Below are positions 1 through 36,830 of a stretch of DNA of 36,830 nt, one piece after another. This DNA is from Roseiflexus sp. (lineage in GTDB: Bacteria > Chloroflexota > Chloroflexia > Chloroflexales > Roseiflexaceae). The stretch is from assembly GCA_017743475.1 (NCBI GenBank), contig JAGHYV010000048.1, positions 1 through 36,830 of the forward strand, written 5' to 3'. The notes beneath the pieces are model-generated. The model ran no database searches, was not told where the DNA came from, and saw nothing but the letters and a program-made list of their open reading frames with translations. Made by a program: the position numbers and the translations under genes. How positions within the stretch are numbered: position 1 is the stretch's first letter; each line of letters begins with the position of its first letter.

Positions 1-2
1 GG

Positions 3-176
3 CGGGGAGAGCGCTGGCTGCTGCACGCCTATTGTTTGCAGCGCCGCGCGGAACGGACGTTTCGGCTGGACCGGGTGCGAGGGTGTGCGCTGGCGCCGCC
101 TGCGGCGCGCTGGGCGCCGGAACCGGCTCTAGCGACGGCAAACCCGGTCAGGTCAGGAGATGCACCGGTGGTGTGA
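3..176 (+). CDS. WYL-domain protein, C-terminal end only
   Basis: An open frame enters from the left edge and stops with TGA at 174-176, giving 57 residues. It reads GERWLLHAYCLQRRAERTFR and then LDRV, the typical end of a WYL domain (an Sm-like ligand-binding fold with a 'RTFRLDRI' type signature). WYL proteins are usually transcription regulators with an N-terminal helix-turn-helix, and some are fused to helicase-associated regions. The DNA-binding part lies outside the window, so regulator versus fusion protein cannot be decided. The residues after LDRV are alanine/proline-rich and look like an unstructured tail. Confidence 0.6.
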   Translation, partial: RGERWLLHAYCLQRRAERTFRLDRVRGCALAPPAARWAPEPALATANPVRSGDAPVV

Positions 177-188
177 CAGACAATGGGT

Positions 189-208
189 GACCGAAATAAA
201 TTTCGGTC
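189..208. repeat. Palindrome GACCGAAAT-aa-ATTTCGGTC
   Basis: Two perfect 9-base arms separated by two bases sit 12 nt after the WYL stop codon. With the flanking TCTACA they are the reverse complement of a shorter palindrome at 7131-7149, so this is a dispersed element, possibly used as a transcript-end hairpin. No T-run follows. The rest of 177-348 shows no gene or other structure I can support. Confidence 0.5.
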
Positions 209-348
209 TACATCTCTCCCAGGAACTCCACTTGTGTGAGAGCGGGGAGCAGGGGAAAGAGGGCGCTCGTGGAACAAACAACGAGGCGTTGTCGTTGGGA
301 TGAGTAGAGATGTCAGCCTTTTCCGATGCTCTGACGATGGAGTGCCCG

Positions 349-1043
349 ATGCGTGCACTATTGTTGATGAGTGCTCTGGTCATTGTTCTCGCCGCATGCG
401 GGACTCCTGCCACAACCATGGGACGGCACGCCTGCGCCGGTAGCCGGTGAAACTGTGGCGATGCCTTCTGCCACACTACTGCCCACGGGTGAACCGGCGA
501 AGCCCCTAGTTGTTGAACCTTCTGCGACGCCTGCCACATTGCCCACAGATGAAGCAGGAACGCCACAAGCTGCGCCTCTGGCAACGTCAGTGATCGAACT
601 TCCTTCCATCGCCAACCCAACGCCTGATGCATTGCCACAATCGGCGCCTGCCGCGCTACAGGCGACAATTGCAGTCACGCCAGTTCCACCGTTGCCAAAC
701 GTTACTACGCTGGCGTTGCAGGGTTCTGCACTGCAACCATCGCTGGTAACGATTGTCGAGCAGGTGGTGTTGCCCAACGAAACGATCTACTGGCGCGCCT
801 GATCGATGACCTGGCGCTACGGAGCAGCAGCGATCTGGTAGCGATCAGTCTGGTCGGCGCTGAGGTGGTGATCTGGAACGACGGATCGCTTAGTTCCCGC
901 AACCAGGAGTTGCCTGCCCACAGGTGCTGGTCGAGGGATACCGTGTGCTGCTGCACGTTGGCGACCGTGACTATGACTACCGTGTCGAAAGGCGCGGATC
1001 ATTCGCACTCTGCGAACAGAGCACCCCGATGTATTCGCCATAG
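349..1043 (+). pseudogene. Degraded lipoprotein gene (C-terminal WxDGSL-type domain)
   Basis: ATG at 349 starts a lipoprotein signal peptide (MRALLLMSALVIVLAACG, lipobox LAAC). This frame closes soon after, and a proline/threonine/alanine-rich linker continues in a second frame (about 425-802). A third frame (about 783-900) reads LLARLIDDLALRSSSDLVAI and VVIWNDGSL. A fourth (about 920-1043) reads PQVLVEGYRVLLHVGDRDYD and ends at TAG 1041-1043. Together these match a small secreted domain common in Chloroflexota, recognised by 'W.DGSLGCP', 'VLV.GYRI.L' and 'Y.Y' motifs. At least three frame changes break it. The order of parts is collinear with an intact protein, so this is decay or sequence error in one gene, not several genes. 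Confidence 0.6.
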
Positions 1044-1047
1044 TGCA

Positions 1048-1077
1048 TTGACATCAGTATGTGATGCGCGGTACAAT
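1048..1077 (+). promoter_or_regulatory. Sigma-70-type promoter for the MmpS-like gene
   Basis: TTGACA at 1048-1053 and TACAAT at 1072-1077 are separated by 18 bp, and the -10 lies 33 bp before the ATG at 1111. It overlaps the end of the broken lipoprotein gene only at its edge. Both hexamers are close to consensus. Confidence 0.6.
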
Positions 1078-1110
1078 CCATGCCAGATAGTATTTGCTGA
1101 AAGATATTGT

Positions 1111-2091
1111 ATGGACCCGCTCCCGCCACGGCGTCCAAGTGTGCAGTTGATCCTGGCGGCGCTGGCGTTTCTCACTGGCGTAACCATTCTGGTTGTGCGC
1201 TTTGGGGGGATTCTTCCGGTCCCGGACGCAGTCTCCACATTGCCGATGACCGCTATGCCTGCTGGGCGCGCAACCGAACCCGCACCAGTCGCAGCGCCGA
1301 CTGACCCCTCGCTTCCATCGCCAACTGTTCCGCCCATGACGCTAACGCCCTCTATGCCAGTAACCGTGTCTCCTGAAACGGTATTCCCTTCCGCAACGTT
1401 GCTGCCATCGCCTGCGATGGCGTCACCAACGGTTGCGCCCATAGCAACGCCGACGTCGTCGCCTGCCACCGTGCTACCGACAATCGTACCGGCGCCATCC
1501 CCATCACCGTCATTGACTCCGCTCCCTGCCACGCTGCCGCCGGAAACCGCTGCTCCGACGCCTGTCGTGTCGCCCATTCCAACATCGACTCCGCTCCCTG
1601 CCACGCTGCCGCCGGAAACCGCTGCTCCGACGTCTGTCGTGTCGCCCATTCCAACCGCAACGGCGACGGCGGATGCGATGCTGGTCGTTCCGACCATGAC
1701 AGCAGGCTCACCGACCGCAGCGCTCACCGCCACGGCGTCTCCCACGCGATCAACAGCGACTGTGACGCTTACGCCTGGTTCAGGCACCCCAACCCCTTCG
1801 CTGACCCCGACGATACGCAGATTGATGCTCTTCGTCGAGGGAACACAACCGCGAGCGGAAATCTCCTACGAAATCGACGATACTGAAGTGCTCGTCGGGA
1901 AAGACATCATCCTACCCTGGCAAACGACAATCGAGGTCGCTTCTGACCGCATTGTGCGTCTGATGGCAGAAGGGGTGGCGGAGATTGGCGATCTCCGGTG
2001 TCAGATCACCGGCGACACCGTACTAAGGCCGATAATCGACTCCAAGTCGGATCTGTACCCGATAGTGAAATGCGAGCTGCGCGGTTCCTGA
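1111..2091 (+). CDS. Membrane-anchored P/T-rich protein with MmpS-like C-terminal domain
   Basis: Start ATG 1111 was chosen because it follows a good promoter and opens with MDPLPPRRPSVQLILAALAF, a short positive N-terminus leading into one membrane helix (about residues 10-30). The frame is open further upstream, but that part overlaps the lipoprotein remnant. Residues about 45-230 are a long proline/threonine/serine linker with an internal 24-residue duplication. The last 90 residues form a folded domain with two cysteines (DLRCQITGD and IVKCELRGS), an aromatic 'ISYEID' strand and 'ILPWQTTI'. This order (isY..., LPW, C.I..D, C at the end) resembles mycobacterial MmpS and related DUF-type beta domains. 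I infer an extracytoplasmic domain held off the membrane by the linker. The function is unknown and the MmpS similarity is by eye only. Confidence 0.65.
   Translation: MDPLPPRRPSVQLILAALAFLTGVTILVVRFGGILPVPDAVSTLPMTAMPAGRATEPAPVAAPTDPSLPSPTVPPMTLTPSMPVTVSPETVFPSATLLPSPAMASPTVAPIATPTSSPATVLPTIVPAPSPSPSLTPLPATLPPETAAPTPVVSPIPTSTPLPATLPPETAAPTSVVSPIPTATATADAMLVVPTMTAGSPTAALTATASPTRSTATVTLTPGSGTPTPSLTPTIRRLMLFVEGTQPRAEISYEIDDTEVLVGKDIILPWQTTIEVASDRIVRLMAEGVAEIGDLRCQITGDTVLRPIIDSKSDLYPIVKCELRGS
1516..1656 (+). repeat. 72-bp in-frame tandem duplication in the P/T linker
   Basis: Two near-identical 72-bp units (1516-1587 and 1588-1656) encode TPLPATLPPETAAPT followed by P/SVVSPIP. The second unit differs by about one base in its coding part, so the duplication is recent or homogenised. 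It lengthens the linker by 24 residues without changing frame. Confidence 0.85.
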
Positions 2092-2149
2092 CCGCGTGGT
2101 GTGCTAGAATGATGCGATAATATGGTACGGTGGCGTATCCGGGTTTCGG

Positions 2150-4735
2150 GTGTTCATCGTGCAGAGCATACGCGACATCATCCAGGCGATTGCACGGCAA
2201 CGTGGGCGGGGTGAGAACACGCCGCTGATCATGCTGCGCGTGCTAGACGAAACGCCCGGCGAGCGCATCAGTCACCTGCCGGTTGACCCGCAACTGGCGC
2301 AGGCATGGCTGGCATACAGCGGTGAGCCGTTCCGTCCCCACCAGGCGCATGCGCTTGCAGCGCTCCGGCGTGGTGAACCGGCGGCGTTGCGTTCGTCCTC
2401 TCCCCATGTTACGGCGACGCTCCAGTTGCTGGCGCGCGCGGCAATAGCCGAGTCGTCGCGTGCTACCGTCATCGTGCTGGCGTTCGACGATGATCATGCA
2501 CATACGCTCTTTGCATCGTTTGAATCTGCCAATCAGTCGTTGCCGTCCCACCTTCGTGCATCAGTTACAACGACAATCGCGCAGCGGATTGATCCATTTG
2601 CGCGTATCGTCATTGTGACCCCGGAGGCGCTGCACGGTCGGGTATTACGGTATCACGCGCGTGCCTGGGGCATGCTCTGGAGTGGGTTGAGTTTGATCCT
2701 GATCCCCGATGTGCATCGGTACACAGGGGTTGCCGGAGCCCATCTGGCCGATCTGCTGATGCGCGCTCATCGGGTTGCTATGGCGCATGGCGCTGCCCCC
2801 GGCTTTCTGGCATCGTTGATCAATGTGCTTGATCCTGCGCCTGCGCTGACCGCGCTGCTTGGCAAATCCTGGCGCGTGATCGATGCTGATGACGGTCCGC
2901 GCACCGCGACGGTGGTCGCGGTCTGGCAGGGAGGTAGCGCCTGGCTGCGCGAAACGACGGAACTGGCGACTATGCTGTGGCGGCAGTCGTATCGGGTCCA
3001 CGTACTGTGCGATGCACTAGGGCGGGCGGCGCTGGCACCTGCCATCGGCGACACTGGCGAAGTAACGGTCGGACCGGAGATCGAACCGGCGCAGGTGCTG
3101 GTCTGCGCCGGTTTTCCGGGTTCGATCAGCGTATTCAGGAGATTGCTGGCAGCGGGACATCAGGCAGTGATCGCCGTGATCGGTGAACGTCCGCAGGAAC
3201 AGGCGCTGGTGCGTCAGGTGTCGATGATGCTGGAAGGTCCGCCGACGATGTGGCCCGTGCCATCTGCAAATGCGTATGTGCTGGCGCAACATGTGGTGTG
3301 TGCCGCCAGTGAACTCCCACTCTCGGCTGCGGATGTTGATGCCTGGGGATGCATCGAGATTGTTCGACGAATGGTGGCCAGCGGACAGCTGGTTGAACTG
3401 CCTGACAATGAACCACTTTGGATCCCGTCTGGTGACGCCGATCCCTATACAGAATTCAGTATCCTGGCAGCCAGCGGTGGTGCCATTACGGCACGTTCTG
3501 AGCAACTGCGCATTCGCGAACGGCTGGATCCAACCCTGTTCGAGCGATGGGCATATGCGGGTGCGGCGCTGCCGCCCGGTGTCGGCGGGTTACGTGTTGT
3601 GCTGCGAGACGAAGAAGAGGGGAGCATTTCACTCCGCCTGGAAACCAGCGGAAGGCGCACCTATCCATTGCGTCGTGCGGATGTGACCGTTCGCGACGTC
3701 TACAATGAGCGCGGATTGTTGCGCGATCAGCGTATGGCATGGGGAAGAGTGGTTGTGCAGGAAACCATTTACGGATGGCGTGAGGCGACCCCTGGCGCAC
3801 CGCCTGCTGACATTGCCCTTAACACGCCCCTTGAAAGCCGTTGGATTGCGCCGGCGTGCTGGTTTGAATTGCCAGTTGCACTTCAGGTGCAAGGACAGTT
3901 TATCGGCTGGTGTCTAACAGCGGCAGTGACATTGCGCGCCCTGGCGTCCTTCACCGATCTTGTGCCGCTGTACGATCATGAACGGCGGCGGTTGTTCTTT
4001 GTCGATGCACAACCCGGCGGAAACGGTCTAGCGCAGTGGCTCTATCAGCACGCTGAGGATGTGTTGCCTGTCGCCTACGATGTTGCGCTAGCATGCCGCT
4101 CTGATCCCCTGCTCGAACCGTTGAGCCGGGTCGATCAGGACTGGTTGCTCGCTCTGCTTGGTCGGGCGCCAGTTGAACCGCTGCGTCGGAGCGAATCAGC
4201 GACTCGCTCCCTAGCTGTTGCGTTGCCTGATCAACGTCGGCAGTCGAACGCGGCATCCAGGTCGCCAGCGGTTGATCCGCAATCCCGGCGAGAGCAACGC
4301 GAGTCGCGCATTCCCGATGCTCAGCAGCCAGTTGATACGTCGCAATCGTCTGCCGGGAAGCATGCGTCGGCACAGCAACCGCCGGATCGCCAGAGCACGC
4401 CGGAGACGCCAGCAACGCTAGCGCAGGCGCAGGCGACGCCCTCCGGAGAAGCATCGGCTGATGTGGCAGCGTTGATCGAACGGCTCCGCCGTCAACGGGA
4501 GCAGCGCGAACGGTCGAAAAACTGCGAGATGCACGCGCAACCGGTGCCTGAGACCGATAGTGAGCCGCGCTTTACGACCGGCGAGCGTATTTTCTGCTTG
4601 CCCTACGGCGATGGTGAAGTGTTGGAAAGTCGTATCGAGGCGGGGCGAGAGGTGCTGGTCGTACGCTTCCCGGAGTATGGCGAACTGACCATTGATCCAG
4701 CGCTCAGCCTGGTGCGCAAACTCAATGCATCGTAG
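2150..4735 (+). CDS. Helicase-like protein (MrfA/DUF1998 type) lacking ATPase motifs
   Basis: The 861-residue product follows the layout of the MrfA (YprA) superfamily-2 helicases, but its catalytic positions are gone. FRPHQAHALAALRRGEP (61-77) matches the Q-motif region. The Walker A loop that should follow (TGTASGKS type) is RSSSPHVTAT. Motif II, normally DEAH, is LIPDVHRYTGVAGAHLADLL (184-203), with the family's 'YxGVxGxH' extension intact. VLVCAGFPGSISVFRRLLA resembles the 'GyPgs...QqaGR' strand of the second RecA domain, but the arginines of motif VI are missing. FVDAQPGGNGLAQWLY matches the DUF1998 'D..GG.G' segment, without the zinc cysteines after it. About 100 polar residues then lead to a C-terminal barrel-like domain (about 810-861, GDGEVLESRIEAGREVLVVRF), similar to the tudor-like tail of UvrD/PcrA. 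GTG 2150 is used; GTG 2159 is an alternative. I infer a non-enzymatic scaffold. Confidence 0.65.
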   Translation: MFIVQSIRDIIQAIARQRGRGENTPLIMLRVLDETPGERISHLPVDPQLAQAWLAYSGEPFRPHQAHALAALRRGEPAALRSSSPHVTATLQLLARAAIAESSRATVIVLAFDDDHAHTLFASFESANQSLPSHLRASVTTTIAQRIDPFARIVIVTPEALHGRVLRYHARAWGMLWSGLSLILIPDVHRYTGVAGAHLADLLMRAHRVAMAHGAAPGFLASLINVLDPAPALTALLGKSWRVIDADDGPRTATVVAVWQGGSAWLRETTELATMLWRQSYRVHVLCDALGRAALAPAIGDTGEVTVGPEIEPAQVLVCAGFPGSISVFRRLLAAGHQAVIAVIGERPQEQALVRQVSMMLEGPPTMWPVPSANAYVLAQHVVCAASELPLSAADVDAWGCIEIVRRMVASGQLVELPDNEPLWIPSGDADPYTEFSILAASGGAITARSEQLRIRERLDPTLFERWAYAGAALPPGVGGLRVVLRDEEEGSISLRLETSGRRTYPLRRADVTVRDVYNERGLLRDQRMAWGRVVVQETIYGWREATPGAPPADIALNTPLESRWIAPACWFELPVALQVQGQFIGWCLTAAVTLRALASFTDLVPLYDHERRRLFFVDAQPGGNGLAQWLYQHAEDVLPVAYDVALACRSDPLLEPLSRVDQDWLLALLGRAPVEPLRRSESATRSLAVALPDQRRQSNAASRSPAVDPQSRREQRESRIPDAQQPVDTSQSSAGKHASAQQPPDRQSTPETPATLAQAQATPSGEASADVAALIERLRRQREQRERSKNCEMHAQPVPETDSEPRFTTGERIFCLPYGDGEVLESRIEAGREVLVVRFPEYGELTIDPALSLVRKLNAS

Positions 4736-4794
4736 GGTCTGGAGATTCCCACAAACTTATAACCACATCGTAACACTCTTCCAAGCGTTAACTC

Positions 4795-4823
4795 TTGCTC
4801 TCACAGGGTTGACATGTTACAAT
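4795..4823 (+). promoter_or_regulatory. Probable promoter of the small-paralogue/zincin operon
   Basis: TTGCTC (4795-4800), a 17-bp spacer and TACAAT (4818-4823) preceded by TG at 4815-4816 form an extended -10 promoter. It lies about 140 nt before the first small gene, in an AT-richer stretch. No terminator was seen after the helicase-like gene. The 5' leader (about 4830-4966) shows no other clear structure. Confidence 0.4.
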
Positions 4824-4966
4824 TTTGAGCGATCCAGTCACATCTCGCGTGCCCTGCACTGTGCCGGATAGCCGAATGATTAGCTTTTCCCGCTTGCAGG
4901 TCAGCGCTAACCAGCGATGTCGTGCGCCTCGGAGGAAGCAGGCGCCTATGAGGAGTGACTACCGCG

Positions 4967-5230
4967 ATGCCGCATGAACGCATCGACTATCCGGAAATGC
5001 TCCGTTCACTTGGGCAATTCATCCAGCAACAGCATCTTAACGAGGTCGCTATCCTTGAGTTTGATCGGGGATGGATTATTTCCGGCGTTACCTATCAGAA
5101 TACAGCGCAGGGGTTCATTCGGGTGGCAGCGGATTTTGTGCTTTCTCACGAAGAACTGCGCCACATTATTCAGCAGATGCGGGATCAGCGCAAACCGGAG
5201 CCGCCGCGCAAAGGGAGGTGGCTGGGATGA
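4967..5230 (+). CDS. Small conserved-looking protein, paralogue 1
   Basis: The product is 87 residues from ATG 4967 (MPHERIDYPEMLRSLGQFIQ). An upstream GTG at 4955 is possible, but AGGAG at 4951-4955 fits the ATG better. The body reads EVAILEFDRGWIISGVTYQN, an alternating strand pattern, and ends in a helix with IIQQMRDQRK. It aligns along its whole length with the next gene: 'DYpemLRslGqFIdeq...V.IlEfd.G.ii.G' and a final 'ShEEL..ii..m'. I do not recognise the family. It has no signal peptide or membrane helix, so it is probably cytoplasmic. It overlaps the next gene by four bases (ATGA). Confidence 0.6.
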   Translation: MPHERIDYPEMLRSLGQFIQQQHLNEVAILEFDRGWIISGVTYQNTAQGFIRVAADFVLSHEELRHIIQQMRDQRKPEPPRKGRWLG

Positions 5231-5490
5231 AATTGTTTCGTGGTCTGGCGAAAACCGATTACCAGGATGTTCTGCGCGCTATCGGGCTGTTTATTGACGA
5301 GCATGGGTACACCGATGTGCGCATTATCGAGATCGAGGACGGGGTAGTATTGCAGGGTCGCGTGCGTGAGCAGCGCGGCATTGGCACTTCCAGCTACGAA
5401 ACATTTCTCATAACCGATGATGATCTGAAAGAAATGGTGCGCACCGCCGCCGAACGGCGCGGTCAAAGGCCGCCAGCATTCACTCAGTGA
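5227..5490 (+). CDS. Small conserved-looking protein, paralogue 2
   Basis: The product is 87 residues, MKLFRGLAKTDYQDVLRAIG onward, with the core VRIIEIEDGVVLQGRV. Its ATG overlaps the stop of paralogue 1 (ATGA at 5227-5230), and GGGAGGT at 5213-5219 is a strong ribosome site. The same strand-strand-helix layout as its neighbour shows a tandem duplication followed by divergence. The overlap points to coupled translation, and I infer the two could form a heterodimer. No known domain was recognised. Confidence 0.65.
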   Translation: MKLFRGLAKTDYQDVLRAIGLFIDEHGYTDVRIIEIEDGVVLQGRVREQRGIGTSSYETFLITDDDLKEMVRTAAERRGQRPPAFTQ

Positions 5491-6674
5491 GAGGAACGAA
5501 CTTGCCTGGACATGCTATCCGAACGTCACGGCGCCTTGGCGCTGCATTACTGCTAGCAGCGGTCGCTGGTGCGGGTGCGCGATACCTGATGATCCGCGCT
5601 GCCAGCAGCATTCCGCGTCCACGAATGATCGACTGGTTGCAGGCGCGCAATGTCGGCGTCGCGGTTTCACAATCATACCTTGCGCCGATGATCGATCGCG
5701 CTGCGCGTCAGGAGCAGTATCGTCAGTTAGTGCAGCGCAGCGAGCCGTTGATTGCCGCGTATATGGGGGTACGCCTGCCGCATCCGGTCGAACGCATCTA
5801 CGTTTTTGACCGGGCGGAATGGATCGAAGCCAACCTCTCCGCCTTTCAGTCGCTTTTTGCGCCGCTTGAAGAGTTGTACGATGAAATCAGCGCGCGCCAG
5901 GGGGTGTTCGGGTTGCTCATAGGGCAACTCAACAGTCAACTTTTGGGGATGCAGATGGGCGCGTTGATCGGGTTCCTGGCGCGGCGTGTGCTCGGTCAGT
6001 ACGATCTCGGTCTGATCTCGCCCGATCCGGATCTGCGCGGCGCGCTCTACTTCGTCGAGCCGAACATCACGCGCATCTGCGCCCAACTCGGTCTCAATGG
6101 CGATGACTTCCGCATGTGGATCGCGCTCCATGAAACAACGCATGTCTTTGAATTCGAAGCATTCCCCTGGGTGCGCGACTATTTTCAGGACCTGCTTCGT
6201 CAGTTTATCAGTCGAGTGAACGACCAGGCGGCAATGCTTAGCGTCGGTATCGTACGATTGATCGAACGGTTGTTGCAGGGTCAACCAATCGACCGGCACT
6301 GGATCGAGTTGATGCTGACGCCTGAGCAACAGGACATCTTTACCCGTATGCAGGCGTTGATGTCAGTGGTGGAAGGGTATTCCAACCACATCATGAACGT
6401 CATCGGTGAGCAGTTGCTCCCCAGTTACTGGCAGATCGAAGCGCGAGTGCGCCAGCGCCAGTTGCGTCGCCCGCTGATCGAGGAAGCGTTCAATCGTTTG
6501 ACCGGTATGGATCTGAAACTGGCACAGTATCAGCAAGGAGAGGCATTCATCCAGGCAGTTGTGGCAGCGCGCGGCGCTCGCTTCGCCAATCGTATCTGGG
6601 AAGGTCCGGAAAATCTGCCGACGATAGAGGAGATCCGTGCACCGCAGCGCTGGATCGCGCGCATGGGCGGATGA
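5487..6674 (+). CDS. Zinc-metallopeptidase-like protein (DUF2342 type)
   Basis: The product is about 395 residues. GTG 5487 overlaps the preceding stop (GTGA). TTG 5502, behind GAGAGGA, is an equally good start and gives MPGHAIRTSRRLGAALLLAA, a single membrane helix. The body holds LNGDDFRMWIALHETTHVFE, an HExxH zinc motif (HETTH) followed by EFEAFPWVRDYF, as in the DUF2342/zincin family. That family is often labelled 'coenzyme F420 biosynthesis-associated', although no biosynthetic reaction is established for it. A second conserved block, MSVVEGYSNHIMNVIGEQLL, contains the VEGxSxHVMD-type segment of the family (E and H), which likely supplies another zinc ligand. Coupling with the two small genes suggests one functional unit. 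The substrate is unknown. Confidence 0.8.
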   Translation: MRGTNLPGHAIRTSRRLGAALLLAAVAGAGARYLMIRAASSIPRPRMIDWLQARNVGVAVSQSYLAPMIDRAARQEQYRQLVQRSEPLIAAYMGVRLPHPVERIYVFDRAEWIEANLSAFQSLFAPLEELYDEISARQGVFGLLIGQLNSQLLGMQMGALIGFLARRVLGQYDLGLISPDPDLRGALYFVEPNITRICAQLGLNGDDFRMWIALHETTHVFEFEAFPWVRDYFQDLLRQFISRVNDQAAMLSVGIVRLIERLLQGQPIDRHWIELMLTPEQQDIFTRMQALMSVVEGYSNHIMNVIGEQLLPSYWQIEARVRQRQLRRPLIEEAFNRLTGMDLKLAQYQQGEAFIQAVVAARGARFANRIWEGPENLPTIEEIRAPQRWIARMGG

Positions 6675-7050
6675 CGTGGTCGACCGGCACTATGTGGTCG
6701 TCACCCGGCGGCTTTGATCACTACACTGTGCCCTTCGGCAGGCGGCAGGGTGCGTTGCGTACATGCGAAATGCAGCAACGCAACAGTGTCGGGCAATTCA
6801 GATAGCCTGAACAGGCGTTCAGATACAACCTCGCTGCCAGATGACGGAATACACTGCCGTGCGCAATGATAGTTGCCGCAAGCTCGATCTGTCATCTGTA
6901 TCAGAGATGTTCATCCACACGCGATCCTTTTCGCCATGAGGCAGGAACGCTTGTCCCGGTTCACCAAACCTGCCTGCATCGCACAGGTCTGACCAATTTA
7001 CTTTCTTCATCTACTTTTGTGCTTCATCCGGGATGGCCCTGATGAGTCCT
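6675..7050. other. Intergenic stretch with a possible broken small gene (-)
   Basis: No intact gene is supported. On the minus strand, ATG 7010 opens MKKVNWSDLCDAGRFGEPGQ and then FLPHGEKDRVWMNISDT. One base out of frame, an open stretch runs to 6701 with ACGNYHCARQCIPSSGSEVV and SERLFRLSELPD. Read together this would be a protein of about 100 residues with one frameshift near 6900. There is no ribosome site and no family match I recognise, so it may be chance. Confidence 0.2.
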
Positions 7051-7230
7051 GAGAATTATAGCAGTTCTCAGACGCATTGACCCCTGTCTGGGCCTCTCGT
7101 GTTGCGCCAGACGCCCGCTTCTAGCAAAGTGTAGACCGAAATTCGGTCATCGCGCGTGGATGCGCCATTCCCAGGAGTGTTCAACCTTGTCCGATGGGTT
7201 CAACCTTTGTGAGAACTGCTATAAATGCTC
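7051..7230. mobile_element. MITE-like element with about 20-bp terminal inverted repeats
   Basis: The ends GAGAATTATAGCAGTTCTCA (7051-7070) and, reverse complemented, GAGCATTTATAGCAGTTCTC (7211-7230, with an A at 7210 completing it) match except for one indel and one neighbouring change. Fourteen bases, TATAGCAGTTCTCA, are perfect on both sides. The 180-bp interior has no coding frame worth noting and includes a palindrome (7134-7148). The same 14 bases recur alone at 27018-27031. Size, inverted ends and recurrence fit a non-autonomous miniature element. I could not identify a convincing target-site duplication. Confidence 0.5.
7134..7148. repeat. Palindrome GACCGAA-a-TTCGGTC
   Basis: This is the second copy of the element at 189-208, in opposite orientation, with the shared outer context TGTAGACCGAAAT...TCGGTCA. 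The loop is shorter here. It lies inside the MITE-like element. Confidence 0.5.
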
Positions 7231-7287
7231 AATCTTTACTATTTCGGTTATCGTGAAACGCGCCATTCCCAGGAGTGTTCAACCTTG
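7162..7287 (+). repeat. 28-bp direct repeat, two copies 98 bp apart
   Basis: Copies at 7162-7189 and 7260-7287 are identical and contain CCATTCCCAGGAGTGTTCAA. One copy is inside the MITE-like element and one just outside, so the element may have inserted into or duplicated neighbouring sequence. The remaining stretch 7288-7500 shows no gene I can support. Confidence 0.75.
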
Positions 7288-7500
7288 CCAGTCTAGAGTG
7301 GCCCCAAATCCACAGCGGGATCTCTGGAGCATGACCGCCTTTCGTCAGCGTGCCGAAGAAAGCGATTCTTCACCGCACTCTGAAGTCGCTGGTGCAGTGA
7401 AACGTTTGCCTGGTCAGGCGACAAGAGAGAGCGATGCCAGCCCTGGTAGGCTGGCATTCACCATTCCGTGCAGAGTGTGAGAGCGTGCCTGACTATGCGA

Positions 7501-7538
7501 ACGAAGCAACCTTCCTGTCTGGCAGAAGATTGCTTCGT
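7501..7538 (-). terminator. Strong hairpin after the symporter operon
   Basis: ACGAAGCAA (7501-7509) and TTGCTTCGT (7530-7538) are perfect 9-base arms, with inner CTTC/GAAG pairing. It lies 36 nt beyond the symporter stop. There is no T-run, so it may be a transcript-end hairpin or a repeat of the widespread 'GAAGCAATC' type rather than a true Rho-independent terminator. Confidence 0.4.
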
Positions 7539-7573
7539 CGCAATGACCAGGCAACCCGATCTGGGGTGGGCGC

Positions 7574-9742
7574 TTAGTGCGCACCAGCTGCTTGCTTCCC
7601 GCCAGCGATGCTGGTCATCAATTCATCGTCGAGTTCTGGGCTGCGCAGGTGGTCGACCAGGTCCTGGATTTCCTGCGACGGCGCTGCCGTCAGTTTACTC
7701 ACAATGTAGCAGAGCAGGAAGTTAACCGGCATACCGAAGATGCCAGCTGCCAGGTGCGTGATGCCCAGCACGTTGAACGACGGATCAACATAGTTGCTGT
7801 ACATGTAGAAGAGCGTTACCGACAGACCACCGATCATGCCAGCGATCGCTCCGGGACCGTTGCAGCGTTTCCAGAAGATGCCAAGCAGGATAACCGGGAA
7901 GAACGACGATGCCGCCATCGAGAACGCCCACGCCACCATCTGTGCAATCAGCGCCAGGCGTGGCAGCGCAAGCAGTGCCGCAATCACAGCTGCCACCACG
8001 AGCATCGTCTTGCCGAGCCAGATACGGGTGTTCATGCTGGCTTTCGGATTGATGATGCGGTAGTAGAAATCGTGCGCAATGGCGGACGAGATGACCACCA
8101 GCAGACCATCGGCAGTAGAGAGCGCTGCCGCCATACCACCGGCAGCGATCAGCGCGGCGACCGTGTACGGCAGGCCAGCGATTTCCGGCGTCGCCAGCAC
8201 GATCGTATCCGGGTCGATGTTCAGTTCGCTGAACTGCAGGATGCCGTCAACGCTCGTCTTGGTGATCACCGTACCTGACAGTTCGCCGAAGGTGCCGACC
8301 TTCTTGCCATCGACTTCAGTTTCGCTGAAGGTCGCGCCAGCCAGGTCGATCTTGCCATTGCCGTTGGCATCGTTGATCACCAGCGCGCCGCTCTTCACCT
8401 GCGGTGCAGCCCAGGCTGGCAGTTTATCAATGTCGCGCCCATCAAGGGTAGTGTAGTCACGCTGCGTGATCAGACCCAGGCGGCTCCAGTTCTGCGTCCA
8501 CTCCGGCAATGAACTGATCTCCTTGCCGACCACGTTTTGCAGGATTTCCCAGCGCGCGAATGCAGCATATGCAGGCGCTGTGAAGTAGAGCAGGAAGATG
8601 AAGAACAGCGCCCAACCGACGCTCAGGCGGCTTTCGCGCACACTCGGCACGGTGTAGAAGCGGATGAGGATGTGCGGCAGACCGGCAGTGCCGACCATCA
8701 GACAGAAGGTGAGCGCCAGGAAGTTCCACGGCGTCCCGCGCCAGTCGGTCTGGATTTCCTCAGCCGGTTTGCTGATGTCGGGGATCGACTGCGCCTTCGG
8801 CGGCGTAATGTTGACGCCGAAGTAGGTATTGATCTGATTGATCGCCGTCACAGCGGCTGCGTTGCTCAGCCCTTCGTTATATGCGGGCACATATCCGCCC
8901 TGAATAACGCGCCCGCTGCCATCGCGCGCCTTTGATTCCGTGGCGATCTTGAGCTCAGTCTCCAGGCGGGTGATATTCTGCAACGCCTGACCATAGCTCA
9001 ACTGCGGGATCGGGAAGCCGGTCAGTTTGAGCGAAAGGAAGGTCACCGGGATCATATAGGCGATGATCAGAATGATATACTGCGCCACCTGCGTCCAGGT
9101 CACCGCCTTCATACCGCCCAGGAATGAACAGACCAGCACGCCCGACAGACCAATGACGACGCCCCATTCATACGGCACGCCGATAAAGCGCGACATAATA
9201 ATGCCAACACCGACCACCTGCGCCGTTACATACGTCAGGCTGACGATGATAGCGCAGATTGCCGCCACCAGGCGGGGCCAGCGCCCGCCATAGCGCGTAC
9301 CGACGAAGTCGGGAATGGTGTACTGACCGAACTTGCGAATGTAGGGTGCGAACAGGAGCGCCAGCAGCACATAGCCGCCCGTCCATCCCATGATGTACGC
9401 CAGCCCGTCATATCCCAGGGCATAGAGCGTACCGGCCATCGAGATGAACGACGCCGCGCTCATCCAGTCGGCGCCGGTCGCCATGCCGTTGAAGACTGCT
9501 GGCACATTCCGTCCAGCGACATAGTACTCGTCGAGGATCTTGGTACGGCTCATGATGCCGATGAAGGCGTACAACCCCATCGTCAACATCAGGAACGTCC
9601 ACCCGATCCAGGCTTTAGGCATGCCTGCGCCGAGTTCCAGCGCACCCATGATCAGGGAGAAAATGATCAGGCCAACGGTGAACATGCCATAGTACTGCGC
9701 CAGACGGTTGTTGCGCAGTTTGATTGCTTCATTGACTGCCAT
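7574..9742 (-). CDS. Sodium:solute symporter large subunit (VC_2705-like)
   Basis: The product has 722 residues and multiple membrane helices of the SSSF fold: a DEYYVAGRNVPAVFNGMATG segment, ADWMSAASFISMAGTLYALG (sodium-site region), and a LSTADGLLVVISSAIAHDFY helix. These are typical of ActP-like carriers in the VC_2705 subgroup. That subgroup pairs with a small DUF4212 partner, which is encoded just upstream. It imports an organic solute, perhaps a short-chain carboxylate such as acetate, driven by sodium. A soluble insert (about 400-510) holds NDANGNGKIDL (457-467), a calcium-loop-like DxNxNGxID sequence. RBS GGAGGGAG stands 7 nt before the ATG. It is co-transcribed with the small subunit (20-nt gap). 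The substrate cannot be read from sequence. Confidence 0.88.
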   Translation of the reverse strand: MAVNEAIKLRNNRLAQYYGMFTVGLIIFSLIMGALELGAGMPKAWIGWTFLMLTMGLYAFIGIMSRTKILDEYYVAGRNVPAVFNGMATGADWMSAASFISMAGTLYALGYDGLAYIMGWTGGYVLLALLFAPYIRKFGQYTIPDFVGTRYGGRWPRLVAAICAIIVSLTYVTAQVVGVGIIMSRFIGVPYEWGVVIGLSGVLVCSFLGGMKAVTWTQVAQYIILIIAYMIPVTFLSLKLTGFPIPQLSYGQALQNITRLETELKIATESKARDGSGRVIQGGYVPAYNEGLSNAAAVTAINQINTYFGVNITPPKAQSIPDISKPAEEIQTDWRGTPWNFLALTFCLMVGTAGLPHILIRFYTVPSVRESRLSVGWALFFIFLLYFTAPAYAAFARWEILQNVVGKEISSLPEWTQNWSRLGLITQRDYTTLDGRDIDKLPAWAAPQVKSGALVINDANGNGKIDLAGATFSETEVDGKKVGTFGELSGTVITKTSVDGILQFSELNIDPDTIVLATPEIAGLPYTVAALIAAGGMAAALSTADGLLVVISSAIAHDFYYRIINPKASMNTRIWLGKTMLVVAAVIAALLALPRLALIAQMVAWAFSMAASSFFPVILLGIFWKRCNGPGAIAGMIGGLSVTLFYMYSNYVDPSFNVLGITHLAAGIFGMPVNFLLCYIVSKLTAAPSQEIQDLVDHLRSPELDDELMTSIAGGKQAAGAH

Positions 9743-9762
9743 AGTAGTCGCTCCCTCCGCTG

Positions 9763-10044
9763 TTACTTATCCCGATCTTTCAGGTGATACTTCGCGTCCA
9801 GTTTGTTCATAGCGTAGGCATAGTAGAAAATGAGAACAACGAACACGATCAACGAAATCTGGCTGCCGAAGTAGTAGCCGAGCGGAAAGCCAGCGATCGT
9901 GATCTGGTTCAACTGATTGACAAACAGCGGCGGAATGTAGGCGACCGAGAACCAGATGGTTAGCAGGATTGCAATCAACCGGTTGTTCTCTTTCCAGTAG
10001 GCGTTGATCCGTTCCTGACGACTCATGTTGGCAATGTCTGACAT
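9763..10044 (-). CDS. Sodium symporter small subunit, DUF4212
   Basis: The product has 93 residues, with a charged N-terminus (INAYWKENNRLIAILLTIWF) followed by two membrane helices. IPPLFVNQLNQITIAGFPLG and YYFGSQISLIVFVVLIFYYA carry the DUF4212 'FP.GfyfasQGsl..FV.lIf.Ya' pattern. Such proteins accompany the VC_2705 type symporter and are thought to be an obligatory second subunit. ATG 10044 has a near-perfect AGGAGG site 4 nt upstream. It is the first gene of the operon. Membrane topology and partner are inferred from the family. Confidence 0.88.
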   Translation of the reverse strand: MSDIANMSRQERINAYWKENNRLIAILLTIWFSVAYIPPLFVNQLNQITIAGFPLGYYFGSQISLIVFVVLIFYYAYAMNKLDAKYHLKDRDK

Positions 10045-10262
10045 AGCGCCTCCTTGATCTCATGTTTTCAGGCATCGTTGCTCAAGAGATCGATGGGTTA
10101 TCGCCTTCGTGTTCAACCAGAGACAAATCTGGGAGTTCCACCTCCTTTCGTGGTGAGGAAGCACGCTGTTGAACAGCCGGGCAGCGCTACCAGGCAGCCT
10201 GACATAGGTAGCACAAGTTATCCGCAGTCGGGGCGGCGCCCGGCGGTCAACAGACAACTGCG

Positions 10263-10281
10263 GCAAACAAACATTGTTTGC
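10263..10281. promoter_or_regulatory. Operator-like palindrome upstream of the symporter operon
   Basis: GCAAACAA-ACA-TTGTTTGC is a perfect 8-base inverted repeat, and CTGC/GCAG (10258-10261/10282-10285) extends it with one unpaired G. It lies about 220 nt before the small-subunit start, in a non-coding region (10045-10410). An operator for a dimeric regulator is plausible, and a hairpin is the alternative. Confidence 0.4.
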
Positions 10282-10370
10282 GCAGAGAGAGCTTCCTCAA
10301 CTTTGGTTAAGTGGCGGTGATAGGAATGGTGCAACTATAGTACGCAGTCTTTTTCAGCGTATGATAAATC

Positions 10371-10390
10371 TTCTGTAAAGTTTCTGTAAA
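10371..10390. promoter_or_regulatory. Direct repeat TTCTGTAAA, 11-bp period (PhoP-box-like)
   Basis: TTCTGTAAA occurs at 10371-10379 and 10382-10390. Read on the minus strand it is TTTACA-N5-TTTACA, the same spacing as the direct-repeat PhoP boxes known from Bacillus. It lies at the far end of the symporter upstream region. Binding by a PhoB/PhoP-type regulator is only a guess. Confidence 0.25.
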
Positions 10391-10410
10391 ATATGTTTGA
10401 TAGTCGTTAT

Positions 10411-11667
10411 CTACAACCCGCACACCTCAGCGTACACGGCGCGTGCTCGTGCGTACACGTGATCCCACGTCAGGCTACGCAGCGTCTTTTCGCGTCCGGC
10501 AGCGCCCAACCGCCGGGCGAGCGCGCGGTTGTCGAGAAGCAACCGAATCGCCTGTGCCAGCCCGGCGACATCGCCAAAACGCACCAGCAGACCGTCACAT
10601 CCGTCGGCAATGACGTCGGGAATGCCACCGGCGCGCGCTCCGATCACCGGTACGCCGTAACACCACGCTTCGAGAAAGACGATGCCGAATGAGTCGGTGC
10701 GGGATGGCAAAGCAAGCACATCCGCTGCCGCCAGCGCGTCGCGCTTGACCGATTCAGGTGCATAGGGCAGAAATCGAATGCGTGCCCGATCTGATAGAGG
10801 AAGGCGCGCATAGAATGCTTCGAAATGCGCCAGCGGCGCGCCAATGAGCACCAGCGTTCCCAGATGCCCTGCGTGCCACAAATGCTGCATTGCTTTGATC
10901 AGGTGGATGGCGCCTTTATCGTATGCCAGTGTGCCGATAAAGAGCACAAGCGGTCCGTCAATGCGCTGTTCGGCTCGAAAACGGTCACCGTCGCCTCCCT
11001 GAAGGTCTTCTGGCGACACGCCGACCCCCACTACCCGGAGTCGTTCATGTGGCACACCGCGCGTCGCCAGAAAATCGCGTTCAAGTCCAGTCATCGTGAT
11101 GACCCGTTCGCTTTTGCAAAGCAGGTCGATCTGATGACGCATGCTGTAGTACCGCACAATAGCACGACTCCCTGGCTCTCCCAGGTGGATGAACGGCGTG
11201 CAGAGAAAAGGGATGCGCTGACGCTGCGCACAGGCAAATACCGGTAGAAGGGCGAAATCGAGTGTAATGTTCGTTGCATGCACCAGGTCGAAGGGTCCAT
11301 ACTGCTCGAAGAACGTCTCAACGCCGGGCCAGCGCGGCGTCCAGGTTGCCAGGCGTCGCAGCAGCGGCGTTGTGTTAGGCAGGCGCGAGATTTCTGTCAT
11401 CAATCGGCGTAACATCGGGTAGAGCAGGGGTGGTCCTGGTCGGCGAACGATGGGCAAACGCACGATCTGTACGCCGTTGAACCATTCGGTTGCGGTTTCA
11501 ACCCGCCGGCGTCCCGGCATCCAGATATGTTCGAGATCGCAGGCGTCGGTGGCAAGAACGGTCACCTGATGCCCTTCGGCTGCCAGGCGCTCGCCAATCG
11601 CGCGAAAATAGCGCCCTGCGCCGCTGGCAACCGGGTGGTAGAGCTGAACAACATGGAGGAAATGCAC
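10411..11667 (-). CDS. GT4-family glycosyltransferase
   Basis: The product has 418 residues. The N-terminal Rossmann half opens with MHFLHVVQLYHPVASGAGRY, the usual GT4 start with a glycine-rich acceptor loop. The C-terminal half has LVLFIGTLAYDKGAIHLIKA, ADVLALPSRTDSFGIVFLEA and YGVPVIGARAGGIPDVI, which include the donor-binding Ex7E-type motif. It would transfer a sugar from a nucleotide donor to a lipid or surface glycan at the inner face of the membrane. The GTG start at 11667 directly follows the stop of the propeller gene (11668-11670) with no gap, so translation is coupled. It is the last gene of the array. The acceptor is unknown; location beside a lipid kinase hints at glycolipid synthesis. 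Confidence 0.85.
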   Translation of the reverse strand: MHFLHVVQLYHPVASGAGRYFRAIGERLAAEGHQVTVLATDACDLEHIWMPGRRRVETATEWFNGVQIVRLPIVRRPGPPLLYPMLRRLMTEISRLPNTTPLLRRLATWTPRWPGVETFFEQYGPFDLVHATNITLDFALLPVFACAQRQRIPFLCTPFIHLGEPGSRAIVRYYSMRHQIDLLCKSERVITMTGLERDFLATRGVPHERLRVVGVGVSPEDLQGGDGDRFRAEQRIDGPLVLFIGTLAYDKGAIHLIKAMQHLWHAGHLGTLVLIGAPLAHFEAFYARLPLSDRARIRFLPYAPESVKRDALAAADVLALPSRTDSFGIVFLEAWCYGVPVIGARAGGIPDVIADGCDGLLVRFGDVAGLAQAIRLLLDNRALARRLGAAGREKTLRSLTWDHVYARARAVYAEVCGL

Positions 11668-12717
11668 TTACTTTCCCCAACTCAACCCGGAGTCGGCGTC
11701 AGCTCGCAGCCCAATGCTCACCTGTCGCGGTGAAGACGCCTGAATGCTGTCACCGAGGGTACGGATGTCTGCCACCCACAGATCGAACCCGGTTTCGCCC
11801 GGAGCGACTGCCAGGAATGCAATCCGCCCCCCGTCCGGTGAGAAAGCGGGTGCGCGAGCAGTTCCCAGGCCTGTCAGACGCACGATGGTTCCGCCTGCTA
11901 CTGGAACGGCAAAGATATCGGTACGGTCGCCATCGCGTCCGGCGAACACCAGCCAGCGACCATCAGGTGAAAACGCTGGATCGTAACTACCGCGTGGAAC
12001 ATCGGGTTGGGGCGCTACTGTGCCGGTGGTGCGGTCGTAGCGCATAATCTGCGATAAACCGCCAGCATACGCCGGTTCGAGCGTAAACACGATCGCCAAG
12101 CCGTTGAGGGTATGCGTCACCCGTCCGACATGACCGGCATCATCAGCGTAGATCAGGCGGCGTGCACCGCCTGGTTGCGCCGGTATGGTAAACAATGCAA
12201 GGTGATATTCTGCTGCTGGCGAACCGGAAGGCGGTGCATACTGCGATGCATATGCAATAGTTTGACCGTCGGGCGCGAATGAGGGATAGAATGCCCATAC
12301 ACTCTCGAAGATACGCTCGAAACTGCCATGGGGGTGCCGCGAACCATTGTTGGTCAGGCGCAGCGGTTTGCCGCCGTCCAACGGTGCGATCATCAGATCG
12401 CTCGAACTCTGATCGCGTTGAATATATGCGATAGCGCTCCCATCTGGTGCCCAGACTGGCTGAACTGCCTGGTTGCCCACGATCAACGGGCGCCCGGTCT
12501 GATCCTGCCACATCCAGATCGTACCGTCGCGGACAAAGAGCAACCGTCCAGGAAGTCGCACACTAGCGGCGACCAACGTCGGTTGGGGAGCGCCGGGTTC
12601 CGGTAGCGGGATGGTGGCGGGCAGGAGCACCGGTGCGGGCGTAGTGTTGGGCGCCGACGATGCGCATGCAGTCAAGAGAATGATCACCAGACAGATCACT
12701 GGGAAGCGCATAGTCAT
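11668..12717 (-). CDS. TolB/PD40 beta-propeller lipoprotein
   Basis: The ATG at 12717 overlaps the lipid-kinase stop (ATGA) and gives MTMRFPVICLVIILLTACAS, a lipoprotein signal with lipobox LTAC. At least four WD40-like PD40 blades follow: VWAPDGSAIAYI, SFAPDGQTIAYAS, AFSPDGRWLVFAG and AFSPDGGRIAFLA. This resembles the TolB C-terminal propeller. There is no TolB N-terminal domain and no Tol-Pal gene nearby. I infer an extracytoplasmic lipid-anchored protein that binds another surface component. Length (349 residues) fits a single propeller. Function is otherwise open. Confidence 0.82.
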   Translation of the reverse strand: MTMRFPVICLVIILLTACASSAPNTTPAPVLLPATIPLPEPGAPQPTLVAASVRLPGRLLFVRDGTIWMWQDQTGRPLIVGNQAVQPVWAPDGSAIAYIQRDQSSSDLMIAPLDGGKPLRLTNNGSRHPHGSFERIFESVWAFYPSFAPDGQTIAYASQYAPPSGSPAAEYHLALFTIPAQPGGARRLIYADDAGHVGRVTHTLNGLAIVFTLEPAYAGGLSQIMRYDRTTGTVAPQPDVPRGSYDPAFSPDGRWLVFAGRDGDRTDIFAVPVAGGTIVRLTGLGTARAPAFSPDGGRIAFLAVAPGETGFDLWVADIRTLGDSIQASSPRQVSIGLRADADSGLSWGK

Positions 12718-13817
12718 ACCTGATGCGGTGGGACCGGCGCGCCGCGCTGCCGTGGATCGTCTGAGAATGCCATACGGCGGGCAAACCAGCCAATCACACG
12801 CTGCCACGTTCGGCGTCGGCGGGGCGGCGCGGCGCGCAGCAGATCATCGGCTGGCGGCGTTTGCGGCAGGAGCGCATACAACGCGCCGGGTGCGACACTG
12901 AAGGTCATTGGGGTTGATCCGGACTGATCGCCATCGACCTGGACCGGCAGCGTGCCGCGGGTGTCGATGTGAACGACGCGCGCACGGTGGTACTCAATCC
13001 GCGGGTCCAGGTTGTACCGCTGACGCAGGATGGAGAAGAGGCGCAGCGGCGCTTCCGCCAGGCTGTCGCCTTTGATGATGCACACATCGAGCAGTCCATC
13101 GTCGATGCAGGCGCGCGCTGTGATCTTGAAGACACCGCCGTACAACTGACTGTTACCAATCACGATCAGCAGCACACGTCCGCGAATGATGCGCCCATCG
13201 AGCGCGATGCGCGCGCGTCGCCCCCGATAGCGCAACGCCAGGTCGAAGGCGCGCACCACATATGCCAGCGCTCCCAGGCGCCGCTTTTCGTCGCTGCGCA
13301 CTTCGTTGACAACCGCAGCATCGAAGCCAATGCCTGCCATTAGCAAAAAGTACCGGTTGCCAGCGCACCCAAGATCGATGCGGCAACGACGGGCATGCAG
13401 CAGCGCTGCTGCTGCGGCGCGTGGTTCGAGCGGGAAGCCGAGTTCGCGCACCCAGACATTGACCGTACCAATCGGCAATGCCGCCAGCGCGGTGCGCGTT
13501 CCTGCCAGACCGTTGATGACCTCGTTGATCGTACCATCACCGCCAGCTGCTGCCACAATGTCGTACCCATGATCCGCTGCTTCGCGTGCCAGTCGGACGC
13601 CATCTCCGGGTCGGTGCGTCGTTTCTACGTCGACCGTCCATCCATACGCTAGCCAGACGTTGCGTGCCTCTTCCACATTCTGACGCAGCGAGGAGGCCTG
13701 TCCTGCATACGGGTTCAGGACAATCAGCGCCCGCGCATCACGCGGCAGTCCATTGCTTCCATTGGGCGAGCCTGACATCGCCTGATGCAGGGCAGTAAAA
13801 CGATCCAGATTACTCAT
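12714..13817 (-). CDS. Diacylglycerol kinase-like lipid kinase (DagK/YegS family)
   Basis: The product is about 367 residues from ATG 13817 (MSNLDRFTALHQAMSG); this ATG lies inside the last codons of the response regulator, an 8-base overlap. LIVLNPYAGQASS matches the N-terminal 'NP.sG' strand, IVAAAGGDGTINEVINGLAG is the nucleotide-binding GGDGT motif, and IGTVNVWVRELGFP and FLLMAGIGFDAAVV are further family blocks. It would phosphorylate diacylglycerol or a related lipid with ATP at the membrane face. The C-terminal 40 residues are arginine-rich (PPRRRRTWQRVIGWFARRMA), which may help membrane contact. Neighbouring glycosyltransferase and Maf genes suggest an envelope role, which is inference. 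Confidence 0.85.
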   Translation of the reverse strand: MSNLDRFTALHQAMSGSPNGSNGLPRDARALIVLNPYAGQASSLRQNVEEARNVWLAYGWTVDVETTHRPGDGVRLAREAADHGYDIVAAAGGDGTINEVINGLAGTRTALAALPIGTVNVWVRELGFPLEPRAAAAALLHARRCRIDLGCAGNRYFLLMAGIGFDAAVVNEVRSDEKRRLGALAYVVRAFDLALRYRGRRARIALDGRIIRGRVLLIVIGNSQLYGGVFKITARACIDDGLLDVCIIKGDSLAEAPLRLFSILRQRYNLDPRIEYHRARVVHIDTRGTLPVQVDGDQSGSTPMTFSVAPGALYALLPQTPPADDLLRAAPPRRRRTWQRVIGWFARRMAFSDDPRQRGAPVPPHQV

Positions 13818-14583
13818 CCTCATTATCCTCAGTATCGGAAGTATCGGAGGATGGCGGTCCACTACGGATCGTGCCAGGCGCTTCGATCCAGCCGCGGCGT
13901 AGCGCGTAGATCACTGCCTGCGTCCGGTCGTTCAGCGAGAGTTTGCGCAGGATCGACGAAATATGGTTTTTGACCGTTTGAGTGCTGATATGGAGCGCTT
14001 CGGCGATCTCGCGATTGCTGCCGCCAGCTGCGATGCGTTCGAGTACCTCGATCTCCCGGTCGCTAAGCGGCGTAAAGAGCGGAAACTCAACCTCCGGCAT
14101 ATTTGTCAGGTCTTGCGGGAGATTACGGAACTGCGACAGCACCCGTCTGGCGACTTTCGGATCGTCAAGTACCACATCATTGATGACATACTCGCCGCGT
14201 GCCACACGTCGCAGCACCTGGGCGAGTTCAGCGGGGTTGACATCCTTCGAGCGGTACGCCGACGCGCCTGCACGGAGAGCATTGAACGCCTGCTCATCGC
14301 TTTCGTACACGCTCAGGACCACGATGCCCACACCGGGGTAATTGAGCCGCAACTGGCGGGTCAGTTCGAGACCGCTCATCCCCGGCAGATTCAGGTCGAC
14401 GACCACCGTATTTGGCTCCTGATTGGGTGGGGCGGCATTCATCCATGCCAGCGCCTCCTCGCCGGAAGATGCCTCTCCGACAACCAGAATGTCCTGATAG
14501 GTAGAGAGCGCCGCGCGCACTCCCTGACGGAAGAGCGGGTGGTCGTCGACAATCAGCAATTTTACGGGAGCGTTGACGGACAC
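13810..14583 (-). CDS. NarL/FixJ-type response regulator
   Basis: The product has 257 residues. The receiver domain (about 1-125) has the acidic pair in LLIVDDHPLFRQG (D13, D14), the phospho-acceptor D63 in VVVDLNLPGMSG, and SAYRSKDVNP with the conserved lysine. The C-terminal LuxR-type helix-turn-helix reads TPLSDREIEVLERIAAGGSN and then REIAEALHISTQTVKNHISS. A longer than usual linker (about 125-170, DLTNMPEVEFPLF) joins them, and the tail is acidic (DTEDNEDE). The GTG start at 14583 overlaps the end of maf by 22 bases. No histidine kinase is encoded in this window, so its partner sits elsewhere. Confidence 0.9.
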   Translation of the reverse strand: MSVNAPVKLLIVDDHPLFRQGVRAALSTYQDILVVGEASSGEEALAWMNAAPPNQEPNTVVVDLNLPGMSGLELTRQLRLNYPGVGIVVLSVYESDEQAFNALRAGASAYRSKDVNPAELAQVLRRVARGEYVINDVVLDDPKVARRVLSQFRNLPQDLTNMPEVEFPLFTPLSDREIEVLERIAAGGSNREIAEALHISTQTVKNHISSILRKLSLNDRTQAVIYALRRGWIEAPGTIRSGPPSSDTSDTEDNEDE

Positions 14584-15284
14584 GACAGAATCTCCTTTCC
14601 CTGATCGCGCAACCAGCGCCGGAATCCTTCAACCGGATCACGCAAACCGCGAACGCCAGCGGCGCAGAGGAGGCGGTGGGTTTCGACTAGCGGCAGACCG
14701 ACGACACAGGTATAACTGCCGGTCACTGCGCGCACCAGTTGACCGCCTAAACCCTGGATGCCATAGGCACCAGCTTTATCGAGCGGTTCGCCTGTTGCGA
14801 CGTAGGCATCGATGTCGGCATCGCTCAGCGGAGCAATGCTCACCTGGCTGGCGACCAGATCGAGCAACGGTGGTGCGTCTGTGCGCCGGGCATCAATGAC
14901 TGCCAGGCCGGTATAGACAGTATGCGTTTTTCCCGCAAGGCAGCGCAGCATGCGACGTGCGTCATCAGGATCGACTGGTTTATTGAGCACCGCGCCTTCA
15001 AGCACCACAATCGTATCAGCGCCGATGATAACACTATCGGGCGCTGATGCGCAAGCAGCATAGGCTTTACGCCAGGCACGCAGTGTCGGATGGTCGAACA
15101 ACGGCAACGCCAGTGGTGGCAGCGCAGCGACAATCTCCGCTGGCGGATCGTGTTCGTGATCCTCGGCATCCGTGGCGATGATTGTAAACGGCACGCCCAG
15201 GTATGCAAGCAACTCGCGTCGGCGTGGCGAGGCGGATGCCAGGACCAGGGGTGGAGATAATAGAGTGGTATCAGGTATTGTCAT
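14562..15284 (-). CDS. maf: Maf-family nucleotide pyrophosphatase
   Basis: The product has 240 residues, with the Maf signature LVLASASPRRRELLAYLGVP near the N-terminus, the IIGADTIVVLEGAVLNKP block and the GAYGIQGLGGQLVRAVTGSY block. Family members hydrolyse dTTP, UTP or modified nucleotides to the monophosphate and pyrophosphate in the cytoplasm, and have been linked to division control and housecleaning. There is a roughly 17-residue insert after TDAEDHEHDPPAEI compared with short Maf proteins, and an extended C-terminus (VEGFRRWLRDQGKEILSCPS). The ATG overlaps the ppk2 stop (ATGA), placing it in a coupled array with the response regulator downstream. Confidence 0.88.
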   Translation of the reverse strand: MTIPDTTLLSPPLVLASASPRRRELLAYLGVPFTIIATDAEDHEHDPPAEIVAALPPLALPLFDHPTLRAWRKAYAACASAPDSVIIGADTIVVLEGAVLNKPVDPDDARRMLRCLAGKTHTVYTGLAVIDARRTDAPPLLDLVASQVSIAPLSDADIDAYVATGEPLDKAGAYGIQGLGGQLVRAVTGSYTCVVGLPLVETHRLLCAAGVRGLRDPVEGFRRWLRDQGKEILSCPSTLP

Positions 15285-16130
15285 GGGCGAGTTGCACTAG
15301 CAGTCTGTTTGTAACGGAACGTCTTCAATTCGGCGAGTCGCGCCTGACTCATCGCGTCGAGGGCGCGTTGCCATTCTTCGCGGTGGGGGCGCAGAGTTTC
15401 AACCAGCGCCTCGCTGATCGCCAGGTTACGGTACCATTTCCGGTTCGCCGGGATAATATACCACGGCGCATACTTCGTGCTACAGCGGGTCAGCGCCTCT
15501 TCATACGCTGCCATATACTCGTCTCAGCGTTCCCGCTCACGCCAGTCTCCAGCCGAGAGTTTCCAGGCTTTTGTCAGGTCCCGCTCCTGCGCCAGCAACC
15601 GCTTTTCCTGCTCATCTTTGCTGATGTGCAAAAAACATTTGACAATAATCGTGCCAGTGTCAGTCAGCAGGCGTTCGAAACGCATTAAGTCTGATCGTAG
15701 CGCGCACGCCAGATGTGTTCGGGAACGAGCGAATGGACACGCACGACCAGAACATCTTCGTAGTGCGAACGATTGAAGACGCCGACCATCCCTTTGCGCG
15801 GCACAACTTTATGCACGCGCCACAGGAAGTCGTGGGCGAGTTCTTCTTCAGTAGGAACCTTGAATGACTCGACCCGACATCCCTGGGAGTTGAGGTTGTG
15901 CAGACGTTCCGAATAGCGCCATCCTTTCCAGCCGTATCCATTCCCTGCAGAATGAGGAGCAATGCGTGGATGCCAGCAGCGTACAGTTCTTCCTGCATGG
16001 CGTCCAGAGTGGCATTGAAGCTGGCGAATTGCTCCCGCCCCTCGTCCTTCGTCAGCCCGCCGCTGGCGTCGGGATCGATGTCGCGCAGGCGCACCTGTAT
16101 GCCTGGAGTGACTGTATAGGCATACTGCAT
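15281..16130 (-). pseudogene. Polyphosphate kinase 2 (PPK2) gene with three lesions
   Basis: ATG 16130 ([20 protein letters not shown], with GGGAG upstream) opens a PPK2-type protein. The Walker A segment [18 protein letters not shown] is intact, then the frame is lost at about 15895-15903. The next frame continues with [40 protein letters not shown] (Walker B region), [17 protein letters not shown] and RARYDQ. A second shift near 15685-15693 leads to [20 protein letters not shown]. At 15524-15526 an in-frame TGA replaces what should be tryptophan (RERER-stop-DEYM), and the end reads STKYAPWYIIPANRKWYRNL. PPK2 enzymes move phosphate between polyphosphate and nucleotides. Three independent lesions argue for real loss unless this assembly is error-prone. 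The 3' end still overlaps maf by ATGA. Confidence 0.8.
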
Positions 16131-16153
16131 AAAACACTCCCGTTGCGTGCCAC

Positions 16154-17169
16154 TCACACCGTTGCTGTAATTGTCGTCAGCGGCACGTCAGTCGTTAGTG
16201 GCAGATCGACGCGACCGCGACGTCGGCTTGACTCATAAGTGGCGAAGATCAACTCTGTTGCCCGCAGTGCGCGACGCGCCGACACTTCTAGTTCACGCCC
16301 GCTCTTCAGCGCGTCGATCAGATCCAGGATTGCGCGTGTATGGCAGGCTTTGTCGCGCAATCCTTCACCCACATCGATATTCTGCCATTCTGACGCGCCG
16401 CGATGCCAGAGGTGCAATGGCGCCTCGTCGCTCTGCCCAATCTCGATCAGTCCCTCATCGCCGTAGATGAGATGATAAGCGGAGGGAAGGCGCTGTCGCC
16501 TGTCAGCAGCATGTCGGTGACGCCGTTGCGAAAGCGGAATTGACTGATCCCCTGACTCTCGACCGCCACGCCGAAGATAGTGTGCAGTTTGCAGGTACCG
16601 ATCTGACCGATAACCCATTCAGCCGGAGTTTTGTCATTGAAGAACAGCGCGTCGAACCAGTGCGTCCTCCAGTCGAAAAGGTTGTCGCACGTCGCTTCCA
16701 TGCGCCGCAATGCGCCAATCGTGCTAGCGCGCAGCAGATTGCGCCGAAACGGGGCGCCAAAACGTCGCCGGTGGTTGAAGGTCGACCGTGTGACGCTGGC
16801 TTCACATACTGTGACCATCCGCTTTGCCTCCTCAAAGGATAGCGCCATTGGTTTTTCGCAGTGAACGGCGCGCATGTCAGCTTCTGCGCAGGCAATGACC
16901 ATTTCAGCATGAAAGTGGGGCCAGGTGCAGATGCTGACAATATCGAGGCGCGCCCTTGCCAGCATGTCACGGTAGTTCTGGTACGCAGCATCGCCGCTGT
17001 GCTGTTCCTGAAACGCCCGTGCATGATTGAGATTCAGGTCTGCCAGTGCTACCAGATGCGCATCAGGAGCGGTACAATACGCACGCGCGTGCATATGCGT
17101 CATGCCGAAACTGGTTGCGCCAGTGGAACGCCAAGGGTTTACCGGAGCTGATGATGCCAATCTGAACAC
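16154..17169 (-). pseudogene. Gfo/Idh/MocA-family oxidoreductase, frameshifted
   Basis: The main frame (about 17130-16490) holds HARAYCTAPDAHLVALADLN, ARARLDIVSICTWPHFHAEM, CAEADMRAVHCEKPMALSFE (the family's 'H.lcEKP.a' motif) and the start of the C-terminal sheet. Near 16485 it shifts to the frame that completes AYHLIYGDEGLIEIG and RALRATELIFATYESSRRRG. The first beta strand, VQIGIISSGKP, lies in yet another frame at about 17130-17160, so the NAD-binding glycine loop is also out of register. These enzymes oxidise or reduce sugars or sugar-like substrates with NAD(P). No ribosome site is obvious. It sits between the PSP1-like gene (22 nt upstream) and ppk2 (23 nt downstream). Confidence 0.75.
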
Positions 17170-17191
17170 TATGGTGTGGTGATCCCTTTTC

Positions 17192-18421
17192 TCAAGAATT
17201 GCGAGGACGGCGACGGCGACGCGGACGCTGCGATATGGATGATTGCGATGCAGATTCTGGCGTGGATGGCGTGATCTCGTCAGTGCGCACCCCGGAGTCG
17301 TGATGATGCCCGGCGGATTTCTTTGGTGACGGCGGGGTCGCCGAATGTTTCAATGGTTGGTGAACGATGGGTAGATCGTCGGACAGCATATCAAGGTCTT
17401 CCTCGTCAAGCAGTTCGAGCGGTGGATCATCGACGCCTTCTTCAAGCCAGGCCAGCGCCTCGAGCACCTCTGGATTATCGATCGAGTCGCGCAACAGTCG
17501 CTTCTCGCCTCGCTGTTCCTGATCAGTGCGACGTTCTGGACGTTCTGATTGGCTCAGTCTGGCAGCTGGCGTGATCCCTTCGGCGTTGCGACTGCGCGCA
17601 ATCTCGCCAACCTGACGGGTAGCCTCCTGTATCTGCGTGGGTGAGAACTCTTCTTGCATCCCGGTGCTGGCGAGTGCGACAATCACCGTTTCACGCAGCA
17701 CATTAACCCCCACCACCTCACCTGGTCCGTCTGGCGTCTGCACCCATGTGCCTTTGCGCGGCATCCGGCTCTTGACACTCACGTACTGTTCATGTTCGTA
17801 GGAAAGGCAGCAGAGCAACCGCCCACAAACTCCGCTAATCTTCGTCGGGTTGAGCGGGAGGTCCTGGTCTTTCGCCATTTTGATCGACACGCGTGCGTAG
17901 TCGGGAAGGAATGTGGCGCAGCAGAGCAGACGACCGCACGGACCAATGCCGCCGAGGAGTTTCGCCTCGTCGCGCGGACCGATCTGGCGGAGTTCGATGC
18001 GGGTGCGGAATATACGCGCCAGATCGCGTACCAGGGCGCGGAAATCGACGCGTTTTTCGGCAGTGAAGTAGAATGTCAGGCGCGAGCCATCGAACGAGTA
18101 CTCGGCTTTCACCAGGCGCATTGGCAGTCCGTGTTCCTGGATTTTTTCGGCGCAGCGAGCGATCAATTCGTCCTGACGACTGTTCAACTGGCGCAGACGC
18201 TCGAAATCGATCGGTTCTGCGCGGCGGAGAACCGGTTTCAGTTCACCAACGATCTCTTCTGGATCGACCAGTCGCGGTGGATAGGCGACTTTTGCGAGTT
18301 CCGGGCCGCGCACTGTTTCGACAATCACGTGGTCGCCCTGGGATAATCCCTCAATACCATTCGGATCGAAATAATAGGTCTTTCCTGAGTCTTTGAAGCG
18401 AATACCAACCACAACGGGCAT
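17192..18421 (-). CDS. PSP1 domain protein (RicT/YaaT-like)
   Basis: The start is ATG 18421 (MPVVVGIRFKDSGKTYYFDP), behind CGAGG; an upstream in-frame ATG at 18511 gives an implausible leader. The product is about 409 residues. The PSP1 core includes GDHVIVETVRGPELAKVAYP, ELRQIGPRDEAKLLGGIGPC and two cysteine motifs, GPCGRLLCC and VCGRLLCC. In Bacillus RicT these belong to a Y-complex that binds iron-sulfur clusters and affects RNase Y and development; here the function is inferred from family only. GTWVQTPDGPGEVVGVNVLR is a small barrel-like region after the core. The last 120 residues are acidic then arginine-rich and low complexity (SISQRPRRRRRPRNS), which may contact RNA. Confidence 0.88.
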   Translation of the reverse strand: MPVVVGIRFKDSGKTYYFDPNGIEGLSQGDHVIVETVRGPELAKVAYPPRLVDPEEIVGELKPVLRRAEPIDFERLRQLNSRQDELIARCAEKIQEHGLPMRLVKAEYSFDGSRLTFYFTAEKRVDFRALVRDLARIFRTRIELRQIGPRDEAKLLGGIGPCGRLLCCATFLPDYARVSIKMAKDQDLPLNPTKISGVCGRLLCCLSYEHEQYVSVKSRMPRKGTWVQTPDGPGEVVGVNVLRETVIVALASTGMQEEFSPTQIQEATRQVGEIARSRNAEGITPAARLSQSERPERRTDQEQRGEKRLLRDSIDNPEVLEALAWLEEGVDDPPLELLDEEDLDMLSDDLPIVHQPLKHSATPPSPKKSAGHHHDSGVRTDEITPSTPESASQSSISQRPRRRRRPRNS

Positions 18422-18499
18422 AGCAACCTCGTGTTCTTCCTGATAAACTCGTAGGCAATAGCGCTCCGAAGATGCCGGTTTTGCCCTCGTTTCTGCACA

Positions 18500-18530
18500 A
18501 TTATACGCCACCAGCAGCGATCCGGGTCAG
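18500..18530 (-). promoter_or_regulatory. Promoter for the PSP1-like gene
   Basis: On the minus strand TATAAT (18505-18500) is perfect. A CTGACC hexamer stands 19 bp upstream, which is weak and long-spaced. The -10 lies about 80 nt before the ATG at 18421 and just after the cyclase stop, so the PSP1-like gene may start its own transcript. Confidence 0.4.
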
Positions 18531-18536
18531 CGCGCC

Positions 18537-20084
18537 TCACTGCGCGTTTGTCGAACCGATTGTGCGGGATCGGTGTGCCGGTGCACGACCGATTACTTTA
18601 TACGTATGGACGAGTTGTGCTTTGCCCTTCAACTGGTAATCGCCCATCTCATGGACAATGAACGCATCGCCGATGGCGTTGCGCGTCGCTTCAGAGATCA
18701 GCACTGAATTGAGATCAGCGCGACTTTCGAGACGTGCCGCAGTGTTGACGGTATCACCGATCACGGTATACTCCAGGCGCTGACGGGTGCCGAAGAAGCC
18801 AGCGTAGACTGGACCGGTGTTGATGCCGATGCGGAAGTCGAACGCTTTGGACGGATCGAGTTTTTCGATCAGGCGACGGTGCGCTTCGATCATGTCGAGA
18901 GCCGCATCGACTGCCTGGATGGCAGTGGTGTGATAATCCTGGTATTCGTTCACTTGCGGCGCGCCAAAGATCGCCATAATCCCATCGCCGATATACTTAT
19001 CGAGCGTGCCGTTGTGCTGGAAGATAACCTCGGTCATCTCGTGGAGGTACTCGTTGAGCAGGTCCTGCACTTCGCGCGGCGAGAGGCGCTCGGAGAGGGA
19101 TGAAAACCCCTTGATATCAGCGAAGAGAACGCTCACGATCAACTCCTGTGGTTCACGCAGGCGACCGTGTTCGGAGAAGTAACTGGCAACGTCGCGCGCT
19201 ACGCTGGGGGAGACGAAGCGCTCGAACAACTGGCGACTAGCCTCCTGTTTTCGCAGTTCTTCTGTCAGCCTGGCGCGCTCAATTGTGACCGCAGCCTGAT
19301 TTGCGATTGCTGCCAGCAGGTCGCGCTCACGCGAACCGAACCGGTCGCGCCCTGGGGAATCCAGATAAATCAGCCCGATCGCGCCCTGCTCCACCAGGAG
19401 GGGAGCGCACAGCGCCGAGCGAATGTTTGCGCTAATAATACTTTCGGTGCCGCCAATTTCGAGGCGTGCATCACGAGTGAGCACCACTTCGCCAGCTTCG
19501 AGCGCTTTGCGAACGATGGTCGAACTGATAACCACCTCCTGGCGCAACGGCGGATGGATGACCCGCGGCACGAGTTCGTTCTCGCGTTTTAGCAGCAGCA
19601 GGGCACGCTGCGCCGGGATCAGACGGAGCACCTCCTCGATAATTGCGTCGAGCAATTCGCCCATATTGATGATAAGGTTGAGGCGTCTGGAGATGCGGAA
19701 GAACTCTCGCAGGTCAATGTTCAGTTCCGGTACGACGACGCCACTGGCCTCAGATGCGACCGGGAAGTAGCGACTATCATCGAGAACGACGTTCTGTGCT
19801 GCACGTTCCTCGAAGCGCAGTTCGAACGGACCGATCTGAACCACGTCGCCGTCGCGCAGTTGCTCTTCTTTGATCCGCAATCGATTGACGAAGACGCCGT
19901 TGCGACTGTTGGTATCGCGCACCCATACATCGCGTCCATTCATGAAGATCTCTGCATGGTAGCGCGACACAATTGCGTGGTTGAGTACAATATCGTTCTC
20001 CAGCGCGCGCCCGATGCGTAACCCGCGCGCTTCGATCGGGTAGGTCTTGCGCTCACCGTTGATGTCGAGGGTGATCAACGCCAT
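18537..20084 (-). CDS. FHA-GAF-class III adenylate/guanylate cyclase
   Basis: The product has 515 residues. The FHA domain (about 1-100) has GLRIGRALENDIVLNHAIVS, RYHAEIF and DTNSRNGVFVN, the usual phosphothreonine-binding positions. A GAF domain (about 135-290) begins ELNIDLREFFRISRRLNLII and contains APLLVEQGAIGLIYLDSPGR. The C-terminal class III catalytic domain (about 320-505) has SVLFADIKGFSSLSERL with the first metal aspartate, DKYIGDGIMAIFGAPQ with the second, and YTVIGDTVNTAARLES. It would make cAMP or cGMP, switched by phosphopeptide binding and a small molecule or light/redox input through GAF. No membrane segment is seen. It is the first gene of the minus-strand array. Confidence 0.92.
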   Translation of the reverse strand: MALITLDINGERKTYPIEARGLRIGRALENDIVLNHAIVSRYHAEIFMNGRDVWVRDTNSRNGVFVNRLRIKEEQLRDGDVVQIGPFELRFEERAAQNVVLDDSRYFPVASEASGVVVPELNIDLREFFRISRRLNLIINMGELLDAIIEEVLRLIPAQRALLLLKRENELVPRVIHPPLRQEVVISSTIVRKALEAGEVVLTRDARLEIGGTESIISANIRSALCAPLLVEQGAIGLIYLDSPGRDRFGSRERDLLAAIANQAAVTIERARLTEELRKQEASRQLFERFVSPSVARDVASYFSEHGRLREPQELIVSVLFADIKGFSSLSERLSPREVQDLLNEYLHEMTEVIFQHNGTLDKYIGDGIMAIFGAPQVNEYQDYHTTAIQAVDAALDMIEAHRRLIEKLDPSKAFDFRIGINTGPVYAGFFGTRQRLEYTVIGDTVNTAARLESRADLNSVLISEATRNAIGDAFIVHEMGDYQLKGKAQLVHTYKVIGRAPAHRSRTIGSTNAQ

Positions 20085-20149
20085 AGTGCGATCTCCTGCG
20101 TTCCGAATAGCGTCGGAGCGAGCGTTGCCCTGTCCACACCTGTTCTGCT

Positions 20150-20178
20150 AGTATAGCAGACGCCATAGCGCGCGGCAA
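20150..20178 (-). promoter_or_regulatory. Promoter for the cyclase gene
   Basis: On the minus strand TTGCCG (20178-20173), a 17-bp spacer and TATACT (20155-20150) lead to a start about 60 nt before ATG 20084. The -10 sits inside the inverted repeat CTGCTA-gta-TAGCAG (20145-20159), which could be an operator. Confidence 0.5.
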
Positions 20179-20244
20179 TTTTTAGGATGGGGCGTAGGTG
20201 CACAGCGCCACTGCGCCTTGCAGAGATGCAGCGGCACTGCACCC

Positions 20245-21795
20245 CTACTGTGTCGCTCGTCGCGCGATTAGAACGCCGCCTGTCAACAGGATCACGCCCA
20301 GCACTGCCATCCATCGCGTCCCGTTCGATGCGTCGGTAACCGGAAGCGCTGCAGGCGGCGGTACAGGCGCAGCATCCCCTGATGGCTCTGGCGAGGACAC
20401 TTGTGCCGGGCTGTGGAATGCCAGGTCCTGTCAGACAGTCTCGTCTTCCGGAAGGGTGATCAGGATTGCCCCCGAACGGAAGTTCCATGCTCTGGAGGGA
20501 CAATCAGTTCCACGCCGTACGTTCCCGGTGTAGGGTTCTCGATGACATCATTATCCATTGCTTTCGGTTATGGTCGTCCGAATCATTGATGCGCACAGTC
20601 ATCCCGGCGGTCGGGACGCCGGTCGTCAGATTGATAACTGTTCTCATATGCGCCCCAGACGCTGCATAGGGCGCGTCTCCTCAGAGCGCGGCTCTTTGGG
20701 AACGACAACGGGTGTCAGGGTCGGGCGGGGTGGCAACCCTTGCGCTTGCGCCGGGCGCGACAGGATATCGTTCCAATGTTCAACAGGATCAACCATCCTC
20801 CTGTGGTGATCGATACAGTGGTAATGAATTGCCTGGCGTTCATGTGTTTGTTACCTTACGCCTGACGCTCCGCCTCTGGTCACGGTGAGCAGTGCAGGTG
20901 GTGTCTGCAATAACACCGAAGCAGTGGTTCCCAGGTAGACGGCTGGTTCGTGCAGTGCGGGCGTGAAGACACGCATCCCAGGGTTGCTGTTACTGCTGCA
21001 TCCGGGCGCTGCCACGGACGCCCTGATGATCTGTTGCCTTCAATCCTCCACCTGCATTGTTCAACGTTCAATGTTCCCGCCTGGTCGTGCATATGCTGGT
21101 CGATCCGGCAGGAGCAACGATTGCGCTGGTCCAGTTAAGGAAGGTACGATGGCGTCTATAGCAGCGCAGGCGGATTGATCCTGCTGACGATAGTTCTTGC
21201 TCCTGTCCGGCGACGTGTTGGCATTGCCATCAATCAGAGCGCCGCGCAGCATGGCAACGCCGTACAGCACGCCATTACCACTGGTTTGCGTTCCGGTGAT
21301 CGTCGCACGTTCGAGTTGAGATCCATATCAGAAATTAGCGCACTGCTGTCACCACCAGCCCGGTTGCGGCTGAAAGTACTGCTGACAGTGATTTCGTAGT
21401 ATGCCAGAATTGCCCCGCCTTCGCCCGTCGTCTGGTTGCCACTGAGGGTTATGCCGGTCACCGTTGCTGGATCAACGAATCCATCAGTACGGAACGTGAT
21501 AGCGCCGCTGCTATGCTCCGACCAGTTGTCGCGAAAGATGCCGCTGGTAATCGTCGTCGTTGTCTCAGTAGAGCGCTCCGCCTTCGGCGCTGCTAGCAGT
21601 CCATGCGCGGTTGTTCCCGAACACGGCACGATTGAGCGTCGGTTCAGAGTTGCACACAACAATGGCGCCACCGGCAAACGTTGCCCGGTTATTCTCGAAG
21701 GTAACGCGGTTAAGGGTCAGTAGGGCGTTACGTGCCAGGATTGCACCCCCCTCGTCATTGTCTGATGCAATCTCGTCTGAAATATCTGATTAATA
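20245..21795 (-). pseudogene. Degraded surface protein: beta-helix repeats and LPxT-like C-terminal anchor
   Basis: Reading the minus strand from about 21790, one frame gives GGAILARNALLTLNRVTFEN, NRATFAGGAIVVCNSEPTLN and RAVFGNNRAW, then stops (TGA near 21575). The next frame continues ITSGIFRDNWSEHSSGAITF and ITLSGNQTTGEGGAILAYYE. These are regular right-handed beta-helix coils. Downstream (about 21250-20500) the frames are scrambled. The final stretch reads PPPAALPVTDASNGTRWMAV, then a hydrophobic helix and IARRATQ before TAG at 20245-20247. That is a sortase-like C-terminus (LPxT, membrane helix, arginines), although the fifth residue is Asp, not Gly. No intact gene remains between 20085 and 22194. 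Confidence 0.65.
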
Positions 21796-22021
21796 ACCGG
21801 CATGACGCTCTGGGTCATCCATCCTGGATTACTCCAGGGGCATGTGTGCTGGTGCATTAACCAGAGGCGGTGTGCTGCGTGCACCTGAGGGGCGTCGCTG
21901 AATGCAGATTGTGGCAAAATCTGTGCCGCGCGTAAACACTCGACAACGAAAACTCGCGTATCATAATTTGTGGCGCGTGTCAAACATGCGACAACAATAC
22001 AGTATAAAACGCCTGACGTTG

Positions 22022-22030
22022 TGCTATAAT
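22022..22030 (+). promoter_or_regulatory. Extended -10 promoter for the pot operon
   Basis: TG-C-TATAAT at 22022-22030 is a perfect extended -10 element. No good -35 hexamer lies upstream, which extended -10 promoters tolerate. It gives a leader of about 160 nt before potA, in which I see no clear riboswitch. Confidence 0.45.
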
Positions 22031-22194
22031 TCAGTATCAATCACAATCCGACCGGGATGTACGCTTCCATCTCCGCCGCAACGATGCCGGTTCACTCTCG
22101 TTTCGCCGGATGTATGCAATGATGCCGACCGGCGAACGCACTAGCGTAGCGGAGGCTGTCCTTTATCTATCTTATGACGCGCTGTTGTTGAACA

Positions 22195-23313
22195 ATGCAA
22201 GCCGGACGCGCTATGAAACAAGGGATAGCGGTTGATCTCCGCAACGTTGTCAAGCGATTTGCAAATGTTTGCGCTGTCGATCACGTCTCTATGCAGATCC
22301 GCGACGGTGAATTCTTCTCAGTGCTTGGTCCTTCCGGTTGCGGCAAAACTACCACCCTGCGGATGATTGCCGGTTTCGAGTTTCCCACGTCGGGCGAAAT
22401 CCTGCTCCATGGCAAATCGGTCGGAACCACGCCACCCTTCCGGCGCAATGTGAATACCGTCTTTCAGTCGTACGCGCTGTTCCCGCATATGACGGTCGCG
22501 GAGAATGTCGCCTTCGGTTTGCGAATGAAGAAGGTTCCACAAGCTGAAATCGCGCGGCGGGTGACCGAAGCGCTCGACATGGTGCGCCTGAGTGATTTTG
22601 CCGCCCGCCGTCCCCGTCAACTCTCCGGCGGTCAGCAACAGCGGGTGGCGCTGGCGCGTGCTCTCGTCAATCAACCCGAAGTGCTGCTGCTTGACGAGCC
22701 GCTTGGCGCGCTCGACCTGAAACTACGCAAGGAGATGCAACTCGAACTGAAGAGTCTGCAAGAACGGGTTGGCATCACCTTCATCTATGTTACCCATGAT
22801 CAGGAAGAAGCGCTGACCATGAGCGACCGGATCGCAGTAATGAGCGCCGGGAAGGTATTGCAGATCGGCACGCCGACCGAGATCTATGAGCGCCCGGTCT
22901 GCCGTTTTGTTGCCGATTTTATCGGCGAGACCAATTTCATTGAAGGAAAGGTCGAAGCACTTGAGCGCGGTGGAATTGTCTCTATTCTCTCTGACGACGG
23001 GTTAACGCTGCGGGGGCAGACCATTCGCCCGGTCGAATCGGGAGCGCACGTTACCCTTTCGATCCGTCCAGAGAAGGCGTTTCTCTCGGTGCAGGAGCCG
23101 CCGCCTGGTACACCGAACTGTTATCAGGTGCGGGTGGAACGGGTAGCATATATTGGGAGTGATACGCGCATCGACGTGCGCTTAGGATCGCGATTGTTCG
23201 ATCTCTGGGAACAGAACAGTCGCTCAACGCTCGACCGCGACGCCTACTGGCAACCTGGCGAAACAGGGTATCTTTGGTGGCCCGCCGAAAATGCGATCAT
23301 TCTGACCGAGTGA
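22195..23313 (+). CDS. potA: Polyamine ABC transporter ATPase
   Basis: The product is about 372 residues from ATG 22195; ATG 22213 ([16 protein letters not shown]) is an equally likely start. All ABC motifs are intact: Walker [22 protein letters not shown]-loop [15 protein letters not shown], signature [20 protein letters not shown], Walker [14 protein letters not shown], and the H-loop [22 protein letters not shown]-terminal TOBE-like regulatory region includes [15 protein letters not shown] and [13 protein letters not shown], as in PotA. It powers uptake of spermidine or putrescine together with the two permeases and the binding protein encoded next. The gap to potB is 12 nt, so they are co-transcribed. 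Confidence 0.93.
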
Positions 23314-23325
23314 CCGCGCGAGGTA

Positions 23326-24237
23326 ATGATGGCTGCTGATACGCTTGCTTCCGACTCCCAACCGCGCGAGGGGCGCATCGCTGCCATCCTGCGCCGTAAT
23401 GAGCGACTACAACTTGGTCTGCTGTTGTTCCCCGGTCTCTTCTGGCTTGTCACGTTCTTCGCACTGCCACTGGTCATAGTAGTCTTCTATAGTTTCGCCG
23501 TCAATGGTCCCGGTGGGCGGATCGAGTGGACGTTTACGCTGGAGAATTATCGCATCCTGTTTACGGAAAGTCTGTATGTCAACGCCTACTGGCGCTCGAT
23601 CTGGGCAGGCATCTGGACGACGCTCATCTGTCTCCTTCTGGGCTACCCTCTCGCGTACTATATCGTCCGCAGTCCGCCGCACTGGCGCACTGTGTTGCTC
23701 TTTTTGGTCCTGATCCCTTTCTGGACCAACTTTCTAGTGCGCACCTATGCCTGGATGCTTATTCTGTCGAACAATGGCATCATCAACAGTGCCATTCAGT
23801 CGCTGGGTCTGCCGCGCGTTGCGCTTTACCCTTCCGAGGGGGCAGTGCTGGTCGGTCTGGTCTACGGTAGCCTGCCGTTCATGGTGTTGCCGATCTATGC
23901 TTCGCTGTCACGCTTCGATTTTACGCTGATGGAAGCAGCTGCCGATCTGGGCGCCAGCCAGGTGCGCGCGTTTCTGAAGGTGATGCTGCCGCTGACGATG
24001 CCAGGCGTGGCTGCCGGGTCGGTTCTGGTGTTCATTCCGACGGTCGGGCAGTTTGTGGTTTCCGACCTGCTCGGCGGGGCGAAGGTTGATTATTTGGGGA
24101 ATCTGCTGCAACGCCTTTTTACCCGCTCGAATCCGCCGAACTGGCCCCTAGGGTCGGCAATGGCGATTGTCTTCATGGTTGTGCTGACCATAGCGATTGT
24201 CATCTATTTCCGTGCGACGATCGAGGAGGATCGGTGA
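23326..24237 (+). CDS. potB: Polyamine ABC transporter permease 1
   Basis: The product has 303 residues with about six membrane helices. LLFPGLFWLVTFFALPLVIV is the first, followed by a periplasmic loop (WTFTLENYRILFTESLYVNA) and LLFLVLIPFWTNFLVRTYAW, typical of PotB. The cytoplasmic EAA loop that docks to the ATPase reads LMEAAADLGASQVRAFLKVM followed by LPLTMPGV. The start is ATG 23326 or ATG 23329, 13-16 nt after potA. Permease 2 follows after an unusual 352-nt repeat-bearing gap. Confidence 0.92.
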   Translation: MMAADTLASDSQPREGRIAAILRRNERLQLGLLLFPGLFWLVTFFALPLVIVVFYSFAVNGPGGRIEWTFTLENYRILFTESLYVNAYWRSIWAGIWTTLICLLLGYPLAYYIVRSPPHWRTVLLFLVLIPFWTNFLVRTYAWMLILSNNGIINSAIQSLGLPRVALYPSEGAVLVGLVYGSLPFMVLPIYASLSRFDFTLMEAAADLGASQVRAFLKVMLPLTMPGVAAGSVLVFIPTVGQFVVSDLLGGAKVDYLGNLLQRLFTRSNPPNWPLGSAMAIVFMVVLTIAIVIYFRATIEEDR

Positions 24238-24446
24238 AGGTTGAAGGTTTGGAAGGTTGAAGGTTGAACGTTGAAGGTTGAACGTACCGTTCGATTATTT
24301 TTTGACGGATGGCTTCCTGATGCGATCTGCGACTTGACAAATAACAACCTGGCTGCGAGGACGCACCCGTTTTATGGCATCAGGAAGCCTCGCATGAAAA
24401 CAAGCGAACCGAGAGTTGAACGTTGAAGGTTGAACGTTGAACGTTG
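24238..24446. repeat. GTTGAAGGTTGAACG repeats flanking an inverted-repeat element
   Basis: Tracts built of GGTTGAA and GTTGAACGTT units occupy 24238-24285 and 24414-24446. Between them lies a perfect 13-base inverted repeat, GGCTTCCTGATGC (24311-24323) and GCATCAGGAAGCC (24377-24389), separated by 53 bp. No coding frame is present. The block splits potB from potC and resembles a small inserted element, or a stem-loop in the mRNA. The rest of the gap (24447-24589) shows only the potC ribosome site GTGGGAG. Confidence 0.7.
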
Positions 24447-24589
24447 CGCTGGCACCGTGTGTATTCGTTGGGGCGTTTGTTTATTCGCCAGCGGAACCAC
24501 AGAGGTGTTGGGAGTGTAGAGTGCGCTATTGGGTTGCGTATTCACGCATTTGCTAGAGCATTCGTTTACTCGCTGGTGGGAGTCTGATT

Positions 24590-25450
24590 ATGGTCGATGT
24601 TCAAATGTCGCAATCGGTGCGCGTTGCAGGATCCGAACGTCGCCGTTCGTTCGGATCGCTAGCGCTCAGCATACATACCGCGCTGACGATGGCGTTTCTC
24701 TATGCGCCGATCGTGGTGCTGGTGCTTTTCTCATTCACACGCGACAGTTTCGGCGTGCGATGGACAGGTTTCACCTTTGACTGGTACGTGCGCCTACTTG
24801 CCGATCAGCGCCTGCTCAGCGCTGCAATGAACACGCTCATCGTTGCGCTGATCTCTACCATGGTTTCGACGATCATCGGTACAATGACGGCGCTGGCGAT
24901 GGAACGCTACCGTTTTCGCGGACGTACTGGCTTCGACGCTCTCCTCTACCTGCCGATCGTCATTCCCGAAATCGTCATGGCGCTGGCGCTGCTTGTCTTC
25001 TTCGCCTTCTCCTTTGGACTGCTCGAATCTCTGTTCGGCGTTCGTTTCCAGTTCGGGCTGGCAACAGTAACGATTGCGCACATCGCCTTCACAATCTCGT
25101 TCGTTGTCATTGTGGTACGCGCCAGCCTCAAGGGGTTCGACATGCGCCTGGAAGAAGCAGCGCAGGACCTCGGTGCAAACGAATGGCAGACGTTCCGCCA
25201 CATCACGCTGCCCCTCATTATGCCAGGCGTCATCGGCGGAGCGCTGCTCGCATTTACCCTCTCACTCGACGATTTCGTGATCACCTTCTTCACCACCGGT
25301 TCCGGCGTATCGCTGCTGCCGGTCGAAGTGTATGGGCAGGTTAAACGCGCTATTACGCCAAAGATTAACGCAATCTCGACACTAATGCTGGTGGTGTCGA
25401 TTATCCTGGTGTTCCTGTCGCAATTCGTGCAGAGTCGACGGAAGATATAA
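24590..25450 (+). CDS. potC: Polyamine ABC transporter permease 2
   Basis: The product has 286 residues, PotC-like: LALSIHTALTMAFLYAPIVV as first helix, then FTFDWYVRLLADQRLLSAAM, TALAMERYRFRGRTGFDALL, and the EAA loop DMRLEEAAQDLGANEWQTFR with HITLPLIMPGVIGG. SLDDFVITFFTTGSGVSLLP is the conserved PotC segment. It pairs with PotB to form the channel. The ATG at 24590 has GGGAG about 9 nt upstream. A 224-nt non-coding gap precedes potD, in which I see no gene or clear signal. Confidence 0.92.
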   Translation: MVDVQMSQSVRVAGSERRRSFGSLALSIHTALTMAFLYAPIVVLVLFSFTRDSFGVRWTGFTFDWYVRLLADQRLLSAAMNTLIVALISTMVSTIIGTMTALAMERYRFRGRTGFDALLYLPIVIPEIVMALALLVFFAFSFGLLESLFGVRFQFGLATVTIAHIAFTISFVVIVVRASLKGFDMRLEEAAQDLGANEWQTFRHITLPLIMPGVIGGALLAFTLSLDDFVITFFTTGSGVSLLPVEVYGQVKRAITPKINAISTLMLVVSIILVFLSQFVQSRRKI

Positions 25451-25674
25451 CAACAAGGTGAGAGGTGTGAGGAAAGAGACAAGAAGGCGCAAAAATGTAG
25501 AGACGTTGTACCGCACTATCTCGCGCACATGTGGTCGTAACGAGGGTTGCACTGCATCGTGCGCAGGCGGTTGGGACGAAGGTTGACAGGTGGAGGTTAG
25601 AGTTGAGTTGCATTGGGGGCGAGTCACGGACTGAAAGGGAGGAAGTGATCTAACCCCTAAGAAAGGAAGCTAAT

Positions 25675-26865
25675 ATGCGTACAGGACACTCTAAGCTGAT
25701 GGCGCTACTGCTTATCGCAATACTGACGCTAGCAGCGTGCGGCAGGCAGCCGACTGGAAGCCCTGGGAGTGAGTACGGCGGCGGTGCCATAACCGAGCCG
25801 ACCGCAGCGCCCGGAGCAACGCAACCGTCAACTGGCGATGAGTTGCAGGTTGATCGCTCCAGACTCTCGCGTGAACTCAGATTCTTCAACTGGACTGATT
25901 ACATCGATCCCTCGATCCTCGAAGACTTCGAGAAAGAGTATGGCGTCAAAGTGATCGTCGATCTATTCGACGCCAACGAGGACATGCTCGCTAAAGTGCG
26001 CGCTGGTCGCTCCGGATACGACATTGTTACTCCCTCGGATTACGCTGTCGAGATCATGTGGCGCGATGGACTGATCGCAAAACTCGACAAGTCGCTCCTG
26101 CCCAATCTGAAGTATATCGATCCCAATCTGCTCAATAAATACTTCGATCCGGGGAATGTCTACTCCGTACCGTACATGTACGGCATTACTGGCATCGCTT
26201 ACAATCGATCCTTCTTTCCGAACGGCGTCGATAGCTGGGCGGCACTGTTCGACACAGCCCAGATCGAGAAGTATCGCGGGCAGTTCAGTATGCTCGACGA
26301 TGAGCGCGAAACCCCCGGTGCTGCGCTGAAATTCCTTGGTTACTCACTGAACGAAACCTCGCCAGAGGCGCTGAAGAAAGTGCAGGACCTGCTGATTGCG
26401 CAGAAGCCGTACCTGGCAGGGTACAACAGCAGCGACGTGAACCGAAAACTGGCGAGCGGCGAGTACATTATCGCGCATGCATGGAGCGGCTCGGCGTTAC
26501 AGGCACGCAACGGGCTTGGGGATGAGTTCTCTGGCAATCCGGAGATTGCCTTCGTTATTCCAAAGGAAGGCGGGATGATCTGGATGGATAACATGGTTAT
26601 TCTGGCAGACTCGCCCAACGCTTACACTGCACACGTTTTCATGAATTTCCTCATGCGCCCTGACATTGCTGCACGCAACGCCGAATACATCGGGTATCTC
26701 TCGCCGAATGTCGAAGGGATCAAACTGTTGCCGCAAGAGATCATCGACCTGTACAACGAAGGATTCGCACCGGACGATGAGGTGATGAAACGACTGGAAT
26801 GGGCGATACGCAATGATCAGACGGCGGCGTTCACCAATCTGTGGACAGCCGTCAAGGGAGAGTAG
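25675..26865 (+). CDS. potD: Spermidine/putrescine-binding lipoprotein
   Basis: The product has 396 residues. MRTGHSKLMALLLIAILTLA followed by AC is a lipoprotein signal (lipobox LAAC), and a P/T/G-rich linker follows. The binding fold starts LRFFNWTDYIDPSILEDFEK and includes SGYDIVTPSDYAVEIMWRDG, YSVPYMYGITGIAYNRSFF and IIAHAWSGSALQARNG, which match PotD/PotF family blocks, including the acidic and aromatic residues that hold the polyamine. It acts outside the cytoplasmic membrane and delivers substrate to PotBC. RBS AAAGGAAG is 6-8 nt before ATG 25675. Which polyamine is bound cannot be decided by eye. Confidence 0.92.
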   Translation: MRTGHSKLMALLLIAILTLAACGRQPTGSPGSEYGGGAITEPTAAPGATQPSTGDELQVDRSRLSRELRFFNWTDYIDPSILEDFEKEYGVKVIVDLFDANEDMLAKVRAGRSGYDIVTPSDYAVEIMWRDGLIAKLDKSLLPNLKYIDPNLLNKYFDPGNVYSVPYMYGITGIAYNRSFFPNGVDSWAALFDTAQIEKYRGQFSMLDDERETPGAALKFLGYSLNETSPEALKKVQDLLIAQKPYLAGYNSSDVNRKLASGEYIIAHAWSGSALQARNGLGDEFSGNPEIAFVIPKEGGMIWMDNMVILADSPNAYTAHVFMNFLMRPDIAARNAEYIGYLSPNVEGIKLLPQEIIDLYNEGFAPDDEVMKRLEWAIRNDQTAAFTNLWTAVKGE

Positions 26866-26892
26866 GCGCCACCGACGGTCGGCGCTTCTCTT
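26866..26892 (+). terminator. Hairpin terminator after potD
   Basis: GCGCC-ACCG-a-CGGT-c-GGCGC forms a strong stem directly after the stop codon, followed by TTCTCTTCCC, which is pyrimidine-rich but not a true T-run. The following stretch to 27173 holds no gene; it contains a single copy of the TATAGCAGTTCTCA repeat. Confidence 0.55.
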
Positions 26893-27017
26893 CCCTGGCA
26901 ACCCATAGGGGCACAGGAATAATAACGCTGCTGCAAAAACGCATCGCTGGGACGCAGGATGCGCAGAGGTTTCCACCAATCGCTCGCTGCGTCTCTATTT
27001 TTGCAGGAGCAAAAAAC

Positions 27018-27031
27018 TATAGCAGTTCTCA
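27018..27031. repeat. Solo copy of the MITE-like end repeat
   Basis: TATAGCAGTTCTCA is identical to the terminal repeats at 7057-7070 and 7210-7223. It is followed by GGAGCGCGGGCGTCCCGCC, a G/C-rich stretch containing a short palindrome (GCGGGCGTCCCGC). No partner end was seen nearby. Confidence 0.6.
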
Positions 27032-27173
27032 GGAGCGCGGGCGTCCCGCCATCGCGGTGCGGACCGAGGACCAGATTCCCTACCATCGTGATGGGTCGTG
27101 TCGCTGCGTGTGGGCACAACGCCCGCGTAGGAGGGGATAGATATGTGCCATTCTAGCGCACTGGGAACATCAT

Positions 27174-27200
27174 AAAAAAAGACTGACCACTAGAGGTCAG
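27174..27200 (-). terminator. Rho-independent terminator of the tRNA unit
   Basis: On the minus strand CTGACC-TCTAGT-GGTCAG forms a 6-bp stem (27200-27183), followed within two bases by a run of seven T (27180-27174). It is placed 9 nt after the tRNA-Gln CCA end. Confidence 0.8.
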
Positions 27201-27208
27201 CCGTTTGC

Positions 27209-27282
27209 TGGCTGGGGGACAGGGACTCGAACCCCAACTACCTGATCCAGAGTCAGGCGTTCTACCGTTAAACTATCCCCCA
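27209..27282 (-). tRNA. tRNA-Gln (CTG)
   Basis: On the minus strand the acceptor stem TGGGGGA pairs with TCCCCCA, followed by G and an encoded CCA (27211-27209). The anticodon stem CCTGA/TCAGG holds the loop CTCTGGA, giving anticodon CTG (codon CAG, glutamine). The T arm contains GGTTCGAGTCC. All arms fold normally. It is transcribed behind tRNA-Leu. Confidence 0.95.
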
Positions 27283-27319
27283 TCGTGAAAGCAGGGGCAG
27301 GGATATTTACCCCTGCTGC

Positions 27320-27406
<87 letters not shown>

Positions 27407-27433
27407 TCATGGATATCGTTATCAGCACGTAAT

Positions 27434-27462
27434 ATGATACATCAGACGCCGCGATTTGTCAA
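27434..27462 (-). promoter_or_regulatory. Promoter of the tRNA unit
   Basis: On the minus strand TTGACA (27462-27457), a 17-bp spacer and TATCAT (27439-27434) lie about 30 nt before the tRNA-Leu 5' end. This is a near-consensus promoter, as expected for a tRNA unit. Confidence 0.75.
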
Positions 27463-27470
27463 ACCTCAAC

Positions 27471-27491
27471 CTTGACAATGCCATGCTCAAG
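27471..27491. promoter_or_regulatory. HAIR-type HspR operator
   Basis: CTTGACA-N7-GCTCAAG matches the HAIR consensus CTTGAGT-N7-ACTCAAG at 11 of 14 positions, with the exact 7-7-7 spacing. It overlaps the -35 hexamer of the dnaJ promoter, the ideal place for repression. The regulator gene hspR is the second gene of the operon it controls, which implies feedback. Confidence 0.7.
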
Positions 27492-27501
27492 TTCGTATAA
27501 T
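27472..27501 (+). promoter_or_regulatory. dnaJ-hspR promoter
   Basis: TTGACA (27472-27477), an 18-bp spacer and TATAAT (27496-27501) are both perfect hexamers. The ATG of dnaJ is 35 nt beyond the -10. The strong promoter under a HAIR site fits heat-inducible control by release of HspR. Confidence 0.8.
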
Positions 27502-27536
27502 AATGCGCACAACAGTATAGTCTAGAGAGCGGGTCA

Positions 27537-28406
27537 ATGGCATTCAAGGACTATTACGAGATTTTGGGTGTTGACCGCAACGCAACTGATGCAGAGATTA
27601 AGAAGGCGTATCGCAAACTTGCGCGTCAATACCACCCTGACATCAATCCCGGCAACAAGGCAGCCGAGGCACGCTTCAAGGAGATCAACGAAGCGTACGA
27701 AGTACTGTCGGACAAGGAGAAGCGCGCCAAGTATGATCGGTTTGGGCGCGACTGGCAACGCTATCAGGAAGTCACCGATTTCAGCGGGTTTGGCACTGGT
27801 GATTTTGCCGATATTTTCGAGACATTGTTCGGCGGTGGGCGTGGTGTGCGCAGCAGTGTGACTTATCGTACACGAGGGCAGGACATTGAGCATGCAGTTG
27901 ATATTACGCTCGAAGAAGCCTTCAGTGGCACACAGCGCACCCTGCAACTGCAATCGCCGAACGGTCAGATACGCTCTCTGACAGTCAGAATCCCGCCGGG
28001 GGTCGATACTGGATCGCGGGTGCGGATCGCTGGCGAAGGTGCTCCCGGCATGGGTGGCGGTCCGCGGGGCGATCTCTACCTGGTGATCAATGTGGCGCCG
28101 CATCCGCGCTTCGAGCGACGCGGTGATGATCTCTACGTCCGCGTGCCAGTTGATCTGTTTACGATGCTGCTTGGCGGTGAGGTGAAGGTGCCAGCGATGG
28201 GCGGCAGGACGGTCACGCTCAAGGTGCCAGCCGGGACGCAGAACGGGAAAGTGATACGTATTAGCGGGCAGGGTATGCCGCGTTTGCGCGAATCGCAGTC
28301 GCGGGGTGATATGTATGTGACGCTTGAAGTCTCGTTGCCGACCTATCTTTCGCCACAGGAGCGCGCGCTGTTTGAGCAGTTGCGCGCGATGGCGATGGCA
28401 CGATAA
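27537..28406 (+). CDS. DnaJ/CbpA-type co-chaperone without zinc finger
   Basis: The product has 289 residues. The J domain (about 1-70) has the catalytic loop [20 protein letters not shown] with HPD at 33-35. A short G/F-rich linker ([20 protein letters not shown]) follows, and then two beta-sandwich substrate domains: [40 protein letters not shown], and [20 protein letters not shown]. The four CxxCxGxG zinc repeats of classical DnaJ are absent, so this is a type II/CbpA protein that stimulates a DnaK ATPase. No dnaK or grpE lies in the window. It is followed by hspR after 21 nt. The weak RBS (GAGCGGG) is offset by a strong promoter. Confidence 0.92.
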
Positions 28407-28427
28407 TCAGGCAGAAATATTCTGGCG

Positions 28428-28721
28428 ATGAAGCAGCGCTACTACACAATCAAAGCAGCGGCAGCGCTGTGCGGAATGCACGAGCAGAGTTTACGCCTGT
28501 ACGAGCGGCGCGGTCTTATTCGACCGCAGCGCACTCCCGGCAATATCCGTCGCTATAGCGAGAGCGATATCGAGCAGATCCGGTTCATCAAGCGCCTGAT
28601 TGACGATCTTGGCGTGAACCTCGCTGGTGTTGAAGTGATCCTGCACCTGCGGCAGCAATTGATCGATGTTCAGCGCGAACTGGAGGAATTGCGCAGTCGC
28701 CTGCCAGTCGACGCCTCGTAG
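28428..28721 (+). CDS. hspR: HspR, MerR-family heat-shock repressor
   Basis: The product has 97 residues. The MerR helix-turn-helix YYTIKAAAALCGMHEQSLRL continues into YERRGLIRPQRTPGNIRRYS and ESDIEQIRFIKRLIDDLGVN, matching HspR more closely than metal-type MerR proteins, which carry C-terminal cysteines absent here. VEVILHLRQQLIDVQRELEE is a dimer coiled coil. In actinobacteria HspR represses dnaK and clpB operons through HAIR sites, with DnaK as co-repressor. The HAIR site before dnaJ supports the same job here. It probably shares the dnaJ transcript. Confidence 0.9.
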   Translation: MKQRYYTIKAAAALCGMHEQSLRLYERRGLIRPQRTPGNIRRYSESDIEQIRFIKRLIDDLGVNLAGVEVILHLRQQLIDVQRELEELRSRLPVDAS

Positions 28722-29157
28722 CCAACGTCGCCGGGCGTTGCATTCTGTGTTGCATGTCGGGTTTGTCCGTTGCTAGAGTGTGTTTATCAGGTTGCAGGTG
28801 CTGATAGCCGATGGAGGTGGAGGTTATCCCTCCACTACGGGCGCGCCAGCTAGCGCACAACGGGTGTATCTCAATCTTGCGCCGGGACTGTTGACAATGG
28901 CGGATGCGCTCGCTGCATTAGTCGATGCCGTTCTTGTCGATGTCGTGCACGTATGTCATGGTTCCTGATGCCAATCCTGAGCTTCCGTCTTCGCGGAGTT
29001 CCGCGCTCTTTCGCCGCATCTTTCGCTGCGATCACTGGGTCGCTTCGCTTTCTACAACGCTGCGCGCTCGCCGGATACGATGCTGGTTATCGCTACTGGC
29101 GAACGTCGGGTGTATACCAATATCCCGCTGACGATTGGGGTCGTGCCGCTGGAATAA
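28722..29157 (+). pseudogene. Unidentified broken coding remnant
   Basis: No intact frame exists. Parts of three frames look coding: RVYLNLAPGLLTMADALAAL (about 28860-28920), FMVPDANPELPSSR-like sequence near 28955, and at the end FYNAARSPDTMLVIATGERR followed by VYTNIPLTIGVVPLE before TAA 29155-29157. I do not recognise the family. The region starts directly after hspR, where CAACG/CGTTG (about 28722-28741) could form a weak hairpin. Confidence 0.3.
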
Positions 29158-29212
29158 GCGCTCCTTCGATTCAAAAGGACGGAATACACGTTAGGTGTGT
29201 CTACAGCCATGG

Positions 29213-29700
29213 CTAAAAGGTGTTGTTTGAACCCGCCGCTTCGCCGCACTCCTCTGAACTTAACGCTGGCTTGTAGGAACCATTGGCGACTTCACAACAG
29301 TTGTTGGTTATGGTGAGCAGTAGGTCGCCGGTGGCCCCCTTGCCGATGTTGAACCGGCGATAGATATGGGTTGTTGGGCGGTTCATGAGATCCGATAGCA
29401 TTGCCGCGAATGCTGAGCATCGGGCTGAGTTTGGGCAGGGCGTCGCTGCGTAGGTTGAGCCCGTTCGCGCCGCCGATCAGCATGTTGCAGCGAATATTCC
29501 TCATTGTGCGTTGGTGAACGGCGCTAGATTGGGTCACGCAGCGCCAACCAGCAGGTTCTGCTCGATTTCGATCCGCGCCGGGTGATCGAAACTCAGATCG
29601 GTCAGACGTAATGGCGCGGCACCTGCAACCATTGCATTGTTCAACACGAAGAGGCCGATGAAGTGTCCGATTCGCTCAGGCGCACGCTGCACGCCGAAGT
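29213..29700 (-). pseudogene. Second beta-helix protein remnant
   Basis: On the minus strand FIGLFVLNNAMVAGAAPLRL and ARIEIEQNLLVGAA stop at 29534. The frame continues one register over with NIRCNMLIGGANGLNLRSDA and LPKLSPMLSIRGNAIGS, and then in a third frame with LLLTITNNCCEVANGS. The spacing of N/G turns and hydrophobic strands is that of a parallel beta-helix (NosD-like). At least two frame changes and loss of both ends mark it as a pseudogene, related in kind to the remnant at 20245-21795. Confidence 0.45.
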
Positions 29701-29702
29701 TT

Positions 29703-30590
29703 ATGCAGACGACGCTGTTTCCACTCCGGGTGCCAGTTACACTGTGCGGTCTCCTGCTGTTGCTGTATGGCCTGAACTTTCCGGTGGCGCTCTGGGCGCG
29801 CGTTCCTGGAAGCAGTTTTCTGGCAGGGGTGTAGAGCGGCAGCATTCGTGCTGAAGCCACGCAGGTTGCCGCGCTCGCAACCCGACATGCGCTTCAGGGG
29901 TAGACGGCCCTTGCTGACGTGGAAGCGACGCTGGCTGCGACCCAATCGGCAGTGGCAGCGCTGTCAACCGAACAACAGGCGAGCGCCTAAACGGTGCTTG
30001 CTGGATCGTGTCAGGCAACCATGGCTTCATTGTCGGCGGTGCAGACCGCGAATGTGCAGGAGCTTGCGGCAACGAATGTGGCGCTCAAGGCGCAACTGGC
30101 GCAAACCGCTGCGGCGTAAAATATGTCGGTAACACCTGAACAGGTTGGTGTGCCGACGCCGACCGCGCGACTGACAGCGATGGCGGGCGCTACAACCACG
30201 CTGCGCCCGACGGCAACCTCTGCGCTGTCGGCGACACCCGTTCCGCAACCGACGACGGTCGCAGTCGCCAGCGCCGAGGCGGAATCCGCAACGATCGCGT
30301 TTGGCAGCATCACGAAGGGGATCGCTAGTGCGCTGCGCACGCTGCTGCTGAAGAATACTGGCAACGCATTGCGGACCATCAGCGAGATTATGATTGGTGG
30401 CGTCCATACCTCGGAGTTTGCACACGTGATTGGCCTTAATATCGCGCAAGGACAAGGCAACCATCTGTGGCGTCCATGCCTCGGAGTTTGCGCGCGTGAT
30501 CGGCGGTGCCGACAACTGTGGTGCGTCGCCAGCGCCTGGTGCGTCGTGCACCGTTATCCTGACCTTTACACCGTCCGCAGCTGGTTAGTG
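29703..30590 (+). pseudogene. Remnant: membrane helix, coiled coil and ASH (ASPM-SPD2-Hydin) domain
   Basis: ATG 29703 opens RVPVTLCGLLLLLYGLNFPV, one membrane helix, and soon stops. A second frame gives a coiled coil (DVEATLAATQSAVAALSTEQ, then SAVQTANVQELAATNVALKA and QLAQTAAA) interrupted by in-frame stops at about 29896, 29988 and 30117. A P/T-rich linker follows, then ATIAFGSITKGIASALRTLL and LKNTGNALRTISEIMIGGVH. After a frame change come FARVIGGADNCGASPAPGAS and CTVILTFTPSAAG, ending at TAG near 30588. The last parts are the ASH/Hydin immunoglobulin-like domain ('F....G......L.N.G...L.i......F......C...L.pg.sC.i.v.FtP...G'). The parts are collinear with one surface or membrane protein. 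Confidence 0.5.
30398..30504 (+). repeat. 37-bp imperfect direct repeat, 70-bp period
   Basis: Copies at 30398-30434 and 30468-30504 share TGGCGTCCATaCCTCGGAGT in their first half, with four or so substitutions overall. They lie in the ASH-domain remnant and coincide with its change of frame, so the duplication or a deletion between tandem ASH domains probably made the lesion. Confidence 0.7.
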
Positions 30591-30593
30591 CAC

Positions 30594-31808
30594 CGGGCAA
30601 CTGCGTTGCACCATCCAACTTCCGTGAGCGTTTCGAGCGCGAGATGCACGCAGTCGCTACGCTCTATCATCCGCACATCACCGAACTGTATGAGTTTGAG
30701 GTCAGCGAGGGGCGTGCGTTCATTATCGGTGAACTACCACCGATGGGTTTCTACGCGATGCGATCCAGTGCCACACGCTCCCGTTGCGCCTGAGCATCGA
30801 ACTGGCGCGTCAGGCGGCGGTCGGGTTGAGTGTAGCGCACGCTCGCAGCGTTGTTCACAGGGCGCTCAAGCCTGAAGCATGTGCGCTCTTCGCCAGATCA
30901 GGCGGCAGCTATCTGCTGAAAGTTGGCAATTTTGGCATTGCGCGTCTGATCGCCCCGGCTGCCGCCAGTCCCGCCGTCTACCAGGCGCCAGAGCAACGCG
31001 CTGGAGGTGAACCGGATCCATCCGTCGATTGCTATGCGCTGGGTTCCATCCTGTACGAGATGATCGTCGGCTTGCCGCCGCTGCTCACCACTATTCTCCT
31101 GTTGCGCACGATGCGCCCCAATGTGTCGGCCGATCTTGAGGCGCTGGTTGAGCGTTGCCTGGCATCTACGCTATTGGATCGCTTCTGTCACATAAGTGAA
31201 CTGGCAGAAGCGCTGGACGACCTGGTTGCAGCAATGGGGGAGCGTCTGTCGGTCGCTGCTGCTGACGAAACGACGGTCATCGAGCGACGTTCTGCCGCCG
31301 ATGATGCAACAGTTGCAGCGCATCTGTTTACTCCCGCACCTGAAGATGCGATGCTCATTGCGCTGGTGGCGCCAGGTGCGGGTGAGGGCGCGACGGTTAT
31401 CGAAGAACCGGTGGCGCCAGCGGCAGGCGAGGAGGCAACGGTCATCGAAGAACCGGTGGCGCCAGCAGCAGGCAAGGAGGCGACACTCATCGTGCCTGCG
31501 GCGTCGCTAGCAGAGGGTGCATCGGCGAGTGCGGTTGCTAACGCCAATGATGCACTGATTGCGGACACAGTGCCCGACGAAGCGCTGGCAGTCCTTCCGA
31601 TGCCGTCGGTCGCGCTGCAACAACAACCGTCAGCAGGGGGTGATGTCGCAGCAGAAGCGTCATCGGTTGTTCCACCTGACGAAGCGGTTACCATTCTTCC
31701 CGAACCGGTTCCAGCGATCAGCACGCCCCTGCCTTGGGTTTCAGCCACTCGATCGCTGGTCATCGCCACACCGCCGCTGGTTTCCCGGCGCTGTCCCTGC
31801 CCTCAGTC
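30594..31808 (+). pseudogene. Serine/threonine kinase remnant (pseudokinase, no ATP loop)
   Basis: The first part (about 30594-30783) reads FRERFEREMHAVATLYHPHI and TELYEFEVSEGRAFIIGELP, the alphaC/beta4 region of a Hanks kinase, then breaks at about 30760. The glycine loop and active lysine are missing. From 30784 the frame is open for 360 residues. It contains VHRALKPEACALF, where HRD is HRA and the asparagine is gone, and KVGNFGIARL, where DFG is NFG. VYQAPEQRAGGEPDPSVDCY carries APE and the helix-F aspartate. A long acidic tail has repeats of TVIEEPVAPAAGEEA. The mutated HRD and DFG mean it could not phosphorylate even if expressed. It follows the ASH remnant directly, suggesting a deletion junction near 30590-30620. 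Confidence 0.55.
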
Positions 31809-33273
31809 ATGCCTCAGGTGCAACTGCTCGATAATGCTGGCGCCTCGCTGCGTGTGCTCAGTCTGACCGGTGATGGTCTGGCGATTGGCAGAGCAGAAAC
31901 CAATGATCTGCCGTTGCCTGATGAGAGTGTTTCCGAAGAGCATGCGTTCATCGATTGGGATGGGCGGCAGGTGACGATTACCGACCTGGGTTCAAAGAAT
32001 GGCACCGCTCAACTGTGCCGCGCACACCGGAGAGCCGTGCCAGTCCTTATCTGGTCGCCATCTATGCCCGCTCACGGAGCCGCCCCAACGAAGCCAGCGC
32101 TGCTCAGGCGGCCTGAAATGTTCAGGCGTTTAACGAGCATCGGCTGGAATTGAAACCGCGCCGTGCTGCCGGATAGTGCAAAGCTCGCTATAACCTGACG
32201 CTCACGAACGCGGGAAATGTGCCGATGCGCTATACCCTGATCGGCGAAGACGATAAGCAGGCGCTGTTGTTCAATGTGGGTGAGGCGACGGTTGCGCTCG
32301 AACCCGGTGCCGCATACAAACACCGCCTGACAGTACGGGGACCGGTCTGCTGGCTCGGTTCGTCGCAACCGCGCAGTTTCTCGGTTCAGGCGCGCACCGA
32401 GAAACGTTCGGACGCCCAAACCTTATCGGCGCAGTTCATCCAGCAGGCGTTGATACCGATCTGGCTCATTCCGCTGGCGCTGCTGGCATTTCTGGCTATT
32501 CCTCTACTTCGTCACGCTGCCACTGGTTATCCGCAATCCGCGCTTTGAGCGATCTCCGCGGATTGCAGGTCAGCCAGTGCGCCTGATCTATGAAATCGAT
32601 AATGTGCAGCGTATCGAACTGTTGCCGCTTGGCATCCCGGCACCCACTGAGTCTGGTCGCCGTACTTTCGAGTTTCTTGATGCAACAGCAATTCCCCTGA
32701 TCTGAGCATTCTGGCAATCAGTCGGTTTGGCATTCACGCGGAGGCGTCGGTGGTGGTTGCCGTGGTAACACCAACACCGACGCTGGCGCCAACAGCGACT
32801 CTGCCACTGCCGACTGCTCAACCAACACCTGGGGTCTTGCCTGCGCTGACCGCAGTGGCGCCACCCTCTGCGCCTCCGCCAGCGCTTCCGCCAGCAGCGA
32901 CACCAACCCCTGAAAAGTGTCGCTGGCGGAACTCCTGCGCCTCGAATGCCGATTAGGGGAGCGAATTGTGATCACCAGCACCGGACCGCCGCGCGAGTCG
33001 TTCCTACTCTACTTCGGGCGGCGTGCGGTGAGCGGCGGCAGCGTAGCGCCCAACGGCGTCTATCGCATCGAAATGCTGATCAAACCGGAACGACCGGGCG
33101 AGTATCCTGTGAGCGTCCGGTTGCGTCTCAGCGACCGTCCCCTGCCGATCCGCACCTATCAGTACGGCGCCGACCGGATTATCATCCTGAGCAGCGCCGC
33201 ACCAACCGCCGTGCCGACGGAGATCTTGTGCGTTGCGCGGCGTGCCGAACCGACGCCAACCATCGCGCCGTAA
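31809..33273 (+). pseudogene. FHA-domain membrane protein remnant
   Basis: ATG 31809 (MPQVQLLDNAGASLRVLSLT) opens an FHA domain with LAIGRAETNDLPLPDESVSE, EHAF and DLGSKNGTA, all phosphothreonine-site residues present. The frame then decays. From about 32195 a beta-sandwich follows: RYNLTLTNAGNVPMRYTLIG, QPRSFSVQARTEKRSDAQTL and IPIWLIPLALLAFLAIPLLR (a membrane helix). A second part holds IRNPRFERSPRIAGQPVRLI and a P/T linker. The final frame (32917-33273) ends ITSTGPPRESFLLYFGRRAV and VRLRLSDRPLPIRTYQYG. Several frame changes (about 32010, 32155, 32540, 32700 and 32940) break the gene. It may once have been the tail of the adjacent kinase, since the kinase frame runs past 31809. Confidence 0.5.
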
Positions 33274-33276
33274 CGG

Positions 33277-34581
33277 TCACTGCTCTGGATAGGTTTCGAG
33301 CGCCTCTTTGACCGCTGCCAGGAATGCGTCGGCAGTGGCGCCATCACATGCGCGATGGTCGAACGTGAGTGACAGATAGCACATCGGACGGATGACAATC
33401 GCGTCGCTTCCCTGATGGGTGATGACAACCGGGCGCCTGACAATCGCGCCGACGCCGAGAATGCCGCTCTGCCCACGGTTGAGAATAGGAGTTGCGAACA
33501 GACTCCCGCCGACGCCATGGTTGGAAATGGTGAACGTTCCGCCCTCGGTCTCATCTGGCTGTAACCGACGCATACGCGCGCGTTCGGTCAGATCGTTCAG
33601 CGCGCGCGCAATTCCCGCCAGGCTTTTTTCGTCAGCGTCGCGCAGCACCGGAACGATCAATCCGTCATCGAGGGCGACGGCGACGCCAATGTTGATACGC
33701 CGATAGGTGATGATGCCATCGTCGGTGAAACGGGTATTCAGCGCCGGAACGCGGCGTAACGCGGTTGCAACCGCCTGCACAATGTAGGCGGTCACGGTCA
33801 GGCGAATCCCCTGCTGCTCGAACGATCCGCGATGGCGATCGCGATGTGCCAGTACCCGCCCCATATCGACCTCAAAGACAGTCGTCGCCTGGGGAGCGTC
33901 GCGGAGAGAGCGCACCATATGGTCGGCAATCACGCGGCGCATTGTCGTCAACGGCGTGAGGAGGGCATCGTCGGGCAGCGGTTGAGCGACAGGGGCGCGC
34001 GGTGGGGTCGGAGGCGCCACTGGTGTCGGCGGAGGTGGAGGCGGCGCGACCGGTGTCGGGAGCGGCTGGGACGGTGCAACCGGTGCAGGCGGAGGCGTGG
34101 CGGCAGCCTTCTGTCGCTCCTCGATATAGCGCAGCACGTCCTTCTTGCTGACGCGCCCGCCAGCGCCGGTGCCACGAATCTGGCTCAGATCGATGCCATA
34201 CTCGGCAGCGAGACGGGCAACAACCGGCGTGATCGGTGGACTGTCGGCGCGGCGGGGACGCGCTGGCTCTGGGGCATCCGTCGTCACTGCGGTTGCCGTC
34301 GCCCCAACGTCCGCTTCTGGAGCGCTGCTCGCTGCCACTTCGTCTGGTTCACCAATCCGGGCAAGCAGTGTGCCGACCGGCACGGTGGCTCCTTCTGGCG
34401 TAACGATTTCGAGCAGGACGCCACTGGTGATTGATGTCACTTCAGTCGAAACCTTGTCCGTCTCGACTTCCACAAGCGCTTCGTATCGTTCGACGCGGTC
34501 GCCAACACGCTTGAGCCAGCGCCCGATCGTCGCTTCGGTCATGCTTTCGCCGATCTGCGGCAGAACAATATCAACCGCCAT
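33277..34581 (-). CDS. 2-oxoacid dehydrogenase complex E2 (dihydrolipoamide acyltransferase)
   Basis: ATG 34581 (MAVDIVLPQIGESMTEATIG) with AGGA upstream was chosen over in-frame ATG 34650, whose leader is not lipoyl-like. The product has 434 residues. A lipoyl domain (1-80) has VEVETDKVSTEV with the lipoyl lysine. The peripheral-subunit-binding domain has TPVVARLAAEYGIDLSQIRG and TGAGGRVSKKDVLRYIEERQ. A P/A-rich hinge of about 55 residues follows. The catalytic domain has LTPLTTMRRVIADHMVRSLR, FTISNHGVGGSLFATPILN and LTFDHRACDGATADAFLAAV with the HRxxDG active site. It transfers acyl groups from lipoate to CoA. Which complex (pyruvate, 2-oxoglutarate or branched-chain) cannot be read. E1 and E3 genes are not nearby. 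Confidence 0.9.
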   Translation of the reverse strand: MAVDIVLPQIGESMTEATIGRWLKRVGDRVERYEALVEVETDKVSTEVTSITSGVLLEIVTPEGATVPVGTLLARIGEPDEVAASSAPEADVGATATAVTTDAPEPARPRRADSPPITPVVARLAAEYGIDLSQIRGTGAGGRVSKKDVLRYIEERQKAAATPPPAPVAPSQPLPTPVAPPPPPPTPVAPPTPPRAPVAQPLPDDALLTPLTTMRRVIADHMVRSLRDAPQATTVFEVDMGRVLAHRDRHRGSFEQQGIRLTVTAYIVQAVATALRRVPALNTRFTDDGIITYRRINIGVAVALDDGLIVPVLRDADEKSLAGIARALNDLTERARMRRLQPDETEGGTFTISNHGVGGSLFATPILNRGQSGILGVGAIVRRPVVITHQGSDAIVIRPMCYLSLTFDHRACDGATADAFLAAVKEALETYPEQ

Positions 34582-34739
34582 GGTTGCATTCCTGGAGTTC
34601 ACAGATGCGGATGATGACGCACAGGTGGAGGTGCGCGCTGTCTGAAGCAATTATACCTGATCATTCGCTTCCGATGGTTAAACCGGTAAGGATGCAGCGC
34701 GCATCCCTCGTCGCCCTGCGCCGACGCTGGCTACGCGAC

Positions 34740-35013
34740 CGCATCGTGCGGCGCAGCGGTCGGCGCCATGCGCCAGGAACGATGCTCTCGAGTGCGCCGA
34801 ACCGTCCGAGCGTCGGATCGTAGTACCGGGCACGATACTACAATAATCCGGTCGCATCAAGCCGCTGCCCGGTGAAACTGAGAACTGAGAACCGAGAACT
34901 GAGAACCGAGAACTGAGATACTGAGCACCGGGAACTGCGCTCACACTCCCCAGGTGGTCGCTGTGCAGGAAGAACGTGCTGCAGTCGCTCCGCTGCAGCG
35001 CGACCGCCCGCAA
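34740..35013 (-). pseudogene. Orphan Rhs core fragment
   Basis: On the minus strand the frame holds FFLHSDHLGSVSAVPGAQYL. After a tract encoded by the GAGAACTGAGAACC minisatellite, one register over, come FTGQRLDATGLL, then TAG, then YRARYYDPTLGRFGALESIV. These are the Rhs core-end blocks (DHLGS, G.....TGL.YYRARYYDP.LGRF). The sequence degenerates into an arginine-rich stretch without a toxin tip. Its relation to the main Rhs gene at 35808-36830 suggests a displaced copy of the core end. 34582-34739 holds nothing else I can support. Confidence 0.65.
34876..34937. repeat. GAGAACTGAGAACC minisatellite, copy 1
   Basis: About four imperfect units of GAGAACYGAGAACY run through the Rhs fragment at the point where a normal Rhs sequence has its linker between DHLGS and the TGL block. 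The translated tract reads SVLGSQFSVLSSRF. Confidence 0.75.
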
Positions 35014-35074
35014 TAGGATTCATAAGGCAAATGAAGCGGTTAATCGTCCGCGCCAGCGTCTCTGACCGCTTAAC

Positions 35075-35172
35075 TTATGCTACATATCGCTCACCAAGCG
35101 CGCGAAGCACTGCTCCTAACCAGACAAGAGCGTAGCCAAGCGGTGCTCGTTCGCTTTTTTCCAATCACTCAT
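35075..35172 (-). pseudogene. Possible 32-residue peptide gene with a one-base deletion
   Basis: ATG 35172 opens MSDWKK. One base missing in the run of six A (an A7 tract would repair it) shifts to a frame reading SERAPLGYALVWLGAVLRAL and GERYVA before TAA 35075-35077. No ribosome site is strong. The coherence of the hydrophobic helix after repair is the only support. 35014-35074 and 35173-35231 show nothing else. Confidence 0.25.
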
Positions 35173-35231
35173 TCCGTTCTCTCCTCAGTACGTTAATCAG
35201 GTCCTGCTTCCTGACAATCTCCCTTACGAAA

Positions 35232-35417
35232 CTATCTATCTCTCATTGTAACTCTAGGGCCTCTTTTCACCGCAGCTTCGATAGACTCAGAGATCATGAA
35301 TTTCACCGGACGCCCAGCGGTTAGACTAAGTTCCTCAGCAAGATCAAGGAGCCTCTGCATTTCCCGCTGTTTATCTGTCAGCAGGCTAGTCCGTGTACCG
35401 CCGCCGCGAAGTTCGAC
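35232..35417 (-). other. Open remnant in frame after the candidate immunity gene
   Basis: Directly after the TGA of the immunity candidate (35420-35418) the same frame stays open for 61 codons to TAG 35234-35232. It reads SLLTDKQREMQRLLDLAEEL and SLTAGRPVKFMISESIEAAV, a helix-strand-helix pattern that looks like real protein. It may be the tail of the immunity gene lost by a nonsense change, or what is left of an older toxin tip. Confidence 0.4.
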
Positions 35418-35795
35418 TCAGCTCAACCCTAACTTAGCCTTGCACTCCTCCTTCATCTGGGCCACTTCTTCCGCGCCGACCCTAAACCCCGCCACTACTT
35501 GCCCGATCCCTGCAAATACCAGGTCCAGATACTCGCGCACATCGGCGATCGCTTCAGGCAAGTAGATTCCGTAGACATACTCCTTGTGCCTCCGCGAGAT
35601 ATCCGGTCCTTTAACCTCGAGGTTCGTTACGCCTTGCTTCGCTACAACATAGGACCACAAGTTATAATCCGGCTTGCGCTTGAGAAACCCCTTCCATGTT
35701 GGGAAATACGCGTTCAATGTCTCTCGTATCGCCCGATGGGTTTCCGAGTGATAGGGATTCTTTGCTCCCCATTCAAGGCTTGTAAAGCGCACCAT
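35418..35795 (-). CDS. Candidate Rhs immunity protein
   Basis: The product has 125 residues from ATG 35795. The ribosome site AGGAG (35809-35805) overlaps the stop codon of the Rhs tip, and the gap is 12 nt, so translation is coupled to the toxin. It opens MVRFTSLEWGAKNPYHSETH and ends FRVGAEEVAQMKEECKAKLG. There are several aromatic and acidic residues, no signal peptide and no membrane helix, so it is likely cytoplasmic. I recognise no family. Position directly after a polymorphic toxin tip is the basis of the immunity call, which is an inference. The stop is followed by an open in-frame stretch (35232-35417). Confidence 0.5.
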   Translation of the reverse strand: MVRFTSLEWGAKNPYHSETHRAIRETLNAYFPTWKGFLKRKPDYNLWSYVVAKQGVTNLEVKGPDISRRHKEYVYGIYLPEAIADVREYLDLVFAGIGQVVAGFRVGAEEVAQMKEECKAKLGLS

Positions 35796-35807
35796 GTCTA
35801 ATCGCTC

Positions 35808-36401
35808 CTAATCTGGTCGAAAGCTCTTCTGATTGCCCGGCGGGATCCGTCGCGTGGTTTCATAATAGCGCTGCAAGGCAGCGCGCTCGGCTTGCTTTGC
35901 CTGTTGCGTTGTGACGTAGCCAAGGTCGTCAATTATCTCTGCACTGACATCCTGAAAGGTTTTGCGCAATTGACGCACCTGCTGATGCAGGCGTGTCGGC
36001 AGGCCTGACGATTGGGTCACGCGGTCGAGGTCTGCCTTGCCGAATTTGTAGGTCTCGCCGTTCCCCTTGATTTTATAGATGCCAAAGTAGCTGACGGCAT
36101 GGTTGGCATGTTTGTGCAGTTGCCCGGCTCGATGTACCGCTGCCCCCGCCGCCTCGTCCCTCGCCCGCGCCGCGTCCGCCGCGTCGTTGGCATGGCCAGC
36201 GGCTTTCGCAACCGCCCGGCCAGCATCAACCACTTCATCGCTGTGGCTGGCTGCCGCGACGGCCGCCCTGCCGCTGCGCACCACCATGCCCAAGCCGGTC
36301 AGCCCCGGCAGGAGCAGGCCGCCCACATTCGCCGCCAGCGCCAGCCCGTTGTCCCACGTCAGCCCGTTCTGGTGAATGTCCAGATATCGTCGGCGATGCA
36401 T
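35808..36401 (-). pseudogene. Rhs C-terminal toxin tip, GIY-YIG-like, out of frame with its core
   Basis: The 197-codon open frame starts inside the Rhs gene and has no true start of its own. DIHQNGLTWDNGLALAANVG and GLLLPGLTGLG match the usual pretoxin segment after an Rhs core. An alanine-rich helix (AKAAGHANDAADAARARDEA) follows. The tip domain (about 103-197) has FGIYKIKGNGETYKFGKADL (GIY at 107, YKFG at 118), GLPTRLHQQ with R137, AERAALQRYYE with E172, and RIPPGNQKSF with N190. That order of GIY, Y.G, R, E and N is like GIY-YIG nucleases. The match is by eye and the toxin class is uncertain. The frame joins the core only after two frameshifts. Confidence 0.5.
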
Positions 36402-36830
36402 GCACTGTCAACCGCGCTTTCGATCCAGTGCCCCGTCGGGTTGGTGGACTTCAGCGGGGTTGTTATGAACATAGGCATAACGGTTGAGGCTCTGCGGGTT
36501 GCCCGGCTCAGGAACGATGCTCTCCGGTGAGATGAACCATCCAAGCGCTGGATCATCGTAGCGGGCACGATACTCCAACAATCCGGTTGCATCACGCCGC
36601 TGCCCGGTGAAACCGAGAACCGAGAACCAAGAACTGAGAACCAAGAACTGAGAACCAAGAACCGGGAACTGAGCGCTGGGAACTGAGCGCCGGGAACCAT
36701 GCACGCTCCCCAGATGGTCGCCGGATGACGACGCCGCTCGCCGCTCGCCGCGCCCGTTCCCCAGCCGGTCGTAGGCATACGTCGCGCTCAGCGTCGGCGG
36801 GGCGACCGCTACAGGCGTGGGGGAGGGGGT
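36402..36830 (-). pseudogene. Rhs repeat core, 5' part beyond the window
   Basis: A frame enters from the right edge: LSATYAYDRLGN, DHLGSVHGSRRSVP, a minisatellite-encoded tract (SAQFPVLGSQFLVLSSWFSV), then GFTGQRRDATGLLEYRARYD and DPALGWFISPESIVPEPGNP followed by QSLNRYAYVHNNP. This is the conserved end of an Rhs core. It stops at 36408 without a toxin. The expected DPTGHWIESAVD-like continuation lies one register over (NPTGHWIESAVDSACIADDI), and the tip lies in the third register. Frameshifts are near 36440-36460 and 36385-36395. Rhs proteins form a sugar-repeat shell around a C-terminal toxin in contact-dependent competition. Confidence 0.75.
36611..36698. repeat. GAGAACTGAGAACC minisatellite, copy 2
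   Basis: About six imperfect units (GAGAACCGAGAACCAAGAAC and variants such as GGGAACTGAGCGC) sit in the Rhs core at the same place as copy 1. Here the tract keeps the frame open. Confidence 0.75.

Follow-up and report, generated by a model that had tools for sequence, protein, structure and literature searches.

A conserved motor-less descendant of the MrfA helicases, with a predicted UvrD-type Tudor tail, found in one order of Chloroflexota

One large gene of Roseiflexus sp. (Chloroflexales) resembles a repair helicase whose ATPase sites are replaced, and this raises the question of where such a protein comes from, whether it is still maintained by selection and what it could do as something other than a motor. 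The gene lies in a stretch of 36,830 nucleotides, called here the window, which belongs to a draft genome of 4.97 Mb (G000). The 2.6-kb frame that the sequence-only reading had described as intact is indeed open from 2150 to 4735 and encodes 861 aa; considering that orthologue N-termini align at residue 4 of this ORF, corresponding to the GTG at 2159, the true length is probably 858 aa. The gene and its parts are as follows.

2150..4735, + strand: pseudohelicase gene, intact ORF of 861 aa (858 aa if the family start, GTG at 2159, is used)
2267..2935, + strand: RecA1-like domain, residues 40-262, from alignment to 6znp_A and active paralogues, boundaries approximate
2390..2416, + strand: lost Walker A site, RSSSPHVTA, residues 81-89, from the 48-orthologue alignment
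2705..2716, + strand: lost motif II (DEAH) site, PDVH, residues 186-189, first Asp in 0/48
2717..2773, + strand: element retained after motif II, RYTGVAGAHLADLLMRAHR, with His198, Arg205 and Arg208, each in 48/48
2936..3184, + strand: shortened RecA2-like stretch, residues 263-345, motifs V and VI lost, from length comparison with paralogues
3266..3376, + strand: winged-helix remnant, residues 373-409, from a sub-cut-off Pfam match and invariant residues
3977..4096, + strand: MZB-like remnant, residues 610-649, zinc cysteines gone, from a sub-cut-off Pfam match and alignment
4166..4459, + strand: variable linker, residues 673-770, rich in Ala/Ser/Pro/Gln/Arg and predicted unstructured, from composition and model
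4460..4534, + strand: conserved charged helix preceding the barrel, residues 771-795, from orthologue comparison and the tail model
4571..4723, + strand: UvrD/PcrA-type Tudor barrel, residues 808-858, from profile and predicted fold

The linker ranges from 25 to 802 aa among 40 orthologues. Upstream of the gene, a Pro/Thr/Ser-rich ORF (865-2091) contains a 72-nt tandem duplication at 1511-1654, 97% identical.

We looked for the origin of the core. A phmmer search with the single window protein found 6znp_A (Bacillus YprA/MrfA) at E 1.6e-22, and a profile of 29 diverse cores matched the MrfA PDB chain at E 7.5e-46 over positions 38-642, MrfA being its sole match at E <= 0.01 among PDB sequences. 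Moreover, hhalign joined the 29 dead cores to 10 live paralogues with a probability of 100 over 598 columns. The window protein falls slightly short of the Pfam cut-offs for WHD_HRQ1 (24.7 bits, cut-off 27) and MZB (23.8 bits, cut-off 24.2); despite this, the profile and hhalign alignments span RecA1, RecA2, winged helix and MZB, therefore every region of the MrfA core is represented. Judged from these alignments, the descent of the gene from the YprA/MrfA helicase family is shown, as had been proposed in calling it an MrfA/DUF1998-type homologue. The RecA domains are likewise read from the profile alignment, as the full-length AlphaFold2 model, made from seven sequences, is too poor for superposition (pLDDT 46.5); Foldseek on this poor model ranked four MrfA chains first, with TM-scores of just 0.13-0.22. 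TIGR03817, the helicase/secretion neighbourhood family, gave 117.9 bits, under its curated cut-off of 874.1. Among PADLOC models, including the DISARM, Druantia and Dpd defence helicases, no family matched the window protein at E 0.001, and a defence-system helicase was rejected on this basis.

The loss of the motor was followed in an alignment of 48 orthologues, from four families of the order, and 13 live paralogues. In the window protein, Walker A has changed from TATASGKT to RSSSPHVTA, DEAH to PDVH and SAT to LIN, and motif VI is reduced from QQAGRAGR to RRLLAAG. The same losses run throughout the 48 orthologues, and the motifs are intact in 13/13 paralogues. The Walker A lysine occurs in 0/48 orthologues (one of them, G029, is uninformative there, its N-terminus being cut off by the contig end) and GK[ST] in 13/13 paralogues. 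The first Asp of DEAH is likewise found in none of the orthologues, all of which also carry a deletion of the motif VI QQ. Each Arg column of motif VI holds Arg in 13/48 orthologues, and both do in 3/48 (G010, G008, G029), which we take as alignment chance because the motif is deleted and the columns shifted. This fits the replacement of Walker A, DEAH and the motif VI arginines first noticed in the single protein, and two further losses were found. The stretch from motif III to motif VI measures 116-120 aa in all 48 orthologues versus 171-208 aa in the 13 paralogues, leaving RecA2 short by roughly 50-90 residues. Within the 60 residues past the PGG motif, 0-2 cysteines are present in the orthologues (46/48, those in which the script located PGG; 1 in the window protein) versus 4-5 in 13/13 live paralogues. 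As SF2 motifs I, II, III, V and VI are not intact, we class the protein as a pseudohelicase derived from the family and not as a member helicase; going by motif loss, its ATPase is predicted to be dead.

Other parts of the core are retained. The Q-motif Gln is present in the window protein and in 36/48 orthologues, and the G..H element past motif II, part of the YxGVxGxH extension reported as kept, has its Gly in 44/48 and its His in 48/48. His198, Arg205 and Arg208 after motif II, as well as Asn374, Ala386, Glu388 and Pro390 of the winged helix, are identical in all 48, and 18 core columns are invariant across the 29 diverse members. The dead cores are acidic, with a median net charge of -11 (range -25 to 4, 29 cores) compared with a median of -4 for the first 770 aa of the 13 live paralogues; therefore, non-specific DNA binding is not favoured.

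Selection was estimated by NG86 on seven orthologue pairs. For the whole gene dN/dS was 0.12-0.20, with 0.07-0.14 for core residues 346-672, 0.08-0.18 for the tail, 0.07-0.27 for the RecA2 remnant and 0.30-0.54 for the linker, while RecA1 gave 0.09-0.16 in all pairs but the most distant (G000-G009), where it reached 0.32, the ratios of the two widest pairs being rough because their synonymous distances exceed 1. YN00 estimates were mostly somewhat above these, up to 1.5 for the linker. Two pairs of the live paralogue gave 0.087 and 0.115. The pseudohelicase is under purifying selection comparable to that on the active paralogue, and neither outcome that the sequence-only reading had named as refuting it, relaxed selection or a predicted structure devoid of RecA-like domains, was seen, the latter within the limits of the poor full-length model.

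The gene was matched in 58/60 relatives, including 47/47 of those of good quality, a few matches being fragments. A class draw of 150 genomes, the window's own included, comprised 74 of the order and 76 outside it. In this one draw, the tail profile matched 65/74 order genomes strongly (E at most 2.8e-13), and 8 of the remaining 9 have the core, in some cases as fragments, so that core or tail is present in 73/74; neither was found in G046, which is 76% complete. Outside the order, 40/76 class genomes matched the tail profile only weakly (E 3.4e-8 to about 9e-4), mostly in ORFs of UvrD-like size, and the core profile, run on 55/76, reached 122.7 bits at best, compared with 583-944 bits in order members with a near-complete core. 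Among 201 genomes of the phylum, 19 order members scored 656-950 bits and every other one <= 147. We also searched for dead orthologues outside the order: 18/21 ORFs carry all four live motifs by pattern, and the other three were rejected, L133 and L134 as short or partial and the G090 protein as a separate degenerate one. Likewise rejected were four phylum matches above 115 bits, three of them complete and live and the fourth truncated by a contig end with live motifs V and VI. A Walker A pattern overlooked one live protein (G297), in which the alignment shows the motif present.

In a quick tree of 63 rows, 32 dead proteins fall on one side of a branch with SH-aLRT 100 and the four families separate; the dead-protein branch is too long for the tree to single out a sister among live helicases. 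Most simply, the motor and the zinc cysteines would have been lost once, before the families of the order split, and within the order the gene has since been inherited nearly always as a single copy.

Some individual loci deserve a record. In another family of the class, the G090 protein (L143:1234-4959, minus strand, G090:C426) is a 1242-aa frame, stop to stop, and a second, separate degenerate YprA relative: it has GPGSGRH for Walker A, lacks DEAH, SAT and motif VI, and retains the zinc cysteines. In G139, a genome with no tail match, a full-core orthologue (L145:1519-3774, plus strand, G139:C667) has a frame that ends 35 aa later though the contig continues. In G055, 25 kb separate the core from the tail of one gene, and the two are in reversed order (C1, 171607-173277 and 198066-198611), probably a scaffolding fault because the core stretch contains 100 N.

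We then considered the C-terminus. A profile of 42 tails found 16 matches at E <= 10 among PDB sequences, and the 11 of lowest E are UvrD/PcrA (7) and CarD (4), at weak values of 0.006-0.54. Pfam PcrA_UvrD_tudor (PF21196) matches 9/42 tails (best 3.7e-6) and CarD_TRCF_RID 6/42 (best 0.008); the window tail itself has neither Pfam match. In the window's genome, the sole other match of the tail profile is the tail of UvrD, at E 0.04. The tail model has a pLDDT of 80.9, about 95 in the barrel, and Foldseek on it gave nothing at E 0.001 or below; its ranks 1-7 are all UvrD/PcrA Tudor domains (E 1.8e-3 to 1.1e-2), followed by a chromo domain, CdnL, Mfd and CarD among others. Fold prediction together with the profile shows the C-terminus as a predicted five-stranded Tudor barrel of UvrD/PcrA type, in agreement with the resemblance to the UvrD/PcrA tail proposed at first sight. 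Within one genus, G032 and G035 have the tail as a separate ORF directly downstream of the core (L062:5201-5899, L063:9207-10772); it is fused to the core in two other members of that genus, and the split may be real or a frameshift.

These results confirm the initial observation: one order conserves, under selection, an MrfA descendant that has lost its motor and ends in a predicted Tudor barrel of UvrD type. What the protein does can be approached from the tail. The Tudor domain of PcrA binds RNA polymerase, as tested by mutation of H681, W684, K712 and L714 (PMC5397179), and it binds UvrB, on which the partner motif that PcrA recognises is also present (PMC8318588). In the pseudohelicase tails, the H681 equivalent is Cys816 (Cys in 42/42), that of W684 is Tyr819 (Tyr, Phe, Trp or His in 42/42), that of K712 is Leu846 (Lys in 0/42) and that of L714 is Ile848 (Ile or Val in 42/42); Pro818 is found in 41/42. 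Thus, the aromatic and hydrophobic positions of the four are kept while His and Lys are lost, so the full PcrA set is absent. Fold and place of the tail suggest docking on RNA polymerase or UvrB and, since the H681 and K712 equivalents are replaced, the contacts must differ from those of PcrA.

We propose, with a probability of roughly 0.45, that the protein is an ATP-independent scaffold derived from MrfA and tethered to RNA polymerase or UvrB by its Tudor tail. The barrel would dock the protein on RNA polymerase (beta subunit) or UvrB, like those of UvrD, PcrA, Mfd and CarD, and the MrfA-shaped core would act as an ATP-independent platform offering a kept surface, namely the RecA1 helix with His198, Arg205 and Arg208 and the winged helix, to DNA or a repair partner. 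Its role would then be that of a recruitment factor linked to transcription or repair, not that of a motor. A bolder version, which we regard as doubtful, is that an ATP-independent transcription-repair coupling factor peculiar to the order arose from an MrfA that lost its motor once in the common ancestor; its core would have become a rigid docking platform, flexibly leashed to a UvrD-type Tudor hook that grips RNA polymerase or UvrB, and the protein, if this is true, fills a role played elsewhere by motor proteins.

The replaced H681 and K712 equivalents, together with the Cys816 and Pro818 shared by nearly all tails, suggest another binding surface, and this bears on a different possibility, that the core is a structural adaptor whose Tudor-like barrel is recruited to a partner outside transcription and repair. 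No neighbour gene is conserved across the families, which also speaks for such an adaptor and led us to reject an operon or neighbour partner (a Zincin_2 peptidase and two small ORFs are among the neighbours conserved within the genus; Rfam over window positions 1-8000 gave no match). However, among bacterial relatives of the barrel, UvrD, PcrA, CarD and Mfd are the nearest whose partners are known, and these partners are RNA polymerase or UvrB; we consider the adaptor unlikely. That the barrel and charged helix act and the core persists as a remnant for folding or stability would agree with the separate downstream tail ORF of G032 and G035, but selection on the core is as strong as on the tail and its 18 invariant columns argue against a remnant, leaving very little probability for this explanation.

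An active paralogue beside the dead gene, as suggested from the sequence alone, does exist in the window's genome (intact MrfA at G000:C36). A live MrfA (match above 600 bits) is found in 16/60 relatives, which would accord with the dead copy being a regulatory or structural subunit of active MrfA, inhibiting or positioning it. As a general rule the suggestion is not supported: 44/60 relatives show no live MrfA, and the one-contig genomes G045, G047 and G054 keep the dead gene although live MrfA was not found in them. Therefore, the relation is not one of obligate partner or subunit. Other YprA-like helicases of about 1700 aa could be partners in some genomes, and all in all the subunit role appears improbable. 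The window's genome encodes one of 1714 aa with DEAD and MZB (L081:2965-8109, minus strand, G000:C74; best PADLOC match DruE3, E 1.1e-99), adjoining apparent sugar phosphomutase and heme farnesyltransferase genes, and many genomes of the order have matching ORFs of about this size. Finally, the vanished catalytic motifs might indicate a decaying pseudogene or an assembly artefact, but this is refuted, at a negligible residual probability, by the core frame being open in the aligned orthologues, by the low dN/dS and by recurrence in one-contig genomes and independent MAGs.

Retention in essentially the whole order, often without a live MrfA, implies that what is left of a repair helicase is put to a selected use that needs no ATP. 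Whether helicase cores can act as scaffolds linked to transcription or repair becomes testable, and a genome that encodes both a live and a dead copy offers a before/after pair for the function of a helicase surface apart from its motor. A literature search, with subscription papers mostly outside its scope, found neither a published MrfA/YprA-family pseudohelicase nor one that combines a dead SF2 core and a Tudor tail of UvrD type, and nothing linking Chloroflexota or Chloroflexus to the pseudohelicase topic. The available passages of a YprA-family survey (PMC12458937) mention inactivated nucleases and an inactivated GTPase and, in those passages, no inactivated helicase core; the word 'tudor' is absent from the survey.

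Known pseudohelicases include PriA of Deinococcus and Utp25. Precedents are described in PMC4504706 and PMC9539457, the former reporting that PriA of Deinococcus radiodurans binds DNA without ATPase. There too the helicase motifs were lost in a lineage and the gene was kept, but PriA belongs to another helicase family and is the species' own PriA, whereas the dead MrfA copy exists as a gene of its own; the abstract of PMC4504706 makes no mention of a Tudor tail. With MrfA/YprA (DUF1998/MZB SF2 helicase; PDB 6znp, 6znq, 6zns) the protein shares a colinear RecA1, RecA2, winged helix, OB-like and MZB order, but it lacks Walker A, DEAH, SAT, QxxGRxGR and the zinc cysteines, has the shorter RecA2 stretch and carries the extra linker and barrel. 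With the Tudor domains of UvrD/PcrA (PF21196; 5dma, 7egs, 9dqs) it shares the predicted fold (5dma, probability 1.00, TMt 0.85) and a flexible linker; there the Tudor sits on an SF1 helicase, here on an SF2 pseudohelicase with the His and Lys contacts replaced. The RNA polymerase interaction domains of CarD/CdnL and Mfd are among the next-best folds and sequence matches of the barrel. Mfd likewise couples a degenerate UvrB-like module to an RNA polymerase interaction domain, whereas in the present protein the barrel terminates a single dead helicase core, in a chain without a translocase.

Follow-up and report, generated by a model that had tools for sequence, protein, structure and literature searches.

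What is left of an Rhs toxin when its C-terminal tip lies behind a damaged core and is followed at once by a small intact gene: a working toxin that has been poorly assembled, a dead remnant, or a displaced module in which the immunity gene still counts? The window analyzed here, the whole stretch of DNA under study, is an entire contig (C38, 36,830 bp) from a draft genome of 4.97 Mb, placed by its relatives in the phylum of Roseiflexus and Chloroflexus. The contig end lies inside an Rhs core on the minus strand. Behind this core come, in order, a junction, a pretoxin linker, a tip domain of 102 residues, and a gene encoding 125 residues. The 3' part of the core (36456..36830) scores 54.5-55.4 bits against TIGR03696 (cut-off 32.5) and contains TYAYDRLGN, DHLGSV, and FTGQRRDATGLL...NPQSLNRYAYVHNNP; it is cut by the contig end and its middle is shortened. 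A heptanucleotide tandem repeat array of the AACCGAG/AACTGAG type, to which no strand is assigned, lies within it (36611..36697). The junction with its linker (LKSTNPTGHWIESAVDSACIADDIW...; 36362..36454, minus strand) and the pretoxin linker, recognized from its sequence (LTWDNGLALAANVGGLLLPGLTG ... HANDAADAARARDEAAGAA; 36117..36361, minus strand), lead into the toxin domain (35811..36116, minus strand). An open frame of 197 codons holding the tip runs from a nominal ATG at 36401 (35808..36401, minus strand). Its TAG stop codon is at 35808-35810 and the ATG of the 125-residue gene (35418..35795, minus strand) at 35793-35795, which leaves a 12 nt gap, and an AGGAG ribosome-binding site (35805..35809, minus strand) overlaps the toxin stop codon. 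The initial annotation had read this spacing and the ribosome site at the stop correctly, and both recur in a second genome described below.

The core (36456-36611) and the tip (from about 36375 downward) share one reading frame. From NNP (36456) to about 36375, a three-frame translation places the homologous sequence in another frame, displaced by one base from both core and tip, before it shifts back. The earlier claim that core and tip are out of frame with one another thus stood in part: they are not joined in one open frame, but they lie in the same frame and only the intervening stretch is displaced. Within that stretch the core frame reaches a stop codon (36408-36410). The ATG at 36401 is probably not the true start, because no ribosome site is visible for it and it falls within the displaced segment. 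The core lacks its usual middle, with the heptamer array standing in place of conserved sequence. The frame displacement in the window could be an assembly error near the contig end.

Relatives of the two genes were sought in a Chloroflexota set of 400 genomes. A single homologue of the 125-residue protein (E 3e-60, 74-75% identity) and a single homologue of the tip (E 3e-38, 80% identity) were found, the latter directly upstream of the former, in G118, a complete genome of the same order as the window genome and of a different family. Tip and small gene therefore occur together in two of the 400 genomes and neither was found alone, a co-occurrence beyond chance. The G118 junction also reads TAG, 12 nt, ATG, with AGGA overlapping the stop codon. 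A profile built from the two immunity sequences and run against the order's 82 genomes recovered no additional member. The search for the same pair elsewhere that had been proposed at the outset thus returned a side-by-side pair, and within the 400 genomes no homologue of the small gene was found away from Rhs tips.

Both members of the pair are under purifying selection. Between the window and G118, dN/dS is 0.18 for the immunity gene (bootstrap 0.09-0.31) and 0.25 for the toxin part (bootstrap 0.10-0.50); the bootstrap ranges overlap and the two values do not differ significantly. Two of the window's housekeeping proteins share 60% identity with those of G118, versus 75-80% for the cassette proteins. 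Because the cassette is more alike than the two genomes are, it has probably been exchanged or moved horizontally. In G118 the toxin lacks everything before YKFG and is interrupted by a TGA, while its immunity gene is undamaged. As read from the sequences, then, both toxins are silent, having been broken in two different ways. The initial proposal that the toxin is silent while immunity is kept agrees with this pattern of a broken toxin and an intact immunity frame in both genomes, although its account of the frame was wrong in detail.

Two other readings of the broken frame must be weighed here. The whole cassette, immunity gene included, might be a functionless dead remnant in which the immunity frame has simply not yet degraded. 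We consider this somewhat unlikely. Its surroundings are full of fragments, and since the dN/dS values of toxin and immunity gene (0.25 versus 0.18) are not significantly different, with overlapping bootstrap ranges, the selection may predate the break. In contrast, the immunity frame and its ribosome site are intact in both genomes, whereas both toxins are broken. The second reading, which we regard as unlikely, is that the locus is intact, that the displacements are assembly or sequencing errors, and that a functional Rhs toxin ending in this tip is produced. The two displacements do cancel out, they fall within a repeat family at short G/C runs, close to where the contig ends, and the toxin part has a low dN/dS. 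However, the core is damaged further, having lost its middle and carrying a repeat array where conserved sequence belongs; another Rhs tip locus of the same genome, on contig C151, is likewise frame-broken; and the same toxin is broken differently in G118, a complete genome.

The tip itself carries the ordered GIY, YKFG, R, E, and N positions that the initial annotation had listed: Y109 (of GIY), Y118-K119-F120-G121, R137, E172, and a C-terminal N are all present in the 197-residue frame. The published signature of the Tox-URI2 family is Y, KxG, [EQ] (PMC3482391), which the tip matches with Y109, K119-F-G121, and E172. When isolated, the domain scores 18.7 bits (E 0.0022) against Pfam Tox-URI2 (PF15653), just short of the curated gathering cut-off of 20 bits, and the match covers profile positions 14-83 of 86; the full 197-codon frame gives 16.5 bits. 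The domain is C-terminal to RHS repeats, the Rhs core lying directly upstream on the same strand with the frame interrupted. The single-sequence AlphaFold model of the tip, which has two strands followed by helices, is too poor to use (pTM 0.27), as is that of the 125-residue protein (pLDDT 60 for the latter and 51 for the tip), and a search of PDB sequences with the tip returned no match. When 72,556 plasmids were searched by tblastn with the tip, a single place matched: in Runella slithyformis, the C-terminal end of a DUF6443 protein of the Rhs type (E 1e-3; 32% identity over 101 columns). This relative keeps Y, KxG, R, and E and shares the positions of the Tox-URI2 signature. The gene directly after the Runella tip encodes Imm9 (Pfam E 8e-30), one of the listed partners of Tox-URI2 (PMC3482391). 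Scans of genome_contigs, viral_contigs, plasmids, and phages gave no match to the tip beyond that Runella plasmid. Weak Chloroflexota matches to the tip in G145 and G241, and one to the 125-residue protein in G336, were set aside as chance; the places hit are a frame of DNA polymerase I, the strand opposite another gene, and a DNA ligase.

From the Tox-URI2 match, the Runella tip, and the G118 homologue, the tip is predicted to be a URI/GIY-YIG-type nuclease of the Tox-URI2 kind. We call it Tox-URI2-like rather than filing it as a formal member, because a model of this pTM is too poor to show its fold. That it is some other toxin domain in which the order of motifs is coincidental is very unlikely. 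The Pfam score below cut-off, the lack of a PDB sequence match, and the lack of a usable structure model would allow it, but the match covers nearly the whole profile with the catalytic positions in place, and the Runella relative retains Y, KxG, R, and E and is partnered by a Tox-URI2 immunity family.

The 125-residue protein is a candidate immunity protein by its position and its conservation in two genomes, with a homologue behind the same tip in G118 and a low dN/dS. No family was found for it in Pfam (E up to 1), NCBIfam, or PADLOC; PDB sequences gave no meaningful match, and a PDB fold search with its poor single-sequence model returned nothing below E 1. Scans of genome_contigs, viral_contigs, phages, and plasmids yielded no homologues. 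A weak match to phrog_24181 (E 0.0024, residues 70-121) was rejected, this PHROG being of unknown function and absent from the 75%-identical homologue. Homology to Imm9 was also ruled out, as the protein has no similarity to the Runella Imm9. The initial annotation had recognized no family for the gene, and these searches bear it out. Still less probable than a misread tip is that the gene encodes something other than immunity, such as a second effector, a chaperone, or a regulator. It has no family match and its structure model is too poor to tell, but it lies directly behind the tip, is translationally coupled to it, goes with just this tip, and occupies the place that Imm9 holds in Runella and Imm26 behind a neighboring GIY-YIG tip in G118. 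It is thus very probably the cognate immunity protein of the tip, and it would be expected to inhibit it.

The cassette lies in a cassette graveyard. Directly after the immunity gene, another Rhs tip, unrelated to the first, has left a C-terminal remnant (VELRGGGTRT...AVKRGPRVTMRDR; 35235..35417, minus strand). In the same genome, a tip of an Rhs protein on contig C86 matches this remnant (54% over 56 residues, E 8e-17), for which there is no Pfam family. The C86 tip (L021 2221-2403) has an internal stop. Beyond the remnant, a second Rhs core fragment (34774..34940, minus strand), also frame-broken, forms a direct repeat of 36509-36674 (85% over 167 bp). In G118 (L007 1680-1910), the linker before a different tip is homologous to that of the window (36276-36506; 79% DNA identity) and lies in an open frame; because the same linker stands before different tips, linker and tip have been reassorted. 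The long G118 island (L046, L007; 4908000-4938000) is made up of repeated ends of the core with other tips and small genes behind each of them, so that this complete genome holds an array of Rhs cassettes. Directly before the G118 cassette lie a GIY-YIG tip (PF01541, E 0.0024, 18.5 bits, below the cut-off of 22.6) and a double Imm26 (L007 6848-8376), with other broken core fragments around. A broken homologue of this GIY-YIG tip and double Imm26 pair is found in the window's genome at the end of contig C151 (L020).

Upstream of the tip the contig ends inside the core, and a long core starts contig C182 (L045 3-6242). There, an open frame of 2080 residues, with what looks like a signal peptide, runs into the contig start and ends in an Rhs core; it shares 90% identity with the window over the window's final 82 bases. 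By this sequence match, the genome has a longer Rhs core; L045 3-6242 is a candidate main Rhs protein, the tip of which is not assembled. L019 5128-13020 encodes another kind of Rhs-type protein, intact, 2631 residues long, and unrelated in its C-terminus; its gene adjoins another very long one, in what from appearance only resembles a Tc B/C-type arrangement. Within the window, a DnaJ-type gene is followed by a MerR-type regulator (27537-28721).

Heptanucleotide tandem repeats are found at the same place in the two Rhs core fragments (36611-36697 and 34876-34937), and two more heptamer arrays (TGAAGGT, GTTGAAC) lie at 24235-24446. The core repeat matches about 50 places in the genome. Since seven is not a multiple of three, slippage at the core repeats would alter the core frame. 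It is highly improbable that the 125-residue protein is the first of a new immunity superfamily restricted to tips of the Tox-URI2-like kind and that heptamer slippage toggles the toxin frame, such that the toxin would be reversibly phase-off rather than decayed.

We consider it likely that the locus is an orphan module, displaced and decayed, of a polymorphic toxin system, with a tip of the Tox-URI2 kind and its cognate immunity protein. The initial reading as a polymorphic toxin tip with a coupled immunity gene agrees with the Tox-URI2 match just below threshold, the Runella tip followed by Imm9, the adjacency in G118, and purifying selection on both genes. Orphan modules of Rhs and CDI systems consist of displaced tip fragments that lack start signals and of expressible immunity genes, and recombination can fuse them to the main rhs gene (PMC3150448, PMC3967940). 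The window has a tip fragment with part of a core and no translation start of its own, and an intact immunity gene with its own AGGAG site and a dN/dS of 0.18. Delivered by an Rhs protein, the tip would cut the DNA of a rival, and the 125-residue protein would bind and block it in the cytoplasm. In this assembly the full Rhs toxin cannot be produced, owing to the displacement and stop at the core/tip junction and to damage in the core. The immunity gene, by contrast, is intact and has a ribosome site of its own. With the toxin unmakeable and this gene preserved, the cell would most likely keep immunity to neighbors that deploy the tip; alternatively, the cassette may be kept for reuse by recombination with another Rhs core.

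Each part of this arrangement has a known counterpart. Rhs tips of the Tox-URI2 family paired with Imm9, Imm39, Imm12, or Imm44 (PMC3482391) share the C-terminal position, the Y/KxG/E residues, and a small immunity gene directly downstream, but the window tip scores just below the Pfam cut-off and its partner matches none of these four families. The Runella slithyformis plasmid pRUNSL03 (WP_013921753.1, WP_013921752.1) has a related tip with the catalytic positions and an immunity gene immediately after it; there, however, the toxin gene is intact and the Imm9 protein bears no similarity to the 125-residue protein. The orphan rhs-CT/rhsI modules of Enterobacteria (PMC3150448, PMC3967940) likewise combine a tip without start signals, an intact immunity gene, and core homology for recombination. 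In contrast, no main Rhs gene is seen beside the window module, as the contig ends there, and the window core is frame-damaged and holds a heptamer array. In Salmonella Dublin SPI-6, a Tox-URI2 tip has perhaps been split from its Rhs by mutation (PMC8867033), and there too the tip is apart from the Rhs and an unnamed downstream gene is proposed as immunity; that host has a T6SS, and the likeness drawn here is one of description.

The arrangement is thus well known, but the protector falls in no named protein family. What is new, on the sequences compared here, is likely an undescribed family of immunity proteins that is paired, in Chloroflexota, with a Tox-URI2-like tip. Chloroflexi are absent from the phyla given for Tox-URI2 (PMC3482391), so that tips of this kind are extended to Chloroflexota and a likely new immunity family is added for URI-type toxin tips. 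Orphan immunity is able to guard a cell against Rhs toxins delivered to it (PMC10539506). A broken toxin beside an intact immunity gene, seen in two genomes of different families, may be taken as a small natural test of selection for orphan immunity.
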